This document shows positions 1 through 64,000 of a stretch of DNA of 64,000 nt, one piece after another; position 1 is the first letter of the stretch; every line of letters begins with the position of its first letter. The stretch is from assembly GCF_000013045.1 (NCBI RefSeq), contig NC_007677.1:1116001-1180000 (forward strand), given 5' to 3'. The notes beneath the pieces were generated by a model that was not told where the DNA came from, did no database searches, and saw only the letters and a list, made by a program, of their open reading frames with translations. Origin of the DNA: Salinibacter ruber DSM 13855 (GTDB lineage Bacteria > Bacteroidota > Rhodothermia > Rhodothermales > Salinibacteraceae). The position numbers and the translations under genes are program-made.

Positions 1-1
1 G

Positions 2-1741
2 CGAGGGCGCCTGGCCGTGTCCCGGCCCCGACTGGTTGCGGTTCAGGACCGTACGGCCGGGATCCACGTGCGTCTGCCCGACAGCCTGGTCGTGGAGCGG
101 GGCGACAGCCTTCGCGTTCGGGGAGTGGTGACGCACGCCTACGGGCTGACCCGACTGCGGGGGGCCGAGGGGCGGGTTGTGGAGGCCGGGGCCCGCACGC
201 CGGCCCCGCTTCCACTCACCGTGAACACAGCGGCGGGGGAGCAGCACGAGGGCCGGCTCGCCCGCGTTCGAGGGCGCATCGCCGGAAAGGGGACCAACCG
301 GGGGGGCGACTACCTGCGCCTTCAGGCCCAGGGGACCGCGTCGCCGGCGCAGATTGAAGTGTTCGTGGCGGAGCGGCACGGAGACCGGTTCGGGCTGGAT
401 CGCTTCGCAGAGGGCGACGCGATCGAGGTGACAGGGGTGGTGGGCCAATACGACTTTGAGGCGCCGTACGACGAGTACTACCAAATCGAGCCCCGAGGCC
501 GGGACGATCTTGCCCAGGTCGGGTGGCCCTCAACCTATCTCCGAGCAGCACTCCTGATTCTTGCGGGCGGAGGGCTCGTGGGCGCGATTGTCGTGATTGG
601 GCTTCGGGCGGCCGTCCAGCGCCGCACGCAGGAGCTGGAGGAAAGCCGGGCCCGCTTTCGTCGGCTGGCGGAGGCCACGCTTGAGGGCATCGCCCTCCAC
701 GAGACCGACGGAACGATCGTCGACGCGAATGCATCCCTGGCCCAGATGATGGACACGGACCGGGAGGCCCTGATCGGGAAGGACATCACCGCCCTCCTCG
801 CGTCGGCCCCGTCGGTTCATTGGGACCGGGCCGAGGGGAGGACCGACGCCCCGGTCGAGACCGAACTGGTCCATGCGGGCGGCACGACGACCCCGGTCGA
901 GGTCGAAACGCGGACCGTGACGACCGGCGACGAGCCCGTTCACGTGTGCGCCGTGCGGGACCTCTCCGAACGGAAGGAGTGGGAGGACGAGATGCTCCGT
1001 GCGAAACAGGAGGCCGAGCAGGCGGCTCGGCTCAAGTCAACCTTGATCCACAACATGAGCCACGAACTCCGCACGCCCATTACCACCATCACGGGCTACG
1101 CGGAAGTGATCATGGAGGAGGCCGAGGAGCCGCACCGGTCGTTTGCCCTTCAGATTCGGGAGAGCGGACGGCGCCTTTCGGACACGCTCCAGTCGGTGCT
1201 GGACATGGCGCAGATTGAGTCCGGCACGCTCGAGGTGACGGTGCAGGAGGTGTCGGTTCCGGGGGTGGTCCGCGACGTCGTCGACCGGCATGCGCAGGCG
1301 ATCGAGGACAAGGCCCTCACCGCGGAGCTCGACGTGCCGGAGGACTGTGTCGTGGCGACGGATCGCGCGCTCCTGTACCGCATCCTCAACAACCTGGTCC
1401 AGAACGCCGTCAAGTTCACGGAGAAGGGGAGATGTCAAGTCTGGGTTGAGCCCGTCGCGTTTGGGGTTCGCATTCACGTGCGGGACACGGGTGTCGGCAT
1501 CGACCCCGCGTTTCGGCCGCATCTCTTCGAGCCGTTTAAGCAGGAGTCCGAGGGGGTGGCGCGGGAGTACGAAGGGACCGGGTTGGGCCTCGCCCTCACG
1601 AAGCGCCTGGTGGACCTGCTCGGGGGCGCCATCGAGGTGGACAGCGCCAAGGGGGAGGGCAGTGCGTTCACGGTCGAACTGCCGTCGTTGACGGAGGCGG
1701 AGGCGTCCGCCCCGGCCGTCGCCGAGGGGCCGATGAACTGA
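2..1741 (+). CDS. Membrane-bound PAS sensor histidine kinase (5' end outside window)
   Basis: The frame is open to the left edge, so the true start is probably upstream; numbering here uses the GTG at 17. Residues ~20-165 are beta-rich and resemble one or two OB-fold domains, presumably extracytoplasmic. One membrane helix lies at ~174-197. A PAS domain follows (~212-320), then a HisKA dimerisation domain with the H-box NMSHELRTP, whose phosphoacceptor is His349. The ATPase domain shows the N-box (NNLVQNAVKF), DTGVGID and GTGLGLAL. By family knowledge it autophosphorylates on His349 and passes the phosphate to a response regulator. No response regulator follows; the next gene is convergent. 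The signal sensed is unknown. All kinase motifs are intact, so it is likely functional. Confidence 0.9.
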   Translation, partial: RGRLAVSRPRLVAVQDRTAGIHVRLPDSLVVERGDSLRVRGVVTHAYGLTRLRGAEGRVVEAGARTPAPLPLTVNTAAGEQHEGRLARVRGRIAGKGTNRGGDYLRLQAQGTASPAQIEVFVAERHGDRFGLDRFAEGDAIEVTGVVGQYDFEAPYDEYYQIEPRGRDDLAQVGWPSTYLRAALLILAGGGLVGAIVVIGLRAAVQRRTQELEESRARFRRLAEATLEGIALHETDGTIVDANASLAQMMDTDREALIGKDITALLASAPSVHWDRAEGRTDAPVETELVHAGGTTTPVEVETRTVTTGDEPVHVCAVRDLSERKEWEDEMLRAKQEAEQAARLKSTLIHNMSHELRTPITTITGYAEVIMEEAEEPHRSFALQIRESGRRLSDTLQSVLDMAQIESGTLEVTVQEVSVPGVVRDVVDRHAQAIEDKALTAELDVPEDCVVATDRALLYRILNNLVQNAVKFTEKGRCQVWVEPVAFGVRIHVRDTGVGIDPAFRPHLFEPFKQESEGVAREYEGTGLGLALTKRLVDLLGGAIEVDSAKGEGSAFTVELPSLTEAEASAPAVAEGPMN

Positions 1742-1768
1742 CTGGGGCGTCGATCCGGCGCAAAAGAG

Positions 1769-2617
1769 CTAGGGGGCGAGAAACCGCCGCACAGGGTCGA
1801 CGAGCGCCGGCCCCAACTCCTCCGGCACGTAGTGGCCGACCGAGGGGTAGCGGCGCACGGCGGTCCCCGAAACGACGTTCTGCCAGCGCCGCAGGCACGC
1901 CTCAGTGCCGAACGCCGGATCGGCCATGCCCCAGCACAGGAGGGCCGGGCAGTCCCGCAGCCGGTGTCGCCGCGTCCACAGGGCCCGGAGCCAGTCGGCC
2001 TCGGTGCGGAGGGCCCGGGCGAAGGCCCAGCAGGCGTGTCGGCGCGGCCGGGAGTCCAGGGCGGCGGCGTAGTCCGTAATCCAGTCGTGTTGGGGGCCGC
2101 CGCCGGTGGTCATCGGCATGACGATGCGCGCGAACGCATTGCCGTGCTCGACGGCGAGGCGGCCCGCCGGGGTGGCAAGCAGTCGGCTTGCCCCCTGCAG
2201 CAGTGGGCGGTGCGTGAGCGGCCACGCCCAGGTGTTCATCAGCACGAGGCGCCGGACGGTGTCGGGGTGGCGGAGGGCGTAGGCCATGCCGATCGGGCCG
2301 CCCCAGTCGTGCAGCACGAGGGTGAGATCCGAAAGGTCCAGTGCGCACAGCAGGCGCTCCACCAGCACGGCGTGTGCGGGAGGGCGGTACGAGAAGCCTG
2401 GTGGGGCGGCCGAGCGGCCAAACCCGAGATAATCGGGCGCGATGCACCGGTGGTCCCGCGCCAGGTCGCGGAGGAGGTGGCGGTAGAGGCGGGCGCTCGT
2501 GGGGTTGCCGTGGAGGAAGACGACGGGCGGCCCGCTGCCCGCGTCGGTGTAGGCGAGCGGGCCGGCCGGGGTCTGAACGGTCCGCGTGGCGTCCGGGGCG
2601 GTCGGGGCCGAAGGCAT
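1769..2617 (-). CDS. Alpha/beta hydrolase, haloalkane dehalogenase/epoxide hydrolase type
   Basis: A 282-residue alpha/beta hydrolase without signal peptide, so cytoplasmic. The oxyanion motif HGNPT is at ~35-39. The nucleophile elbow is HDWGG, with an aspartate nucleophile rather than serine and the following tryptophan that binds halide in dehalogenases. A second acid lies in WGMADPAF and the catalytic histidine in SVGHYVPEE near the C-terminus. An Asp nucleophile with Trp next to it fits haloalkane dehalogenases, but some epoxide hydrolases share HDWGG, so the substrate is not settled. It is convergent with the upstream kinase and 30 bp downstream of the WYL regulator gene on the same strand, so the two may be cotranscribed. 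Confidence 0.8.
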   Translation of the reverse strand: MPSAPTAPDATRTVQTPAGPLAYTDAGSGPPVVFLHGNPTSARLYRHLLRDLARDHRCIAPDYLGFGRSAAPPGFSYRPPAHAVLVERLLCALDLSDLTLVLHDWGGPIGMAYALRHPDTVRRLVLMNTWAWPLTHRPLLQGASRLLATPAGRLAVEHGNAFARIVMPMTTGGGPQHDWITDYAAALDSRPRRHACWAFARALRTEADWLRALWTRRHRLRDCPALLCWGMADPAFGTEACLRRWQNVVSGTAVRRYPSVGHYVPEELGPALVDPVRRFLAP

Positions 2618-2647
2618 GGGACGAAGGGGATTGGGCCGGCGGCGGGC

Positions 2648-3607
2648 TTAGTCGAGCAGCGTGGGGGCCGACTCGTACTGGTCGGCCACGGCGCGGGCCT
2701 CCGTGGCCATCCGCTCCCGGAGCGCGCGCGGCTCCAGCACCTGGGCGTGGCGCCCCCAACTCAGGAGCCACGGCATCACCTCGAGCACGTGATCGACGTT
2801 CAGGGTCAGCAGCAGGCGGTCGTCGGACAGATGCTCGCGGGACTCCACAGCGACGGACGACGGGACCTGCACGGCCGCAGCCGCCTCGTCGGCGAAGACG
2901 ACCCGGACGCGCCGTTGGGACGGGGCCGCCGGGCCCTGCGAGCGCGCCCCGTAGCTGGCCGGGCGCTCGAACGTGGCGTCCGTCATGTCGAGGCCGCGGA
3001 TGCGCTCCAGGCGCAGGTGAACCACATGCTCGCGGTCGTGGCCGTACCCCACGAGGTGCCACGCGCTGCCCTGTCGCACCAGGCCGTACGGGTCGATGCG
3101 CCGCGTACTGGGGCCATTGTCGGACGCGCCCGCCAGCGTGGCCAGCAGGGTCCGCTCCTCCACCAGCGCGTGGCGCGCCTGTCGCAGTAGGCCGTCCTCG
3201 GTCGAGTCGCCAAAGACGTTGGACGGGATCAGGGACACGCTTCCCCGCAGGGAGAGCACACGTTCTCGGTCGTCGGGCGGGAGCACGTCCTCAATCTTGT
3301 GCCGGGCCGCTCGGGCCGCGGCCTGGTAGCGCCCGCTGAAGTTGCGGGCGGCGTAGGCACTGCCCAGGACGAGCATCACCGCCTCGTCGCGCGTCAGTCG
3401 GATGGGGGCGAGCAGGTAGTCGTCCGGCAGCCGGTAGCCCTTGCCTGGCACCCCCTGCAGCGGCACGCCGGCCTCCACCATCGCCTGCACGTCGCGGTAC
3501 ACGGTTCGCTCGCTGACGCCGAGGGCGCGGGCCAGGTCGGTCGCGCGCGTCCAGGCGTCAGGCTCTAGTTGCAGCAGAATGGCGGGCCAGCGTTCGGAGG
3601 GCGTCAT
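2648..3607 (-). CDS. YafY-type transcriptional regulator (HTH + WYL domains)
   Basis: The N-terminal winged helix-turn-helix (residues ~5-60, with ALGVSERTVYRDVQAM as the recognition region) is followed by a WYL ligand-binding domain at ~130-225 (SAWHLVGYGHDREHVVHLRLERI) and the usual C-terminal extension (~240-315). The start is taken at the ATG opening MTPSERWP, because residues upstream in the open frame are not family-like. WYL proteins bind nucleotide-like ligands and regulate nearby genes. The hydrolase gene directly downstream on the same strand is the obvious candidate target, which is inference only. Confidence 0.85.
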   Translation of the reverse strand: MTPSERWPAILLQLEPDAWTRATDLARALGVSERTVYRDVQAMVEAGVPLQGVPGKGYRLPDDYLLAPIRLTRDEAVMLVLGSAYAARNFSGRYQAAARAARHKIEDVLPPDDRERVLSLRGSVSLIPSNVFGDSTEDGLLRQARHALVEERTLLATLAGASDNGPSTRRIDPYGLVRQGSAWHLVGYGHDREHVVHLRLERIRGLDMTDATFERPASYGARSQGPAAPSQRRVRVVFADEAAAAVQVPSSVAVESREHLSDDRLLLTLNVDHVLEVMPWLLSWGRHAQVLEPRALRERMATEARAVADQYESAPTLLD

Positions 3608-3684
3608 GGGCGAGGGGGCGGCGTCGCAACGGCTACGTGGACCCGCCAAGATAACCAAATTGACGCCGGACTTTCATCCTCCGG

Positions 3685-4368
3685 CTATCGGCGTTCTTCG
3701 GGCAGCCGGACGCCCGCCGCCACGTACGGGCGCGGCAGGGACGACGGAGAAGAAGCCTGCTGCGTCAGGGCCGCGATTCGATCGTCCGTCTCCTCGCTGA
3801 GCGCATCCAATCCCAGCCGCGTCCGGGCCGTGCGAAGGAATTGGGCGCGAGCCTCGTGCAGGGCCGACACGCACCCCCTCACCGCCTCCGACGAGGCCTC
3901 CCCGCTGGCCTCCTGGGCCTCGAGCGTTTCCCGAGCGTCCAGCAGCGCGTCGACCAGTTCCTGCGCGCGACGAATCGTGTCCTCCTCCAGCACAGCGGTT
4001 GCCTGGGTGAGGGCACTTGTGCAGTCCCAGAGGTGCTCGTCGGCCTCCTGCTTGACGTCGAGCAGCGTCTTCCCGTCGAGTGGTTCGCGCAGCGGCGCCC
4101 GCCCGCACTCCAGCCCGGGGGCGTTCCCCTTTCCCGGACTCATCGAGGACGGTTTGGTCGAGGCCGAGCCGTTCTCCGAGAGCTGCGTCCCCACCAGAAG
4201 GCGCGTTTCGTAGGCACGGAGCGACGCCAGGGCCGACGAAATGCATTGGTCGATCGCACAGACGTGTTCGATTCGTTGCTGAAGGGCCGTCGGGGCGGGC
4301 GCGTGATCGGCGTGCCTGTGCAACATCCATCCAATCAGGACCCCCACGAGAGGCCCCGACACTGCCAT
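3685..4368 (-). CDS. Hypothetical membrane-anchored protein with helical cytoplasmic domain
   Basis: I do not recognise this protein. From the ATG opening MAVSGPLVGVL it is 227 residues: one N-terminal hydrophobic helix (~2-16) followed by a long, charged, mostly helical region with no family motif. The frame is open further upstream to 4473, but that part looks unlike coding sequence and is relatively AT-rich, so the shorter start is preferred. It lies 77 bp upstream of the divergent-side WYL gene start on the same strand. No function can be assigned. Confidence 0.55.
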   Translation of the reverse strand: MAVSGPLVGVLIGWMLHRHADHAPAPTALQQRIEHVCAIDQCISSALASLRAYETRLLVGTQLSENGSASTKPSSMSPGKGNAPGLECGRAPLREPLDGKTLLDVKQEADEHLWDCTSALTQATAVLEEDTIRRAQELVDALLDARETLEAQEASGEASSEAVRGCVSALHEARAQFLRTARTRLGLDALSEETDDRIAALTQQASSPSSLPRPYVAAGVRLPEERR

Positions 4369-4607
4369 CAATGCCGTCACGGAGCTGTCGGTGCTATTGT
4401 GATCGTAACACGAAAAATATGCCCAAAATGGCGAATGTTTCCAAATTTGTGCCGCCAGACTGGTCAAACGCACAAAAAAGTTTTGCTCAAGGTGTCAAGT
4501 GGGTACTGTGAAGGATATGTGCAGGGAAGCGCTTCTGATTGAAGATGCACGGCCGGGCGTCCATGAAGGGCATTGGGGACCGAACGTCGTCGAGCCTGGC
4601 GGGCGAC

Positions 4608-5309
4608 CTAAGACGACGGCTCTACCGCCCAGACAAACGTAAGGAGCGGCCGCACATCCCGGGCCATGCGGACGACCTCCCCCGCAAAGTCCGGGGACTG
4701 GAGGGCCTCCTCCGGGTAGTCCCGCTTGACCACGTAGTTTTTCCACTTCAAGTACGGGGCAATCGGGGTGTCCCGGTAGTCGCTGAAGCCCTTCGGCATG
4801 CCCGTGAGGGTGTCCTCCATGCTGTGGACGGGGAGCCCCCGGCCTTTCATCTCGTCGAGCAGCTCGAAGAACCGCTCCGGCTCCGCCGCGATGCGCTCCC
4901 GGACGGGGCGGAGGTACGAGACGCTCGGCTGATAAAAGCCCGCTCCCAGAAAGCAGTAGTCCGGCTCCACGTGCACGTAGACGACCCCGTTCTCGTCGCG
5001 CTGCCCCGAGCGGTCGAACACGCCGCTGACGTGCGTCTTGTACGGCGTCTTGTCGTCGGTGAAGCGCATGTCCCGGTAGATCCGGAACCGAGACTTCTTG
5101 GGATGGGCGGTCAGCGGAAGATCCGTCTCGGCGAGGCGCCGCGCGTCGTCGATCAGCAACAGCTCCAGCGGATCCTTCAGTTCCGCCTCGTAGGTCTCCT
5201 TGCGCGCCTTGAACCAGCCGCGGTCGTTATGGTCGGCCAGGGCGCGGAGAAACGCGAATGCCTCGGGGCGGAAGCCCGGGAATGGGGGACGAGATAGGAG
5301 CTCAGCCAT
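4608..5309 (-). CDS. DUF2461 (TIGR02453) family protein
   Basis: A 233-residue protein matching the DUF2461 pattern. It opens with PFPGFRPEAFAFLRALADHN and continues RGWFKARKETYEAEL. Next come the RFRIYRDMRFTDDKTPYKTH core and the VEPDYCFLGAGFYQP strand. Family length is about 220-230 residues, so it is complete. The start is the ATG for MAELLSRPP, just before the conserved region. Biochemical function of the family is not established. It appears to be a single-gene unit, 165 bp from the next gene upstream. Confidence 0.85.
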   Translation of the reverse strand: MAELLSRPPFPGFRPEAFAFLRALADHNDRGWFKARKETYEAELKDPLELLLIDDARRLAETDLPLTAHPKKSRFRIYRDMRFTDDKTPYKTHVSGVFDRSGQRDENGVVYVHVEPDYCFLGAGFYQPSVSYLRPVRERIAAEPERFFELLDEMKGRGLPVHSMEDTLTGMPKGFSDYRDTPIAPYLKWKNYVVKRDYPEEALQSPDFAGEVVRMARDVRPLLTFVWAVEPSS

Positions 5310-5474
5310 CGAGGGGAGTTGCCGGGAAATGTGGAAACGAGAACGCAGAACGGTCCACAAATCACCAACGAGTCGGGCGGGACCGTTCTCCAGTCCCCTC
5401 TCCCCGTGGAAGCGAAGGCGTGGGACCTCGCGGTGCGCGCGTCCTTCGAGATTGTCGCTGCTCCCCCGGAGGGA

Positions 5475-6122
5475 TTACGTCCCGAGGTCCATCTCCGCCA
5501 CGATGGACTTCATTCCCGCCTCGAATTTGTTAGCGCCGCCCTGGGAGGGATGGCGCACGTAGGTGGGATCGGCACCGACCTCGTCGAGTGCGCGTTCGCC
5601 CTTGCGGCCCACGCCGACTGTGCGGTCGGGATCGAGCGCATCCAGCACCCCGCGCAGCAGGTCGTGCCAGTCCCGCACCTCCGAGCGGCGGGGCGTGCGG
5701 ATCGAGAGCGGATCGTCGGCGTCGTGCGGGTGGAGGGGGAGGCTGTTCCAGACGAAGAAGTGGGGGAAGTGCGGCTGCAGGACGCGCCAGAAGATGGACG
5801 CGCTGTACTCGGTGATCGGCACGTCCTTCTGGCTCGTGGCCGTCCCGCCGATCGGAAAGTCCGGATCGGTGAGCTGCGCTTCGCTCGTGACGGGCACCCC
5901 GGAGAAGCGGCAGCCCCAGGGGCCGGGGGCTTCGAGCAGGAGGAAGAGCCGCGGCGGCACGTCGAAGCACGACAGGTACCGCCGCAGGTTGTCGCGGCGA
6001 TGGGTGGGGGCCTCGGGCACGTCGAGGTCGTCCCGGCGGTCGCGGTACGGGTTGAACAGCTCGTCGGTGGAAGCGGCCGGAAAGACGTGCGTCTCGAAGA
6101 GGTCCCAGACGGCGGGGAGCAT
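5475..6122 (-). CDS. Uracil-DNA glycosylase superfamily protein
   Basis: A 215-residue protein with the layout of the UDG superfamily: a glycine-rich active-site strand (LLLEAPGPWGCRFSGVP, ~55-71), a central NSLPLHPH motif, and the C-terminal RHPSQGGANKF motif corresponding to the HPSP-like DNA-intercalating loop. By family knowledge it would excise uracil or another damaged base from DNA. It is not the classical Ung type (no GQDPYH water-activating motif), so exact specificity is unknown. The start is the ATG for MLPAVWDLF; the longer open frame adds only proline-rich residues. Confidence 0.75.
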   Translation of the reverse strand: MLPAVWDLFETHVFPAASTDELFNPYRDRRDDLDVPEAPTHRRDNLRRYLSCFDVPPRLFLLLEAPGPWGCRFSGVPVTSEAQLTDPDFPIGGTATSQKDVPITEYSASIFWRVLQPHFPHFFVWNSLPLHPHDADDPLSIRTPRRSEVRDWHDLLRGVLDALDPDRTVGVGRKGERALDEVGADPTYVRHPSQGGANKFEAGMKSIVAEMDLGT

Positions 6123-6232
6123 ACAGGGAAAGGGGGCGTGAGGGGAAACAGGGAAGGGCAATGAGAGGGCGAGACGCCCGGGAAGCGACTGCCTCAGGTC
6201 GCCCTTCTGGATGCCCGTCGGGCGTGCCCGTG

Positions 6233-7369
6233 CTACGCAGAACTAGAGGAGGCGTCGACGCGGGGAAAAGCAAAGTCGGCGTAGCCCATCTCGGCGGTGC
6301 CGAACCAGCGGTACGCGTCCTCGCGGGCGTCTTTGTAGGCCTCGTAGATCTTGCGGTACTGCGGATTGCCGGCGGCGTTGTCCTCCAGAAGCTGGGTCGT
6401 CACCGTCTGGGCGCGCTCCATAACGCCATCGGGAAAGCGGCGGAGCGTGGTGCCTTCGTCGAGCAGGCGGTCCAGGGCCGCGGGGTTTCGGTGGTCGTAT
6501 TCGGCCATCATCCGGACGTTCGCCTCGGCGGCGGCCGTTTTGAGGGCCTCCTGGTACTGTGTCGGAAGGCTGTCGTAGGCGTCCCGGTTCACGTAGAACG
6601 TGAGGGCCGGCCCGGGCTCCCACCAGCCGGGGTAGTAGTAGTACTGGGCCACCTCGTGGAAGCCGAGCTTCTCGTCGTCGTAGGGCCCTACCCACTCGGC
6701 CGCGTCGATTGCGCCCCGCTCCAGCGACGGGTAGATCTCGCCGCTCGGCAGCACCTGCGCGTTGACACCCATCTCGCTCATCACGCTGCCGCCCATTCCA
6801 GGGATGCGCATCTTGAGGCCGTTCATGTCGTCGAGGGCGTTTACCTCCACGTTAAACCAGCCGCCCATCTGCGTCCCCGTGTTGCCGCCGGGCAGGTTCA
6901 AGATGTTGAAGTCGGCGAACAGGTCGCGCAGCAGGTCCATGCCGCCGCCGGAGTAGACCCAGGCGTTGTACTGGCGGGCCGTGAGGCCGAACGGGACGGT
7001 GCAGTCGAACGCCAGCGCGGGGTTTTTCCCAATGAAGTAGTAGCTGGCCGAGTGCCCCATCTCCACAGTGCGGTTCTGGACGCTGCCCAGCACCTCGAGC
7101 GGCGGCACCAGCTCGCCCCCGGGATAGGGAAGAATCTCGAAGTTCCCCCCGGTGAGCGCCTTCAGGCGCTCGGAGAGCACCTCGGCCGCGCCGTAGATGG
7201 TGTCGAGGGAGCGGCTGAAGCTGGAGGCGAGCCGCCACCGGACTTGCTTGTTGGTCTGCACGTTGGGGGCGCCGTCGCTCGCCGACGATTCGCCGTCGCC
7301 GCAGCCGGTCAGGAGGCCGGCCCCGGCGGCGCCGAGCAGGGCTTTTCGGGTAAAGTCGCGCCGTTCCAT
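6233..7369 (-). CDS. TRAP transporter substrate-binding lipoprotein (DctP/TakP type)
   Basis: A 378-residue solute-binding protein. The N-terminus has a twin-arginine-like RRDF and a hydrophobic stretch ending in the lipobox LLTGC, so it is probably an exported lipoprotein. The body has the DctP pattern: GGELVPPLE, a PFGL strand, PGGNTGTQMGGWF, LKMRIPGMGG and EWVGPYDDEKLG followed by YYYYPGWWE. These aromatic and acidic motifs are those of the TakP branch, which binds 2-oxo acids. No DctQ or DctM membrane subunit is adjacent: neighbours are a glycosylase-like gene and a dehydrogenase. It must work with a transporter encoded elsewhere. Confidence 0.85.
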   Translation of the reverse strand: MERRDFTRKALLGAAGAGLLTGCGDGESSASDGAPNVQTNKQVRWRLASSFSRSLDTIYGAAEVLSERLKALTGGNFEILPYPGGELVPPLEVLGSVQNRTVEMGHSASYYFIGKNPALAFDCTVPFGLTARQYNAWVYSGGGMDLLRDLFADFNILNLPGGNTGTQMGGWFNVEVNALDDMNGLKMRIPGMGGSVMSEMGVNAQVLPSGEIYPSLERGAIDAAEWVGPYDDEKLGFHEVAQYYYYPGWWEPGPALTFYVNRDAYDSLPTQYQEALKTAAAEANVRMMAEYDHRNPAALDRLLDEGTTLRRFPDGVMERAQTVTTQLLEDNAAGNPQYRKIYEAYKDAREDAYRWFGTAEMGYADFAFPRVDASSSSA

Positions 7370-7565
7370 GAGGGGGCGAGGTCAATGCACAGGGCGTGTG
7401 AACGGGGCCGTTTAGTATAGGAGCCAATTCACCCCCTCGCAACCACATGTCTGCGTCAGGCCTCCCACAAGGGCTGGGGAGCCGGAGCTACAGCAGGACG
7501 GCGCGATGCATGGAAACGTGATGCGTGATGGGCGTTCTCAGGGGCCACGATTCCTGCATCCCGTC

Positions 7566-8291
7566 TCACTCCTCGCGGTGCGGGCGGAGCGGGCGCATCA
7601 CGACCTCCGAGATGAGGTGATTCGCCGGGGCCTCCAGCACGTGCTGGACCGTTGCGGCGACGTCGTCGGGGTCGAGGGGGTTTTCGGTCATGTCGACCCC
7701 TGCCACGTCGAAGAAGTTGGTCTCGACGGAGCCGGGGTAGAGGCACGTCACGCGGATGCCGTCCTCGCGCACCTCCTTCATCACCGCCTCGCTAAAGCCG
7801 CGCACGGCGAACTTGCTGGCGTTGTAGGCGCTGATGTTGGGGTTGCCCAGGAGGCCCGCGATGGAGGCGATGTTGACGATGTGGCCGCCGAAACCGGTCG
7901 CCTCGTTCTGCTCCCGCATGCGGGGGACCGCCTCGCGGGTGCAGAGGTAGACGCCCCGCACGTTGGTGTCCATCTGCACGTCGAAGGCGTCGGTGTCGAG
8001 GTCGTCGACCGGGCCGAATTGCCCGAGCCCGGCGTTGTTGACGAGCACGTCCAGCCGCCCGGCCTCGTCGTCGACGGTCTCGAAGGCCGATTCGATCGCG
8101 TCCTCGTTCCGAACGTCGCACGAGACGGGGACGAAGGCGGAGCCAAGGTCATCGTGCAGCGCCTGGAGCGCGTCGGTGCTCCGGGCGAGGCCGCAGACGG
8201 TGGCGCCCTGGTGTACGAGGGTGCGGGCGATGTGGGCACCGAGGCCCTTGCTGGCGCCGGTGACGACGGCGACGGCGTCGGTCAGATCCAT
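7566..8291 (-). CDS. Short-chain dehydrogenase/reductase
   Basis: A 241-residue classical SDR. The cofactor glycine motif TGASKGLG is at ~12-19, the NNAG motif at ~87-90, and the catalytic Ser (NIASIAG) and Tyr-Lys (YNASK) follow in correct spacing. An Arg in the first cofactor loop (GLARS) suggests NADPH preference, which is inference. Substrate is unknown. It ends 196 bp upstream of the DctP gene start on the same strand. Length and motifs are complete. Confidence 0.85.
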   Translation of the reverse strand: MDLTDAVAVVTGASKGLGAHIARTLVHQGATVCGLARSTDALQALHDDLGSAFVPVSCDVRNEDAIESAFETVDDEAGRLDVLVNNAGLGQFGPVDDLDTDAFDVQMDTNVRGVYLCTREAVPRMREQNEATGFGGHIVNIASIAGLLGNPNISAYNASKFAVRGFSEAVMKEVREDGIRVTCLYPGSVETNFFDVAGVDMTENPLDPDDVAATVQHVLEAPANHLISEVVMRPLRPHREE

Positions 8292-8500
8292 GGGAGAGGA
8301 AGGATTGGGAGACAGTTGGTGATGCAGTCTTCTTCTATCGGTCGGCTCCGGGCGGGGTTGCCGCTTGGGGCGTGATTACTTCGGGAATGGAGGGGTGGGC
8401 TGCACACCTGGGGCGCGGAGGCACCCCGCCGAAAGCGGCCTCGCGGCCTGCAGGGCACGAGACGGGCCCAACCGACCGGTCGTCCCGTGCCGCGCCGCCG

Positions 8501-9295
8501 CTAGAACATGTCCTCCGGCATGTCCACGTTCACCTGCACGCTCTGCACCTCGATGGCAATCGGGTTGCCGGACATCATTTGCTTCATCATCTCCATCTGG
8601 CCGCCCATCATCTCTTCCATCTGCTTGCGCTGCTGCTCCGGCAGCTGCTTCATCTTCTCCATCGCCTGGCGCATCTGCTGGCGCTGCTCGGCGGAGAGGT
8701 TCGCGTTGAGCTGGATCTCCATCCGGTGCGGCAGGGTGAGGCCGTCGGTCGTCTGGTAGTTCTTGAAGCGAATGGCGACGGACGACGGATTGGGGCCCTG
8801 CTGCCCGGACGCGGCGGTTTCCATGACCATCCGGGCGGGCACGTGCCGCTCGGCGTCGACGTAGTAGGTCATGCGCGTCGCGTTCCCGCTCATGTCAGGG
8901 TCGACCGCCGAGGGGGTGTCCACCCGCAGGACGTGGCAGCGCAGGCCGTCGATCGTTTCGGTGCCCGCGTAGGTCGCGTGCTGCCGGAGTCGGTTAAACT
9001 GCATGCCGTAGGCCGCCGACGGCGTGGTGTTGGCGGCGAACGAGGAGGTCCCACTGCCCTTCATCTGCGTCTGGGTCCGGTAGGTCGGGCGGCCGTCCTG
9101 GGTGACCTTCTGGTTGTAGGCGGTGTAGAGGTTGGTCTCTACGATGTACGTGTCGACCGTCTCGAGCTGCCGGTCGTAGGCGGCCTGCATGTCGTCGACG
9201 ACCGACGCGACGGACTGGGCCGACGCCGGACCGGCACCGAGGAGGAGAGAAAAAACGAGCGAAAGGGCGACGGGGAACGAACGGCGGCGCAACAT
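8501..9295 (-). CDS. Secreted LolA-like outer-membrane lipoprotein-sorting-type protein
   Basis: A 264-residue exported protein with a clear signal peptide (RRRSF, hydrophobic core, cleavage after PASAQ, ~1-27). The mature part is a beta-rich LolA/LolB-like fold: MTYYVDAERHVPARMVME followed by a strand ending in a FKNYQTTDGLTLPHRM motif seen in this group. The unusual part is the methionine- and glutamine-rich helical tail (~200-250), with runs such as EQQRKQMEEMMGGQMEMM. Whether it carries lipoproteins is unproven. It sits divergently from the SpoU methyltransferase gene with 125 bp between starts. Confidence 0.6.
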   Translation of the reverse strand: MLRRRSFPVALSLVFSLLLGAGPASAQSVASVVDDMQAAYDRQLETVDTYIVETNLYTAYNQKVTQDGRPTYRTQTQMKGSGTSSFAANTTPSAAYGMQFNRLRQHATYAGTETIDGLRCHVLRVDTPSAVDPDMSGNATRMTYYVDAERHVPARMVMETAASGQQGPNPSSVAIRFKNYQTTDGLTLPHRMEIQLNANLSAEQRQQMRQAMEKMKQLPEQQRKQMEEMMGGQMEMMKQMMSGNPIAIEVQSVQVNVDMPEDMF

Positions 9296-9420
9296 GGCGG
9301 CGTGGAAGTGAGTCAGGGGATGTGTGTCGCAGGTTGGTCTGCCCGACGAACGTTGGCGGGTAGGGTGCGGGGAGAACTCCTCAACACGATCTCAATACGC
9401 CCGGTCGCATTCCAGGATTC

Positions 9421-10197
9421 ATGAGTCACCACGACGTGGACGCGGAGAAAGAGATGAATCGGCTGCTGGCGGCGGGAGGGACGCCGCCGGTCCAGACCGA
9501 TCCCTTTACGATCGGCGACGTGCGCCTGTCGCCCGAACGCATCGTCGGGCTGCTCCGGCCCCACATGCGGGAGCGGCGGCTGGACCGCATCCAGACCGTC
9601 GTGGCCAACCGGACGCGCAGCGTGGTGCCGGTGGTGGAGGGGCTCGTGAACACCGGCAACGTGAGTGCCGTCATGCGCTCGGCGGAGGCGCTGGGGCACC
9701 AGGACATGCACGTGGTGAGCGGCGAGCACGACCGGTACAAGCACTCCCAACGCACGGCCCAGGGGGCGCAGCACTGGCTCGACGTGTGGCACTGGGACGC
9801 GCCGACCGCCTGCGCGACGCACCTCCAGGACGCCGGCTATCGCGTCGTGGCCATGCACCTGCACGCGGACACGGTGCCGATTCGGGACCTCGACTTTACG
9901 CAGCCCACGGCGCTCGTCTTCGGCAACGAGGACGCGGGGGTGACCGACACGATGCTCGAGGCCTCGGACGCGGCGTGCGAGGTGCCGCTCCCGGGCTTCA
10001 CCGAAAGCTTCAACGTGTCCGTGGCGGCGGCCGTGGCCCTCTACCACGCCCAGCAGGATCGCCTCGACCGCCAAGGGCACCACGCCGACCTCAGCGACGA
10101 GGCGCGGGCCCGCCTCGAGGCCCGCTTCTGCCTCCGCAGCGTCAACAACGCCGAGCAGATCATCGAGCGGAAGCTCGGGGACGAGGGGCGGTCGTAG
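9421..10197 (+). CDS. SpoU/TrmH family RNA 2'-O-methyltransferase
   Basis: A 258-residue SPOUT methyltransferase. Motif 1 is NTGNVSAVMRSAEALG (~78-93), motif 2 is LVFGNEDAGV (family consensus FGNEGxG, here with Asp-Ala), and motif 3 is LPGFTESFNVSVAAAVALY, forming the trefoil knot that binds S-adenosylmethionine. Family members methylate a ribose 2'-OH in tRNA (position 18) or rRNA. The target cannot be decided from sequence; the lack of a long N-terminal substrate domain favours TrmH over RlmB. The start is the ATG of MSHHDVD. It converges on the TPR gene with a 33 bp gap. Confidence 0.85.
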   Translation: MSHHDVDAEKEMNRLLAAGGTPPVQTDPFTIGDVRLSPERIVGLLRPHMRERRLDRIQTVVANRTRSVVPVVEGLVNTGNVSAVMRSAEALGHQDMHVVSGEHDRYKHSQRTAQGAQHWLDVWHWDAPTACATHLQDAGYRVVAMHLHADTVPIRDLDFTQPTALVFGNEDAGVTDTMLEASDAACEVPLPGFTESFNVSVAAAVALYHAQQDRLDRQGHHADLSDEARARLEARFCLRSVNNAEQIIERKLGDEGRS

Positions 10198-10230
10198 GCG
10201 GTGGGACCCCGCCCCGGACGGGCAACGCGG

Positions 10231-11853
10231 CTACCTGGACTGCGCCGTCTCTGCCTCGGCCGAGCCGGCGAGCGACTGGAGCTGGCGCCGGACGGAGGCG
10301 TCGGCGCCCTGCCACTGCGAGGCGAGGGCCGATCGGGCTGCCTGAGCCGCCTCCGGCCGATCGGCCCGGGCGGCCGCACGGGCCTTGCCCCAAAGCGAGC
10401 GGGCCCGGGCCGGATACCGCTCCAGCGTCGTCTCAAACTGCGTGAGGGCGTCGGCCGGCCGGTCGAGCGCGAGGAGCGCCTCGCCGTACAGCTCGGGGGC
10501 GGGCTTCGCGGGGAAGGGCGGCCCGAAGTTCAGCGGCCGGTCCGTTTCGAGGGCCGTGGCCTCCTTGAGGTGCGAGAGGGCCTGTTCGTCGTCGCCGGCC
10601 TTTAGCGCGATCAGCCCCTCCAGCTCGAGCACCTGAATCCGAAGCGCCTCCGACGGGTCCTCGCCCAGGGCCGACTGGGCCTTCTCCAACGCCGAGCGGG
10701 CGGCCGACAGAGTGCCCTGCTGCGCGGCGGCGAGGCCCCGGCCCGCGTGCAGGGTGACGGCGCCCCGCGCGTCGAGGGCAGCGGCGTCCACGGCCATCGC
10801 CTCGGCGAGGGCGTCGTACCGGTCCCAGTGCTCCGTCTCCACGACGTAGGCGACCGGCATGTACCAGCGCATGTAGTCCGCGTAGCCGGTTTGCACCCGC
10901 GAGTCGGTGGCGTGCGTCCGGGTCGTGTCGAGGATGGCCCGGGCGTCCGCGTGGCGGCCCTGCTGGAGGCGCGCGTAGTGGAGCCAGTGCAGGGCGTGAA
11001 AGCCGCCGCCGCTCAGGCCCTCATCGGCCGCCGTGCTCTTGTTTTTTGCCGCCCGGTACGAGTCGACGTTCGACGAGGCGCCGCGGGCCCACTGCCCGAG
11101 GGCGAAGAAGATGTGGGACGGCATGTGCAGGGCGTGGGGGGCCGCCGGAGCAATGTCGGCGTACACGCGGGCGGGGCGCAGGCCGAGCGGGGCGTGCACC
11201 GGGTCGTCGTAGGCGTGGATCAGGTAGTGGGCCGCCCCGGGGTGCTGCGGGTTTGCGTCGAACACCTCCTCCACGATCGACGCGGCGCGCATGTACGTAG
11301 CGAAGTCGCGCCCCTCGTGGGCGGTGCCCAGGATGGACAGGGCGTGGAAGGCCTGCGCATCGAGGTCGTCGGGGTACTGCGCGGCGAGGTCCGCCATTGC
11401 GTCCTCGTAGGCGTCGTCGCGGGCCTCTTTGTCCATCGGGGCCTCGTTCCCGGCGCCGTAGAGCACGTGCAGCGTGCGGAGGTAGGCCGCCTCGCGCTCG
11501 GTGGCGGCCGCGTCCAGCTGGGCATCGGGCGTGGGGGCCAGGTCGCGGAGGGCCTGGAGCGCCGCCTTGCGGTCCTGCTCCATCCAGATCGGATGGTTGT
11601 GCGTCATCGCCTCGCCCCAGTGCGCCATGGCGAAGTCGGGGTCGATTGCCTGCGCCTCCTGGAAGGCCGCGCGGGCGTCGTCGTACTCGAAGCTGTGGAG
11701 CATCAGGAGGCCGCGCAGGAACGGCTCCTGGGCCGCCTCGGCGCCCGAGTTGGCAAACTCAGTGGTGCCGTACTCGGCCGGCTGGGCAAGGGCCGGACCG
11801 GCGAGGAGGCCGAAGGCGAGAAAGAGGGCGGCACTGCGGGCGAGACGGCGCAT
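10231..11853 (-). CDS. Secreted TPR-repeat protein
   Basis: A 540-residue protein with a signal peptide (MRRLARSAALFLAF... cleaved near ALAQ, ~1-24). TPR-like helical pairs run through most of it, e.g. AFQEAQAIDPDFAMAHWGEA near the N-terminus and LTQFETTLERYPARARSLWG near the C-terminus. The open frame extends upstream to 12612, but that part overlaps another gene out of phase and lacks coding character, so the ATG before the signal peptide is the start. TPRs mediate protein interactions; the site is periplasmic or lipid-exposed after export. No partner is evident nearby. Confidence 0.8.
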   Translation of the reverse strand: MRRLARSAALFLAFGLLAGPALAQPAEYGTTEFANSGAEAAQEPFLRGLLMLHSFEYDDARAAFQEAQAIDPDFAMAHWGEAMTHNHPIWMEQDRKAALQALRDLAPTPDAQLDAAATEREAAYLRTLHVLYGAGNEAPMDKEARDDAYEDAMADLAAQYPDDLDAQAFHALSILGTAHEGRDFATYMRAASIVEEVFDANPQHPGAAHYLIHAYDDPVHAPLGLRPARVYADIAPAAPHALHMPSHIFFALGQWARGASSNVDSYRAAKNKSTAADEGLSGGGFHALHWLHYARLQQGRHADARAILDTTRTHATDSRVQTGYADYMRWYMPVAYVVETEHWDRYDALAEAMAVDAAALDARGAVTLHAGRGLAAAQQGTLSAARSALEKAQSALGEDPSEALRIQVLELEGLIALKAGDDEQALSHLKEATALETDRPLNFGPPFPAKPAPELYGEALLALDRPADALTQFETTLERYPARARSLWGKARAAARADRPEAAQAARSALASQWQGADASVRRQLQSLAGSAEAETAQSR

Positions 11854-11957
11854 CGCACGGGCGGCGAAAGGGAGAAAAATGATGCATGCACTGCCTACAT
11901 CCGCCCTCCGTAAAGGTTCGAGGGGGCGAGTGGCGCGCCGGACGGTAGGAGCGGGCT

Positions 11958-12449
11958 CTATCCGTCGGCGGGGCCCACCCGGACCCATGTCAGGTCGTCG
12001 CGCGAGACGGCAATCCGGCCCTTCGCGTCCACGAACCGCTCGGCGCCGTCGGCGGGGACCCGGAAGAGGTCGATCGGGGCCGTCCGGTCGGCTGTTTGGG
12101 CGGCCCGGTCCACGGGATCCCGCACCGCGTCCAGGGACCGGTCCCACTTGCTGAAGGCGAGGTGCGTGTCGGGGTAGGCGGTCACGAGGTACTCGGTCTT
12201 GTCCGGGCCCACGGCCCCGGCCTCGCCCCAAAACTGCGGCCGCCCCCGCCGCCGGTCCATCGCCACCACGTCGGGCTTGTACTTGTCGTCGACCGCGACC
12301 TCGACGTCCAGGTCCGGATAGTGGGGCAGGTGCAGGGCCCACAGGAACGCCTTCATCCAGACGTGCTCGATGCGCTCCTGCTTGCGCTTGACGAGCACAA
12401 TCTGTTCGTCGTGGGCACGCAGCGTCAATTTGCGGCGGAGGTGGCGCAT
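11958..12449 (-). CDS. YaeQ-like protein with possible PD-(D/E)XK nuclease fold
   Basis: A 163-residue protein taken from the ATG of MRHLRRKLTL. It is not a family I can name with certainty. The first third ends in a helix (ERIEHVWMKAFLWAL) followed by YKPDVVAMD, then QFWGEAGAVGPDKTEYLV. The order PD, then (10-15 residues) E, then a Lys a few residues on resembles the PD-(D/E)XK nuclease core, and the layout recalls YaeQ. This is inference from spacing. It lies 104 bp upstream of the TPR gene on the same strand. Confidence 0.55.
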   Translation of the reverse strand: MRHLRRKLTLRAHDEQIVLVKRKQERIEHVWMKAFLWALHLPHYPDLDVEVAVDDKYKPDVVAMDRRRGRPQFWGEAGAVGPDKTEYLVTAYPDTHLAFSKWDRSLDAVRDPVDRAAQTADRTAPIDLFRVPADGAERFVDAKGRIAVSRDDLTWVRVGPADG

Positions 12450-12714
12450 CGGCAGGGGCGTAGAAGAAAAAGAGCACCGGGCACCCATAGGGCCGGCCCC
12501 AATCGCCGCCGTGCCGGCCGTTGCCCGGGGGCCGTCGATGGGTGCAACGTCCGTCCGGACCGGAGTGCCGAGACGTTTGGCGGTACCGCTGCGGTCGCTC
12601 GGGGTTCAGCATGCGGGGGCGTCTCGGTCCGTTTTCCAGGCGTGTGACGTTTGGCCCGGGCCGGACGGCTCACGGGGATGGACGCTGTCTTTTGCACGCC
12701 CCCAGCAGTTCGTC

Positions 12715-12991
12715 ATGGGGCTCCGTCCAGTCGCACTGCGCCGGCTCGTCGGCCTCGCGTCGGTACTGCTCCTTGCGGGGGGGGTTGCCTCCACCCGGGG
12801 CGACCGACCGGGACATTGCGAGGGCTTACGAACAGGTCTTTCAGGCCGCCCTCGAAGCGCTCGAACGGCGGCCGTTTCCGATTGAGAAGGCCGAGGCGGC
12901 CGTCGGCAAGGCCCTCGGCAGCAGCGCCATCTACGACGCGTACCTGGATGCGATTGCGGAGCGTGCCGCGGACCTACAGGGCGACGGCTGA
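12715..12991 (+). pseudogene. Small exported hypothetical protein, frameshifted at a G8 tract
   Basis: An ATG at 12715 opens a good signal peptide (MGLRPVALRRLVGLASVLLL). In this sequence the frame then runs into non-protein-like residues. The adjacent frame, ending at 12991, encodes a coherent helical domain beginning DRDIARAYEQVFQ and ending AERAADLQGDG, but has no good start of its own. The two join cleanly if the eight-G run at 12777-12784 had seven Gs, giving a ~91-residue exported protein. It could be a frameshift mutation, a phase-variable tract or a sequence error. I do not recognise the protein. rsmB follows 77 bp downstream. Confidence 0.55.
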
Positions 12992-13068
12992 CGCCCCGGA
13001 AAACGGCCGGCGAGGTCGTGCGTTAGAGCCTTTCCCTTTTTCACTCGCCTTCAGACCCCCGACTGTCT

Positions 13069-14415
13069 ATGGACGTCACGATCGATACCGTCTCGCCCGC
13101 CCGCGTTCACGCCCTCGACCACCTCGAACGGGTGCGCACGGACGACGCCTTCGTCGACAAGCTGACGATTGAGGATGCCGACGCCCGCACCCGCCGGCAG
13201 GCCCGCGAACTGGTGGCGGGGGTCACGCGGCAGCGCCGGTGGCTCGACTTTGTGCTGGGCGAGGCGTACCACGGGGACTACGACTCGATGGAGCACCGGC
13301 TCCAGGAGATCCTGCGGCTCGGGCTCTACGAGCTGCTGTTCCAGTCCACCCCGACCCACGCGGCCGTCGACGAGTACGTGGAGCTCGCCAAGCAGGCGCT
13401 CCGCCCCGGTGCGGGCAACCTCGTCAACGGCGTGCTCCGCACCATCGACCGCGACCGCGAGCACATCCCCACGCCCGACACGGGCGACGACGCGAACGAC
13501 CTCGCCCTTCGCTACTCCCACCCCACCTGGATGGTGCAGCGCTGGCTGGACCGCTTCGGGCTCGACGAGACGACCGAGCTCCTCCGCGCCAACAACCGGC
13601 GGCCCATGTACAGCGTGCGCATCAACCCGCTGCGCACGAGCGAGGCCGACGTGGCGGCGTGGCTCGACGAGCACGACGTGGTGAACGTGGACTCGCCGTA
13701 CCTCGACCGGTACCTGCGCCTGAAGCGCCTCCAGGCCCTCATCGCGGGCGACCTGCTCGACGACGGGCACGTGGCGGTGCAGGACGAGAGCGCCGGCCTC
13801 GTGGTGCAGCTGCTCGACCCCCAGCCCGGCGAGACCCTGATCGACGGCTGCGCGGCGCCGGGCGGCAAGGCGATGCACGCGGCGGCCCGCATGGAGGGGA
13901 CTGGGACGATCTACGCGGTCGACCGCGACGAGCAGCGCCTGGAGCGGGTCGAGACGGCGGCGGAGGCACAGGGCGCGTCCGAGATGGTGGAGGCGGAGAC
14001 GGCCGACCTGCGCGCCTGGGCCGCCCGGCCGGAGCCGCCGCAGGGCGACCGGGTGCTGCTAGACGTGCCGTGCACGGGAATGGGCGTGCTCGCGAAGCGG
14101 GCCGGCCTGCGGTGGCGGCGGTCAATGGAGGACCTGGAGGAGATGGCGGAGCTGCAGGACGAGCTCCTCGACGCGGCGGCCCAACTCGTGCGGCCGGGCG
14201 GGCTCCTGGTCTATAGCACCTGCACCACCGAGCCCGAAGAAAACGAGCGGCGCGTCGAGGCCTTCCTGGCCCGCCACGACGGGTTCGCGGTCGAGTCCGC
14301 GGAGGGCCACGTGCCGGACGAGATGGTCTCGGACGCGGGCTTCCTCGCGACCTTTCCGCACCGCCACCGGATGGACGGGGCGTTTGCGGCCCGCCTGCGA
14401 CGGGACGAGGCCTAG
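13069..14415 (+). CDS. rsmB: 16S rRNA m5C967 methyltransferase (RsmB/Sun)
   Basis: A 448-residue protein with the RsmB two-part layout: an N-terminal NusB-like helical domain (~10-140, LRLGLYELLFQ) that binds RNA, then a Rossmann methyltransferase domain from ~165. The SAM motif is DGCAAPGGKAMHAA. The two family cysteines are present: the PC in LDVPCTGMGVL and the catalytic TC in YSTCTTEPEENERRV. It would use S-adenosylmethionine to make 5-methylcytosine in 16S rRNA. The start at 13069 gives a full-length N-domain. It is 44 bp upstream of the PorV-like gene on the same strand. Confidence 0.88.
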   Translation: MDVTIDTVSPARVHALDHLERVRTDDAFVDKLTIEDADARTRRQARELVAGVTRQRRWLDFVLGEAYHGDYDSMEHRLQEILRLGLYELLFQSTPTHAAVDEYVELAKQALRPGAGNLVNGVLRTIDRDREHIPTPDTGDDANDLALRYSHPTWMVQRWLDRFGLDETTELLRANNRRPMYSVRINPLRTSEADVAAWLDEHDVVNVDSPYLDRYLRLKRLQALIAGDLLDDGHVAVQDESAGLVVQLLDPQPGETLIDGCAAPGGKAMHAAARMEGTGTIYAVDRDEQRLERVETAAEAQGASEMVEAETADLRAWAARPEPPQGDRVLLDVPCTGMGVLAKRAGLRWRRSMEDLEEMAELQDELLDAAAQLVRPGGLLVYSTCTTEPEENERRVEAFLARHDGFAVESAEGHVPDEMVSDAGFLATFPHRHRMDGAFAARLRRDEA

Positions 14416-14459
14416 TCGCGGCGCTCCGTCGGCTCTCTCGCACACCCACGCGCTTCGTC

Positions 14460-15653
14460 ATGCCTCTTCGGCGCCTCGGGCGATCGGTGCTGGGCCTGTT
14501 GCTGCTCGCGGCCCTCGGGGCGGGGCCCGCCCACGGGCAGCGCCTCGCCAAGTACGGGGCCGAGTTTCTGGCGGGCGGCGTGGACGCGCGGGCCCTCGGG
14601 ATGGGCGGCGCGTACGTGGGACTGGCGGACGAGGTGAGCGCGGGGTACTGGAACCCGGCGGGCCTGCACGGCCTGTCCTATCCGGAAATTGGCTACATGC
14701 ACGTGGAGCGCTTCGCGGGGGCCGTGTCGTTCGACTACGGCGGCGTCGCGATGCCGGTGACGGACCGCTCCACGGTCGGCGTGTCGGTCTTTCGGAGCGG
14801 GGTAAACGACATCGTGAACACGCTCGCGGCCTGGAACCCGGACCGGGGCCAGCCGCTGCCCGACTACGAGAGCCGCATCACGCGCTTCTCGGCGGCCGAC
14901 TGGGCCCTCTTCGTGAGCTACAGCCGGGCGGTGAGCGACCGCCTGTCCGTGGGCGTCAACTTCAAAGGGATCCACCGCTCGATCGGCGACTTCGCGAACG
15001 CCTGGGGCTATAGCATGGACGTGGCGGCGCGCTACCGGGCGGGGCCGTACCGGCTCGGGGTCGTGGTCCGCGACGTGACGACCATGCTGCAGAGCTGGAG
15101 CGTCAACCCCTCGGCCTTCGAGGTCAACTGCATCAACCCGATCGACGAGCAGCCCTTCGACGCCTGCCTGAACGAGGACGGGACCCTCATCGAGAACAAC
15201 GCGACGCGCTACCAGGCCGTCTTCGACCAGCGCATCCCACAGGGGGGCACGGCGCTCGTGCTGCCGGTGGCGCGCCTCGGCTCCGGGGCCGTGTGGCCGG
15301 TGGGGGACGGGCACACGCTCACCGTGGGGCTCGACGTGGACGTGGCGGTGGACGGGCGGCGGGCCTTCGTGCCCAACGTTGGCGACGTGTCGTTCCGGCC
15401 GCGGCTGGGACTGGCGTTCCGCTACGCCGGGGTGGTGGAGCTGCGGGGCGGCGTGCAGCGCCTCCAGGTGGGCACTCCCATCGGCGTGGACCTCACGCCG
15501 TCCGTCGGCGCCGGGCTCGACCTGGAGCAGGTGTCGGTCGACTTCAGCTTCGGCGACTTTGCGGGGATCGTGGCGGACGACCTGGGCTACTCCTACCGCA
15601 TCTCGGCCCAGCTCCGCCTCGAACAGCCCGGCCTGGAGCGGCCGGCGGAGTGA
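14460..15653 (+). CDS. PorV/PorQ-family outer-membrane beta-barrel protein
   Basis: A 397-residue exported protein with a signal peptide (cleaved near AHGQ, ~1-26). The mature N-terminus carries the family hallmark GGVDARALGMGGAYVGLADEV followed by YWNPAGL, as in PorV/PorQ and FadL-related barrels of Bacteroidota. The rest is alternating amphipathic strands ending in YRISAQLRL, typical of a barrel C-terminus. PorV acts as a shuttle in type IX secretion, but other members are plain barrels. No secretion genes are adjacent, so the specific role is open. It is convergent with the DUF421 gene. Confidence 0.8.
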   Translation: MPLRRLGRSVLGLLLLAALGAGPAHGQRLAKYGAEFLAGGVDARALGMGGAYVGLADEVSAGYWNPAGLHGLSYPEIGYMHVERFAGAVSFDYGGVAMPVTDRSTVGVSVFRSGVNDIVNTLAAWNPDRGQPLPDYESRITRFSAADWALFVSYSRAVSDRLSVGVNFKGIHRSIGDFANAWGYSMDVAARYRAGPYRLGVVVRDVTTMLQSWSVNPSAFEVNCINPIDEQPFDACLNEDGTLIENNATRYQAVFDQRIPQGGTALVLPVARLGSGAVWPVGDGHTLTVGLDVDVAVDGRRAFVPNVGDVSFRPRLGLAFRYAGVVELRGGVQRLQVGTPIGVDLTPSVGAGLDLEQVSVDFSFGDFAGIVADDLGYSYRISAQLRLEQPGLERPAE

Positions 15654-15728
15654 TGCTGCCCCGATCGCCGCTTTCCGACGGAGAGCCGCCCGGGAACGGA
15701 AGCGGTCCTGAGGGACGAAGAAGGAGCG

Positions 15729-16292
15729 TCAGCCCGTCGGCTCCGCATCGATCAAGGGGGTCAGGCGCTCGGCCCCCCGAACGTCCTCGAAGGCCCACGC
15801 GGAGACCGGCTCGTCCCGGGGGATGACGGAGACATCGCCCGTCGTCTCGAGCACCACGGCCAGCACCTGCGCCGGGTGGGCGATGCCGTGCTGGCGCAGC
15901 TTCGACCGGAGGTCGTCCTCCGTCACGCGTGCGGCGTCGAGGTGGTCGGACAGCACCTCGTCCCCGGCCATGATGAGGAGGGGCTCGTTGTCGACGAGCC
16001 GCTCGACCGGGGCGGCGGCCCGGCGGAGGGTCGAGACGATCCACTGCATGCCGTAGAGCACGGCGAGGCCGGCGGCCCCGACCAACAGCGACGGCTGCTC
16101 CGCGAGCAACGTGGAGGCCACGACGGAGCCGATGGCCACGGTGATCGCGAAGTCGAAGCTCGACATCTTTGAGAAGCTCCGCAGCCCCGTCAGGCGCGTC
16201 AGGACGAGCAACGCCGCGTAGATGCCGATCCCTGTGAGCAGGATCATCGGGAGGGAGGGATCACTGCCGGTCATCCACGTCCAGTCAATCAT
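15729..16292 (-). CDS. DUF421 (YetF-like) membrane protein
   Basis: A 187-residue protein. Three N-terminal membrane helices (~15-33, ~47-64, ~68-86) are followed by the DUF421 cytoplasmic domain. Motifs are LRSFSKMSSFDFAITVAIGS between helices 1 and 2, and LVDNEPLLIMAGDEV with VTEDDLRSKLRQHGI in the soluble part, all characteristic. The family role is not firmly known; members are found in spore and stress contexts in Bacillus. It appears monocistronic; 225 bp of unannotated sequence separates its start from the integron island. Confidence 0.85.
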   Translation of the reverse strand: MIDWTWMTGSDPSLPMILLTGIGIYAALLVLTRLTGLRSFSKMSSFDFAITVAIGSVVASTLLAEQPSLLVGAAGLAVLYGMQWIVSTLRRAAAPVERLVDNEPLLIMAGDEVLSDHLDAARVTEDDLRSKLRQHGIAHPAQVLAVVLETTGDVSVIPRDEPVSAWAFEDVRGAERLTPLIDAEPTG

Positions 16293-16517
16293 TGTACGGG
16301 CGCACTCAAGGAATGGGGAGTGGGCGGAGCAGGGGCGGCCGCAGTTTCAACCGCGGCGACGTGGGGCCCCGTCCCGCGCCTGCAGGGACCCGTCATCGGT
16401 GCCGTCCGGGAGGTGCCATTCGTTGGCGGGCGCACCGATCCCGAGGAGGGAAAATCACAGCAGACGTAAGGGATCCGACGGGACATTGGGGGATGCGAGC
16501 CTGCGGGCGTTCGGTCG

Positions 16518-16705
16518 CGATAACGGACTCTTCACCTGACCCGGGCGAGCATATCGATCAGCCGAACTCATAGAGTCTGAATGACTTCGATCGGCAGAAT
16601 TTCCGCTCTTTCTCGTCGTCGCTTCCGCACGGCAGAAGCAAACCGGACTACCTGTGCCGATTGAAAACGGCAGCAGCCCGGGTTCAGATGCAAGGCGTGT
16701 TATGT
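16518..16705 (-). repeat. attC-like site of cassette 2
   Basis: The outer ends are CGATAAC (16518-16524) and GTTATGT (16699-16705), matching in ATAAC. Inner arms TCACCTGACCCGGGCGAG (16532-16549) and CAGCAGCCCGGGTTCAGATG (16671-16690) are imperfectly complementary, as in the L''/L' arms of attC. It follows the stop codon of the cassette 2 gene and ends the array. It shares an 18-base identical block and two further blocks (CGGCAGCAGCCCG and CGTGTTATGTGC) with the site at 17291-17477, at near-identical spacing. Confidence 0.65.
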
Positions 16706-16759
16706 GCTCTCCTCCGAGACCTTGGTGTAATGAGAGCAAGGGTTATGGTCCTTCCCGCC

Positions 16760-17272
16760 TCAATCAAGCTCTTCGTAACCATTCACGACGAATACCCAAT
16801 TGGAATCGCCGTTTTTTGCCGAAGCCCCCACGAACTGTACGTATAGCTCCAAAAGTCCCCCTTTCGGCCATTTGTTCTTCAGAAACGGCACCAGTTTGCT
16901 CTGAACGGGCAACCAGTACGATCCTTCTTCCCCAATGAAGAGAACCTCATTGTCGAAAAGCTCCTTTACCGGCGCATCAATGCTACGGGCCTCCGCCCAA
17001 CTCTGTATTAGGCGTTCGGTAGTCGATGATATAGAGCGAATCTCTCCCCCGTATTCTAACTTCGTGCGGAGGGGAAACCGCCTGGAAATAGTCAGGAGCT
17101 TCGTGCTTCCGGAGGTGTCCGGAAGCTTGTTGGGCAAATGACTGTGGTTCTGAATCACTGTATCCAACCGAGCGGGTCGATATCTATCCCATGTGGATTG
17201 AGCCTCCAGAGTCGGTACGCATGTCGAGAGTAATACAGTCAAAAGCGAAATGGAAATGGATATCCGTATCAT
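16760..17272 (-). CDS. Cassette 2: secreted hypothetical protein
   Basis: A 170-residue protein I do not recognise. A signal peptide spans ~1-25 (hydrophobic SISISLLTVLL, likely cleavage after LEAQ); a cysteine at 18 is not in a standard lipobox. The mature part is mixed alpha/beta, ends in a strand-like NWVFVVNGYEELD and has no catalytic motif I can identify. The ATG lies ~19 bases inside the G^TTATGT junction, as expected for a cassette gene, and the stop is followed by the attC-like site. Codon use is more AT-rich than the chromosome on either side, which suggests acquisition. Confidence 0.7.
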   Translation of the reverse strand: MIRISISISLLTVLLSTCVPTLEAQSTWDRYRPARLDTVIQNHSHLPNKLPDTSGSTKLLTISRRFPLRTKLEYGGEIRSISSTTERLIQSWAEARSIDAPVKELFDNEVLFIGEEGSYWLPVQSKLVPFLKNKWPKGGLLELYVQFVGASAKNGDSNWVFVVNGYEELD

Positions 17273-17290
17273 GGGGTAATGATCGAGTGG

Positions 17291-17477
17291 ACATAACGAG
17301 AAAACTCACCTGACCCGGGCGAGGTATCGTTCGGTCGAAACCGGTGCCCTTCGAACTGAAACGTACGACGAAATACTCATCCGATCGCGTCATCACTATC
17401 GGTTAGCGAAGCCGAAGTGGCTTACCTGAGCCGCAAAAAAGCGGCAGCAGCCCGAAGGTGTAGCGGACGTGTTATGT
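17291..17477 (-). repeat. attC-like site of cassette 1
   Basis: The perfect outer inverted heptamers are ACATAAC (17291-17297) and GTTATGT (17471-17477). The inner arm TCACCTGACCCGGGCGAG (17306-17323) pairs imperfectly with the segment near GCAGCCCGAAGGTGTAG (17446-17462). A central hairpin (GCCGC, six As, GCGGC, 17430-17445) is also present. At 187 bp it is longer than most described attC sites but matches its partner at 16518-16705 in length and block order. The cassette 2 gene starts just beyond its 17291 end on the minus strand. Confidence 0.7.
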
Positions 17478-17496
17478 GCCTGGATTGAGGGTTTGG

Positions 17497-18468
17497 TTAG
17501 GGGGTTCTCTTCGATACATTTTTGATAATATCCGCAACGTTGGTCGAGAATGAAGACTGTTGGCCGCTATTATCTGGCTTGAAGCCAGTCTGTTGTGGAG
17601 AGAATATTGACTCGGTGGTTCTGAGGAGCACCGCGTTCTTTACTGCTGGCTCGTCGGTTGTTTTGGTGAATACCTCAAATGTCATTAGAGCATTATACCT
17701 GTGCCGGTTTACAACATAATTATGGCGTTCAGACCGATATGTCCTCGCAGAAGTAACGAGCCCAAAGAAAAGTAGGGAGAATATTGCGATCCGAGTAATC
17801 GCAAGCCTGGCGACTATCCACATAGGACGCTCTTGTATCGTAGAGCTTGCTTCTGCTATACCCGTGTATCCAAAAATTAAGAATAGTGCGTAAACAACTA
17901 CCAGTACAGCAAATGTAATAGATACACCTAAAGCGTATACGCTATACCACCAGTGTTTATTTGCCTCGTCTGAAAAATATTGTGCCCTTTCATTAACTGC
18001 ACCAGCCTGAGCTGACTCCTTCAGCTTTTCCTCAATTTCGCCAACTTATTTTTTTGTGTCAGAAACGCTATCTAGTAGATTTTTAGCTTCAGACTCTAAC
18101 TTCTTTATTCTTTCTATGTGCTGGTGTGCAGTATCACTTCCAGCTGTCGCAAGTATAATTCCTGACGCCTCGAACACCTTTCCCATCCCCTCCTGCAGAT
18201 TTCTTTGACCTCTTGGTAAGTCGCCTGATCCCCTGTTCAGGCTCTCTAGGGCATCATATATCGATTTGGCCCCATCTTTGACCTGTTTACCTGTCTTACC
18301 ACTAACTGTACGAAAGTCTACTTCGTTGTCCATCCTTTGGCATAGCTGGACTATCTTCTTCAACCTTGTCATGTTTGTTGGAGTAAGCCCGAAATCTGCT
18401 CCATCCTCGAGTATTTCATCTTGTTGGAGGTTACTCAACTTTTGAATTGCGTCGGGTGTTTTCGACAT
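17497..18468 (-). pseudogene. Cassette 1: two-helix membrane protein interrupted by one in-frame stop
   Basis: Read from the ATG at 18468, a 140-residue helical, coiled-coil-like domain runs to a TAA at 18048-18046, next to a seven-A tract. The same frame then continues without break to 17497. It gives more coiled coil (VGEIEEKLKESAQ), two membrane helices (around WWYSVYALGVSITFAVLVVV and WIVARLAITRIAIFSLLFF) and a ~75-residue C-terminal domain containing SIFSPQQTGF. Without the stop it is one 323-residue protein. The seamless coiled coil across the stop argues for a recent nonsense change; a short N-terminal product may still be made. I cannot assign a family. Confidence 0.65.
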
Positions 18469-18522
18469 ATTAAGTTAGTATACTATGAATACTAGGAGCA
18501 CCGGATCGACACTGAGACGCAC

Positions 18523-18529
18523 ACATAAC
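18523..18529 (-). other. Putative attI/first-cassette junction (GTTATGT core)
   Basis: The heptamer GTTATGT on the minus strand is identical to the core at both attC-like sites. It lies between the recombinase start and the first cassette gene, 55 bases upstream of that gene's ATG: exactly where an attI x attC junction is expected. A single heptamer is weak evidence alone; position makes it credible. Confidence 0.5.
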
Positions 18530-18617
18530 CCCTGATTATATCAGAGCACTCAACATATCCACGCACTCGTTTCGTAACCCCGTGGAACCAACGCAGTTGG
18601 GCGAACAGGACTGTTCA

Positions 18618-18665
18618 TATGTCAAGCAGGTTCGATTCACGGAATATCGCCTACCGCTTGACATA
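18618..18665. promoter_or_regulatory. 10-bp perfect inverted repeat in the presumed attI/promoter region
   Basis: TATGTCAAGC (18618-18627) and GCTTGACATA (18656-18665) are exact reverse complements separated by 28 bp, ~60 bp upstream of the recombinase ATG. Each arm contains TTGACA, outward or inward according to strand, resembling a -35 hexamer facing each way. No good -10 partner is visible for either. It could be an operator, an integrase accessory site or divergent promoters. Confidence 0.4.
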
Positions 18666-18726
18666 CTCGATATTGGCAATCTTACTTTCAAGCCATACGT
18701 CGTGTCGGAGCCAACTGCCGGTCGCC

Positions 18727-19658
18727 ATGCCCGATGCCCCAGACCAGTCGCCCAAACTCCTCGATCAGGTGCGGCAGACCTGCCGGCGCCGCCAGTACGG
18801 CTACCACACGGAAAAAGCGTACGTCCGCTGGGCCGAACGCTTCGCCTGCTTCCACGACACCACCCATCCCCGCCACCTCAACGAGGACGACATTCGCGCC
18901 TTCTTAGGTCACCTCGCGTCGGAGCGCAACGTGGCCGCCTCCACGCAGAACCAGGCCCTCAACGCCCTGACCGAACGAACGTGAGGGCGGAAGTGGTTTT
19001 AGACCGCGCCCTGATCTTCCTCTACGAACAGGTGCTTGAAATTGAGCTGGACGACATTGGACCGCTCGACCGCGCCGACCGCCCCAAACGCCTCCCCACG
19101 GTGCTCTCGCGCGAGGAGGTCCATCGCCTGTTCGACGCCATGTCGACGGGTCCGAATCGCCTGATCGCGCATCTTCTCTACGGCAGCGGCCTCCGGCTGT
19201 CCGAAGCCCTTCGCCTCCGGGTTAAAGAACTCGACGTTGGAACCAGCCGCCTCCACGTCCGGGACGGCGTGGGCGGCGTCTCCCTGCCGGATGCCATTGC
19301 AGAGAAGTATCCGAATGCAAAAACCGAGTGGCGCTGGCAGTACGTGTTTCCCCCCACGACCCTCTCGGAAGACCCGCGCAGCGGGGCGGCCCGCCGCCAC
19401 CACCGCTCCGACTCGGCCGTGCAGCGGGCCGTCAAGAAGGCCGCCGACGCGACCGACATCGAGAAGCGGGCCACCTGCCATACCCTTCGTCACTCGTTCG
19501 CCACGCACCTGCTGCAGGACGGCACCGATGTCCGGACCATTCAGCGGCTCCTGGGCCACGAGCAGCTGCGCACCACCATGCAGTACGTCCACGTCCTGGA
19601 GCAAAGCGGCGACGGCGTCACCAGCCCCCTCGACACGTTGCCCAAGGACTCAGCATAG
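18727..19658 (+). pseudogene. intI: Integron-type tyrosine recombinase (IntI-like), doubly disrupted
   Basis: The N-terminal SAM-like core-binding domain ([27 protein letters not shown]) and the catalytic domain are recognisable. The region [23 protein letters not shown]...DPRSG..RRHH is the extra segment that separates IntI from XerC/D. Catalytic Arg ([11 protein letters not shown]), [17 protein letters not shown] and the Tyr in MQYVHV remain. Two lesions disable it: a 44 bp insertion at 18971-19014 shifts the frame and causes a TGA at 18982, and ~35 residues with the KxxKDR beta-hairpin lysine are missing in frame after VRDG (near 19266). Start ATG 18727 begins MPDAPDQSP. Confidence 0.85.
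18971..19014. other. 44-bp insertion in the recombinase flanked by 7-bp direct repeats
   Basis: GCCCTGA occurs at 18964-18970 and again at 19008-19014. Removing one copy with the intervening 37 bp restores the frame as [15 protein letters not shown], matching the family (NALLFLYREVL). The 37 bp has no clear inverted ends. It looks like a small insertion or the footprint of an excised element with a 7 bp target duplication. Confidence 0.75.
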
Positions 19659-19780
19659 CGCTCCCCGCCTTCTCGACGCGTGCCCCACGTCCCGCGTCCG
19701 ACGTACCCGCTGGCTCTGCTCGCCTGCTTTGAGAAAAACCGTCGCTCCAGGTAGGCTCCGGCGCAGGGCCGGGAGGGACT

Positions 19781-22311
<2,531 letters not shown>

Positions 22312-22953
22312 ATGCGTTCTGTTGTTTGCGCGTTAGTTCTCATGGGGCTGCTCGCGGGGGGCACTGCGAGTCAGGCCCAGGACACCCGTCAGTACGGGTT
22401 CACGATCGGCGTCAACCGGGTGACCCTGCAGTCCCCGGCGTCCGACCTGGGCAGCTATTTTGCCGCGGTCGGCGGGGGCGTGGTGCGCCAGCCCCTGTAC
22501 GGCCCCGTGTCGGCGCAGGCCGAACTCCTGATCAGCCAGAAGGGCACCCGGGTCGATCGCGAGGAGGGCGGGGCCATCGACTACGGCGCCGGGTACCTCA
22601 AACTGCCCCTCCTCCTGCACCTGGAGGCGCCGTCCGTCCAGTCGGTCGTGGTGCACGGGGAGGCCGGTGGGTTCGGGGCCGTCAAGCTGTTTGAGCGGCA
22701 GACGCCGGGGGGCGACGTGAACCTGCCCTTCGACACGGGCCGGTCGTTCTACCGCCGCCTCGACGCCGGGGTCGTGGCGGGCGTGGGGGCCGCCCTCCCG
22801 ATTGGGGGACAGCGGCTCAACCTGACCGTACGCCGGGTGTGGGGGCTGCGGGACGCGGCGCGCGACGTGACGGACCAGCCGTTCCCCGAGGCCTCCTTTC
22901 CCGCGGAGGGGAAGACGCGGGCGTGGTCGCTGATGCTGCGCCTCGGCCTTTAG
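22312..22953 (+). CDS. PorT-like outer-membrane beta-barrel protein
   Basis: A 213-residue exported protein: signal peptide ~1-23 (VVCALVLMGLLAGGTASQAQ), then an eight-strand-barrel-like pattern of alternating strands with GSYFAAVGGGV near the N-terminus, LKLPLLLHL centrally and a final strand ending SLMLRLGL. The LKLPLLLH motif is typical of the PorT/OMP_b-brl_2 group in Bacteroidota. Function is not known. The stop lies in a 13-bp tandem repeat. The start ATG at 22312 is chosen because it precedes the signal peptide. Confidence 0.7.
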   Translation: MRSVVCALVLMGLLAGGTASQAQDTRQYGFTIGVNRVTLQSPASDLGSYFAAVGGGVVRQPLYGPVSAQAELLISQKGTRVDREEGGAIDYGAGYLKLPLLLHLEAPSVQSVVVHGEAGGFGAVKLFERQTPGGDVNLPFDTGRSFYRRLDAGVVAGVGAALPIGGQRLNLTVRRVWGLRDAARDVTDQPFPEASFPAEGKTRAWSLMLRLGL

Positions 22954-22976
22954 TGGAGGCGGGTAGTGGAGGCGGG
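22951..22976. repeat. 13-bp tandem duplication at a stop codon
   Basis: TAGTGGAGGCGGG occurs twice head-to-tail (22951-22963, 22964-22976); the first TAG is the stop of the barrel gene. A local slippage duplication, probably without function. Confidence 0.85.
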
Positions 22977-23240
22977 GGCCGCCCGTGAAAACGCGTCGTC
23001 GGGGAAGCGCTCCAGGTGGAATCAATAACAGAATCAACAGCCGAGGCAGGGCCCAATCGGCTCTCAGCCGACGCTGGGAGGGACAATCGGGGGCGGTGGG
23101 GCGTTTGCAAAACGGCGGTCGGCCTCTTTTCTTGAACCAATCTCCCCCACAGTTCCCCTTTGTCCCACGGCGGACCGCGCCCCAGGCGCCGCCCCGCCGT
23201 GCGGTCGATGTTTGTTTTTTGACGACGACCCCTCGGGCAC

Positions 23241-26200
23241 ATGTACCTCAGCAAACTCGAACTGCAGGGCTTCAAGAGCTTTGCGGATGAGACCACGCTC
23301 ACGTTCGACCCCGGCGTGACCACCATCGTCGGGCCGAACGGGTGCGGCAAGTCGAACATCGTCGACGCCATCCGCTGGGTCATCGGCGAGCAGCGTCCCA
23401 CCGTGCTCCGGTCGGAGAAGATGGAGAACCTCATCTTTAACGGCACGGCCGACCGGCGCCCGCTCGGCATGGCGGAGGTGGAGCTGACGATCGAAAACAC
23501 CGACGGGGTGCTGCCCACGGAGTACGCCGAAGTCACGATCGGCCGCCGCCTCTTCCGCGACGGCACGTCCGAGTACTTGATGAACGGGACCACGTGCCGC
23601 CTCAAGGACATCACGGACCTGTTCATGGACACCGGGATGGCGGCGGACGCCTACTCGGTGATCGAGCTGAAGATGGTCGACGAACTGGTGTCCGGCTCCA
23701 CCGAGGACCGCCGGCGCATGTTTGAGGAGGCGGCCGGCATCACACGCTACAAGATGCGCCGGCGCCAGGCCCTCCGCAAGCTCGACGGCACGCAGTCGGA
23801 CCTGGAGCGCATCCGCGACCTGACCGACGAGGTGAGCACGCAGGTGGAGCGCCTGGAGCGGCAGGCCGAGAAGGCGCAGCGGTACCAGGAGGCGGAGGCG
23901 GAGCTGCGGCGCCTGGAACTGCTGCTCGCGCAGGTGGAGTTCAACCGGCTTACGGAGCGCCAGGACGCGCTCCAGCAGAAAGAGACGGAGCACGCCGAGC
24001 GGGCCGCGGCGCGGGCCGAGGACGAGGAGGCGACCGAGGCCCGCCTTCAGGAGCTGCGGGAGACGCTCGCGACCCGGGAGGCCACCCTCCAGGAGCGTCG
24101 GGAGGCGCTCCAGGAGCACCGGGCGCGCGTCCGGGAGTTGGAGGCGGAGCAGCGGCTGCAGCGGGAGCGTCTCACCCGGGCCCGCAACGACCGCGACGAG
24201 GCGCAACAGGCCCAGGAGGAGGCCCGCGAGCGGCGTAGGGCCCTGACCGACGAGGTGGAGCGCCTGGAGAGCGCCCTGGAGCAGGCCCGTCCCGCCCTCG
24301 ACGACGCCGAGGCCGCCCTCGATGACGCCCGCGAGGAGCGGGACGCGGCGAAGGCGGCCGCAACCGACCGCCGTGAAGACGTTCGGGAGCGCCGCGAGGC
24401 CGCCGAGGCGGCGGAGGCCGAGCACGCCGAGCAGCGCCGGGCGCTCGACCAGCGCACGAACCGGCAGGAGCTTCTGGAGGACGAGCGGACGCGTGCCCGC
24501 ACCCAGTACGACGACCTGGCGGAGACCATCGATGGGCTCGACGCGCGCATCGACGAGGCGGAGGCGGACCGCGCCGCCGCCCAGGAGGCGCTCGAGGAGG
24601 CCCGCTCGGCCCGGGCGGAGGCCGCCACGGAGCGCGACGAGCGGCGGGCCGCCCTGGAAGCGGCGCAGGACGAGCTTCGGGAGCTGGAACGCCGCCGGGA
24701 CGCCGCCGAGGCGGAGGTCGAACTCCTCGAGGGCCTCGTCGGCAGCTACGACGAGGTTTCGGATGCCGTGCAGTTCCTGGCCGCCGAGGAGCTGTTCGAC
24801 GACCTCTACACCGTGGCCGACGTGCTCGGGTGCGACGACGACGTCCGCGTGGCGCTCGACGCAGCCCTGGGCGCCCTCGCCTCCTGCGTGGTCGTGCCCA
24901 CCGTCGACGACGCCCGGGCCGCCGTGGCCCGGCTGCGCGACGCCGAGAAGGGACAGACCTCGTTCCTCGTGCTCGACCGCCTTCCCGACGCGCCGCCGTC
25001 CGTGTCGGCGCCCGAGGGCGCGGTGCCCCTCCGAGACGTCGTCCGCACGACGGACCCGGCGTACGCGCCCCTGGCCGACACGCTGCTGCGTGATTGCTTC
25101 CTCGTCGACACGCTGGCGGCGGCGGAGGCCCTCGCCGAGCAGACGCAGGACGCGGCCCGGTCGGTGCGGGTGTTTGCCCGCACGGGCGAGTGGGTCGACT
25201 CGACCGGTGTCCTTCGGGGGGGGAGCCGGCAGGAGGACGTGTCGCCGGCCGCGAGTCGCCTGGGGCGCCGCGAGCAGTTGGCCCGCGCCCGCGAGCAACT
25301 GGGCGACCTGCAGGCGGCCTGCGAGGAGCAGGACGAAGACGTGGCGGAGGCGGAGGCCGCCCTCAACGAGATCGACCTCGCGGGCCACGAGTCTGCGGTA
25401 CAGGAGGCCGAGGCGACCCTCGCCGACGCCGAGCAGCGCCTGGAGCGGCTCCGCTACGAGCGAACGTCGACCGAGGAGCGGCGCGCCGAGCTGCAAGAGC
25501 GCCTCGACGAGATTGAGGAGGAGCTCACCGAGCACGAGGACCGCGTCCACGAGCTGCGGGAGGCGGTGGAGGCCGCCGAGGAAGAGATGCAGCGCCGGCG
25601 CCAGGAGCGCGCCGAGGCGGAGGAGGCCCTCGCCGAGGCGGAGGAACGCGAGCGGGCGGCCGTCGACGCCTTCAGCGAGGCGCAGGTGGCGGCCGTCGAG
25701 GCCCGGAACCGGGTGGACAACCTGGAGCAGGACCTGGAGCGGACCCGCGACCAGATCGACGAGATCGACCAACAGACCGGCGAGCGCACGGCCAAAATCG
25801 AGGACCTGGAGGCGACCATCGAGGCGGCCCTCGACGAGCAGACGGAGCTGGACGAACAGATCGAGGCCCTTCGCGAGGAGCGCGAGGACCGGGACGAGTC
25901 CGTGGAGGCGGCCGAAGCGGCGCTCCAGGAGACGAAGGCAGAGATCGAGGAAGTGGAGTCTCGCCTCCGGTCGATCCGGCAGGAGCGCGAGGCGGCCCTG
26001 GAGCAGAAAAACGAGGCCGCCGTGGCCCTGACGAAGGTGGAGACCCGCACCCAGGACCTGCTCGACAGCATGGCGGCGGACTTCGACCGGGACCTGGCGG
26101 ACGACCCGGTGTCGGTGCCCGAGGCGTTCGACGAGAGCGAGGCGCAGTCCGAGGTCAAGAGCCTGCGCGGGACGATCAACGCCCTGGGCGACGTGAATCC

Positions 26201-26801
26201 CCTCGCGCTTGAGGAGTACGAGGACGAAAAGGAGCGCCTCGACTTTCTGCGGGAGCAGAAGACGGACCTGGAGGAGGCGGAGGACACGCTCCTCGACACC
26301 ATTCAGGAGATCAACACGAAGGCCTCGGAGCGCTTCATGGAGACCTTCGACGAGATCAAGGAGAGCTTCGGCACCATCTTCACCGAGCTGTTCGGGGAGG
26401 GCGCCTCCGCGGAGCTGCAGCTCGAGGACCCGGACGACCCCATCGACTCGGCGATCGAGATCGTGGCCAAGCCACGGGGCAAGCGGCCCGTTACGCTCGA
26501 CCAGCTGTCCAGCGGCGAGAAGGCCCTCACGGCCACCGCGCTGCTCTTCTCCATCTACCTCGTGAAGCCGAGCCCCTTCTGCGTCCTCGACGAGGTGGAC
26601 GCGCCGCTCGACGACGCCAACGTGGAGCGCTTCATGAACCTCGTCCGTCGCTTCGAGGACGACACCCAGTTCGTGCTCGTGACCCACAACCAGCGCACGA
26701 TGGACCTCTCGGACCGCATGTACGGGGTGACGATGGAGGAGCAGGGCGTGTCGACGCTCGTGGGGGTGGAGTTCGACGAGGCCGCGGAGCTGACCGAGTA
26801 G
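23241..26801 (+). CDS. smc: Chromosome segregation ATPase SMC
   Basis: A 1186-residue SMC, full length. The N-terminal head has Walker A GPNGCGKSNIVDAIRWVIGEQ (split here: GPNGCGKSN at ~32-40). Two long coiled coils flank a hinge at ~500-650 (SYDEVSDAVQFLAAEELF onward). The C-terminal head has the signature LSSGEKALTATALLF and Walker B VLDEVDAPLDDANV. It forms the condensin core with ScpA and ScpB (not in this window), organising and segregating the chromosome. The coiled coils are extremely rich in Glu, Arg and Ala. The MscS gene starts 54 bp downstream and may be cotranscribed. Confidence 0.97.
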   Translation: MYLSKLELQGFKSFADETTLTFDPGVTTIVGPNGCGKSNIVDAIRWVIGEQRPTVLRSEKMENLIFNGTADRRPLGMAEVELTIENTDGVLPTEYAEVTIGRRLFRDGTSEYLMNGTTCRLKDITDLFMDTGMAADAYSVIELKMVDELVSGSTEDRRRMFEEAAGITRYKMRRRQALRKLDGTQSDLERIRDLTDEVSTQVERLERQAEKAQRYQEAEAELRRLELLLAQVEFNRLTERQDALQQKETEHAERAAARAEDEEATEARLQELRETLATREATLQERREALQEHRARVRELEAEQRLQRERLTRARNDRDEAQQAQEEARERRRALTDEVERLESALEQARPALDDAEAALDDAREERDAAKAAATDRREDVRERREAAEAAEAEHAEQRRALDQRTNRQELLEDERTRARTQYDDLAETIDGLDARIDEAEADRAAAQEALEEARSARAEAATERDERRAALEAAQDELRELERRRDAAEAEVELLEGLVGSYDEVSDAVQFLAAEELFDDLYTVADVLGCDDDVRVALDAALGALASCVVVPTVDDARAAVARLRDAEKGQTSFLVLDRLPDAPPSVSAPEGAVPLRDVVRTTDPAYAPLADTLLRDCFLVDTLAAAEALAEQTQDAARSVRVFARTGEWVDSTGVLRGGSRQEDVSPAASRLGRREQLARAREQLGDLQAACEEQDEDVAEAEAALNEIDLAGHESAVQEAEATLADAEQRLERLRYERTSTEERRAELQERLDEIEEELTEHEDRVHELREAVEAAEEEMQRRRQERAEAEEALAEAEERERAAVDAFSEAQVAAVEARNRVDNLEQDLERTRDQIDEIDQQTGERTAKIEDLEATIEAALDEQTELDEQIEALREEREDRDESVEAAEAALQETKAEIEEVESRLRSIRQEREAALEQKNEAAVALTKVETRTQDLLDSMAADFDRDLADDPVSVPEAFDESEAQSEVKSLRGTINALGDVNPLALEEYEDEKERLDFLREQKTDLEEAEDTLLDTIQEINTKASERFMETFDEIKESFGTIFTELFGEGASAELQLEDPDDPIDSAIEIVAKPRGKRPVTLDQLSSGEKALTATALLFSIYLVKPSPFCVLDEVDAPLDDANVERFMNLVRRFEDDTQFVLVTHNQRTMDLSDRMYGVTMEEQGVSTLVGVEFDEAAELTE

Positions 26802-26855
26802 GGCGGGAACACTGGGGCGCGTCGTGCACGCTGGAATGCCACAGGCCCGAATCGA

Positions 26856-27971
26856 ATGGATGCGTTGCTTACGGAGGCGCTGAATGTGTTGCGCCGCACC
26901 GGTCTCGACGCCGTGCTGATCCTCGCGGGGGCCGCCGTGCTGGGAGGGCTCGTCTACGGCGCGGTGCACCGCGGCCTCCGGGCCCTCACGCGGGGGCTGG
27001 AGGGGACGCTCCCCCTGCGCGGGGCGCTCCTCCGATGGACCCGCGGGCCACTCCGCGTGCTGGCGCCCGTGGCGTGCGTCTACCTGGCGCTTCCTGCCGT
27101 CCGCGCGTCCTTCGCCGATACGACCCAGGCGGTGCTCGACAACGGGCTGCAGGGCCTGTTCGTCGTGGGGGTGGCCTGGGCGCTAATCGCGGTGCTGTAC
27201 GCCGTGGAGGAGGCGGTCTCGGAGCGGTACAAAACGGACGTGCCGGACAACCTGGAGGCCCGGAAGATCATCACGCAGACGCGCATCCTCCGCCGGATCG
27301 CCGCGACGGCCATCGTGGTCATTGCGGGTGGCATTGTGCTCATGCAGTACGATCCCCTCCGGGAACTGGGCACCGGCATCCTGGCGTCGGCGGGCATCGT
27401 GGGCATCGTCGTCGGCGTCGCGGCCCAGCGCACGCTCAGCGACCTCATTGCCGGCATTCAGATTGCACTCACCCAGCCCATCCGGGTCGAGGACGTGGTC
27501 ATCGTGGAGGGCGAGTTTGGGTGGATCGAAGAAATCACGCTGACCTACGTCGTGGTGCGGGTGTGGGACCGGCGGCGCATCGTCCTCCCCATTACGCACT
27601 TTTTGGAGCAGCCCTTTCAGAATTGGACCCGCACCTCGGCGGACCTCATCGGGACGGTCTTTTTGTACCTCGACTACACGGTGCCGGTGGAGGAGCTGCG
27701 CGACGAGCTCCGGCGCATCGTGGAGGCGTCGGAGCACTGGGACGGGGACGTGGTGGGGCTGCAGATGACCGACGCCTCCGAGCGCACCGTCACGCTGCGG
27801 GCCACCGCAAGCGCCAAGGACGCGTCCACGCTGTGGAGCCTGCGCTGCGAGATCCGCGAGCGGCTCGTGGCCTACATCCGCGAGCACCATCCCGACGCCC
27901 TGCCGGCGCTGCGCACGCGGCTCGATGGGCCGGGGGAGGGCGAACGCCCGGCCAGGGGCGGAGATGCATAG
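26856..27971 (+). CDS. MscS-family mechanosensitive channel
   Basis: A 371-residue small-conductance mechanosensitive channel. Hydrophobic helices lie at ~13-33, ~62-80, ~93-112 and ~150-168. They are followed by the pore-lining TM3 region (GIVGIVVGVAAQRTLSDLIAGIQIALTQP) and the MscS beta domain (VEDVVIVEGEFGWIEEITLTYVVVRVWDRRRIVLPI) and C-terminal alpha/beta domain. By family knowledge it opens under membrane tension to release solutes on hypo-osmotic shock, which fits a salt-adapted cell. It follows smc by 54 bp on the same strand. Confidence 0.9.
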   Translation: MDALLTEALNVLRRTGLDAVLILAGAAVLGGLVYGAVHRGLRALTRGLEGTLPLRGALLRWTRGPLRVLAPVACVYLALPAVRASFADTTQAVLDNGLQGLFVVGVAWALIAVLYAVEEAVSERYKTDVPDNLEARKIITQTRILRRIAATAIVVIAGGIVLMQYDPLRELGTGILASAGIVGIVVGVAAQRTLSDLIAGIQIALTQPIRVEDVVIVEGEFGWIEEITLTYVVVRVWDRRRIVLPITHFLEQPFQNWTRTSADLIGTVFLYLDYTVPVEELRDELRRIVEASEHWDGDVVGLQMTDASERTVTLRATASAKDASTLWSLRCEIRERLVAYIREHHPDALPALRTRLDGPGEGERPARGGDA

Positions 27972-28101
27972 GTTGCCCTCATCAAAACGGGCCGACGCTT
28001 CGGGGACGCTCTCCACTTCGTCGCCCAAAGTCTGATTTGCTTCGCTGGCGCCGCAAGGGGAGGCCCTTTCCCGCGGCCCGATCGCGCCCGCTGGCCCCAC
28101 C

Positions 28102-29820
28102 TCACGCTGAGGAGGAGCTGGACGGCGAGCCGTCCCCGAAGCTGTGCCCGTCCAGTGCCGACCCGTCCCCACTAACGTCACTGGCAGAGGGCGGCTGCCC
28201 GGCCGGTTGCGTCGTCGGGGTCCGCCCCTCGCCGTCCGGACGCTCGATCCGGAACTGCTGGACCGTCTCCTCCAGCTCGGTACTGAGCCGCTCCAGCCGG
28301 TCGGCGGTGTCGGACACCTCCGTCACCCCGGCCGCCGACTCCTGGGCCGCCGTCGAGATCGACTGGACGCTCCGGGCAATCTCCTCGCTGGTGGTGGACT
28401 GCTCTTCGGAGGCCGCCGCAATCTCCTCGGCCCGCTCCTCGACCTCCGAAATGGCCGTCACAATCTCTTCGATGGCCGCTCCGGCCTCCTCGGCCAACTC
28501 AAGCCCCTTCTCCGCCCGCTGGCTGCTCTGGCGCGCGGTGCCGACCGCGCCGTCGATCTCCTCGCGCACCTCGTCCATCATGCCTGCGATCTCGTCGGTC
28601 GCCGCGTCGGCCTCCTCCGCCAGCTCCCGCACCTCCTCGGCGACGACGGCAAAGCCCTTGCCTTCTTCCCCGGCCCGGGCGGCCTCGATCGCCGCGTTGA
28701 GGGCCAGTAGGTTGGTCTGATCGGCAATCTCGTCGATGCGATCGACCACCTGGCCAATCTTGTCCCCGTAGGTGCCGAGCCGCTCGATGGTCTCGGTTGT
28801 GTTCTCGATGGCGGACGCGATGCCCTCCATCTGGCTGGTGGCCTCGCGGACCGTCTCTCCCCCCTGACGGGCGGTCTCGCCACCGGCCTGGGCAACCTCT
28901 GCGGTCTTCTGCACGCTGCGGGCGTTTTCCCCGATCGTCTGGTTGAGCTCTTCGACGGCGGCGGCCACCTCCTCGGCCTGGGCGGACTGCTCCTCCGCAG
29001 ACGCGGCCATCTGCTCGGAGGAGGAACTGATCTGCTCGGTCGCCGAGGCGGTCGAGCCGGCCGCCTCCCGGACCCGCCCGACGATGGAGCGGAGGCCGGC
29101 GACCGCCTCGTTGAAGCCCTCAAACAAGCGACCGATCGCGCCCTCCCGGCCGGTGGGGAGGCGAACGGTCAGGTCCCCGTCGGCAAAGCGGCCGATCGCC
29201 TCCAGCATCGTGTCGACGCTCTCCTGGAGGCGCTCCTTCTGCTGTTCGGACTTCCGGACGGCCTCCTCCACGCGGCGCTCGACGGAGGCCTTCTCGTCTT
29301 CGAGCGCCTCCTGGGTGGTGCGGATGTCGCGGATCATCTCGTTGAATCCGCCGGCCAGCTCCCCGATCTCGTCGTCGGTCTGGACCGGGACCTCCACGTC
29401 CAGATTCCCGTCGCTGACGGCCTGGGCCCCGTCCCGGACGCGCCGAATGCGCCCGGCGATGCGACCGGACAGCCAGAGGATGGCCCCGATGCCCATGCCC
29501 AGAATCAGGAGATTGATGAAGACCGTCAGCATCGTCTCCGACCAGATCTCCGACATGGCCTCATCCAGGGAGTACGCCAGCACCACGTTTCCGTACCGCT
29601 CCCCGTCGTACTCGATCGGGTGGGAGGTGCGCAGCAGTCCCCCCTGGCGGACCGTCGAGCCGGCCTGAAGCAGCGCCCCCGTATCGACCTGGAGCCCGTC
29701 GGGGTTGTGGTCGAACAGGACCGCGTCGTCCTCGTCGAGAATCGCGACGTACCGCACCTTCGAGTCGTTGGTGGCCCAGTCGAAGGTCTTCTTGACCAGG
29801 TCGTAGTTCGAGCCGGCCAA
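28102..29820 (-). CDS. Methyl-accepting chemotaxis transducer lacking its first membrane helix
   Basis: A 572-residue transducer from a TTG at 29820. A partial sensor domain (~1-90) precedes one membrane helix (~97-118), a HAMP linker (~120-170, IRRVRDGAQAVSDGNLDVEVPV), a second HAMP-like stretch (~205-255) and a signalling domain with the conserved tip DQTNLLALNAAIEAARAGEEGKGFAVVAEEVR. It would signal to CheA/CheW. The normal N-terminal helix is absent. The frame stays sensor-like back to about 29860, then becomes proline-rich with no ATG before a TAG at 30061. It is probably 5'-truncated; a one-helix form cannot be excluded. The Ser-rich tail is odd. Confidence 0.8.
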   Translation of the reverse strand: MAGSNYDLVKKTFDWATNDSKVRYVAILDEDDAVLFDHNPDGLQVDTGALLQAGSTVRQGGLLRTSHPIEYDGERYGNVVLAYSLDEAMSEIWSETMLTVFINLLILGMGIGAILWLSGRIAGRIRRVRDGAQAVSDGNLDVEVPVQTDDEIGELAGGFNEMIRDIRTTQEALEDEKASVERRVEEAVRKSEQQKERLQESVDTMLEAIGRFADGDLTVRLPTGREGAIGRLFEGFNEAVAGLRSIVGRVREAAGSTASATEQISSSSEQMAASAEEQSAQAEEVAAAVEELNQTIGENARSVQKTAEVAQAGGETARQGGETVREATSQMEGIASAIENTTETIERLGTYGDKIGQVVDRIDEIADQTNLLALNAAIEAARAGEEGKGFAVVAEEVRELAEEADAATDEIAGMMDEVREEIDGAVGTARQSSQRAEKGLELAEEAGAAIEEIVTAISEVEERAEEIAAASEEQSTTSEEIARSVQSISTAAQESAAGVTEVSDTADRLERLSTELEETVQQFRIERPDGEGRTPTTQPAGQPPSASDVSGDGSALDGHSFGDGSPSSSSSA

Positions 29821-29860
29821 GCCGGCGTCTATCCTGGGTGCAATCTGCTGGCAAATCCGT

Positions 29861-30289
29861 TTCCCGTGGGGTCTGTCCGTGAGAAGCGACTGGGGGGCTG
29901 CCCCAGACGGGGAACCGCCGGCCCTGTTTCTGGGCCCGACGAGTCGGACTGCCTCCGACGAGCATCGGTGCGGGCCGTTTGTTAGACGGATCCCCGTGAG
30001 GCGTGCCCGGGCAGCCTGGGCGTACGCCTCCGTGGCGAGAGGGGAGGCGACGCCGGCTCGCTACGTCGGATGCGCCTTTCGGGGGAGAATGGGGAAGTCC
30101 GACGGGTGATGGGGCCGTAGGAGATGAGGACGCCCACGCCACGCGACCATTCGCCGGGGGAAATGGAATCCGGAAAACACCGGGTGATCGGGCCGATGGA
30201 TCGGATGCTTGAATCGTAGGTTACACACGATGTCTATATAGCTCTGGCACTTCCCTTCCGCCTGCGTCCAACGCTCTGTCTCGGTCGCT
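29861..30289. other. Gap holding the decayed 5' end of the transducer gene
   Basis: About 430 bp between the transducer and the AsmA-like gene. On the minus strand the transducer frame continues to a TAG at 30061 without a start codon or hydrophobic helix. On + the AsmA promoter should lie in the AT-richer stretch near 30215-30245 (TTACACACGATGTCTATATA). No other gene is visible. Confidence 0.4.
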
Positions 30290-33280
30290 ATGCCCGACGA
30301 AGCCCCTGCTGAATCCTCCCGTTCCAACCCGGACCGCTCGCGTCTTCTGCTGAAGTGGGGTGGGGGGCTCCTCGGCGGACTCCTCGTTCTGGTTCTCGCC
30401 GCGGCCCTTCTCCTGCCCCGTCTCTTCACCTCCGAGCAGTTGAAGGGATACGTCGTCCCGCCCCTGGAGGAGGCAACGGGGCGACAGGTACACATCGACG
30501 CGATTGGACTGCGCGTGCTGCCGGCCCCTGCCGTGCGCGTCTCGGGCTTTCGCCTCGCCAACGCCGAGGGCTACGGGCCGGCGCCCGCCGTGGAAGCCCG
30601 GGCGTTGACCGTGGACGTGGCCCTCTGGCCCCTGTTTTTGCTGGACATTCGGCCGACGGCCGTGGCCCTGGAGGCACCGGTGGTGCGCTACGAGGTGGGC
30701 AAGGACGGGGCGACCAACTTTGATGATCTGGGGGCGTCCGACACGACTGCGGCGGCGGGCGACGAGTCGCCGCTCGCCGGCATCCCCGTGTCGAGTTTTC
30801 GCGTGTCCGGGGCCCGGATGAACTACACGGACCGGTCGACCGGCCAGGCCCTCCGGCTGGACTTCGAGGCGCAACTGAGCGCGCGCCCCGATGGGGCGGC
30901 CATCAGGAGCGAAGGGACCGTCGACCTGCGGTCCGTGCGGGCGCTGCTGCCCAGCGTGGGGCCCGACACCCTCGTGGTCCAGGAGGCGGCGGCCACGTAC
31001 GACGTCCGCGTGGCGCCCTCCGAGGGGGAGGTCGAGGTCCGGACCCTCCAGCTCGACACGGCGCCGGTTACGATCGCGGCGGACGGCACGATTGCCGGGT
31101 TGAACGCGCAGCCCGCGCTCGACCTCGCGTTCGAAACGGGGCGGACGGACCTCGCCGAGATTGCGGCGTTTGCGGCGGTGGCGGGCGTCAATCCGCGGGG
31201 CACGCTCGCGCTCGATGGCACGGTCGCGGGGCCGCTGGCCGACACGACGGAGGGCCTCGCCCTGTCGGCGACGGGGCGGCTTGCCGAGGCGGGCGTGGAC
31301 TACGAGGGCACGGCCCTGCTCCGCGACCTGAGCGCCGACCTGTCGCTCACGCTCGACTCGGTGGCCGCGCGGTCCGTGGACGGGCGTCTGCTGGGCGCCT
31401 CGCTTGCCGGTGACCTGTCGGTGCGCGATCTGGGGGACGACCCGCGCCTCGCCCTCCAGCTGAAGACCGGTGCGATGAATCTGGCGGACCTCGCCGCCTT
31501 CGCTCCGCCGGAAGAGGTCGGTGCGTATAATCCGCAGGGGACGCTTCGACTCGACGTGACGGCCCGGGGCCCGGTGCCGTCGGACGCGGCGTCGATGCGG
31601 CAACTCGCCATTGACGGGTCCGGGCGGCTTGCGGGCGGCGGCGCGGACTACGAAGGGGAGGCGCTCCTCCGCGACCTGCGGGCGGGGCTCGGGTTTTCGG
31701 GCACGGCGGCCTCGGTGCAGGACCTGAACGGACAGCTTCTGGGCCGCCCGGTCTCGGGGAGAATCCGTGTGCGCGATCTGTTTGGCCAGCCGCAGATAAA
31801 AGGGCAGCTCGCCGGAACGGCGGATCTGCCCCGCCTCGCATCCCTCGCGGGGGCCGACGTCACGGCGGGGTCGATTGCGGGGCAGGCCGACTACGACGTG
31901 CAGTTTGAGGGCCCGACGAGCGTCCCCGACGCGATCCGGCCCCGAGGGACGGTGCGCCTGGCCAATGTCCGGGTGCCCTACGCGTCGTTTCGGAATCCGG
32001 TCGAGATTCCCGACGCCACCGTGCAGCTGACCGGCACGGGCCTCTCGATGGACCGGTTTGCGGTCCGGTCGGGCGAGCAGGCCGCGTCGCTACGGGCCAC
32101 CGTGCAGGACCTGTTTCCCCTCTCGGAGGGACTGGCGGAGGCCGATCCCGCGCTGTCCGCAACCTTTGCGCTCACCGCCGACCGTCTCGACCTCGTGGCC
32201 CTCTATCCGGAGGCCGACACGTCGGACGTGACCTACTCGCAGCTCTTCGCCGCGCACCTGTCGGGCGGGACCCTGGATGGGCAGTCGCCCGAGGCCGTGG
32301 CCGACGAGATGTACGGGGGCGTCCAGCTGCCGGCGTACGCCGTGGAGGGGCGCGTCGAGGTGGGCACGCTGCTGAACGACCCCCAACGCTTCGACGACCT
32401 GGCGTTCGACGTCCAGATGGACGACCGGCGGCTGCGGGTGCAGAACCTGACGGGGACCACCTACGAGGGCACCCTTGCCGGCTCGCTCACGCTCGATCAG
32501 CGGACATCGGCGTCCGCCTCCGTGAGGCCGGCGCCCAACTCGGTCTGGCTCGCCGCGGCGGCCCCGGGGCGGGTTCCTTCAGCGACGACCCCTGCGCCGG
32601 CATCGGCACTCACGTACGATTTTGAGCTGCGGGACGCACAGGCCGGGGCCGTCCTTGAGGACTGGACGACACTGGGGCGCCTCGTAACCGGCACGCTGAC
32701 CCTTGACGCCGACGGGGAGACCGCCCTGACGGATGGCTTTTTGCCCCGGGCGGAGGCCTTCACCGCCGTTGGGCAGTCGCTCGTCGCCAATGGCGGCCTG
32801 TCGCTCGACGTGGGGCCGGCCCAGGCCCTCGTCGACGCGCTGAACCTGCCGGCGGCCTCCGTGAAAGAGTTCAACCGCCTCGGCGGCCCGTTCGCCATCG
32901 AGGACGGCCAGTTCCGGCTGAACACGTGGGACGTCGGGGGCCCGCGGGTGGACGGGCAGTTGGACGGCGCGCTGGGCCTGGGCGGCGGCGTGGACCTCGA
33001 AATGAGGCTGCAGGTGCCCCTCTCGATCCTCAACAATTCCGGGCTGCCGGGCCGTTTGGGCGGGGGGGACGGCCAGCTCGGGGCCCTCCTCAGCAAGCTC
33101 GTGGGGGGAGACGCCGGCGCCCAGGCCGTGCCGGTGACGGTCCGCCTGGGGGGCACGATGCGCGACCCGTCCGTGGAGGTCCTAAACAAGGACGCCATCA
33201 CGTCGACCATCCGCTCGCTGGCGAAAGAGGAGGGCCTCAACCGCCTCCGAGACCTGTTTGGGGGGAACGGGGGCGAGTAG
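30290..33280 (+). CDS. AsmA-family protein
   Basis: A 996-residue inner-membrane-anchored periplasmic protein. An N-terminal helix (~22-47, KWGGGLLGGLLVLVLAAALL) is followed by the AsmA domain (LRVLPAPAVRVSGFRLANAEG, ALWPLFLLDIRPTAVALEAP). The middle contains at least two related modules of ~150 residues (DYEGTALLRDLSADL... and DYEGEALLRDLRAGL..., each with an ...GRLLG/GQLLG...VRDL core). The C-terminus has the AsmA_2 pattern (DGQLDGALGLGGGVDLEM). AsmA-like proteins are thought to bridge membranes and move lipids. The tail PSVEVLNKDAIT is typical. Confidence 0.82.
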   Translation: MPDEAPAESSRSNPDRSRLLLKWGGGLLGGLLVLVLAAALLLPRLFTSEQLKGYVVPPLEEATGRQVHIDAIGLRVLPAPAVRVSGFRLANAEGYGPAPAVEARALTVDVALWPLFLLDIRPTAVALEAPVVRYEVGKDGATNFDDLGASDTTAAAGDESPLAGIPVSSFRVSGARMNYTDRSTGQALRLDFEAQLSARPDGAAIRSEGTVDLRSVRALLPSVGPDTLVVQEAAATYDVRVAPSEGEVEVRTLQLDTAPVTIAADGTIAGLNAQPALDLAFETGRTDLAEIAAFAAVAGVNPRGTLALDGTVAGPLADTTEGLALSATGRLAEAGVDYEGTALLRDLSADLSLTLDSVAARSVDGRLLGASLAGDLSVRDLGDDPRLALQLKTGAMNLADLAAFAPPEEVGAYNPQGTLRLDVTARGPVPSDAASMRQLAIDGSGRLAGGGADYEGEALLRDLRAGLGFSGTAASVQDLNGQLLGRPVSGRIRVRDLFGQPQIKGQLAGTADLPRLASLAGADVTAGSIAGQADYDVQFEGPTSVPDAIRPRGTVRLANVRVPYASFRNPVEIPDATVQLTGTGLSMDRFAVRSGEQAASLRATVQDLFPLSEGLAEADPALSATFALTADRLDLVALYPEADTSDVTYSQLFAAHLSGGTLDGQSPEAVADEMYGGVQLPAYAVEGRVEVGTLLNDPQRFDDLAFDVQMDDRRLRVQNLTGTTYEGTLAGSLTLDQRTSASASVRPAPNSVWLAAAAPGRVPSATTPAPASALTYDFELRDAQAGAVLEDWTTLGRLVTGTLTLDADGETALTDGFLPRAEAFTAVGQSLVANGGLSLDVGPAQALVDALNLPAASVKEFNRLGGPFAIEDGQFRLNTWDVGGPRVDGQLDGALGLGGGVDLEMRLQVPLSILNNSGLPGRLGGGDGQLGALLSKLVGGDAGAQAVPVTVRLGGTMRDPSVEVLNKDAITSTIRSLAKEEGLNRLRDLFGGNGGE

Positions 33281-33313
33281 GGCCGCCGGCCGGACCGGGC
33301 TGCGGGACAGGAG

Positions 33314-34462
33314 CTACCACCCGAACACGGGCCGCGGGAGCGGGGGCCACCCGGGGGATCCGTGATGCCCCTGCGCGGCCGGGATGACGTGCTCTGCCAG
33401 CAGGCGTAGGATCTGCTCGTTGTGGTCGTCGCTGCCGCGGGGGCGATCCCGGAGCGACGAGGTGCAGGCCACGACGAGGTCGAGCCGGGGGACCACGAAG
33501 ACGTACTGCCCGCCGTAGCCCCAGGCAAACGCCACACGCTCGCCCCCAAGCTCGTGCGTGAACCAGAGGTGTCCGTACTGGTGGTCGCGGTAGGTGGAGC
33601 GCACGTAGGTCCGCCAGGACAGGTCAACCCAGTCCGACGGCAGCACCTGCCGGCCCCGGTAGCGCCCGCCGTTCAGGTACAACTGGCCAAACCGCAGCAT
33701 CGCCCGGGGCGTGAGGGCCATGTTGTTGCCGCCGAAGTAGCGGCCCGTCGGGGACTGCTGCCAGCTGCGGATGCGCACCCCGAGCGGGTCGAAGAGGCGG
33801 TCCTGCGCAAAGGCCCGGAGCGACCGGCCGCTCGCCTCGGCGAGGACGGCTCCTAGGATGTGCGTGGTGCCGGTGCTGTAAATCATGTCGCCCCCCGGCC
33901 GGTCGACCAGGGGGCGCCGCAATGCATTCGCCACCCAGTTCGGACTGGACACCCACGCGCCGTAGTTTCCGAAGCTCGTCGATTCGAGGCCCGTCTGTTG
34001 CGTGAGCAGGTGATCGACCGTGATGCGCTGCTTGCGCGGGGCGTCGGCGAGGAGGGTTGGGAAAAACGGGCCAATGGGCTGGTCGACGCCGCCGAGGATG
34101 CTGTCCGCGAGGGCAATCCCGGCGAGGGCGCTGAGCACGCTCTTGCTGGCAGACTTGAGGTTGGCTCCCTGATCAGGATTGTGTCCGTTGAAGTAGACCT
34201 CGGCCACCGTCGTCGTGTCGCGGGCCACGAGCAGGCTGGTGAGGGGCGGGGCAAGGTCGGCGGCCCGGTCTACGGCCGCGGCGAGCGCAAAACTGTCGAA
34301 CCCGTACGACCCGGGCGGGTGTGCCCGCCATGTTTCCGTCGTGGGGCCGGGCTGCGCGTGCGCGGGGGCCGTCAGCAGGGACAAGAGGAGCAGACTGCCC
34401 AGTGCCGTGGGGGCGGAGGGGCGACGGGGGGCGCTCCGAGGTGTCGCGGGACGGAGAGACAT
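33314..34462 (-). CDS. Secreted serine hydrolase, beta-lactamase class C family
   Basis: A 382-residue exported protein (signal peptide ~1-37, ending AHAQ) taken from the ATG of MSLRPATPR. The SxxK motif is present in SASKS (catalytic Ser and Lys), a Tyr motif appears as YSTGTT, and the third motif region is WGYGGQYVFV. These fit class C beta-lactamase/penicillin-binding/esterase (PF00144) proteins. Which activity it has cannot be told; many environmental members are esterases or D-amino peptidases. It is convergent with the AsmA gene, 33 bp apart. Confidence 0.8.
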   Translation of the reverse strand: MSLRPATPRSAPRRPSAPTALGSLLLLSLLTAPAHAQPGPTTETWRAHPPGSYGFDSFALAAAVDRAADLAPPLTSLLVARDTTTVAEVYFNGHNPDQGANLKSASKSVLSALAGIALADSILGGVDQPIGPFFPTLLADAPRKQRITVDHLLTQQTGLESTSFGNYGAWVSSPNWVANALRRPLVDRPGGDMIYSTGTTHILGAVLAEASGRSLRAFAQDRLFDPLGVRIRSWQQSPTGRYFGGNNMALTPRAMLRFGQLYLNGGRYRGRQVLPSDWVDLSWRTYVRSTYRDHQYGHLWFTHELGGERVAFAWGYGGQYVFVVPRLDLVVACTSSLRDRPRGSDDHNEQILRLLAEHVIPAAQGHHGSPGWPPLPRPVFGW

Positions 34463-34945
34463 GGACGCGAGCGAGTTGAGAACGTGGCAAACCGCCCGTG
34501 CGTACTTCAACGCCCAAATTGTGTTCGGATCCGCAAAGGGCGTCCCATTCGATGGACGTCCACCCTGACCTCCTCGAACGCGTCTCTGCCAAGTGCGGGT
34601 CGGTGAACAGCGAGACCCTGGCGCACGTCGTCACTCTGGCGGCCGCCGTGATCACGCAGGCCATCCGACCCCTCCACGGTGATCGTGAATGAAAGCGCCA
34701 TCGTTCGCCTCATGGACAGGGGGAGGCTATTCTGCCCCTTCTGCCGGGGCAGAAATTGGCCCCACACTCCCGCGCCCCCACTCGCCCGCGCCCTACTGGC
34801 CTCTCTCCTACAATCAGGGGCAGCGGAGCCGCCATCGCTCGACCGAGCGTTTCAGATGCGATCGCCCGGCGAGTGAGGGTTGCCATTCGAGGAGGGAACC
34901 CCTACTTTCGAAATGCTCGGTTTTCCTCGTCCACCCCCTTGTGCC
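34463..34945. other. 483-bp gap with a perfect hairpin
   Basis: Divergent promoters for the serine hydrolase and ggt are expected here. A 46-codon frame at 34552-34692 (+, opening MDVHPDLLERVSAKCG) is coherent but has no known relative, and may be a gene remnant. A perfect hairpin lies at 34730-34754. Nothing else is seen. Confidence 0.4.
34730..34754. promoter_or_regulatory. Perfect 9-bp hairpin
   Basis: TTCTGCCCC (34730-34738) and GGGGCAGAA (34746-34754) are exact complements with a 7-base loop. There is no T run on either side, so it is not a simple terminator. It is ~190 bp upstream of ggt and could be an operator or RNA element. Confidence 0.4.
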
Positions 34946-36739
34946 ATGTCTATGCGTCCGACGGCTCGCATTCTCGGCTGCGCGCTTTTGCTCGTCGTTG
35001 GCGTCTTTGCCCTCCCGGCCTGGACGTCCGCCCCGAACGCGTCGCGCCCCGGCTCGTCGTCCGGAACGGCCGGTCCCGCACCGGTCCCCGAATACGCAGA
35101 GAACGGAATGGTCGTCTCCGCGAAGAAGCGGGCCTCCCAGGCGGGGGTGTCGATGCTCAAGAAGGGCGGCAACGCCGTCGACGCGGCCGTGGCCACGGGC
35201 TTCGCCCTGGCCGTCGTGCACCCCTACGCGGGCAACCTGGGCGGCGGCGGGTTTATGGTCGTTCGCATGCCTGACGGGTCGGTGACGACCATCGACCACC
35301 GCGAAGACGCGCCCAGCGGGGCCACGCAGGACGTGTACCTCGACGACGACGGCAACGCCGTCCGCCAGCGCAGCCGGCGGGGCTACCTGGCCTCGGGGGT
35401 GCCCGGCACCGTGGCGGGCCTGCTGACGGCCCTCGACGAGCACGGCACGCTCGACCGCGCGACGGTCATGGCCCCTGCCATCCGGCTTGCCGAGGAGGGC
35501 TTTCCGCTGCCGCACACGATGGCGGAGGACCTGAACGACCGCTACGAGGCGTTTGCCGAGTTTTCGGCGACCAAGAAGTACTTCACGAAGGGCCGTGCAT
35601 CGGCGGAGTACCGGGCGGGCGAGCGGTTCGTGCAGTCGGACCTGGCCCGGACCTTGAAGCGCATTCGGGACAAGGGCAAGGCTGAGTTCTACGAAGGGCG
35701 AACGGCCTCGCTCATCGCCGAGCAGTTTCAGGCCAACGGGGGGCTGATTGACGCGCAGGACCTGGCCGAGTACGAGGCGGTGGAGCGGGATCCGGTGACG
35801 GCAACCTACCGGGGGTACGAGGTGCACTCGATGGGGCCGCCTTCCTCTGGGGGCGTCGCCATTGCCCAGCTCCTCAACGCGGCCGAGATGAGAGACATCG
35901 ACCAGATGGGCTTCAACTCCAGCGCGACCGCCCACTACATCGGGGAGGCGATGCGCCGCGTGTTTGCCGACCGGGCGAAGTGGCTCGGGGATCCCGACCA
36001 CGTGGAAGTGCCCACGGAGGGACTCATCCAGAAGGACTACATGCGCGAGCGGATGGCGTCCTTCGACTCCAGCCGCATTACGCCCACCGACTCGGTGCGG
36101 GCCGGGGAGCCCATGCTGGCGGGCGAGTCGATGGAGACGAGCCACTACTCGGTCGCCGACAGCAGCGGCATGGCCGTAAGCGTCACCACCACCCTCAACA
36201 GCGGCTACGGCTCGAAGGTGATGATCGACGGGGCCGGCTTCTTCATGAACAACGAGATGAACGACTTCGTGCTGAAGCCGGGTGTTCCCAACCAGTTTGG
36301 CCTTTCCGGGACGAAGCGCAACCTCGTGGCGCCGGATCGTCGCATGGTGTCCTCCATGTCGCCCACGATCGTCGAAACCCCGGAGGGCGAACTTTCCCTG
36401 GTGATCGGGGCGCCGGGCGGGTCGACCATCATTACGACCACGTTCCAGGTCATCATGAACGTGATCGACCACGGGATGGACATCGAGCAGGCCGTGACGG
36501 CCGGGCGCATCCACCACCAGTGGAAGCCGCGTCACCTCAGCCACGAAGAGTTCGCCCTGTCGAGGGATGCGGTCCGAAACCTCCGGGCGCGTGGGTGGGA
36601 GGTAACGGAGGGCGTCTTCGGGGGCATCCCGCGATGGGGGCGCGCGCAGGGCCTCCGCGTCACACAGTCGGGCGACGAGGGGCGGGTGTTCTACGGCGGA
36701 TCGGACCCGCGGGCCAACGGCGCAGCGGTGGGATTTTGA
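34946..36739 (+). CDS. ggt: Gamma-glutamyltransferase
   Basis: A 597-residue exported proenzyme. The ATG at 34946 (MSMRPTARILG) opens a signal sequence (~1-29). The large subunit has the family NAVDAAVATGFALAVVHPYAGNLGGGGF core. Autocleavage is expected before Thr398 in METSHYSVAD, which becomes the nucleophile; TTTLNSGYGSKV and the GAPGGSTIITTTFQVIMNVIDHG substrate motif follow. It transfers or hydrolyses gamma-glutamyl groups (glutathione) in the periplasm. A hairpin with seven Ts lies immediately downstream. Motifs and length are complete. Confidence 0.93.
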   Translation: MSMRPTARILGCALLLVVGVFALPAWTSAPNASRPGSSSGTAGPAPVPEYAENGMVVSAKKRASQAGVSMLKKGGNAVDAAVATGFALAVVHPYAGNLGGGGFMVVRMPDGSVTTIDHREDAPSGATQDVYLDDDGNAVRQRSRRGYLASGVPGTVAGLLTALDEHGTLDRATVMAPAIRLAEEGFPLPHTMAEDLNDRYEAFAEFSATKKYFTKGRASAEYRAGERFVQSDLARTLKRIRDKGKAEFYEGRTASLIAEQFQANGGLIDAQDLAEYEAVERDPVTATYRGYEVHSMGPPSSGGVAIAQLLNAAEMRDIDQMGFNSSATAHYIGEAMRRVFADRAKWLGDPDHVEVPTEGLIQKDYMRERMASFDSSRITPTDSVRAGEPMLAGESMETSHYSVADSSGMAVSVTTTLNSGYGSKVMIDGAGFFMNNEMNDFVLKPGVPNQFGLSGTKRNLVAPDRRMVSSMSPTIVETPEGELSLVIGAPGGSTIITTTFQVIMNVIDHGMDIEQAVTAGRIHHQWKPRHLSHEEFALSRDAVRNLRARGWEVTEGVFGGIPRWGRAQGLRVTQSGDEGRVFYGGSDPRANGAAVGF

Positions 36740-36779
36740 CGCCCAATATAGAACGTCGCGGAATGGCGGGCGTTTTTTT
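36739..36779 (+). terminator. Candidate rho-independent terminator after ggt
   Basis: ACGCCC (36739-36744) and GGGCGT (36768-36773) can pair, followed by a run of seven Ts (36773-36779). The 23-base loop is large and may hold inner pairing, so this is moderate evidence. Confidence 0.45.
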
Positions 36780-36844
36780 GCCGTCACTCAGGCCCCAAGG
36801 GGCCGAGCGAAAACGGCACATGAGGACCGGACCGCGGCGTTGAC

Positions 36845-37267
36845 GTGGCGTATACGTATGACCTCCATCCCGAAATTAGCATTCTTCTCATCCGAAATGC
36901 CGGAGACACGTGGACCGGGGAGGACATTCTCGCCAGCGCGGGGGCGGTCGTGTCGGACGAGCGGATGGAACCCGGCCTTGATTGGGTCTACGACCTGCGA
37001 ACGGTGCAGGAGGCGATAATCGGGGTGGAGGACATGGAGTGTATCCTCGAACGGTTCTCGACCTACCGGGCGGAGGGACGGGTAGCGAGCAGCAGTGCGT
37101 CCGTCATCGTCCGGACGGAAGACGTGAATCTGCACTTCACCCCCACGCTCTACAAGCACCGCGCCGGCCGCCCCGAAGAGCTATTCGAGGTGGTACAGAC
37201 ATTGGAGGCGGCGCGGCAGTACCTGGGCATCCAAACAGCGGACTGGAACGCCGCATTGACGGATTGA
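36845..37267 (+). CDS. Hypothetical protein, STAS/SpoIIAA-like fold suspected
   Basis: A 140-residue protein starting at a GTG (36845). It alternates strand and helix: YTYDLHPEISILLIRN, GLDWVYDLRTVQEAI, SSSASVIVRTEDV, and LFEVVQTLEAARQYLGI near the end. The pattern resembles SpoIIAA-like (STAS-related) proteins common in halophilic Bacteroidota, but I see no phosphorylated-serine motif. No signal peptide, so cytoplasmic. Function unknown. It is convergent with purF (53 bp). Confidence 0.65.
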   Translation: MAYTYDLHPEISILLIRNAGDTWTGEDILASAGAVVSDERMEPGLDWVYDLRTVQEAIIGVEDMECILERFSTYRAEGRVASSSASVIVRTEDVNLHFTPTLYKHRAGRPEELFEVVQTLEAARQYLGIQTADWNAALTD

Positions 37268-37320
37268 GGCCCGATCGCCGGGCCCCTGGGCCTGGGGGGA
37301 CAAGGTCGCCGGTTGGGCCC

Positions 37321-38853
37321 CTACTGCGTCCGGGGCGCGGGCGCCTGCCAGTCGAACTCCTCCTTGCTCATGTCCTCGTCGACGGGCACCGGGTAGTCGC
37401 CGGTAAAGCAGGCATTGCAGTAGCTGAGGTCGCTGTGGTTGGCCCGCTTCACGGCCTTCATGAGCCCCCCTACCGACAGGTACGCCAGGGAGTCGACGCC
37501 GAGATAGTCGCGCATCTCCTCAATGCTGTCAAATTTGTTGGCCAGTAGCTCGTCGGCATCGGGGAAGTCCATGCCGTAGAAGCACGGGCTGATGACCGGT
37601 GGGGACGACACCCGGAAGTGAACGCTCTTGGCGCCGGAGTCGCGCAGCATCTTCACGAGGTAGCGCGCCGTGGTCCCCCGCACGATCGAGTCGTCGAGCA
37701 CCACGACGGTCCGGTCCTCCAGCAGGCCCTGCACCGTGTTGAACTTGCAGCGCACCTTCATCTCGCGGCGGTCCTGGCCGGGGGCGATGAAGGTGCGGCC
37801 CACGTAGTGGTTGCGGATGAGGCCGAGGTCGAACCGGCAGCGCCGTCCCATGTCCTGACACTCCTCCGCAAACCCGAGCGTGGAGGTGTTGGCCGAGTCC
37901 GGCACCGGCACCACGATCGGGGTCTTCTCGTCGTCCTCCGCCTCCTCGGGAATGGGCGCCTCCTGGGCCAGCTGGATGCCGAGCTGGCGCCGCACCTTGT
38001 CCACCATCTCCCCAAAGATCTGCGAGTCGGGGCGCGAGAAGTAAACGTACTCGAAGACGCACTGGCTGACCCCGTACTTCGTCGGGATCTCGTGGCTCTC
38101 GAAGTCGCCGTCGTTCACGCACCCCTCGCGGTCGATCACCAGGATCTCGCCCGGCTCGATGTCGCGCACGTACTCCGCGTCGATCATGTCGAAGGCGCAC
38201 GTCTCGCTGGCGACGCAGTAGGCCGGCCCCTCGTGGCGCTCCGGGGTCTCCAGGCGGCCCAGGGCGAGCGGCCGGAACCCATTCGGGTCGCGGACGGCAA
38301 TCATGTGCTCGTCCGTCATCAGGAGCAGCGAGTAGGCGCCCTCAATCTGCATGAGGGCGTCGATGATCTGGTCGATGTGATTCTGCCGGCGGCTTTGGGC
38401 CGTGAGGTGCAGGATGAGCTCGCTGTCGCTGGTGGTCTGGAAGAGGGTGCCCTGCTCGCGGAAGCTATCGCGGAGCTCCCTGGCGTTCGACAGGTTGCCG
38501 TTGTGCGACAGGGCAAGGTTTCCCTTCCGGTGGTGCACCACCAGGGGTTGGATGTTGTCCCGGTTCGAGGACGCCCCGCTCGTGGAATAGCGATTGTGCC
38601 CGATGCTCACGTCCCCCAGCAGCTGCTTGTTGAACAGGGCCGGGTCGTCGAACACGTCCAGCACGAGGCCGAAGTCCTTGTAGGCCGGCATCGTGGGCTG
38701 CTCCTGCTGCTCGTCGTAGGTGGAGGTGACGATGCCGGCGGCCTCCTGGCCCCGATGCTGCAGTGCGTGCAGGCCGTAGTAGGTGTGCCGGGCGGCCTCA
38801 GGGTGGTTGAAGATGCCAAAGATGCCGCAGTGCTCTTGAACGGCGTCGCTCAT
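37321..38853 (-). CDS. purF: Amidophosphoribosyltransferase (PurF)
   Basis: A 510-residue enzyme of de novo purine synthesis: it transfers glutamine amide nitrogen to PRPP to give 5-phosphoribosylamine. The start at MSDAVQEH gives an eight-residue propeptide before Cys9, the glutaminase nucleophile (CGIFGIF). ALQHRGQEAAG, RYSTSG and SHNGNLSNA mark the glutaminase domain; VVLDDSIVRGTT is the PRPP loop. The C-terminal YCNACFTGDYP supplies cysteines of the Bacillus-type 4Fe-4S enzyme. It stands alone rather than in a pur operon here. Confidence 0.95.
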   Translation of the reverse strand: MSDAVQEHCGIFGIFNHPEAARHTYYGLHALQHRGQEAAGIVTSTYDEQQEQPTMPAYKDFGLVLDVFDDPALFNKQLLGDVSIGHNRYSTSGASSNRDNIQPLVVHHRKGNLALSHNGNLSNARELRDSFREQGTLFQTTSDSELILHLTAQSRRQNHIDQIIDALMQIEGAYSLLLMTDEHMIAVRDPNGFRPLALGRLETPERHEGPAYCVASETCAFDMIDAEYVRDIEPGEILVIDREGCVNDGDFESHEIPTKYGVSQCVFEYVYFSRPDSQIFGEMVDKVRRQLGIQLAQEAPIPEEAEDDEKTPIVVPVPDSANTSTLGFAEECQDMGRRCRFDLGLIRNHYVGRTFIAPGQDRREMKVRCKFNTVQGLLEDRTVVVLDDSIVRGTTARYLVKMLRDSGAKSVHFRVSSPPVISPCFYGMDFPDADELLANKFDSIEEMRDYLGVDSLAYLSVGGLMKAVKRANHSDLSYCNACFTGDYPVPVDEDMSKEEFDWQAPAPRTQ

Positions 38854-39105
38854 GGGGCAGCGGCGAGGGCGGGCCGCAGACTGGTGGGACGGGCGCTGAG
38901 CAGAAGTTTTTCGGCGACCAAGGCAGGAACAGCGGTCACGCAATTCAAAACTAGGGACGCGGCCGGATGATCCCAATCCGTTCGGGCCCGCGGCCGCCGT
39001 CCGCGGAAAATTCTTGCGCACGGGTCGGCGCCCCGGACGGTCCGTTCGCGGGGACGTGGAGAACGGCGACCTGCTGGTGCCGGTGGGGGGGAGGGCGACG
39101 CAGGG

Positions 39106-39583
39106 CTAGAGGGCAATGACCCCCACGGCAAGCCCAATGCCCACGGCGTTGGCCACGAGGTCCTTTCCGCTCGCCCGCCCGCCGATGCGGGACGCGTCGT
39201 AGAGCTCCTTGGCGAGGCCGACGGTGGCACTGCTGGCGACGGAGGCCGGCAGGGCATTGCCATCCGACCAGCCGGCCTTGTGCACGAGCACGTACTGGGC
39301 CGATAGCGTCCAGAGCCCGCTGAAGACGAGGTGCCGGGCCTTGTCGCGGGCCCACCACCGGTCGCGGCGCACCGGCCGCCGGGCCGGGCGCGTCGGCGGC
39401 ACGAGAAGCTCGACCCGAAGCCCGGTGAGGGTGGGCGGCAGGGGGGCGGGCGTGGAGGCGACAGAATCTGCGGCGGGCGGGGGGGCAGCCCAGGCGTTGG
39501 CGCCGGCCGCTGGCAGGCCGACCAGCAGCGCCCCCCCACGCCCAGACCCACAGCCGACCCGGAATGACGTGCACTGGTTGCAT
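39106..39583 (-). pseudogene. YfiM/DUF2279-like exported protein with frameshift at a G7 tract
   Basis: An ATG at 39583 opens a signal-like sequence (MQPVHVIPGRLWVWAWGG). The coherent downstream frame, ending at 39106, continues with ALLVGLPAAGANAWA and a domain with DKARHLVFSGLWTLSAQY and LAKELYDASRIGGRASGKDLV. That KE..D...G..S..DLV layout is that of YfiM/DUF2279. The halves are out of phase by one base at seven Gs (39531-39537, shown as Cs on +); eight would join them. The downstream part alone has only a poor GTG start at 39402. It may be phase-variable, mutant or mis-sequenced. It lies 17 bp downstream of a symporter gene. Confidence 0.55.
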
Positions 39584-39600
39584 CCGTCGAACGAACGTGC

Positions 39601-40971
39601 TTACAGCGTGCCGGTCAGGTAGCCCATCACGATGCCGAAGACGACAACCGGAATGATGTACCGCATGCCGAAGATCCAGACGCCCAGAAAGCCGTCGGCC
39701 AGGGTCGAGCTGCCCTGACGGAGCTCGTCGGCCGCCCGGTCGGCGCCCCATACCCACCCGATGAAGACGCTCAGAAAGAACGCCCCGACCGCCAGCCCAG
39801 CGCTTCCAATAAGATAATCGAGGACGCCGAGCACGTTGTTCTGGCCGAACAGGCCGCCCTCGCCGAAGAGATAGCTCAGGTCGCTGAACGCCCCGACCGC
39901 GCCGAAGGAGAGGGCGGAGGGAAGGGCCATGAGGAACGTGATGACCCCGATAATGAGCACCGACTTGCGGCGGGACCAGTTCTTCTCGTCGACGAAGTAG
40001 GACACCACGACCTCCAGCAGAGAGATGCTGGAGGTGAGCGCCGCAATCGACAGGAGGAGGAAGAACAGGAACTCGACGATGCCCCCGAGGGGCATCTGGG
40101 CAAACACCTCGGGCAGGACCACGAACACGAGCGCGGGCCCGGTGGCCGGATCGGCGCCCATCGCGAACAGGGCAGGGAAGATCATGAACCCGGCCATGAG
40201 GGCAATCATCGTGTTGAACAGGACCACATAGCCGCCCGACATGGCGATGTCTTCGCGCTTGGGCAGGTACGAACCGTAGGTGATCATGGCCCCCATGCCG
40301 AGGCTGAGGGTAAAGAAGGCCTGCCCGAGGGCAGCGATGACGAGGTCGAAGGTGATCTCTGAGAAGTCGGGCACGAGGTAGAAGCGCAGTCCCTCCGCGG
40401 CCCCGTCGAGCGTGACGGCCCGGACGATGACGAGGAGAATCAGCACGAACAGAACGGGGAGCAGGATCTTGGCCCACCGTTCGATGCCCTTCTCCACCCC
40501 GCCCACCACCACCAGAAGCGTGAGCAGCAGAAAGAAGGCCACCAGCCCGACGTTCAGCCACGGGGACGCCGCAAACGCCTCGAAGCCCATGGTGGGGGCG
40601 AGGACGTCTTTTACTGCGTACCCCACGGCCCAGCCGGCCACCACGCTGTAGTAGCTCAGAATCACGAACCCGGCGAGCACGCAGAAGCCCCCCACCACGA
40701 TCCAGGCGGAGCCGCCGCCGGTGATGGACTTGATGGCGCCGACCGGGTTCTTTTGGCTGTTGCGCCCCAGCGACAGCTCGCCGAACAGGTAGGGCATCCC
40801 GATGAAGAGGATGCACAGCAAATAGATGAGGACAAAGGCCCCGCCCCCGCCCTCTCCGGCGAGGTAGGGAAAGCGCCAGATGTTGCCCAGCCCGATGGCG
40901 GACCCGGCGGCGGCGAGAACAAAACCGATCTGGGACGACCACTGCTCTCGGTCGGTCGAGGTCGTGCTCAT
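39601..40971 (-). CDS. SNF-family sodium-dependent symporter
   Basis: A 456-residue LeuT-fold transporter. TM1 carries the family signature GFVLAAAGSAIGLGNIWRFPYLAGEGGGGAF (split here as GSAIGLGNIWRFP), with the unwound Na+/substrate site. About 11-12 helices follow, including TM6 (AFFTLSLGMGAMITYGSYL) and TM8 (LLSIAALTSSISLLEVV). By family it takes up an amino acid or related solute with Na+, suiting a salt habitat. Substrate is not predictable. Start is the ATG of MSTTSTDRE. It is preceded 159 bp upstream by a paralogue. Confidence 0.9.
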   Translation of the reverse strand: MSTTSTDREQWSSQIGFVLAAAGSAIGLGNIWRFPYLAGEGGGGAFVLIYLLCILFIGMPYLFGELSLGRNSQKNPVGAIKSITGGGSAWIVVGGFCVLAGFVILSYYSVVAGWAVGYAVKDVLAPTMGFEAFAASPWLNVGLVAFFLLLTLLVVVGGVEKGIERWAKILLPVLFVLILLVIVRAVTLDGAAEGLRFYLVPDFSEITFDLVIAALGQAFFTLSLGMGAMITYGSYLPKREDIAMSGGYVVLFNTMIALMAGFMIFPALFAMGADPATGPALVFVVLPEVFAQMPLGGIVEFLFFLLLSIAALTSSISLLEVVVSYFVDEKNWSRRKSVLIIGVITFLMALPSALSFGAVGAFSDLSYLFGEGGLFGQNNVLGVLDYLIGSAGLAVGAFFLSVFIGWVWGADRAADELRQGSSTLADGFLGVWIFGMRYIIPVVVFGIVMGYLTGTL

Positions 40972-41130
40972 GGGGAGTCGTCGGGTTGGCTCGTAGAAGG
41001 GGGAAGAGAAACAGCCCGCGAGAACGGACTCAGCGCGCTCGTCACCGCCCGAAGTTAAAAGGTGACGAACGTGATCGCAATCGGGGGCCGGATGAGGGCC
41101 GAGAGGCGGGGGGACGCCCCGCAATGCCCG

Positions 41131-42513
41131 TCACAGCACGCCGTAGAGCAGGTCGACGACCAGCACGGTCAGGATCGTAGCGGGGAAGGCGTATTTGATT
41201 GCCGCCCGCCAGACAGGGCCGACCCATCGCCCCATCGCGTGTCCGTCGCCGGTCCGCAATTCGTCCAGGGCGTCGTCGGCGTCCCACACCCACCCCACGA
41301 ACACACTCAGGAGGGCGGCGCTGAGGACGAGCGCCACGCTTCCCCAAAGAAAGTCCACGACGTCCAGGACCCCAGGGGCGGGCCCGAGGAGGCGGTCCCC
41401 GACGAGCCACGACAGGTCGCTGAGGGCGGGCACGGCCCCCTGTGATAGGGCCGACGGCAGGCCGATCACAAACGCGACGCCCCCGGCGCCCCAGGCCGCT
41501 GTGCGGCGGGACCAGGCCGTTTCGTCAACGAGGTACGAGACGAACACCTCCAGCAGCGAAATGCCCGACGTAAAGGCGGCGATGGCGAGAAAGAGGAAAA
41601 ACAGCGTCCCGACGAACGACCCGAGCGGCATTGCCCCGAACACATCGGGCAGAACCACGAACACGAGCGAGGGGCCCTCCGCCGGGTTCTGGCCCATCGC
41701 GAACACGGCGGGGAAGATCATCAGGCCCGCCATGAGGGCAATGAGGGTGTCGAAGACCGCAACGTAGCCGCCGGCAACGACCAGGTTCTCGTCGTCGGGC
41801 AGGTACGAGCCGTACGTGATCATCGTCCCCATGCCGAGGCTCAGGGAAAAGAAGGCCTGGCCGAGCGCCTCGACGACCATCAGGCCCGATACCTGCGAAA
41901 AATCGGGCGTCAGGTAAAATTCGAGCCCGGCACCCGCACCGGGCAGGGTGACGGCCCGAAAGGCGATGAGGCAGAGGAGGACGAACAGCACCGGCATCAA
42001 AATTTTTGCCCACCGCTCGATGCCCCGACGCACCCCCTGGGCGACCACCCCGGCCGTGGCGACAAGAAAGCCGCCAAACAGCGGAACGACCCACAGCGGA
42101 TCGGCGATGAATTGGGCAAAGGCGGCGCCCGACGCCCCCGCGGCAGTGAGGTCCCGAAATACGTACCCCACGGCCCAGCCGGCCACCACCGCGTAGTAGC
42201 TGAAAATCGCGAGCCCCGTCACCACGCAGAGCCCCCCGACGAGCGACCACAGCGAGTGCCCCCGAATGGCCCGGATGGCCCCGACCGGATTCCGTTTGCT
42301 GTTGCGCCCGAGGGCCAGCTCCGCAAAGAGATACGGAACGCAGAGCAACAGGAGGCAGGCGAGGTAGATCAGCACGAAGGCGCCGCCCCCATTGTCGCCG
42401 GCCTTGAAGGGAAACCGCCAGATGTTGCCCAGGCCGATGGCCGACCCCGCCGCGGCGAGGACGAAGCCGAGCCGAGAGCTCCACTGCTCCCGTTCCGGAG
42501 AAGGAAATGCCAT
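41131..42513 (-). CDS. SNF-family sodium-dependent symporter (paralogue)
   Basis: A 460-residue paralogue of the next gene, same strand. It has the same TM1 signature (GSAIGLGNIWRFPFKAGDNGG), TM6 (AFFSLSLGMGTMITYGSYLPDDE) and overall helix count. The pair looks like a tandem duplication that has diverged, e.g. EREQWSSRLGF against DREQWSSQIGF at the N-termini. The start is the ATG of MAFPSPERE; upstream residues in the open frame are not conserved between the two. Confidence 0.9.
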   Translation of the reverse strand: MAFPSPEREQWSSRLGFVLAAAGSAIGLGNIWRFPFKAGDNGGGAFVLIYLACLLLLCVPYLFAELALGRNSKRNPVGAIRAIRGHSLWSLVGGLCVVTGLAIFSYYAVVAGWAVGYVFRDLTAAGASGAAFAQFIADPLWVVPLFGGFLVATAGVVAQGVRRGIERWAKILMPVLFVLLCLIAFRAVTLPGAGAGLEFYLTPDFSQVSGLMVVEALGQAFFSLSLGMGTMITYGSYLPDDENLVVAGGYVAVFDTLIALMAGLMIFPAVFAMGQNPAEGPSLVFVVLPDVFGAMPLGSFVGTLFFLFLAIAAFTSGISLLEVFVSYLVDETAWSRRTAAWGAGGVAFVIGLPSALSQGAVPALSDLSWLVGDRLLGPAPGVLDVVDFLWGSVALVLSAALLSVFVGWVWDADDALDELRTGDGHAMGRWVGPVWRAAIKYAFPATILTVLVVDLLYGVL

Positions 42514-42702
42514 TTCGGGACAGGCGGTTGAGCAAAGGGACTCGCCGCGCCGAGCGCGACCGTTCGGGTCGGAACGACCCGGTGGGACGAGGACAGTCAG
42601 ACCGCGAAGATAACGGGTACTTCCCCTGAACACAACGACGAACGACGGGGGGAGGCGCCTGCCCACGGAAAATCATGGAAAACAGAAACCCGCCGGAGGG
42701 GG

Positions 42703-42951
42703 CTACGCGGTCCACGTGTCCTCGTCCGGGTACCGATCCCGCTCACAGTACGTCCGGAGTCGAGGAACGCCCTGCGCGAGGTAGAAGGGCGGGCCGGCCG
42801 GCACGCCCTCGCCCGAGAGGCGCACCACCTCCACGTCGCCGGAGGCCTTGTATAGCTTCACGCGGCCGGCCACCGTGTCCTCGGCACCGAGATCGTAGAG
42901 GCAGTAGCGCGGCGTTTCGTCCACCTTCCGGAGGGTGACTGGAAGGGCCAT
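42703..42951 (-). CDS. Small hypothetical protein
   Basis: An 82-residue acidic protein starting MALPVTLRKVDETPRYCLYD and ending YPDEDTWTA. It is beta-rich with no known motif; I do not recognise it. It starts 13 bp after the alanine dehydrogenase stop on the same strand, so the two are probably one transcript. Base composition matches the neighbours. Confidence 0.65.
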   Translation of the reverse strand: MALPVTLRKVDETPRYCLYDLGAEDTVAGRVKLYKASGDVEVVRLSGEGVPAGPPFYLAQGVPRLRTYCERDRYPDEDTWTA

Positions 42952-42964
42952 GGGTGGGGCCGGA

Positions 42965-44188
42965 CTAGATGCCCGAGGCGATGAGCAGCTCGATGTCGCG
43001 GTGGCTCATGCCGAACATCGAGGCCAGGTTCTGCTTCGTGAGGTGCTGCCGGTAGACGTACGTGCCGTTGCGCAGCCCCTCATCGCGCCACAGGGCCTCG
43101 TTGATGGACCCGGCCTCGCCGATGCGGAGGAGGTAGGGGACGAGCACGTGCGTGAGGGCGTACGAGGCAGTCCGGGCCGCATTCGAGGGCATGTTGGGCA
43201 CACAGTAGTGGACGATGTCGTGCCGCCGGTAGGTGGGGTCGGAGTGGGTGGTGGGGCGGCTCGTCTCGATGCAGCCGCCCTGGTCCATGACCGCGTCCAC
43301 GATGACGCCGCCCGGGGCCATCGACTGTACCATGTCCTCCGTGACGAGGAGGGGCGAGCGCTCGCCGCCCGTGACCATGGCTCCCACCACCACGTCGGCC
43401 GAGCGGACGGCCCGGCGGAGGTAGTGCTCGCTGGCGACGGCCGTGGTGACGCTGCGGTCCAGCGTGTTTTCCAGGGTGCGCAGGGAGCCGAGTTCCGTAT
43501 CGAGCACGATGACGTGCGCCCCGTAGCCGAGGGCGGTGCGGGCGGCCCACTGGCCAATCACGTCGGCCCCCAGAATGACCACCGTGGCGGGCGGGACGCC
43601 CGAGATGCCCCCGAGCATGACCCCCTTCCCCCCCTCGTTGCTTTCCAGGTAGCGCCCGGCAATCTGGATCGACACGGACCCGGTGATCTCGTGCATCATT
43701 CGCACGAGGGGGAATGTCCCGTCCGGGTCGCGAATGAATTCGAACCCGATGCCGGTAATCTGCAGCCGCATCAAGTGGTGCAGAAACTCGGCGGTCGTGC
43801 CCCCAAGATTGAGCGCCGAGAGGAGAATCTGGCCCTTCTGGAGAAGCTCCATTTCGTCCTCTACCGGCGGCCCCACCTTCACGATCAGATCGCTTCGTTC
43901 GTAGAGGTCGTCGGGGGCGGATACGAGTTCGGCCCCGGCGTCGACGTACTCGTCGTTCTGGAAATGGGCCTCGTGCCCGGCGCCCTCCTCTACGTACACC
44001 TCGTGCCCGTTGGCGACGAGGGCCCCCGTCCCGCTCGGGGCCAGGGCCACGCGTTGCTCCTCGTTGCCCACCTCGCGGGGCACGCCGATGCGGAGAGACT
44101 CTTGCTCGTCGTCCTGCTTGAGGGGCTTCTCCTGCGTCATGAGGCCGCGCTCACGCTCAAAGCCCTGCTGTAAAGAGGGAATCTCCAT
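42965..44188 (-). CDS. ald: Alanine dehydrogenase (Bacteroidota type)
   Basis: A 407-residue AlaDH/PNT-family enzyme, start ATG of MEIPSLQQG. The N-terminal substrate domain has RIGVPREVGNEEQRVALAP and SDLIVKVGPP. The NAD domain has VVILGADVIGQWAA and MVTGGERSPLLVTEDMV, then VIVDAVMDQGGCIETSRPTTH. The canonical catalytic-histidine region is replaced by ILLSALNLGGTT, as in the divergent Bacteroidota branch, so alanine specificity is by annotation custom rather than proof. It would interconvert alanine and pyruvate with NAD. A strong palindrome lies 45 bp upstream. Confidence 0.8.
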   Translation of the reverse strand: MEIPSLQQGFERERGLMTQEKPLKQDDEQESLRIGVPREVGNEEQRVALAPSGTGALVANGHEVYVEEGAGHEAHFQNDEYVDAGAELVSAPDDLYERSDLIVKVGPPVEDEMELLQKGQILLSALNLGGTTAEFLHHLMRLQITGIGFEFIRDPDGTFPLVRMMHEITGSVSIQIAGRYLESNEGGKGVMLGGISGVPPATVVILGADVIGQWAARTALGYGAHVIVLDTELGSLRTLENTLDRSVTTAVASEHYLRRAVRSADVVVGAMVTGGERSPLLVTEDMVQSMAPGGVIVDAVMDQGGCIETSRPTTHSDPTYRRHDIVHYCVPNMPSNAARTASYALTHVLVPYLLRIGEAGSINEALWRDEGLRNGTYVYRQHLTKQNLASMFGMSHRDIELLIASGI

Positions 44189-44232
44189 ATAGATCGGTGG
44201 GCCGCGAGGTACAGTGCATTCGGGGGACGAAC

Positions 44233-44247
44233 GCCCGATAATCGGGC
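44233..44247. promoter_or_regulatory. 15-bp perfect palindrome upstream of ald
   Basis: GCCCGAT-A-ATCGGGC is a perfect dyad 45 bp upstream of the ald ATG. A second dyad, AAAAGC-N6-GCTTTT (44275-44292), lies next to an AT-rich TTTATAGTTTAAAT on the minus strand that could be the promoter. The first dyad is placed downstream of that promoter, as a repressor operator would be. The regulator is unknown. Confidence 0.5.
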
Positions 44248-44447
44248 ATTGGGTCTGCAAACGATTTAAACTATAAAAGCAACATCGCTTTTGCACACTC
44301 AGGCCCGTAGGGGAGGCACGAACGGGGCGCTTCCCTTCGTGCTCTCAGCAAGCGACCGCCGGAGGAGAGGAATGGGTAGACCTTTTCCGGCCCGGCCCCT
44401 ATGTTCGACGTTCCACCGAGTCCCCACATCGAGCCGACCGTTTAGAG

Positions 44448-45368
44448 ATGTCCCGTAGCGCCCCCATCGGTCCGACTGCCATCGTAGGGGCCGGAGCTCT
44501 GGGCACGGCTCTCGCGCGAGGCCTCTCCGCAAACGGACACCAGGTTGAGGCGGTGGTGAGCCGGAACGAGGAAGACGCCCGGGCGCTGGCCAATCGGGTC
44601 GGGGCCTCCGTGGCGGGGACGACGGGAACGGCACTGCCGGCCTCCGTCCGGCTCGTGCTGATCTGCGTGCCGGACGACGCAATTGAGGAGGTGGCGGAGG
44701 ACCTGGGGCACTGCGACCATCCGTGGGGGGACACCGTCGTGGCCCACACGTCCGGGGCGAGGACGGCGGCGGTCCTCGATCCCCTCGCCCGGCAGGGCGC
44801 CGCCCCCATGAGCTTCCACCCGGTGCAGACGTTTACGGAGGAGACGCCCCCCGAGGCGTTCGAAGGGATCGTCGTGGGGATCGAAGGCGACGACCGGGCC
44901 CTTGCCGTGGGGGAGGCCCTGGCCGGCGTGCTCGGGGCGCAGCCCCTCCGGCTGACGCCCGACGAGAAGGCGCGGTACCACTGTGCCGCCGCCCTCGCCT
45001 CCAACGGCCTCGTCGCGCTTCTGGCCGTCGTGGAGGAGGTGCTCGGGGGCTTGAAAGAGGACGACAGCTCGGCGTCGGGCGCCGCCCTCGTTGCGCCCCT
45101 CGTGGAGCACACGTGGGCCAACCTTAAGGAGGGGCGTCCGGAAGAGGTGCTCACCGGCCCCGTAATGCGGGGCGACACGGGCACTGTTCGGGCACACCTC
45201 GACGCGCTAGAGCGGGGAGCCCCGCACCTTGTGCCCGTTTACGCGGCCCTTTCCCGGGAGATGGTGCGTGTGGCCGCGCGAGGCGGGCACCTGTCCGACG
45301 ACCAGGCAGAGGCGCTCCGCTCCTCTCTGGGAACGGTCACGGACGCCGACCCCGACTCGGAAAGGTAA
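44448..45368 (+). CDS. DUF2520 Rossmann-fold NAD(P)-binding protein
   Basis: A 306-residue protein. The Rossmann motif AIVGAGALGTALARGL (~11-26) is followed by VLICVPDDAIEEVA and VAHTSGARTAAVLDPLA; the helical DUF2520 domain (~140-290) begins after MSFHPVQTF and includes EKARYHCAAALASNGLVALL. The family resembles F420/NADP and pyrroline-carboxylate reductases; a reductase role is likely but the substrate is unknown. Start ATG 44448. Confidence 0.85.
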   Translation: MSRSAPIGPTAIVGAGALGTALARGLSANGHQVEAVVSRNEEDARALANRVGASVAGTTGTALPASVRLVLICVPDDAIEEVAEDLGHCDHPWGDTVVAHTSGARTAAVLDPLARQGAAPMSFHPVQTFTEETPPEAFEGIVVGIEGDDRALAVGEALAGVLGAQPLRLTPDEKARYHCAAALASNGLVALLAVVEEVLGGLKEDDSSASGAALVAPLVEHTWANLKEGRPEEVLTGPVMRGDTGTVRAHLDALERGAPHLVPVYAALSREMVRVAARGGHLSDDQAEALRSSLGTVTDADPDSER

Positions 45369-45559
45369 TCCCCCTTTCGCGTTGAGTGAACGTAAGACTC
45401 CCTCTTTCTTGACAAGTGTGCGGCGGAATTTGGAACCCGCACCGGCCCTGTGATTTTGTGTGAGCCTGCTTTCAGGCGCCTTCGGAGCATCAATTGGAGA
45501 CGCCGCAGGTGCCATCGTGGCCCCCTCCTCCACTGTTGTTTCACAATGCGACATCCTGC

Positions 45560-46177
45560 ATGAGTACCGAGGCACACGAGCGCCAGACCGGATCAACGGC
45601 GGCCGAGGACGAACAAGAGGCCGACCCGGAGCAGTTTTCGGGCCGGTCGCTCTTGCTGGCGGACGAGGACGAGGCGCCGTCTGAGGTCCCGAATCCGGAC
45701 GTGGAGGCCCTCCGCGCCCTCGTGGCCGAGGCCGACTGCCAGTGTGCCCCGTACCAGTCGGTGGCGGTGGCCGCCGTGCAGATTCTAGAGAAGGCCCTTC
45801 GCTACGAGCGGCAAGCGGCGAGCGCGGCCCTTTCGCTGGGGCAACAGGAGAAGATGAGATCCATGGTGGAGACGGCGGAGCAGGCTGTGTCGGTCCTGCG
45901 CGACACGCTCACCGCGCAGGGGCACAAGGTGATGCATCTGTGCACCGAAAAGTCCCCGGTGGGGCCGGCGTCGGCGGCCGACGATGCGGGACAGCCCTGG
46001 TGGTTCACGTTGTCCAATGCGCTGGAGGTGCTGGAACAGGGCACCGACCAGATGACCTCGCTCACGACGGGCCAGTCGCCGGGCAGTGCCGCCCGCGAGC
46101 TGAGCCAACTTACCGCCCAACTTCTTCGAAGCCACCACGATGCGCTGCTGCTGGAGGCCGAGGAGTGGATCTCATAG
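45560..46177 (+). CDS. Hypothetical acidic helical protein
   Basis: A 205-residue protein from the ATG of MSTEAHERQ; the upstream open residues are not protein-like. The first ~45 residues are acidic and probably disordered. The rest is helical (QSVAVAAVQILEKALRYERQAAS; LSNALEVLEQG; LSQLTAQLLRSHHDALLLEAEEW). No motif or family is recognised and there is no membrane segment. lysS begins 135 bp downstream on the same strand. Confidence 0.6.
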   Translation: MSTEAHERQTGSTAAEDEQEADPEQFSGRSLLLADEDEAPSEVPNPDVEALRALVAEADCQCAPYQSVAVAAVQILEKALRYERQAASAALSLGQQEKMRSMVETAEQAVSVLRDTLTAQGHKVMHLCTEKSPVGPASAADDAGQPWWFTLSNALEVLEQGTDQMTSLTTGQSPGSAARELSQLTAQLLRSHHDALLLEAEEWIS

Positions 46178-46312
46178 GGCCTCCCGGCGGTCGGCTCGGC
46201 GTTCCGGAGAAAGCCGTCGTCTCGTTGCTACGCGAAAGGCCCCTGCGGCCGAGTGCCGTTTGCCCACCGCTCGTGTACGTTTGCTCTCTTCCATTGACGA
46301 TCTAGTCCCCGA

Positions 46313-47857
46313 ATGTCCCCCGCATCCTCAGAGCTCAGTGAACAGGAACAGCGCCGACGTGAGGAGCGCGACGCGCTCGAACGGCGCGGCATCGACCCCT
46401 ACCCCTACGCGTGGGACGTGGATGCCCACGCCGACGAGATCCTCGATACGTTCGACGACGACCTGCATCAGCCGGAGGATGGCGAGGTCGGGGGGTACAA
46501 GGTCTCCGTTGCCGGCCGCATCACGGGGCTTCGGGTGATGGGGGGCTCGGCGTTCTTTGACCTCCGGGACGAGACGGGCACGATTCAGGTCTACGTGCGC
46601 TCGCAGGACCTGGGCGACGACTTCTACGACGAGGTCTTTACGGAGCTGTTCGACATCGGCGACATCGTGGGCGTCGAGGGGTTCGTCTTCCGGACGGGGA
46701 TGGGGGAGGTGACCGTCCGGGCCGCCGACGAATTTCAGTTGCTGGCGAAGGCCCTGCGGCCGTTGCCGGTGGTGAAGGAGACCGAGGAGGAGACCTATTA
46801 CGAGGTGACGGACAAGGAATTCCGGTACCGGCAGCGGTACGTCGACCTCGCAGTGAACGAGGACGTGCGGGGCGTCTTTCGGCAGCGGTCCAAGCTCATC
46901 TCCACGATGCGCGGCTTTCTGGACGAGCAGGGCTGTTTAGAGGTGGAGACGCCCGTCCTTCAGCCTGTATACGGCGGGGCGTCGGCCGCCCCGTTCGAGA
47001 CGCACCACAACGCGCTCGACATGCCGCTCTACCTCCGCATCGCGGACGAGCTGTACCTGAAGCGGCTGTTGGTGGGGGGCTTTGAGGGGGTCTACGAGAT
47101 CGGGAAGGACTTTCGGAATGAGGGCCTGAGCCGGTTCCACAATCCGGAGTTCACCATGATGGAGTGCTACGTGGCCTACAAGGACTACCGGTGGATGATG
47201 GACCTGACGGAGGACCTTCTCCGCACGGCCGCCACTGCGCTGCACGACACGCCCACGGTGGCCTTCGAGGGACACGAGATCGACTTCGGGGGGGGATGGA
47301 CACGAATTCCGTTCTTCGAAGCCATCGAGGAGGCGACCGGCTTCGACCTGTACCGGGCCGGGGCCGATCGGGTCTACGACGTGGCGGCGAACGAACTGGG
47401 GCTGGAGGAGGTCGAGGCCGACATGGGCCTTGGCGGGCTCCTCGACGAGATCTTCAGCGAAACGGTGGAGCCGACGCTCGTCCAACCCACCTTCGTGACC
47501 GATTATCCGATTGAGCTGAGCCCCCTCGCCAAAAAGCACCGCGAGAAGGAGGGGCTCGTGGAGCGGTTCGAGCTCGTGGTGGCGGGGCGTGAGGTGGCCA
47601 ACGCCTTTAGCGAGCTCAACGACCCGCAGGATCAGCGCGAGCGGTTTGAGCGGCAGGCGCGCCAACGCGCCGCGGAGGTGGACGATGATGTGGATCCGGA
47701 AGACTTGATCGATGAGGATTACCTCCGGGCCCTGGAGTACGGCATGCCGCCTGCGGCCGGGCTGGGCGTCGGCATCGACCGCCTCACCATGATCCTTACT
47801 GGGCAGGAGTCGATCCGCGACGTCATTCTCTTCCCCCTGCTCCGCCCCGAGCAGTAG
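46313..47857 (+). CDS. lysS: Lysyl-tRNA synthetase, class II
   Basis: A 514-residue class II synthetase that charges tRNA-Lys. The N-terminal OB-fold anticodon-binding domain is at ~60-150 (VAGRITGLRVMGGSAFFDLRD). The catalytic domain shows motif 1 (RSKLISTMRGFLDEQGCLEVETPVL, ~190), motif 2 (FRNEGLSRFHNPEFTMMECY) and motif 3 (GLGVGIDRLTMILTG near the C-terminus). EGLVERFELVVAGREVANAFSELNDP is the LysRS-specific region. Length is typical. No terminator is obvious directly after it. Confidence 0.96.
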   Translation: MSPASSELSEQEQRRREERDALERRGIDPYPYAWDVDAHADEILDTFDDDLHQPEDGEVGGYKVSVAGRITGLRVMGGSAFFDLRDETGTIQVYVRSQDLGDDFYDEVFTELFDIGDIVGVEGFVFRTGMGEVTVRAADEFQLLAKALRPLPVVKETEEETYYEVTDKEFRYRQRYVDLAVNEDVRGVFRQRSKLISTMRGFLDEQGCLEVETPVLQPVYGGASAAPFETHHNALDMPLYLRIADELYLKRLLVGGFEGVYEIGKDFRNEGLSRFHNPEFTMMECYVAYKDYRWMMDLTEDLLRTAATALHDTPTVAFEGHEIDFGGGWTRIPFFEAIEEATGFDLYRAGADRVYDVAANELGLEEVEADMGLGGLLDEIFSETVEPTLVQPTFVTDYPIELSPLAKKHREKEGLVERFELVVAGREVANAFSELNDPQDQRERFERQARQRAAEVDDDVDPEDLIDEDYLRALEYGMPPAAGLGVGIDRLTMILTGQESIRDVILFPLLRPEQ

Positions 47858-48068
47858 TCGGCCCCCTGGGCGACGCGGCGCCGCGTTCACCAATTGCCGG
47901 TGGGTGCCGCGCATCGCCCGGGACACGGACGCCCCTTTGCCAGAAGGCCAGGCGCTCGTCTGTCGGGGGACGTGTGGTGTTGGCGACAGCACTGCCCGTC
48001 CGTCGAGGCGGCCGGCTCCAAGAGCCGCACCGGGACCGGGGCGAGCCCGCTCCTGGACGGGCCCCATC

Positions 48069-48104
48069 AAAAAACGGGCGGACCCCCGCGAAGGGATCCG
48101 CCCG
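48069..48104 (-). terminator. Rho-independent terminator of the PKD/OmpA lipoprotein gene
   Basis: On the minus strand CGGGCGGA (48104-48097) pairs with TCCGCCCG (48082-48075), followed by six Ts (48074-48069). It lies 35-70 bp past the lipoprotein stop codon. A strong intrinsic terminator. Confidence 0.85.
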
Positions 48105-48138
48105 CAGAGGCGGCTCAAATGGGCGTAAGGGACGCCTA

Positions 48139-49113
48139 CTACATGCCGTCGTCTTCACGCTGCGGCAGCGAGTCGGCGCGGCGGTACTGCCGCGTGCCGC
48201 CCTTCTTCGAGGTGATGCCTTCAACCTGGCCCTGACCACTGGTCATGATGCGGGAGCCGGGCACGCCGTTGTTCTGGTAGAAGCTGGACACGGCCTCGGC
48301 TCGATCCTCCGAGAGCGACTGCACGTTGCGCTCGCCCGGCGCGGCGAAGCCTTCAACCTGCACGCTCAGGTTCGGGCAGTCGGAGAGGATGTCGGCGTTT
48401 TCCTGAAGACTTTCCTCTCCTTCCTCGGTCAGCGTGCTGGAGTTGCGATCGAAGAAGGCCGAGTTCATCTCGCTCACGGTGGTGCAGATCTCCGGGAGCA
48501 CGCGGTTGACGCGGACGGTCACCGTTCGGGTGTCCTCCCCCACATCGTTGGACGCCTCCAGGCGCGCGGTGTACTGTCCCGGCTCCTCGTAGGTGTGGGT
48601 GGGCGACTGGCTCATCGACGAGGAGCCGTCCCCGAAGCTCCAGCTCCGTGACACGGGCGTGTCCCCCTGCACGTTGCTGCTGAAGCGCACCGTCTCGCCT
48701 TCGTCGACGGGGTTAGGCGTCGCGTTGATCGAGGTGATGGAGGCGGGCTGGGGCGGCGGGACCACGCGCACGGAGATGGTGTCCGAGTCGGAGCCTCCTT
48801 CGTTGCTCGCCTGGAACCGGATGGCGTACTGCCCGGTGGAGCTGTAGCTGTGATTCGTCAGCAGTCCGGAGCCCGTCGCGCCGTCGCCGAACTCCCAGGT
48901 GTAGGTCAGGGGGTCGTCGGCCTCCGCCTCATTGATTGAGGCTTCGAACGTGCCGGTCTCGTCAGTCTCGAGGGTGTCGGGGCCGCTTACCGACTGCACG
49001 ACGGGGGCGGTCGCTCCACACCCGGCGAGAAACAGTCCCCCGACAATGAGGAGAAGAGGGGCCCAGAGTGAAGAGAGAGAATGCGCGTTCGAAGAGATAT
49101 TGGTGTTCATCAT
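48139..49113 (-). CDS. PKD-domain lipoprotein with OmpA-like C-terminus
   Basis: A 324-residue protein. The signal peptide ends in a lipobox (LAGC, Cys32), so it is lipid-anchored. Two PKD domains follow (~38-118 and ~122-205), each with the YTWEFGDG / SRSWSFGDG hallmark. The C-terminal part (~210-305) resembles an OmpA peptidoglycan-binding domain: NSSTLTEEGEESLQENADIL, LSVQVEGFAAPGERN and LSEDRAEAVSSFY. It probably links outer membrane and peptidoglycan. The Met-Met start at 49113/49110 leaves the exact initiator open. It ends at a strong terminator. Confidence 0.8.
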   Translation of the reverse strand: MMNTNISSNAHSLSSLWAPLLLIVGGLFLAGCGATAPVVQSVSGPDTLETDETGTFEASINEAEADDPLTYTWEFGDGATGSGLLTNHSYSSTGQYAIRFQASNEGGSDSDTISVRVVPPPQPASITSINATPNPVDEGETVRFSSNVQGDTPVSRSWSFGDGSSSMSQSPTHTYEEPGQYTARLEASNDVGEDTRTVTVRVNRVLPEICTTVSEMNSAFFDRNSSTLTEEGEESLQENADILSDCPNLSVQVEGFAAPGERNVQSLSEDRAEAVSSFYQNNGVPGSRIMTSGQGQVEGITSKKGGTRQYRRADSLPQREDDGM

Positions 49114-49440
49114 AGGGTTGATGGTGTTTTAAAGGAAGTAGAGGCCGAGAGAAGAGAAACGGTGGCTCCCCAGGGCCACCCCCACTGGAGAGTTCAGGGT
49201 TTCTACACGATGTGAAGGTATAGAACGTGGTTCGGACACGCAATTGCTTCCCCAAGAATAAATCCGGGGTCTTCAAGAAGAAATCGCCTATGGGGCGGGG
49301 CAGCGATTGGCCCCCAAGGGAAAAGGGGGCCGTAGGTGGGGCGCCAAGCTCGTTCCGGATGGGGGCGGAGGTCCGCGTCCTGCGGCCCATCCGCGCCCTG
49401 GAGACTGCGTTGGCCGGGGCAAAATGGGGCCCCGAACATG
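49114..49440. other. 327-bp gap between rpsT and the lipoprotein gene
   Basis: Both neighbours are on the minus strand. The region holds a perfect hairpin GGCCCCC (49309-49315) / GGGGGCC (49325-49331) without a T run, and a second GC-rich inverted pair just past rpsT (around 49414-49434). The lipoprotein promoter is probably near the AT-richer 49200-49230. No coding sequence is supported. Confidence 0.4.
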
Positions 49441-49695
49441 CTACTCCAGGGCATCCACGTGCTTTTCGAGCTTGCTCTTCCGGTTGGCGGCTTTGTTCTC
49501 GTGGATGATGCCTTTGGCGGCCAGACGGTCCAGGTCGCCCTTCACGTCGTTGAGGAGTTCTTCGGCTTCTTCCTTGTCGTCTAGGGAGCGGAGGGTTTTA
49601 ATTTTCGTGCGGACGCGGCTCTTCTGCGACTTGTTGCGCTTCTGGCGCTTTTCATTTTGCCGCATGCGCTTCTTTGCAGATTCGTGTCGGGGCAT
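49441..49695 (-). CDS. rpsT: 30S ribosomal protein S20
   Basis: An 84-residue S20. The start is the ATG of MPRHESAKKRMRQNEKRQKR, the conserved basic N-terminus; upstream residues in the frame are not S20. The rest follows the three-helix pattern: KSRVRTKIKTL, DVKGDLDRLAAKGIIHENKAANRKSKL. It binds 16S rRNA at the base of the small subunit. Typical length. It is divergent from the M23 peptidase gene with 295 bp between. Confidence 0.95.
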   Translation of the reverse strand: MPRHESAKKRMRQNEKRQKRNKSQKSRVRTKIKTLRSLDDKEEAEELLNDVKGDLDRLAAKGIIHENKAANRKSKLEKHVDALE

Positions 49696-49990
49696 GGTCT
49701 GGGGGGTCGGTACGTGACGAGAGGGTTGCGAGTAGTGTTGGGTACGCCTCCCTGAACGCATCGCGCGGGCCGGCGACGGGTTCCTGTCTCCCCGTCGAAG
49801 ATTGTGCGAGTCGCCTCAAAGGGGATAGGCGTTCTTTTCGGAAAGCGGCCTAGAAACCGAAAACACCGCGGTCCGTTCCTCACCGCCAAGACACATTTTT
49901 CCCTCCGCCCCGGACGGGCGGGCTGCTCGGCGGCACGGCCGAATCGGCCTGTCCCATCCTTCATTTGGTGCTTGGCAGAAGAAAGGTGTT

Positions 49991-50887
49991 ATGTGGTCGT
50001 TCTTCGCGGATCTCGTCCAAAAGGTGGGCACCGAGCAAACCATCGTCGTCATGGACGCGGAGGGGGTGGGCAAGACGCGACGCCATCACGTTCGCCCGTC
50101 GCGCATGGTCGCGATGTGGGGGGGGAGCCTGGCGGCGGCCGGTCTCCTCGCGGCCCTTCTGGTCGCATTTACACCACTGCGTACCCAGATTCCGGGCTAT
50201 GGAACGGAGGAAATGAAGGAGAGCGCCCGCCTCAATACCCTTCGTGTGCGGGCCCTTCAGGATTCACTCGCCGCCCAGCGGGACTACATCCAGCGCCTTC
50301 GTCGACTCATCACCGGTCGGGTTGAGCCGGCGCCCCCCTCCGACGGAGCCCGTTCGGAATCTGGGTCGGGAGGGGGGGCAGTGGCAACGGGGGACGCGGG
50401 GCCCCCAGCGAGCGAGGGACCGTCCGGCGCATCCGCCCGGAACGCCCACCAGCAACCGGCCTTCGCACCGAGTCCCCGTTCGGGCGCCGCCGCGAGCGCC
50501 CCTGGGGGCCTTTCGTTTCCCCTCTCGCCCCCGGTCGCGAACGGGTTTCCGACTCGAGGCTTCGACGTGGCAACCGGGCACTACGGCATCGACGTCGCAG
50601 TGTCCGAGGGCGATTACGTCCGGTCCGTGGGGGACGGGTACGTCGTCTGGGCCGACTGGGCGCAGGACGGCGGCTACACGATTGCGGTTCAGCATGCCGG
50701 TGGATACCTTTCGGTCTACAAGCATAACAAACGCTTGCTCAAACAGCTGGGCGACCGGGTGACGGCCCAAGAGCCGGTCGCGGTAACCGGAAACACGGGC
50801 GCCGTGACGACCGGCCCTCACCTACACTTTGAGCTCTGGCAGAATGGCCTTGCCCAGGGGCCGGACGCCTATATCGCAGGCTGGTAG
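49991..50887 (+). CDS. M23 (LytM) family metallopeptidase
   Basis: A 298-residue inner-membrane-anchored peptidase. One helix at ~42-64 (WGGSLAAAGLLAALLVAF) is followed by a coiled coil (~78-105), a Pro/Ala/Gly-rich linker and the M23 domain at ~175-295. Zinc ligands are His and Asp of GHYGID and the HLH of GPHLHFELW; VGDGYVVWADW and GNTGAV are also typical. It cleaves peptidoglycan cross-links or regulates other hydrolases. It sits 50 bp upstream of a bactofilin gene, a known pairing in cell-shape control. Confidence 0.9.
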   Translation: MWSFFADLVQKVGTEQTIVVMDAEGVGKTRRHHVRPSRMVAMWGGSLAAAGLLAALLVAFTPLRTQIPGYGTEEMKESARLNTLRVRALQDSLAAQRDYIQRLRRLITGRVEPAPPSDGARSESGSGGGAVATGDAGPPASEGPSGASARNAHQQPAFAPSPRSGAAASAPGGLSFPLSPPVANGFPTRGFDVATGHYGIDVAVSEGDYVRSVGDGYVVWADWAQDGGYTIAVQHAGGYLSVYKHNKRLLKQLGDRVTAQEPVAVTGNTGAVTTGPHLHFELWQNGLAQGPDAYIAGW

Positions 50888-50937
50888 CCGATGTCAGGGC
50901 GACTGCCGAACCTCCTTTGGACTTCCATTTTTCGCTG

Positions 50938-51438
50938 ATGGGACTCTTCGCCAACTCGCAAACGGACGACGCTTCATCCTCCATGGCTAACCAGACACGC
51001 ACCGTTCAGGATCAGGTGAATCTCGTCGGCGAAGGCACGGTCTTCGAGGGAACCGTGCGGGCGAAAAGTGACGTCCGCGCCAGTGGGCGCATCGTGGGGA
51101 CCCTCGAGGTCGATGGCAAAACAATGATTGCCGAAGAGGGAGAGGTAGAGGGGGAGATCATCGCGACCAACGTCGAGATTGCCGGGCAGGTACAGGGCGA
51201 GATTTACGTGGACGAGCGTCTGGTCCTCAAGAGCACCGCCCAGGTGGACGGGACGATCGAGACGGATCGCTTGGTCGTGGAAGAGGGGGCGGAGTTCACG
51301 GGGGAGTGCGAGATGGGCACCACCCTTTCTGAAAGCAAGGCGCCCTCTGGGGAGGCGAGTTGGGAGCGCGACTCCGTTCGCTCCGAGCGATCTGAGGCCG
51401 AAGACCCGGAGCCGTCGGGCGAGGCAGCTGAGGCGTAG
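50938..51438 (+). CDS. Bactofilin
   Basis: A 166-residue bactofilin. The core (~25-120) is a beta-helix of short repeats: GEGTVFEGTVRAKSDVRASGRIVG, EVEGEIIATNVEIAGQVQGEI, LVLKSTAQVDGTIETDRLVV. It polymerises into cytoskeletal filaments and recruits M23 peptidases. An acidic, Ser/Glu-rich tail (~125-166) follows. The ATG at 50938 (MGLFANS) gives the usual disordered N-terminus. It is flanked by the M23 gene and, 51 bp downstream, by atpZ, so shape and energy genes may share a transcript. Confidence 0.92.
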   Translation: MGLFANSQTDDASSSMANQTRTVQDQVNLVGEGTVFEGTVRAKSDVRASGRIVGTLEVDGKTMIAEEGEVEGEIIATNVEIAGQVQGEIYVDERLVLKSTAQVDGTIETDRLVVEEGAEFTGECEMGTTLSESKAPSGEASWERDSVRSERSEAEDPEPSGEAAEA

Positions 51439-51489
51439 ACACGGGCCGGGCCAGGGCCGTGCCGCACAGGCCATCGGTGCACGTTGGGT

Positions 51490-51801
51490 ATGAGTCGTTC
51501 AGAAGACCGGGCTCACGCTGAATCGGACGAGGCGCCGACCGACCGCCCCGGCGCTTCCCGGGCCGACGACGAGGGCTCCGCGCAGGAGGGGGGACCGTGG
51601 AGGCGTGCCCTTCGTGACATCGCCCCGTATCTCGACCTGGGCTGGCGCCTCATGGGGGTGGCCGCCTTTCCGCCCCTCATTGGAGCGTACGTTGACTGGC
51701 AACTCCAGACCGCCCCCTGGGGGTTGTTCGTCGGGGCGGCGATTGGGCTCGTGGGGTCCGGGCTCCAGCTCCGACGGCTTCAGCACGAATTCCGCTCTTG
51801 A
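51490..51801 (+). CDS. atpZ: AtpZ/AtpI-family F0F1 assembly protein
   Basis: A 103-residue protein from the ATG of MSRSEDRAH (a TTG six bases upstream is less likely). An acidic disordered N-terminus (~1-40) precedes two membrane helices (~52-68, GWRLMGVAAFPPLIGAYV; ~74-92, GLFVGAAIGLVGSGLQL). The GWRLMG...GAYVD motif is that of AtpZ, which helps assemble the F0 rotor. It opens the ATP synthase cluster. Confidence 0.85.
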   Translation: MSRSEDRAHAESDEAPTDRPGASRADDEGSAQEGGPWRRALRDIAPYLDLGWRLMGVAAFPPLIGAYVDWQLQTAPWGLFVGAAIGLVGSGLQLRRLQHEFRS

Positions 51802-52010
51802 CGCCGCGGCGGGCCGCCATAACGAGCCCGTTAGGTCTGGGGCGCTCCTCCGAAATTCTTTCATGCACGATTCACCGCTTCTCATAAGTCCTGCACCGCC
51901 CCGATGCGTAGCTTCAGTGGCGGTGTGGGAGCATTGATGTGCGTAGCGTAGGGGCTTGCCCCACGTTCATTGCCGCGCATTGCCCTCACTGACCAACTGC
52001 CGGCACCGCG

Positions 52011-52325
52011 ATGACAACTGGGTTGTGGCTGGGTCTCGGAGGGGGAGTCGCAACGGTGGGGCTCCACGTCCTGGCCCGCATGCTGACGCACTACGCGGCC
52101 CTGCGGGCATCGGACCGAGAGACATTCCTGATCATTGAGCTGGGCGGGCTCGGGGGACGAATGGGTCTTGTCTTCGTCGTAATGATCGTGGTCCTCCTGT
52201 ACGCTCCGGTCCACGTGCCGACGTACGTAGGGACCCTGCTCGGGCTGCTATTCGTGAGCATCGCGTTCGAGATTTGGATGATTGTCCGACGGATGAGACA
52301 AGACGGCCTCATGGCCCGAGATTGA
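52011..52325 (+). CDS. Hypothetical membrane protein at the AtpI position
   Basis: A 104-residue protein with about four hydrophobic segments (~5-25, ~38-48, ~50-66, ~70-92; LVFVVMIVVLLYAP, LLGLLFVSIAFEIWMIV). It lies between atpZ and atpB, the usual place of AtpI/uncI, and is of similar length. Sequence similarity to AtpI is weak to the eye, so the link is mostly positional. It would assist c-ring assembly or ion supply if AtpI. Confidence 0.6.
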   Translation: MTTGLWLGLGGGVATVGLHVLARMLTHYAALRASDRETFLIIELGGLGGRMGLVFVVMIVVLLYAPVHVPTYVGTLLGLLFVSIAFEIWMIVRRMRQDGLMARD

Positions 52326-52376
52326 AAGCGCTCAGTCCGTCGCGCACATGATCGCTATTTCATAGATACAGACCTT

Positions 52377-53615
52377 ATGATCGGTCGGGTTCGCCCTCTG
52401 CGAATTGTTGCCCTCCTCGTGCTGGGAATGAGTCTGGCACTGCCCGCGGCGCCTGCGAAGGCCGCGGACGGAGAGCTGACCCTTGAGGGCATCGTCAACA
52501 ACACCATCCTCGGGCACGCCGAGGACGGCTACTACCTCAACCTCAAGCCGTTTGCGCAGGTTGAGCTTCCGCGCATCATGCTCGTCCGCACGGCGGACGG
52601 CGCACTGACCCTCGAAGCGTACGGAAGCACGAAAGGGCTCCTGCAAAACGGACCGTATGGCCTGGCCGCCCACGGGGACGAAGGGGAAGGGCATGCCGGT
52701 CCGATTACGGCGTCGGCGGAGCTCGCAGAAGCCATTGAGGCGAAGGAGCACCTCCACAGCACGGCGGTCCGCACCAGTGGGGAGGTCGTCGCGGACCTCT
52801 CCATTTCTCGGCATCTCATCTTCGGGCTGCTGGCGATGCTCATCGTGCTGGGGGTCTTCATTGCCCTGGCACAGCGCTACAAAAAGGAGCACGACCGACC
52901 CGAGGCCCCCAAGGGCGTCTTTCAGAATATGATGGAGGTCCTGGTCGTTTTCGTCCGCGACGAAATCGCGAAGCCCAACATTCCGGACGGAAAGTGGCGC
53001 ACGTTTCTGCCCTACCTGCTGACGGCCTTCTTCTTCATCCTCGTCGCCAATATTCTGGGGCTCGTGCCGTTTGCGGGGGCGGCCACGTCCAACATCGCGG
53101 TGACGGGGGTGATGGCCATCATGACGTTCTCCATCGTGCTTCTCTACGGCTCGTCCGACTACTACAAGGAGCTGCTGACCGGGCCGCCGGACGCCCCTGT
53201 TCTCATTCGGATCATCCTGGTGCCCATCGAGATCATCGGTCTCGTAATGCGGCACCTTGCCCTCGCCATTCGTCTGTTTGCGAACATGATGGGCGGATCG
53301 CTCATCATCTTCAGCCTCATCGGGCTGGTCTTCATGATGAACGTGATCATGGGGGAGGCGGCGGCCTGGTCGACCACCGTCATTAGCATAGGATTCACCG
53401 TCTTCATCTTGTTGCTCAAGCTGCTCGTTGCCTTCATTCAGGCGTACGTATTCACCATTCTCTCGGCCCTCTTCATCGGAATGGCCGTGGAGGAGCATCA
53501 CCCCGACGGTGAGGAGGCGGCTGAGCCCGACGTCGGCCTCGACGGCCGGGTTGAAGACCGCCTCGACGCCGTGGAAGACAAGATGGAGGACCGCGTGCAG
53601 CCGACGACGGCCTAA
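52377..53615 (+). CDS. atpB: ATP synthase F0 subunit a
   Basis: A 412-residue subunit a, long for the family (~230-370). An N-terminal signal-like helix and a ~100-residue extracytoplasmic region precede the membrane domain, as in other Bacteroidota. The essential Arg is R299 in LAIRLFANMMGGSL; the usual AGH/AGE after NM is here GGS. The final helices (FIQAYVFTILSALFIGMAVEEH) are conserved. A ~38-residue acidic tail ending VQPTTA extends into the cytoplasm. It forms the ion half-channels against the c-ring. Confidence 0.93.
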   Translation: MIGRVRPLRIVALLVLGMSLALPAAPAKAADGELTLEGIVNNTILGHAEDGYYLNLKPFAQVELPRIMLVRTADGALTLEAYGSTKGLLQNGPYGLAAHGDEGEGHAGPITASAELAEAIEAKEHLHSTAVRTSGEVVADLSISRHLIFGLLAMLIVLGVFIALAQRYKKEHDRPEAPKGVFQNMMEVLVVFVRDEIAKPNIPDGKWRTFLPYLLTAFFFILVANILGLVPFAGAATSNIAVTGVMAIMTFSIVLLYGSSDYYKELLTGPPDAPVLIRIILVPIEIIGLVMRHLALAIRLFANMMGGSLIIFSLIGLVFMMNVIMGEAAAWSTTVISIGFTVFILLLKLLVAFIQAYVFTILSALFIGMAVEEHHPDGEEAAEPDVGLDGRVEDRLDAVEDKMEDRVQPTTA

Positions 53616-53714
53616 CGCCGGGGCGATGTCCGGAGGACGCCGTCAGGCTGCGCAACACACGACCGCTGCACGACCACTCGCATACTGTACACATCACACT
53701 CGGAGAAGAACACT

Positions 53715-53945
53715 ATGGACCCCGCTGCTCTTGCATACCTCGCCGCCGGTCTCGGAGCCGGCATTTCTGCCGTTGGCGCCGCGATCGGAATTGGCCGGCT
53801 GGCCAGCTCCTCAATGGACGGGGCGGCTCGCCAGCCCGAAGCCGCCGGAGACATTCGAGGCCTCATGATTGTCTCTGCCGGTCTTATTGAGGGTGTGGCC
53901 CTGTTTGCCCTCATTATTTGCCTCCTCCTCGTCCTCTTCGTCTAA
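53715..53945 (+). CDS. atpE: ATP synthase F0 subunit c
   Basis: A 76-residue hairpin. Helix 1 has GAGISAVGAAIGIGR, the loop ARQPEA carries the conserved RQP (39-41), and helix 2 contains the ion-binding Glu59 in GLIEGVALFALI. Na+-type rings need Gln in helix 1 and EThr/Ser...Tyr in helix 2; neither is seen, so it is proton-type by sequence. This is notable for a salt-adapted cell but usual in this phylum. Confidence 0.95.
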   Translation: MDPAALAYLAAGLGAGISAVGAAIGIGRLASSSMDGAARQPEAAGDIRGLMIVSAGLIEGVALFALIICLLLVLFV

Positions 53946-54250
53946 CGGCCGTGCCGAAACGGAACGAGAGGGCGCACGTGCAGTCCACGTTGCCTCGGGG
54001 CGAGCACGATTAGAGACTCGACGGTGCGAGGGGGCAGCGTTGCGGCCGTCCCGTCCCGCCCGGGAGAACGTGGCCGTCCGCCGCACTCGTCCTGCCACAA
54101 TGGTTCGGGGATACGTCTCCTGATGCCACGGCCGAGGCCCACGAGGTGTCCCAAGGCCCCCGGGGTGGCGGCCCGTTGTCGGCCTCCACCGTGCTGCCCG
54201 AGCGCCCGCGCCCTGCAGTTAAATTTCGTCGTCCGGTTTGTCCTTTGCCT

Positions 54251-54760
54251 ATGACCGCCCTGTTTGCCCAAAGCCTCGTCACCCCATCGGTGGGGCTCAT
54301 TTTCTGGAAAACCGTCGCGTTCCTCATCTTCCTCTACATCCTCTACCGATTCGGGTGGGGGCCGATCACCGAGTCGCTGGAGGAACGAGAGGAGGAGATT
54401 GAGCACTCCATCCAGCGCGCCGAAGAGGCCCTCGAAGAGGCCAAGGCGATTCAGGCGGAGAACGAAGAGGCCCGCCGTGAGGCGGAGCAGAAGGCCCAGC
54501 AGATCCTCCGGGAGGCCCGCGACTCGGCCGAAGAGCTCCGCGAGGAGGAGAAGGCCAAAACGCGCCGTGAGATCCAGGAGATGAAGGAGCAGGCCCAGGC
54601 CGAAATCGAGCGTGAAAAGCAGGCGGCCCTCCAGGAGCTCCGTGACGAGGTGGCCGACCTCGCCATTGAGGCGGCTCAGAAAATCATCGAGAACGACCTG
54701 GACGCCGACCGGCACCGGCAGCTCGTGGACGATGCCCTCGACGACTTCCCGACGAATTAG
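54251..54760 (+). CDS. atpF: ATP synthase F0 subunit b
   Basis: A 169-residue subunit b. The membrane helix at ~14-32 (GLIFWKTVAFLIFLYILYRFGW) is followed by a continuous, highly charged right-handed coiled coil (~38-150) that forms the peripheral stalk and meets delta at its C-terminus. The ATG at 54251 (MTALFAQSL) is chosen over upstream in-frame starts because it directly precedes the helix. A 305 bp gap from atpE is longer than usual within the operon; no gene or clear hairpin was found in it. Confidence 0.93.
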   Translation: MTALFAQSLVTPSVGLIFWKTVAFLIFLYILYRFGWGPITESLEEREEEIEHSIQRAEEALEEAKAIQAENEEARREAEQKAQQILREARDSAEELREEEKAKTRREIQEMKEQAQAEIEREKQAALQELRDEVADLAIEAAQKIIENDLDADRHRQLVDDALDDFPTN

Positions 54761-54817
54761 CGCCCGGGATGGGATGGACCCTGTCCGCGCGCCCAATCCT
54801 TTACTCCAGACAGCCGT

Positions 54818-55390
54818 ATGAGCCAGCGCACGGTCACCCGGCGGTATGCCGCCGCGTTATACGAAGAAGCCAACGCGAACGGCGTCCTTGAGGCCGTCGA
54901 TGAGGACGTCCGGATGCTTCTTGAGAGTCTCGACTCCAACCGCCCGCTGGTGCGGGTCTTCGAAAGCCCCGTGATCCCTCAGGACAAGAAGGATTCCATC
55001 GTCCGTGAGCTCCTGGGCGATCGGGTCGAAGACCTGACGGTGCGGTTCCTTCGGCTGCTGATCCGGAAGGACCGCGAGACGATGACGGAGGCCATTCTCG
55101 ACCAGTACCAGACCCTTCGCGACGAACAGCGCGGCATCGTTGACGCGGAGGTCACGGTGGCCCGCCCCCTGGCGGACGAGACCCGCACGACGCTGGTGGG
55201 GGTCCTGGAGGAGAAAACGGGCAAGGAGATTCGCCTCCACCTGCACGAGGACGCGGACCTGATCGGGGGGCTTGTGGTCCGAATTGGGGACCGTGTCTTC
55301 GACGCCAGCGTGCGCAGCCAGCTCGGCGCCCTCCACGATCGGCTCCGTGAGGCGACCCTTTCGGAAAATGCCCTCGACGACGGGGCGTAG
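54818..55390 (+). CDS. atpH: ATP synthase F1 subunit delta
   Basis: A 190-residue delta (OSCP) subunit. The N-terminal helical domain begins TVTRRYAAALYEEA, the family hallmark. The C-terminal domain has DAEVTVARPL and GGLVVRIGDRVFDASVRSQL, also diagnostic. It caps F1 and binds subunit b. The start ATG at 54818 and length are typical. It is 57 bp after atpF and 59 bp before atpA. Confidence 0.95.
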   Translation: MSQRTVTRRYAAALYEEANANGVLEAVDEDVRMLLESLDSNRPLVRVFESPVIPQDKKDSIVRELLGDRVEDLTVRFLRLLIRKDRETMTEAILDQYQTLRDEQRGIVDAEVTVARPLADETRTTLVGVLEEKTGKEIRLHLHEDADLIGGLVVRIGDRVFDASVRSQLGALHDRLREATLSENALDDGA

Positions 55391-55449
55391 CCCTCCGCGG
55401 CCCGCCGCCGTCCCACTTGTTCTTCACGACTTGATCTCTCGATCCTTCC

Positions 55450-57105
<1,656 letters not shown>

Positions 57106-57257
57106 CCCCTCACCGAGGCCCCGCTGCGCGGCGGCGCGGCTCGATCAGCCCCCGGCGAACCGATCGGGGCGGCCTCAAACGAGGCGTCCGTGCTTCCTCC
57201 ACTGCCTGTCGGCCGTCCCCATTCCCACTCCTGTACGACGACCCCCCTGCCTGATCC

Positions 57258-58184
57258 ATGGCGAACCTTCGCGACATTCGGAACCGGATCGACTCGATCG
57301 AGAACACCAAGCAGGTGACCCGGGCCATGAAGATGGTGGCGGCGGCGAAGCTGCGGCGGGCCCAAGAGAAGATCTTCCGGGCGCGGCCCTACGCGTACAA
57401 GATTGGGGAGCTCACCAACCACCTCAAGCAGGAGCTCGACCCCACGGCCCACCCCTTCTTCCAGGCGCCCGAAGAGGCCTCCGGGGCCCTGGTGATCGTG
57501 ATCACGGCCGACCGTGGGCTCTGCGGGTCCTTCAACAGCGACGCCATCAACACCGCGGAGCACCTGATCGAGACCACCTACGCGGAGACGCAGTCGGCGG
57601 ACGACCTGTTCATGCTGTGTGTCGGAAAAAAGGGGCACAAGCACTTTCAGAAGCGGGACTACCGCCTCGTCGGTGATTACAAAGGCGTTTTTGACGGCCT
57701 CAACTTCGACGTGGCCCAACAGGTCGTGGAGGACGCGGTGGAAGGCTTCGAACGCGGCATCTGGGGCGAGGTGAAACTCGTCTACAACGAGTTCAAGAAC
57801 ACCATCGTCCAGAACCAGATCGTAGAACCCCTGCTACCCATTCCGGAGGAGCGGTTCGAGACGCCGGTGATGGAGGAAGAGGCCGATGGCTTTGCCCTCC
57901 CGGAGAACGGCCGGGCCATCGACTACATCTTCGAGCCGGGGGCCCCTACGTTGCTCGATGAGCTCGTGCCCCGCTACCTGTACTACCAGGTGTGGCGGGC
58001 GCTTCTCGAATCGAACGCAGCCGAGCAGGGCGCGCGGATGGTGGCGATGGACAATGCGACCTCCAACGCCGAGGAGCTGATCGAGGACCTGACCCTTGAG
58101 TACAACCGGGCCCGGCAGAGCGCCATTACCCGTGAGCTGCTGGACATTACCAGTGGGGCGGAGGCCCTCGAAGAATCCGGGTAG
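57258..58184 (+). CDS. atpG: ATP synthase F1 subunit gamma
   Basis: A 308-residue gamma subunit. The N-terminal helix (ANLRDIRNRIDSIENTKQVTRAMKMVAAAKLRRAQ begins here; conserved TKQVTRAMKMVAAAKL) and the C-terminal helix (EEQ-like ARMVAMDNATSNAEELIEDLTLEYNRARQ) form the rotor shaft; the middle Rossmann-like domain contains ITADRGLCGSFN. It couples c-ring rotation to F1. It ends the cluster: beta (atpD) and epsilon (atpC) do not follow; a tRNA gene does. Confidence 0.95.
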   Translation: MANLRDIRNRIDSIENTKQVTRAMKMVAAAKLRRAQEKIFRARPYAYKIGELTNHLKQELDPTAHPFFQAPEEASGALVIVITADRGLCGSFNSDAINTAEHLIETTYAETQSADDLFMLCVGKKGHKHFQKRDYRLVGDYKGVFDGLNFDVAQQVVEDAVEGFERGIWGEVKLVYNEFKNTIVQNQIVEPLLPIPEERFETPVMEEEADGFALPENGRAIDYIFEPGAPTLLDELVPRYLYYQVWRALLESNAAEQGARMVAMDNATSNAEELIEDLTLEYNRARQSAITRELLDITSGAEALEESG

Positions 58185-58275
58185 AACCCAGATTGGGCAG
58201 AGCACCCGTCCGCGGCGGGGGCGTCGCGCCCGTGCAACACTGTCCGCGGCGCAACATACCACAAGACCAGAAGAC

Positions 58276-58365
58276 GGAGAGGTGGCCGAGCGGTCGAAGG
58301 CGCTCCCCTGCTAAGGGAGTAAACGGTGATGAGCCGTTTCGGGGGTTCGAATCCCCCCCTCTCCG
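58276..58365 (+). tRNA. tRNA-Ser(GCU)
   Basis: A type II tRNA of 90 nt. The acceptor stem GGAGAGG pairs with CCTCTCC (58358-58364) plus discriminator G. The anticodon loop CTGCTAA carries GCT, reading AGC/AGU serine codons. A long variable arm (around AAACGGTGATGAGCCGTTT) and a T arm GGGGGTTCGAATCCCCC are present. The 3' CCA is not encoded. Confidence 0.95.
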
Positions 58366-58377
58366 CCGTCCGCGCCG

Positions 58378-58411
58378 GTCCCGATCCTGTCGGGACGGGC
58401 CTTTTCTTTTT
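58378..58411 (+). terminator. Rho-independent terminator after tRNA-Ser
   Basis: GTCCCGA (58378-58384) and TCGGGAC (58390-58396) form a perfect 7-bp stem with a 5-base loop, followed by GGGCC and a T-rich tract (TTTTCTTTTT). It should end the tRNA transcript. Confidence 0.8.
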
Positions 58412-58461
58412 CGGGCCTTCCGCGTTCTGCGTGGGCTTGCCCCTCACGACGACTCTCCCTG

Positions 58462-59940
58462 ATGGCCGAGTCTATGTCCAGCTGTCCCACCGTCGCCATC
58501 GCCGGAGCCACGGGCTTTGTGGGCACGGCGTTGCGGGACGCGCTGCGGGACGCGTACGACGTGGTGGGGCTCACGCGGTCGCCGGTGCGGGCCCGGGCGA
58601 ACGCGGGCCCGGCCTCCGCCGAGGAGTGGCGGCACGCCGACCTCTTCGACCCCTACGCGGTGCAGGACGGGCTGGAGGGGGCCGACTACGCCATCTACCT
58701 CGTCCACTCCATGCTCCCGTCGGCCCGGCTCACGCAGGGCCAGGTGGCCGACCTCGATCTCCTGCAGGCCGACAACTTTGCACGGGCGGCCGAAGCGGAA
58801 GGCGTCGACCAGATTCTGTACCTCGGGGCGCTCATCCCCGAGGACAAAAGCCCCCTGCCGTCGCCCCTCCGCCGCCGGCTCGAGATGGAGGAGGTCCTCG
58901 GCTCCACGTCCGTTCCGCTGACGACGCTCCGGGCCGGGCTGATCGTAGGGGCGGGCGGCACGTGGCTGAGCATGCTGCTCAATCTGGTCCGACGCCTCCC
59001 CGTCATGGTCCTGCCGTCTTGGACCCGGGCCGAGACCCAGCCCATTGCCCTCCGGGACGTGGTGCGGGGGCTGGAAAAAAGCCTGGGCAACCCGGAGACG
59101 TACGAGGCCACCTACGACGTGGGAGGGCCTGAGGCAATGAGCTACCGCGAGATGCTGCTGCGCACCGCCGACGTGCTGGGGCTCCGGCGCCGAACCACGA
59201 CGGTGCCGATGGAGTCGCCCCGCCTCTCGAAGCTCTGGGTCTGGCTCTTCGGAAGCGTGCCCTGGGCCCTCGTGACGCCCGTGATCGACAGCCTGCGGTT
59301 CCAGACGCGCGTGCAGCCGAACGAGATGCACCGGTGGCTCCAGAACGACGCCCTGTCGTTTGAGGGGGCCCTGGAGGCCTCCGTGGACGCACGCGGCCAT
59401 CCGCTCCCCAATCCGCGAGATGATCTTCGGGAGCAAGAAGACGCCGTCATCCGCGACCAGAGTGTGGTCCGTTCGGTGCAGCGCATGCCGTGCCCCCCGG
59501 AGTTTACGGCGCGGGACGTGGCCGACGAGTACCTGCGATGGCTGCCCCGCCTGGGGTGGCCGATGCTTCAGGTGCACGTGGAGCACGGGCGGGTCGCGCA
59601 CTTCGAGCTGCGCCCCATCGGCACCCTCCTCAAGCTCCGGTTTGCGGCCGACCGCAGCCCCGAAGGGCGACAGCTCTTCTTCGTGACCGGCGGGCTGCTG
59701 GCACAGGGCGACGGCGAGCGGTCCGGGCGGCTCGAATTTCGGCAGGTGCTGGGGGGGGAGGCCGTTCTGGCTGCCATCCACGACTTCTCGCCCCGGCTGC
59801 CGTGGTACGTCTACAACAGCACGCAGGCCCTGGCCCACCTCGTGGTGATGTGGGGCTTCCGGCAACACCTGGAGCGCCTCACGCAACGACAGTCCGAAAC
59901 GCCCTCCGTTTCGTCCGCCCTCCACGGCCCCTCCTCGTAG
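58462..59940 (+). CDS. NAD-dependent epimerase-like protein with C-terminal DUF2867
   Basis: A 492-residue two-part protein. Residues ~8-300 are an atypical SDR/NAD-binding epimerase: GATGFVGTALRDAL, DYAIYLVHSM, ILYLGALIP and TLRAGLIVGAGG. Residues ~330-480 match the DUF2867-type domain (LQVHVEHGRVAHFELRPIGTLLKLRF; LPWYVYNSTQALAHLVVMWGFRQHLERL). The combination is known in SDR proteins of unknown substrate. No signal peptide. It follows the tRNA by ~97 bp. A Met at 58474 is an alternative start. Confidence 0.8.
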   Translation: MAESMSSCPTVAIAGATGFVGTALRDALRDAYDVVGLTRSPVRARANAGPASAEEWRHADLFDPYAVQDGLEGADYAIYLVHSMLPSARLTQGQVADLDLLQADNFARAAEAEGVDQILYLGALIPEDKSPLPSPLRRRLEMEEVLGSTSVPLTTLRAGLIVGAGGTWLSMLLNLVRRLPVMVLPSWTRAETQPIALRDVVRGLEKSLGNPETYEATYDVGGPEAMSYREMLLRTADVLGLRRRTTTVPMESPRLSKLWVWLFGSVPWALVTPVIDSLRFQTRVQPNEMHRWLQNDALSFEGALEASVDARGHPLPNPRDDLREQEDAVIRDQSVVRSVQRMPCPPEFTARDVADEYLRWLPRLGWPMLQVHVEHGRVAHFELRPIGTLLKLRFAADRSPEGRQLFFVTGGLLAQGDGERSGRLEFRQVLGGEAVLAAIHDFSPRLPWYVYNSTQALAHLVVMWGFRQHLERLTQRQSETPSVSSALHGPSS

Positions 59941-60004
59941 GTCGCGCCTGCTCTGCCTCACGAACCCTGTTCCGCCCGATCCGGTCGGGCCGTTTTGCCC
60001 CTCG

Positions 60005-61270
60005 ATGTCTACTTTTGCCGACGCGCCGTTTACCGAGGACCAGGAAGAGGCGTACGATCACGTCTACGATCGCCTCGCGCAGGGCGAGCGGTTTACGGGA
60101 CTGCGCGGATACGCAGGCACCGGGAAAACGTACCTCGTGAGCCGCCTCGTGGAGCAGCTCCTAGACGAGGACTGCACAGTGACCGTCTGCGCCCCGACCC
60201 ACAAAGCAGTACAGGTGCTGAGCGACGAGCTCGGCGACGCCCCCGTGCAGATGCAGACGCTCCACTCCTTCCTGGGCCTCCGACTGCAGCCGAAACAGGA
60301 CGGGGAGTATGAGCTGGTGGCGGAGGAGGAACGCAACTTCGCCGAGGGGGTCGTGATCGTCGACGAGGCGTCCATGATTGGCCGCGAAGAGTGGTCGCAC
60401 ATTCAGGATGCGCCCTTCTGGGTGCAGTGGCTCTTCGTGGGCGATCCGGCGCAGCTGCCCCCGGTGAACGAGGATCCGTCGCCCGCGCTCGACGTGCCGG
60501 GCCCCACCCTGGAAACCATCCACCGCCAGGCGGCCGACAATCCGATCCTCGAGCTCGCGACCAAGATCCGCACCGGGGCCGACGGCCGCTTCGGGAGCAC
60601 CTTCGAGGACGGGAAGGGGGTGGCCGTCACGCGCAACCGGGAGGAATTTCTGGACAGCATCCTGAGGGCCTTCGACGCCGACGCGTTCGCGGAGGACGCG
60701 ACCCATGCCCGTGTGCTCGCCTACCGCAACAAGACGGTGCGCCGCTACAACCGCGAGATCCGCGCCGAACGGTACGGGGCCGACGCGGATCGGTTCGTGG
60801 AGGGGGAGTGGCTGGTCGGCACCGAAACCTGGTACTACGATGGCGTACAGCGGCTGACCAACAGCGAAGAGGTGCGCGTTAAGAAGGCCCAGGTGGAAAC
60901 GTTCGAGGCCGACGACCAGAGCGAGTGGACCGTTTGGGAACTGAAGATCCGCACGCCGGGGCGCGGCCTCACGCGCACGATTCACGTGTTGCACGAGGAG
61001 GAGCGGGAGCGATACGAGAATGCGCTGGAACGCCGGCGCGGCAAGGCCGAGGACGACCCGTCCAAGTGGGACCGGTTTTTCGAACTCCGCGAGCGCTTCG
61101 CCCGCGTCGACTACGCGTACGCCACGACCGTGCACCGGGCGCAGGGCTCCACCTACGACACCGTGTTCGTGGACCACCGCGACCTGCGCGTGTGCCGGGG
61201 CGAGGAGCGGGGGGCCCTCCTCTACGTGGCCGTCACGCGTCCGTCCCGGCGGCTTGCACTGCTGGTGTGA
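60005..61270 (+). CDS. SF1B (Dda/RecD2-like) DNA helicase
   Basis: A 421-residue helicase. Walker A is GYAGTGKT (~35-42), motif Ia CAPTHKAVQVL, motif II VDEAS, motif III GDPAQLPPVNE, and the C-terminal UvrD_C_2 region holds ATTVHRAQGSTYDTVF and VAVTRPSRRL. This size and order match T4 Dda-like 5'-3' helicases rather than RecD2, which has extra N-terminal domains. It likely acts in DNA repair or replication restart. A phage origin is possible, but base composition is that of the host. It overlaps no neighbours. Confidence 0.85.
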   Translation: MSTFADAPFTEDQEEAYDHVYDRLAQGERFTGLRGYAGTGKTYLVSRLVEQLLDEDCTVTVCAPTHKAVQVLSDELGDAPVQMQTLHSFLGLRLQPKQDGEYELVAEEERNFAEGVVIVDEASMIGREEWSHIQDAPFWVQWLFVGDPAQLPPVNEDPSPALDVPGPTLETIHRQAADNPILELATKIRTGADGRFGSTFEDGKGVAVTRNREEFLDSILRAFDADAFAEDATHARVLAYRNKTVRRYNREIRAERYGADADRFVEGEWLVGTETWYYDGVQRLTNSEEVRVKKAQVETFEADDQSEWTVWELKIRTPGRGLTRTIHVLHEEERERYENALERRRGKAEDDPSKWDRFFELRERFARVDYAYATTVHRAQGSTYDTVFVDHRDLRVCRGEERGALLYVAVTRPSRRLALLV

Positions 61271-61307
61271 AAAGCCAGAGGGGCCTCGGGCCCGGAACGA
61301 TACGTCC

Positions 61308-62528
61308 TCACTCGGAACGCCGCTCCGCGGTGGCCTCCACCTCCGTCCAGACGCGGAGCAGGTTCGCCCCGAGGATCTGCTGAATCGCTGGGTCCGAGTA
61401 GCCGCGCCGGAGGAGCTCCGCGACGAGGGCCGGGTAGCCCGAGGCGTCCTGCAGGCCCTCCGGCAGCGCAAAGACGCCGTCAAAGTCGGAGCCAAGGCCC
61501 ACGTGCTCGGTGCCCACGAGGCCCACGGCGTGGTCGATGTGGTCGGCCACGTCCTGCACGGTGCCGATCGGGTGCTCGCGGCGCGTCTGTTGTTCGTAAA
61601 CGACCGCCTCGCGCGAGTCCTCCGCCCAGCCCATCGAGTCGATGTGCGCATTCATGGCGTCGCGGATGGGGGCGTCCCGGTCCCGATACGCGTTGCGGAG
61701 GAAGGAGGAGCCGAACGTGATCATCACGACGCCGCCGGTGTCGGCGATCCCTTCGATGAGTTCGTCACTCACGTTGCGTTCCCAGCCGGGCGTAAAGTGG
61801 CGGCAGGACGAGTGGGAGGCGATGACCGGCGCGTCGGACTGCTCGATGGCATCCAGGGCCGTCGCGTCGGTGACGTGGGAGACATCCACCATGATGCCGA
61901 GCCGGTTCATTTCCGCGACCACCTGCTCCCCGAACGGACTCAATCCATTCCACCGCGGCTCGGCGTCGTCGTAGGACGAATCCCCGAGTCGGTTGTGTGC
62001 GCCGTGCGTGAGGGTGATGTACCGGATGCCGCGGTCGTAGAAGTGCTCCACGTTGTCGAGTTCGCCGCCGAGGCCGGCGCCGTTTTCCATGCCCAGGGGG
62101 AGGGCCACGGCCTCCGTCGTGGCAATCTGCCGCACCTCGTTCGGCGAGGTCGCCAGTGCAAACTCGGTCGGGTGATCCGTCGCGATCTTCTCTACCAGGT
62201 CGATGAGCGCGTCGGCCCGGTTCGTCGCGGCGGCGGGGTTGCTCTGCAGGTACGGGGGAATGTAGATGGACATGAAGGGCGCGTCGAGGCCGCCGGCCCG
62301 GGCCCGCGGGTAGTCGACGTCGCCCCCCACCGTGGAGTCGGCCGGGTTTTCGTAGAAGTCATTCAGGCGGTAGGGCAGGTCGACGTGGCCGTCCACGAGG
62401 AGGGAGGCCTGGACGAGGCTGTCGGCCCGGGCCTCGATCGACGCGGCGGGCTGTGCCTGAGAGACCCCGCTCCCCATCAGAAGAAGCACGAAGGAGCCAA
62501 CGATCAAAGAAGAGGTCGGGGCCGGCAT
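61308..62528 (-). CDS. Secreted membrane-type dipeptidase (M19)
   Basis: A 406-residue zinc dipeptidase. The signal peptide is ~1-27 (VGSFVLLLMGSGVSQAQ). The first metal site is HVD in VDGHVDLPYRL; a bridging Glu is in LGMENGAGLGG, then LTHGAHNRLGD, DVSHVTDATALDA and SHSSCRHF carry further histidines, and GLGSDFDGVFALPEGL is the classical C-terminal motif. It hydrolyses dipeptides outside the cytoplasm. The start is the ATG of MPAPTSS; the longer frame adds no signal-like residues. Confidence 0.88.
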   Translation of the reverse strand: MPAPTSSLIVGSFVLLLMGSGVSQAQPAASIEARADSLVQASLLVDGHVDLPYRLNDFYENPADSTVGGDVDYPRARAGGLDAPFMSIYIPPYLQSNPAAATNRADALIDLVEKIATDHPTEFALATSPNEVRQIATTEAVALPLGMENGAGLGGELDNVEHFYDRGIRYITLTHGAHNRLGDSSYDDAEPRWNGLSPFGEQVVAEMNRLGIMVDVSHVTDATALDAIEQSDAPVIASHSSCRHFTPGWERNVSDELIEGIADTGGVVMITFGSSFLRNAYRDRDAPIRDAMNAHIDSMGWAEDSREAVVYEQQTRREHPIGTVQDVADHIDHAVGLVGTEHVGLGSDFDGVFALPEGLQDASGYPALVAELLRRGYSDPAIQQILGANLLRVWTEVEATAERRSE

Positions 62529-62593
62529 AACGAAGACAGGGCGGTGGAGAGAGATCCTCCAAAGAGAGGGCGGGGGCAGGCCGAAGCGGGGGG

Positions 62594-63400
62594 TCACCTG
62601 CGCGGCGCAGGGGTAGGCAGGCGCTCGCGCAGGGTTTTCAGGTACGACGGGGTGTCGAGAAGCCGCGGGCCGTACCACGAGAACGGCTGGCCGTCCACGA
62701 TCTCGACCGACGTGTCGGGGAGGGCCTCGCGGAGGTCGGCCGTGAAGGCGTCCTTTTCGTGGAAGGGAAAGGGCTCGCTGGAACAGAGGACGACGTCCAG
62801 GTCCTGCTCGGCAAGGTCGGCGATCGTCACGTCCGGGTACCGGGTCTGATCGCCGTAGGCGTTTTCGAGGCCGCCCCAGTGCATCACGTCGTGGATGAAC
62901 GTATCATTCCCGATGGTCATGTAGGGGTCGCGCCAGATGAGATAGGCGGCGCGGAGGGACGTAAAATCGGGCAGGGACTCGAAGCGCGAAATAATCTTGC
63001 CGACCAGGGTGGAGGTTTGGTCGGACGTCTCCGTGAGTGTGCCCACCGTGCGGATCATTCCGAGGGCGTCCTCAACGGTCTTCACCTCCGTGACGAACAC
63101 CGGCGCAATTTCATCGAGCGTCTCGACGTCCTCGGCCGTGTTCTCCTCGTGGTTGGCGAGAACGAGGTCCGGGTCCAGGTCGCGGACGGTGTCGAAGTCG
63201 ACCTGCTTCGTGCCGCCGACGATGGCCTTTTCCGAGCGCCAGTGTTCGGGCCGCTCACAGAAGCGGGTGATGCCGACGACCTCGTCCGCCAGGTCCAGAT
63301 GCGCCAGCAGTTCCGTCTGGCTGGGCACCAGGGAGAGGATCCGGCGGGGCCGGTGGTCGAGTGTGACGGTGTGGCCGCGGGCGTCGGTGGCGGTAGGCAT
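62594..63400 (-). CDS. BtuF-like ABC-type substrate-binding protein without signal peptide
   Basis: A 268-residue class III (helical-backbone) binding protein. PRRILSLVPSQTELLAHLDLADEVVGIT is the family N-terminal lobe, VDFDTVRDLDPDLVLANHEEN the central motif, and DLDVVLCSSEPFPF lies in the second lobe. Members bind cobalamin, haem or siderophores. Unusually no signal peptide precedes it and no upstream start supplies one, so it appears cytoplasmic; related proteins in this phylum are similar. No ABC permease is adjacent. Confidence 0.8.
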   Translation of the reverse strand: MPTATDARGHTVTLDHRPRRILSLVPSQTELLAHLDLADEVVGITRFCERPEHWRSEKAIVGGTKQVDFDTVRDLDPDLVLANHEENTAEDVETLDEIAPVFVTEVKTVEDALGMIRTVGTLTETSDQTSTLVGKIISRFESLPDFTSLRAAYLIWRDPYMTIGNDTFIHDVMHWGGLENAYGDQTRYPDVTIADLAEQDLDVVLCSSEPFPFHEKDAFTADLREALPDTSVEIVDGQPFSWYGPRLLDTPSYLKTLRERLPTPAPRR

Positions 63401-63535
63401 TGGAAGACTGGACTATGAGAAGGCTGGATGCCGTAAAACGACGGCCTGAGCCGGGTTGATTCCTGCAGAGAAGAATCGTTTCGGGGGCTGGGGCGTGTGG
63501 TCGGCCCGCATCCTCCCTTTCAAATCGCACCCCCC

Positions 63536-64000
63536 ATGTCCCTTCCCACCGAGCCCATCGGCAGCATTCCCCGCCCCGAAGAGGTCATCGAGGGCCTGAA
63601 GGCGTACCGACGGGGCGACCTGAGCCAAGAGGCCCTCAATCAGATTGCCGACCGGGCCCTGCGGGCCACCATCGGCGCGTTCGAGGACACCGGCTCGCCC
63701 GTCATCACGGATGGGGAGCAGGCCAAGCCCAGCTTTCTGACCTACCCGATTGAGGGGGCCGACAACGTCGAGCCCGGCGGGGTCGAGATTCCGTTCGAGG
63801 CGGGACACACCCGCACCCTGCCCCGCCTCACCGCAGGCCCCTTCCGCTACCAGACCTACGCAGCAGAGTACCTGGAGCGGGCCCAGGCCTACGCGAGTGT
63901 GCCGGTGAAGCAGAGTGTCATATCGGCCTCGGCGCTCAGTTTCCTCTACCCGGACGACGGCCTCGACGGGTACGCGCGCGCGGCGTTTCTGGAGGACCTG
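63536..64000 (+). CDS. MetE C-terminal-like (methionine synthase II family) protein, 3' end outside window
   Basis: The ATG at 63536 opens a 155-codon frame that runs off the window. It starts MSLPTEPIGSIPRPEEVIEG and continues with the MetE/UROD-barrel pattern: AIGAFEDTGSPVITDGEQAK-like strand-helix (ATIGAFEDTGSPVITDGEQ), and VPVKQSVISASALSFLYPDD. These resemble cobalamin-independent methionine synthase catalytic domains, but family members without the N-terminal half have varied roles. It is divergent from the BtuF-like gene; both starts share a 135 bp region. Confidence 0.75.
   Translation, partial: MSLPTEPIGSIPRPEEVIEGLKAYRRGDLSQEALNQIADRALRATIGAFEDTGSPVITDGEQAKPSFLTYPIEGADNVEPGGVEIPFEAGHTRTLPRLTAGPFRYQTYAAEYLERAQAYASVPVKQSVISASALSFLYPDDGLDGYARAAFLEDL

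Follow-up and report, generated by a model that had tools for sequence, protein, structure and literature searches.

Organization of the integron adjoining ligA

Positions 16518-19658 of the window (the whole 64-kb stretch that was analysed, C1:1116001-1180000 of Salinibacter ruber DSM 13855) carry a degenerate integron, composed of an intI pseudogene, an attI-like site and two cassettes that each have their attC (Table 1). Along the minus strand, the attI heptamer (18529-18523) is followed by cassette 1 with attC1 (ending at 17291), cassette 2 with attC2 (ending at 16518) and a conserved flank; the cassettes read away from intI and contain one gene per attC. The array is AT-rich, as originally noticed, with a GC content of 48% versus 69-72% in the flanks. 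The original prediction of a decayed integron with two cassettes is backed by the family of the integrase, the attC model, the attI boundary, the layout and the lack of these cassettes in relatives.

Table 1. Features of the integron (window positions) and integron remnants of the whole genome (chromosome positions; G000 is the present genome)
Feature	Position	Strand	Basis
attC2, 188 bp, terminal site of the array, with GTTATCG as R'	16518..16705	-	R1 85.0 bits, E 6.7e-24
Cassette 2 including attC	16518..17297	-	heptamer boundaries
Gene of cassette 2, encoding 170 aa with a hydrophobic N-terminus	16760..17272	-	
attC1, 187 bp	17291..17477	-	R1 109.4 bits, E 5.2e-31; fold
Cassette 1 including attC	17291..18529	-	GTTATGT at both boundaries
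Cassette 1 gene, one ~323-codon frame, pseudogene	17497..18468	-	translation
attI region and intI leader	18523..18726		conservation in five further Salinibacter integrons
Crossover heptamer, GTTATGT on the minus strand	18523-18529	-	position-based attI
Candidate Pc (cassette promoter) of the extended -10 type, TGATATAAT, directed into the cassettes	18535..18543	-	sequence inspection
intI pseudogene	18727..19658	+	TIGR02249, tblastn of intact relatives, alignment with ten other copies
intI core-binding domain, in one frame	18727-18969	+	
44-bp insertion flanked by CGCCCTG direct repeats	18970..19013	+	alignment
intI catalytic domain, in another frame	19014-19658	+	
Junction of in-frame 108-bp deletion, GKGGKDR loop gone	19260..19270	+	tblastn, alignment
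Remnant at 77-83 kb: insert-bearing intI and three to four attCs	G000:C1:77754-82764		
Remnant at 1132-1136 kb, the window integron: intI pseudogene, two attCs			
Remnant at 2334-2337 kb: insert-bearing intI stub and one attC	G000:C1:2334181-2337100		
Cluster at 2389-2390 kb: two attCs, no intI	G000:C1:2389390-2390452		
Remnant at 2983-2988 kb: intI fragment, three attCs	G000:C1:2983081-2987718		

The integrase pseudogene

Both frames of intI match TIGR02249 ('integron integrase'), for which the C-terminal ORF on its own reaches 270.4 bits (cut-off, 265); this confirms the IntI-type recombinase remnant proposed on the plus strand. The additional segment specific to IntI (23 residues) is present and aligns with intact relatives. 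In tblastn comparisons, identity with these relatives is 87% in the 71 N-terminal residues and 73-78% in the remainder, and both tblastn and the alignment reveal a gap of about 36 residues that includes the GKGGKDR loop. From general knowledge of tyrosine recombinases, we take this loop to carry the catalytic lysine. The N-terminal frame is stopped by the 44-bp insert at a TGA (within GTGA, 18981-18984). As judged from its sequence, intI is not intact, and the integron is classed as degenerate because of this 44-bp frameshift insertion and the deletion of GKGGKDR. Intact IntI homologues of 307-316 residues are encoded by at least seven Salinibacter genomes, and intI genes also occur in other genera of the same family.

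The attI region and the candidate promoter

When six integrons are aligned, conservation extends from the heptamer (ATAAC) in the direction of intI, with no relationship between the sequences of the cassette side. From this position, attI probably lies beside intI and the cassettes would have been inserted exactly at the core heptamer. The motif TGATATAAT, present in four out of five further attI regions of the alignment, is a candidate Pc; a consensus scan retrieved no full -35/-10 promoter. An inverted repeat upstream of intI (TATGTCAAGC ... GCTTGACATA, 18630-18680), part of which is retained by other Salinibacter integrons, might serve as an operator for the intI promoter.

The attC sites

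Paired heptamers were scanned for directly in up to 20 kb of sequence beside other Salinibacter intI genes, which gave attC-like sites of two length classes (about 113-132 bp and 187-194 bp) that are mixed inside single arrays (L045, L049, L050, L055 and others). A covariance model, R1, was built from 13 long sites of other Salinibacter genomes, none of them from the present genome, and it matches both sites of the window; the next match in the window has an E-value of 0.7. In the whole genome, R1 retrieves 11 attCs at E < 1e-5, after which E jumps to at least 0.04. The comparative model was preferred because folding of single attCs gives a weak signal against shuffles (z from -0.9 to -2.4). 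Within the attC arms, 91.5% of cells are paired and 17 of 28 pairs are changed on both sides, the structure having been derived from the same alignment. Pairing at this level is reached by none of 500 shuffles and falls to 33-41% once the partners are shifted by 1-3 columns.

The window sites display the R''/L''/L'/R' pairing and the GTT core. The heptamers were found where they had been described (ACATAAC at 17291 and 18523, GTTATGT at 16699 and 17471), with a single further copy in the 64 kb, at 49988. Sites of about 188 bp with GTTATGT/ACATAAC ends had been proposed; this description holds for attC1 but not for the outer end of attC2, which is CGATAAC instead of ACATAAC. Such an end is expected of the attC that closes an array, and the terminal arm of attC2 and the flank beyond it are common to both orthologous loci. 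In attC1, R'' and R' pair over 7/7 positions and L'' is shortened by 4 nt in the fold. The activity of the two sites is uncertain since attC1 would be affected by this loss and attC2 lies at the array end.

The cassettes

The gene of cassette 1 (18468 to 17497) is a single frame interrupted by one in-frame TAA (18046-18048); its reading as two genes (18046-18468 and 17497-17823) was therefore rejected. Its C-terminal part looks membrane-bound from its predicted sequence, shares 35% identity (residues 7-175) with a 346-aa ORF from another genome of the phylum and has a 29% relative on a Vibrio plasmid, while the N-terminal part has no significant match to the 346-aa ORF. The cassette 2 protein has no relative in the searched sequence, genus included. 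Neither cassette protein scores above the cut-off for any Pfam or NCBIfam family, and neither cassette was found in the 12 other Salinibacter genomes.

A resident platform in Salinibacter

The DUF421-like gene and ligA, between which the integron sits, are kept in two other Salinibacter species. The flanks (left, 14000-16500; right, the ligA side) share about 92% identity with those of one of them (G002) and 89-95% with those of the other (G005). The ligA locus of G002 (C1:892802-903337) has the same flanks, attI and attC class as the window integron; it differs by an intact intI devoid of the insert, 11 attCs and other cassettes. That of G005 has a decayed intI and 2 attCs, and the cassettes differ at each of the three ligA loci. 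Since the same flanks enclose the platform in two other species, one of them with an intact intI, it is inherited rather than acquired as an array, contrary to what had been proposed. On this comparative evidence, the platform is resident and only the cassettes, its variable load, are foreign. The locus is thus best described as a sedentary chromosomal integron adjoining ligA, resident in at least three Salinibacter species and decayed in the present strain (probability of about 0.95).

Two other readings of the locus are far less probable. An unrelated tyrosine recombinase lying beside chance repeats has nothing in its favour except that recombinases of this type are generally abundant in this genome; it is refuted by the TIGR02249 score, above the cut-off, and by the E-values of the attC model (5.2e-31 and 6.7e-24), so that its probability is practically nil. 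Recent acquisition of the whole integron as one unit by horizontal transfer would agree with an AT-rich array inside a GC-rich chromosome. However, the nearest relative of intI is, depending on the stretch, either the G002 orthologue or a paralogue from the same genome, and flanks of about 92% and 89-95% identity each enclose an integron in two species, which makes such a transfer most improbable.

Proposed history of the locus and mobility of its cassettes

Recombination of a folded single-stranded attC with attI by IntI is established for integrons. Combined with the data on the locus, the following history can be proposed. Circular cassettes would have been captured by a working IntI through recombination between their attC, folded as a single strand, and the attI site (18523-18529), with every newcomer placed beside attI and read away from intI. 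IntI is now dead, owing to the 44-bp frameshifting insertion and to the 108-bp deletion of the catalytic-lysine loop. The two remaining cassettes, the first of which also has a nonsense codon, would have been left stranded.

Stranding is the most likely state of the two cassettes, as the rest of the genome yielded no intact intI, and a loss of mobility is what we infer from it. In such a genome, the original prediction that breakage of the integrase would have fixed the array is reasonable. The cassettes might still be mobile if an IntI that recognizes their attCs were supplied in trans by a plasmid, a phage, another element or another strain: attC1 retains full R''/R' pairing and intact intI genes occur throughout the genus. 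This remains unlikely given that the genome has no intact intI, that L'' of attC1 is shortened and that cassette 1 has decayed.

The 44-bp insertion in intI

The insert is found at the identical intI codon in four further places, spread over three genomes including the present one (G000:C1:78495-78530, G000:C1:2337047-2337082, G005:C1:3040153-3040188 and G012:C63:245-280). ACGTGAGGG is kept in 5/5 copies. The insert has no copy beyond these intI sites among 114 genomes of the order and none in viral contigs, and the insert region has no match in plasmids, which rules out a dispersed repeat.

Insert-bearing copies fall in three well-separated intI lineages, between which the insert is 89-93% identical. 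On the intI tree, the four copies that could be placed need at least three label changes, forced by well-supported branches, and a single origin of the insert is thus rejected as the simplest reading. Between G012 and the other copies, the insert is 91-93% identical, for mostly 62-77% in the sequence 50 bp or more outward. The window and 77-kb intI are identical over their first part, insert included, and diverge after it; in the 180 bp that follow the shared stretch, the window intI is closer to G002 than to the 77-kb copy. This pattern points to conversion between intI paralogues. Short-tract gene conversion is the likely cause of the spread of the insert, repeated insertion and precise loss being the alternatives.

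The occurrence of the insert at one codon position in three intI lineages, at 89-93% identity even where, as for the G012 copy, the genes around it share as little as 62-74%, and in no other place in the order, could also suggest a recurrent, site-specific off-switch of Salinibacter integron integrases. The 7-bp direct repeats around it would allow a precise loss that restores intI. Such a switch is nevertheless improbable, and the duller alternative, short-tract gene conversion among intI pseudogenes, is the likely one. It is even more doubtful that insert-bearing genes are alive but split, encoding a two-subunit integrase whose DNA-binding half ends at the TGA and whose catalytic half starts at the overlapping GTG (GTGA). 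Conservation of ACGTGAGGG in all five copies and frames that remain open on either side of the insert in the 77-kb copy would be consistent with it. Compared pairwise across species, the intI copies of the window, of the 77-kb locus and of G005 have a dN/dS of 0.14-0.16, which resembles the 0.08-0.14 of intact pairs, but this ratio mostly reflects the time preceding insertion and is uninformative as a test of function. Furthermore, every insert copy is damaged elsewhere: the window gene lacks the catalytic loop, those of G005 and G012 carry a 1-bp deletion and a large deletion, respectively, the 2337-kb copy is nearly all lost, and the 77-kb copy has R-to-W, L-to-R and G-to-A changes at positions kept in other copies.

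Comparison with known integrons

The genome (a 3,551,823-bp chromosome and a 35,505-bp plasmid) harbours no intact intI, and nine attCs were added to the two of the window. These 11 attCs group into five clusters, and intI remnants accompany four of these (Table 1). The original prediction knew of no integron description for such organisms, a statement that is outdated since a complete integron was reported in S. ruber M1 using IntegronFinder 2.0 (PMC9024848). The latter belongs to the same species and likewise has an IntI and attC sites; it is described as complete, whereas intI at the present ligA locus is a pseudogene. For the type strain, a RAST count of zero was given for the phage/prophage/transposase category, home of the RAST integron subsystem (PMC5609423), and the main text of a search for integrons across 104 halophile genomes does not mention Salinibacter (PMC7923331).

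Nearly a third of the intI genes were pseudogenes in one survey (PMC2426708). The ligA integron resembles the sedentary chromosomal integrons with intI pseudogenes of this survey by its resident platform and decayed integrase; it differs from them by its host lineage and by the long attC class (187-194 bp) mixed with that of 113-132 bp. It is also functionally similar to CALIN elements, attC clusters without integrase, in having attC sites but no working integrase; unlike them, it still has a recognizable intI remnant and attI. The ligA integron of S. ruber is of a common type, its locus is new, and its integrase has a single oddity, the 44-bp insert.

Significance for Salinibacter

As attC sites are present in 13/13 Salinibacter genomes, integrons are a standing part of these genomes. 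The five remnants without any working integrase in the present genome, set against the intact version of a sister species, provide a natural series for the decay of sedentary integrons. The cassettes are a small pool of uncharacterised genes from a hypersaline habitat.
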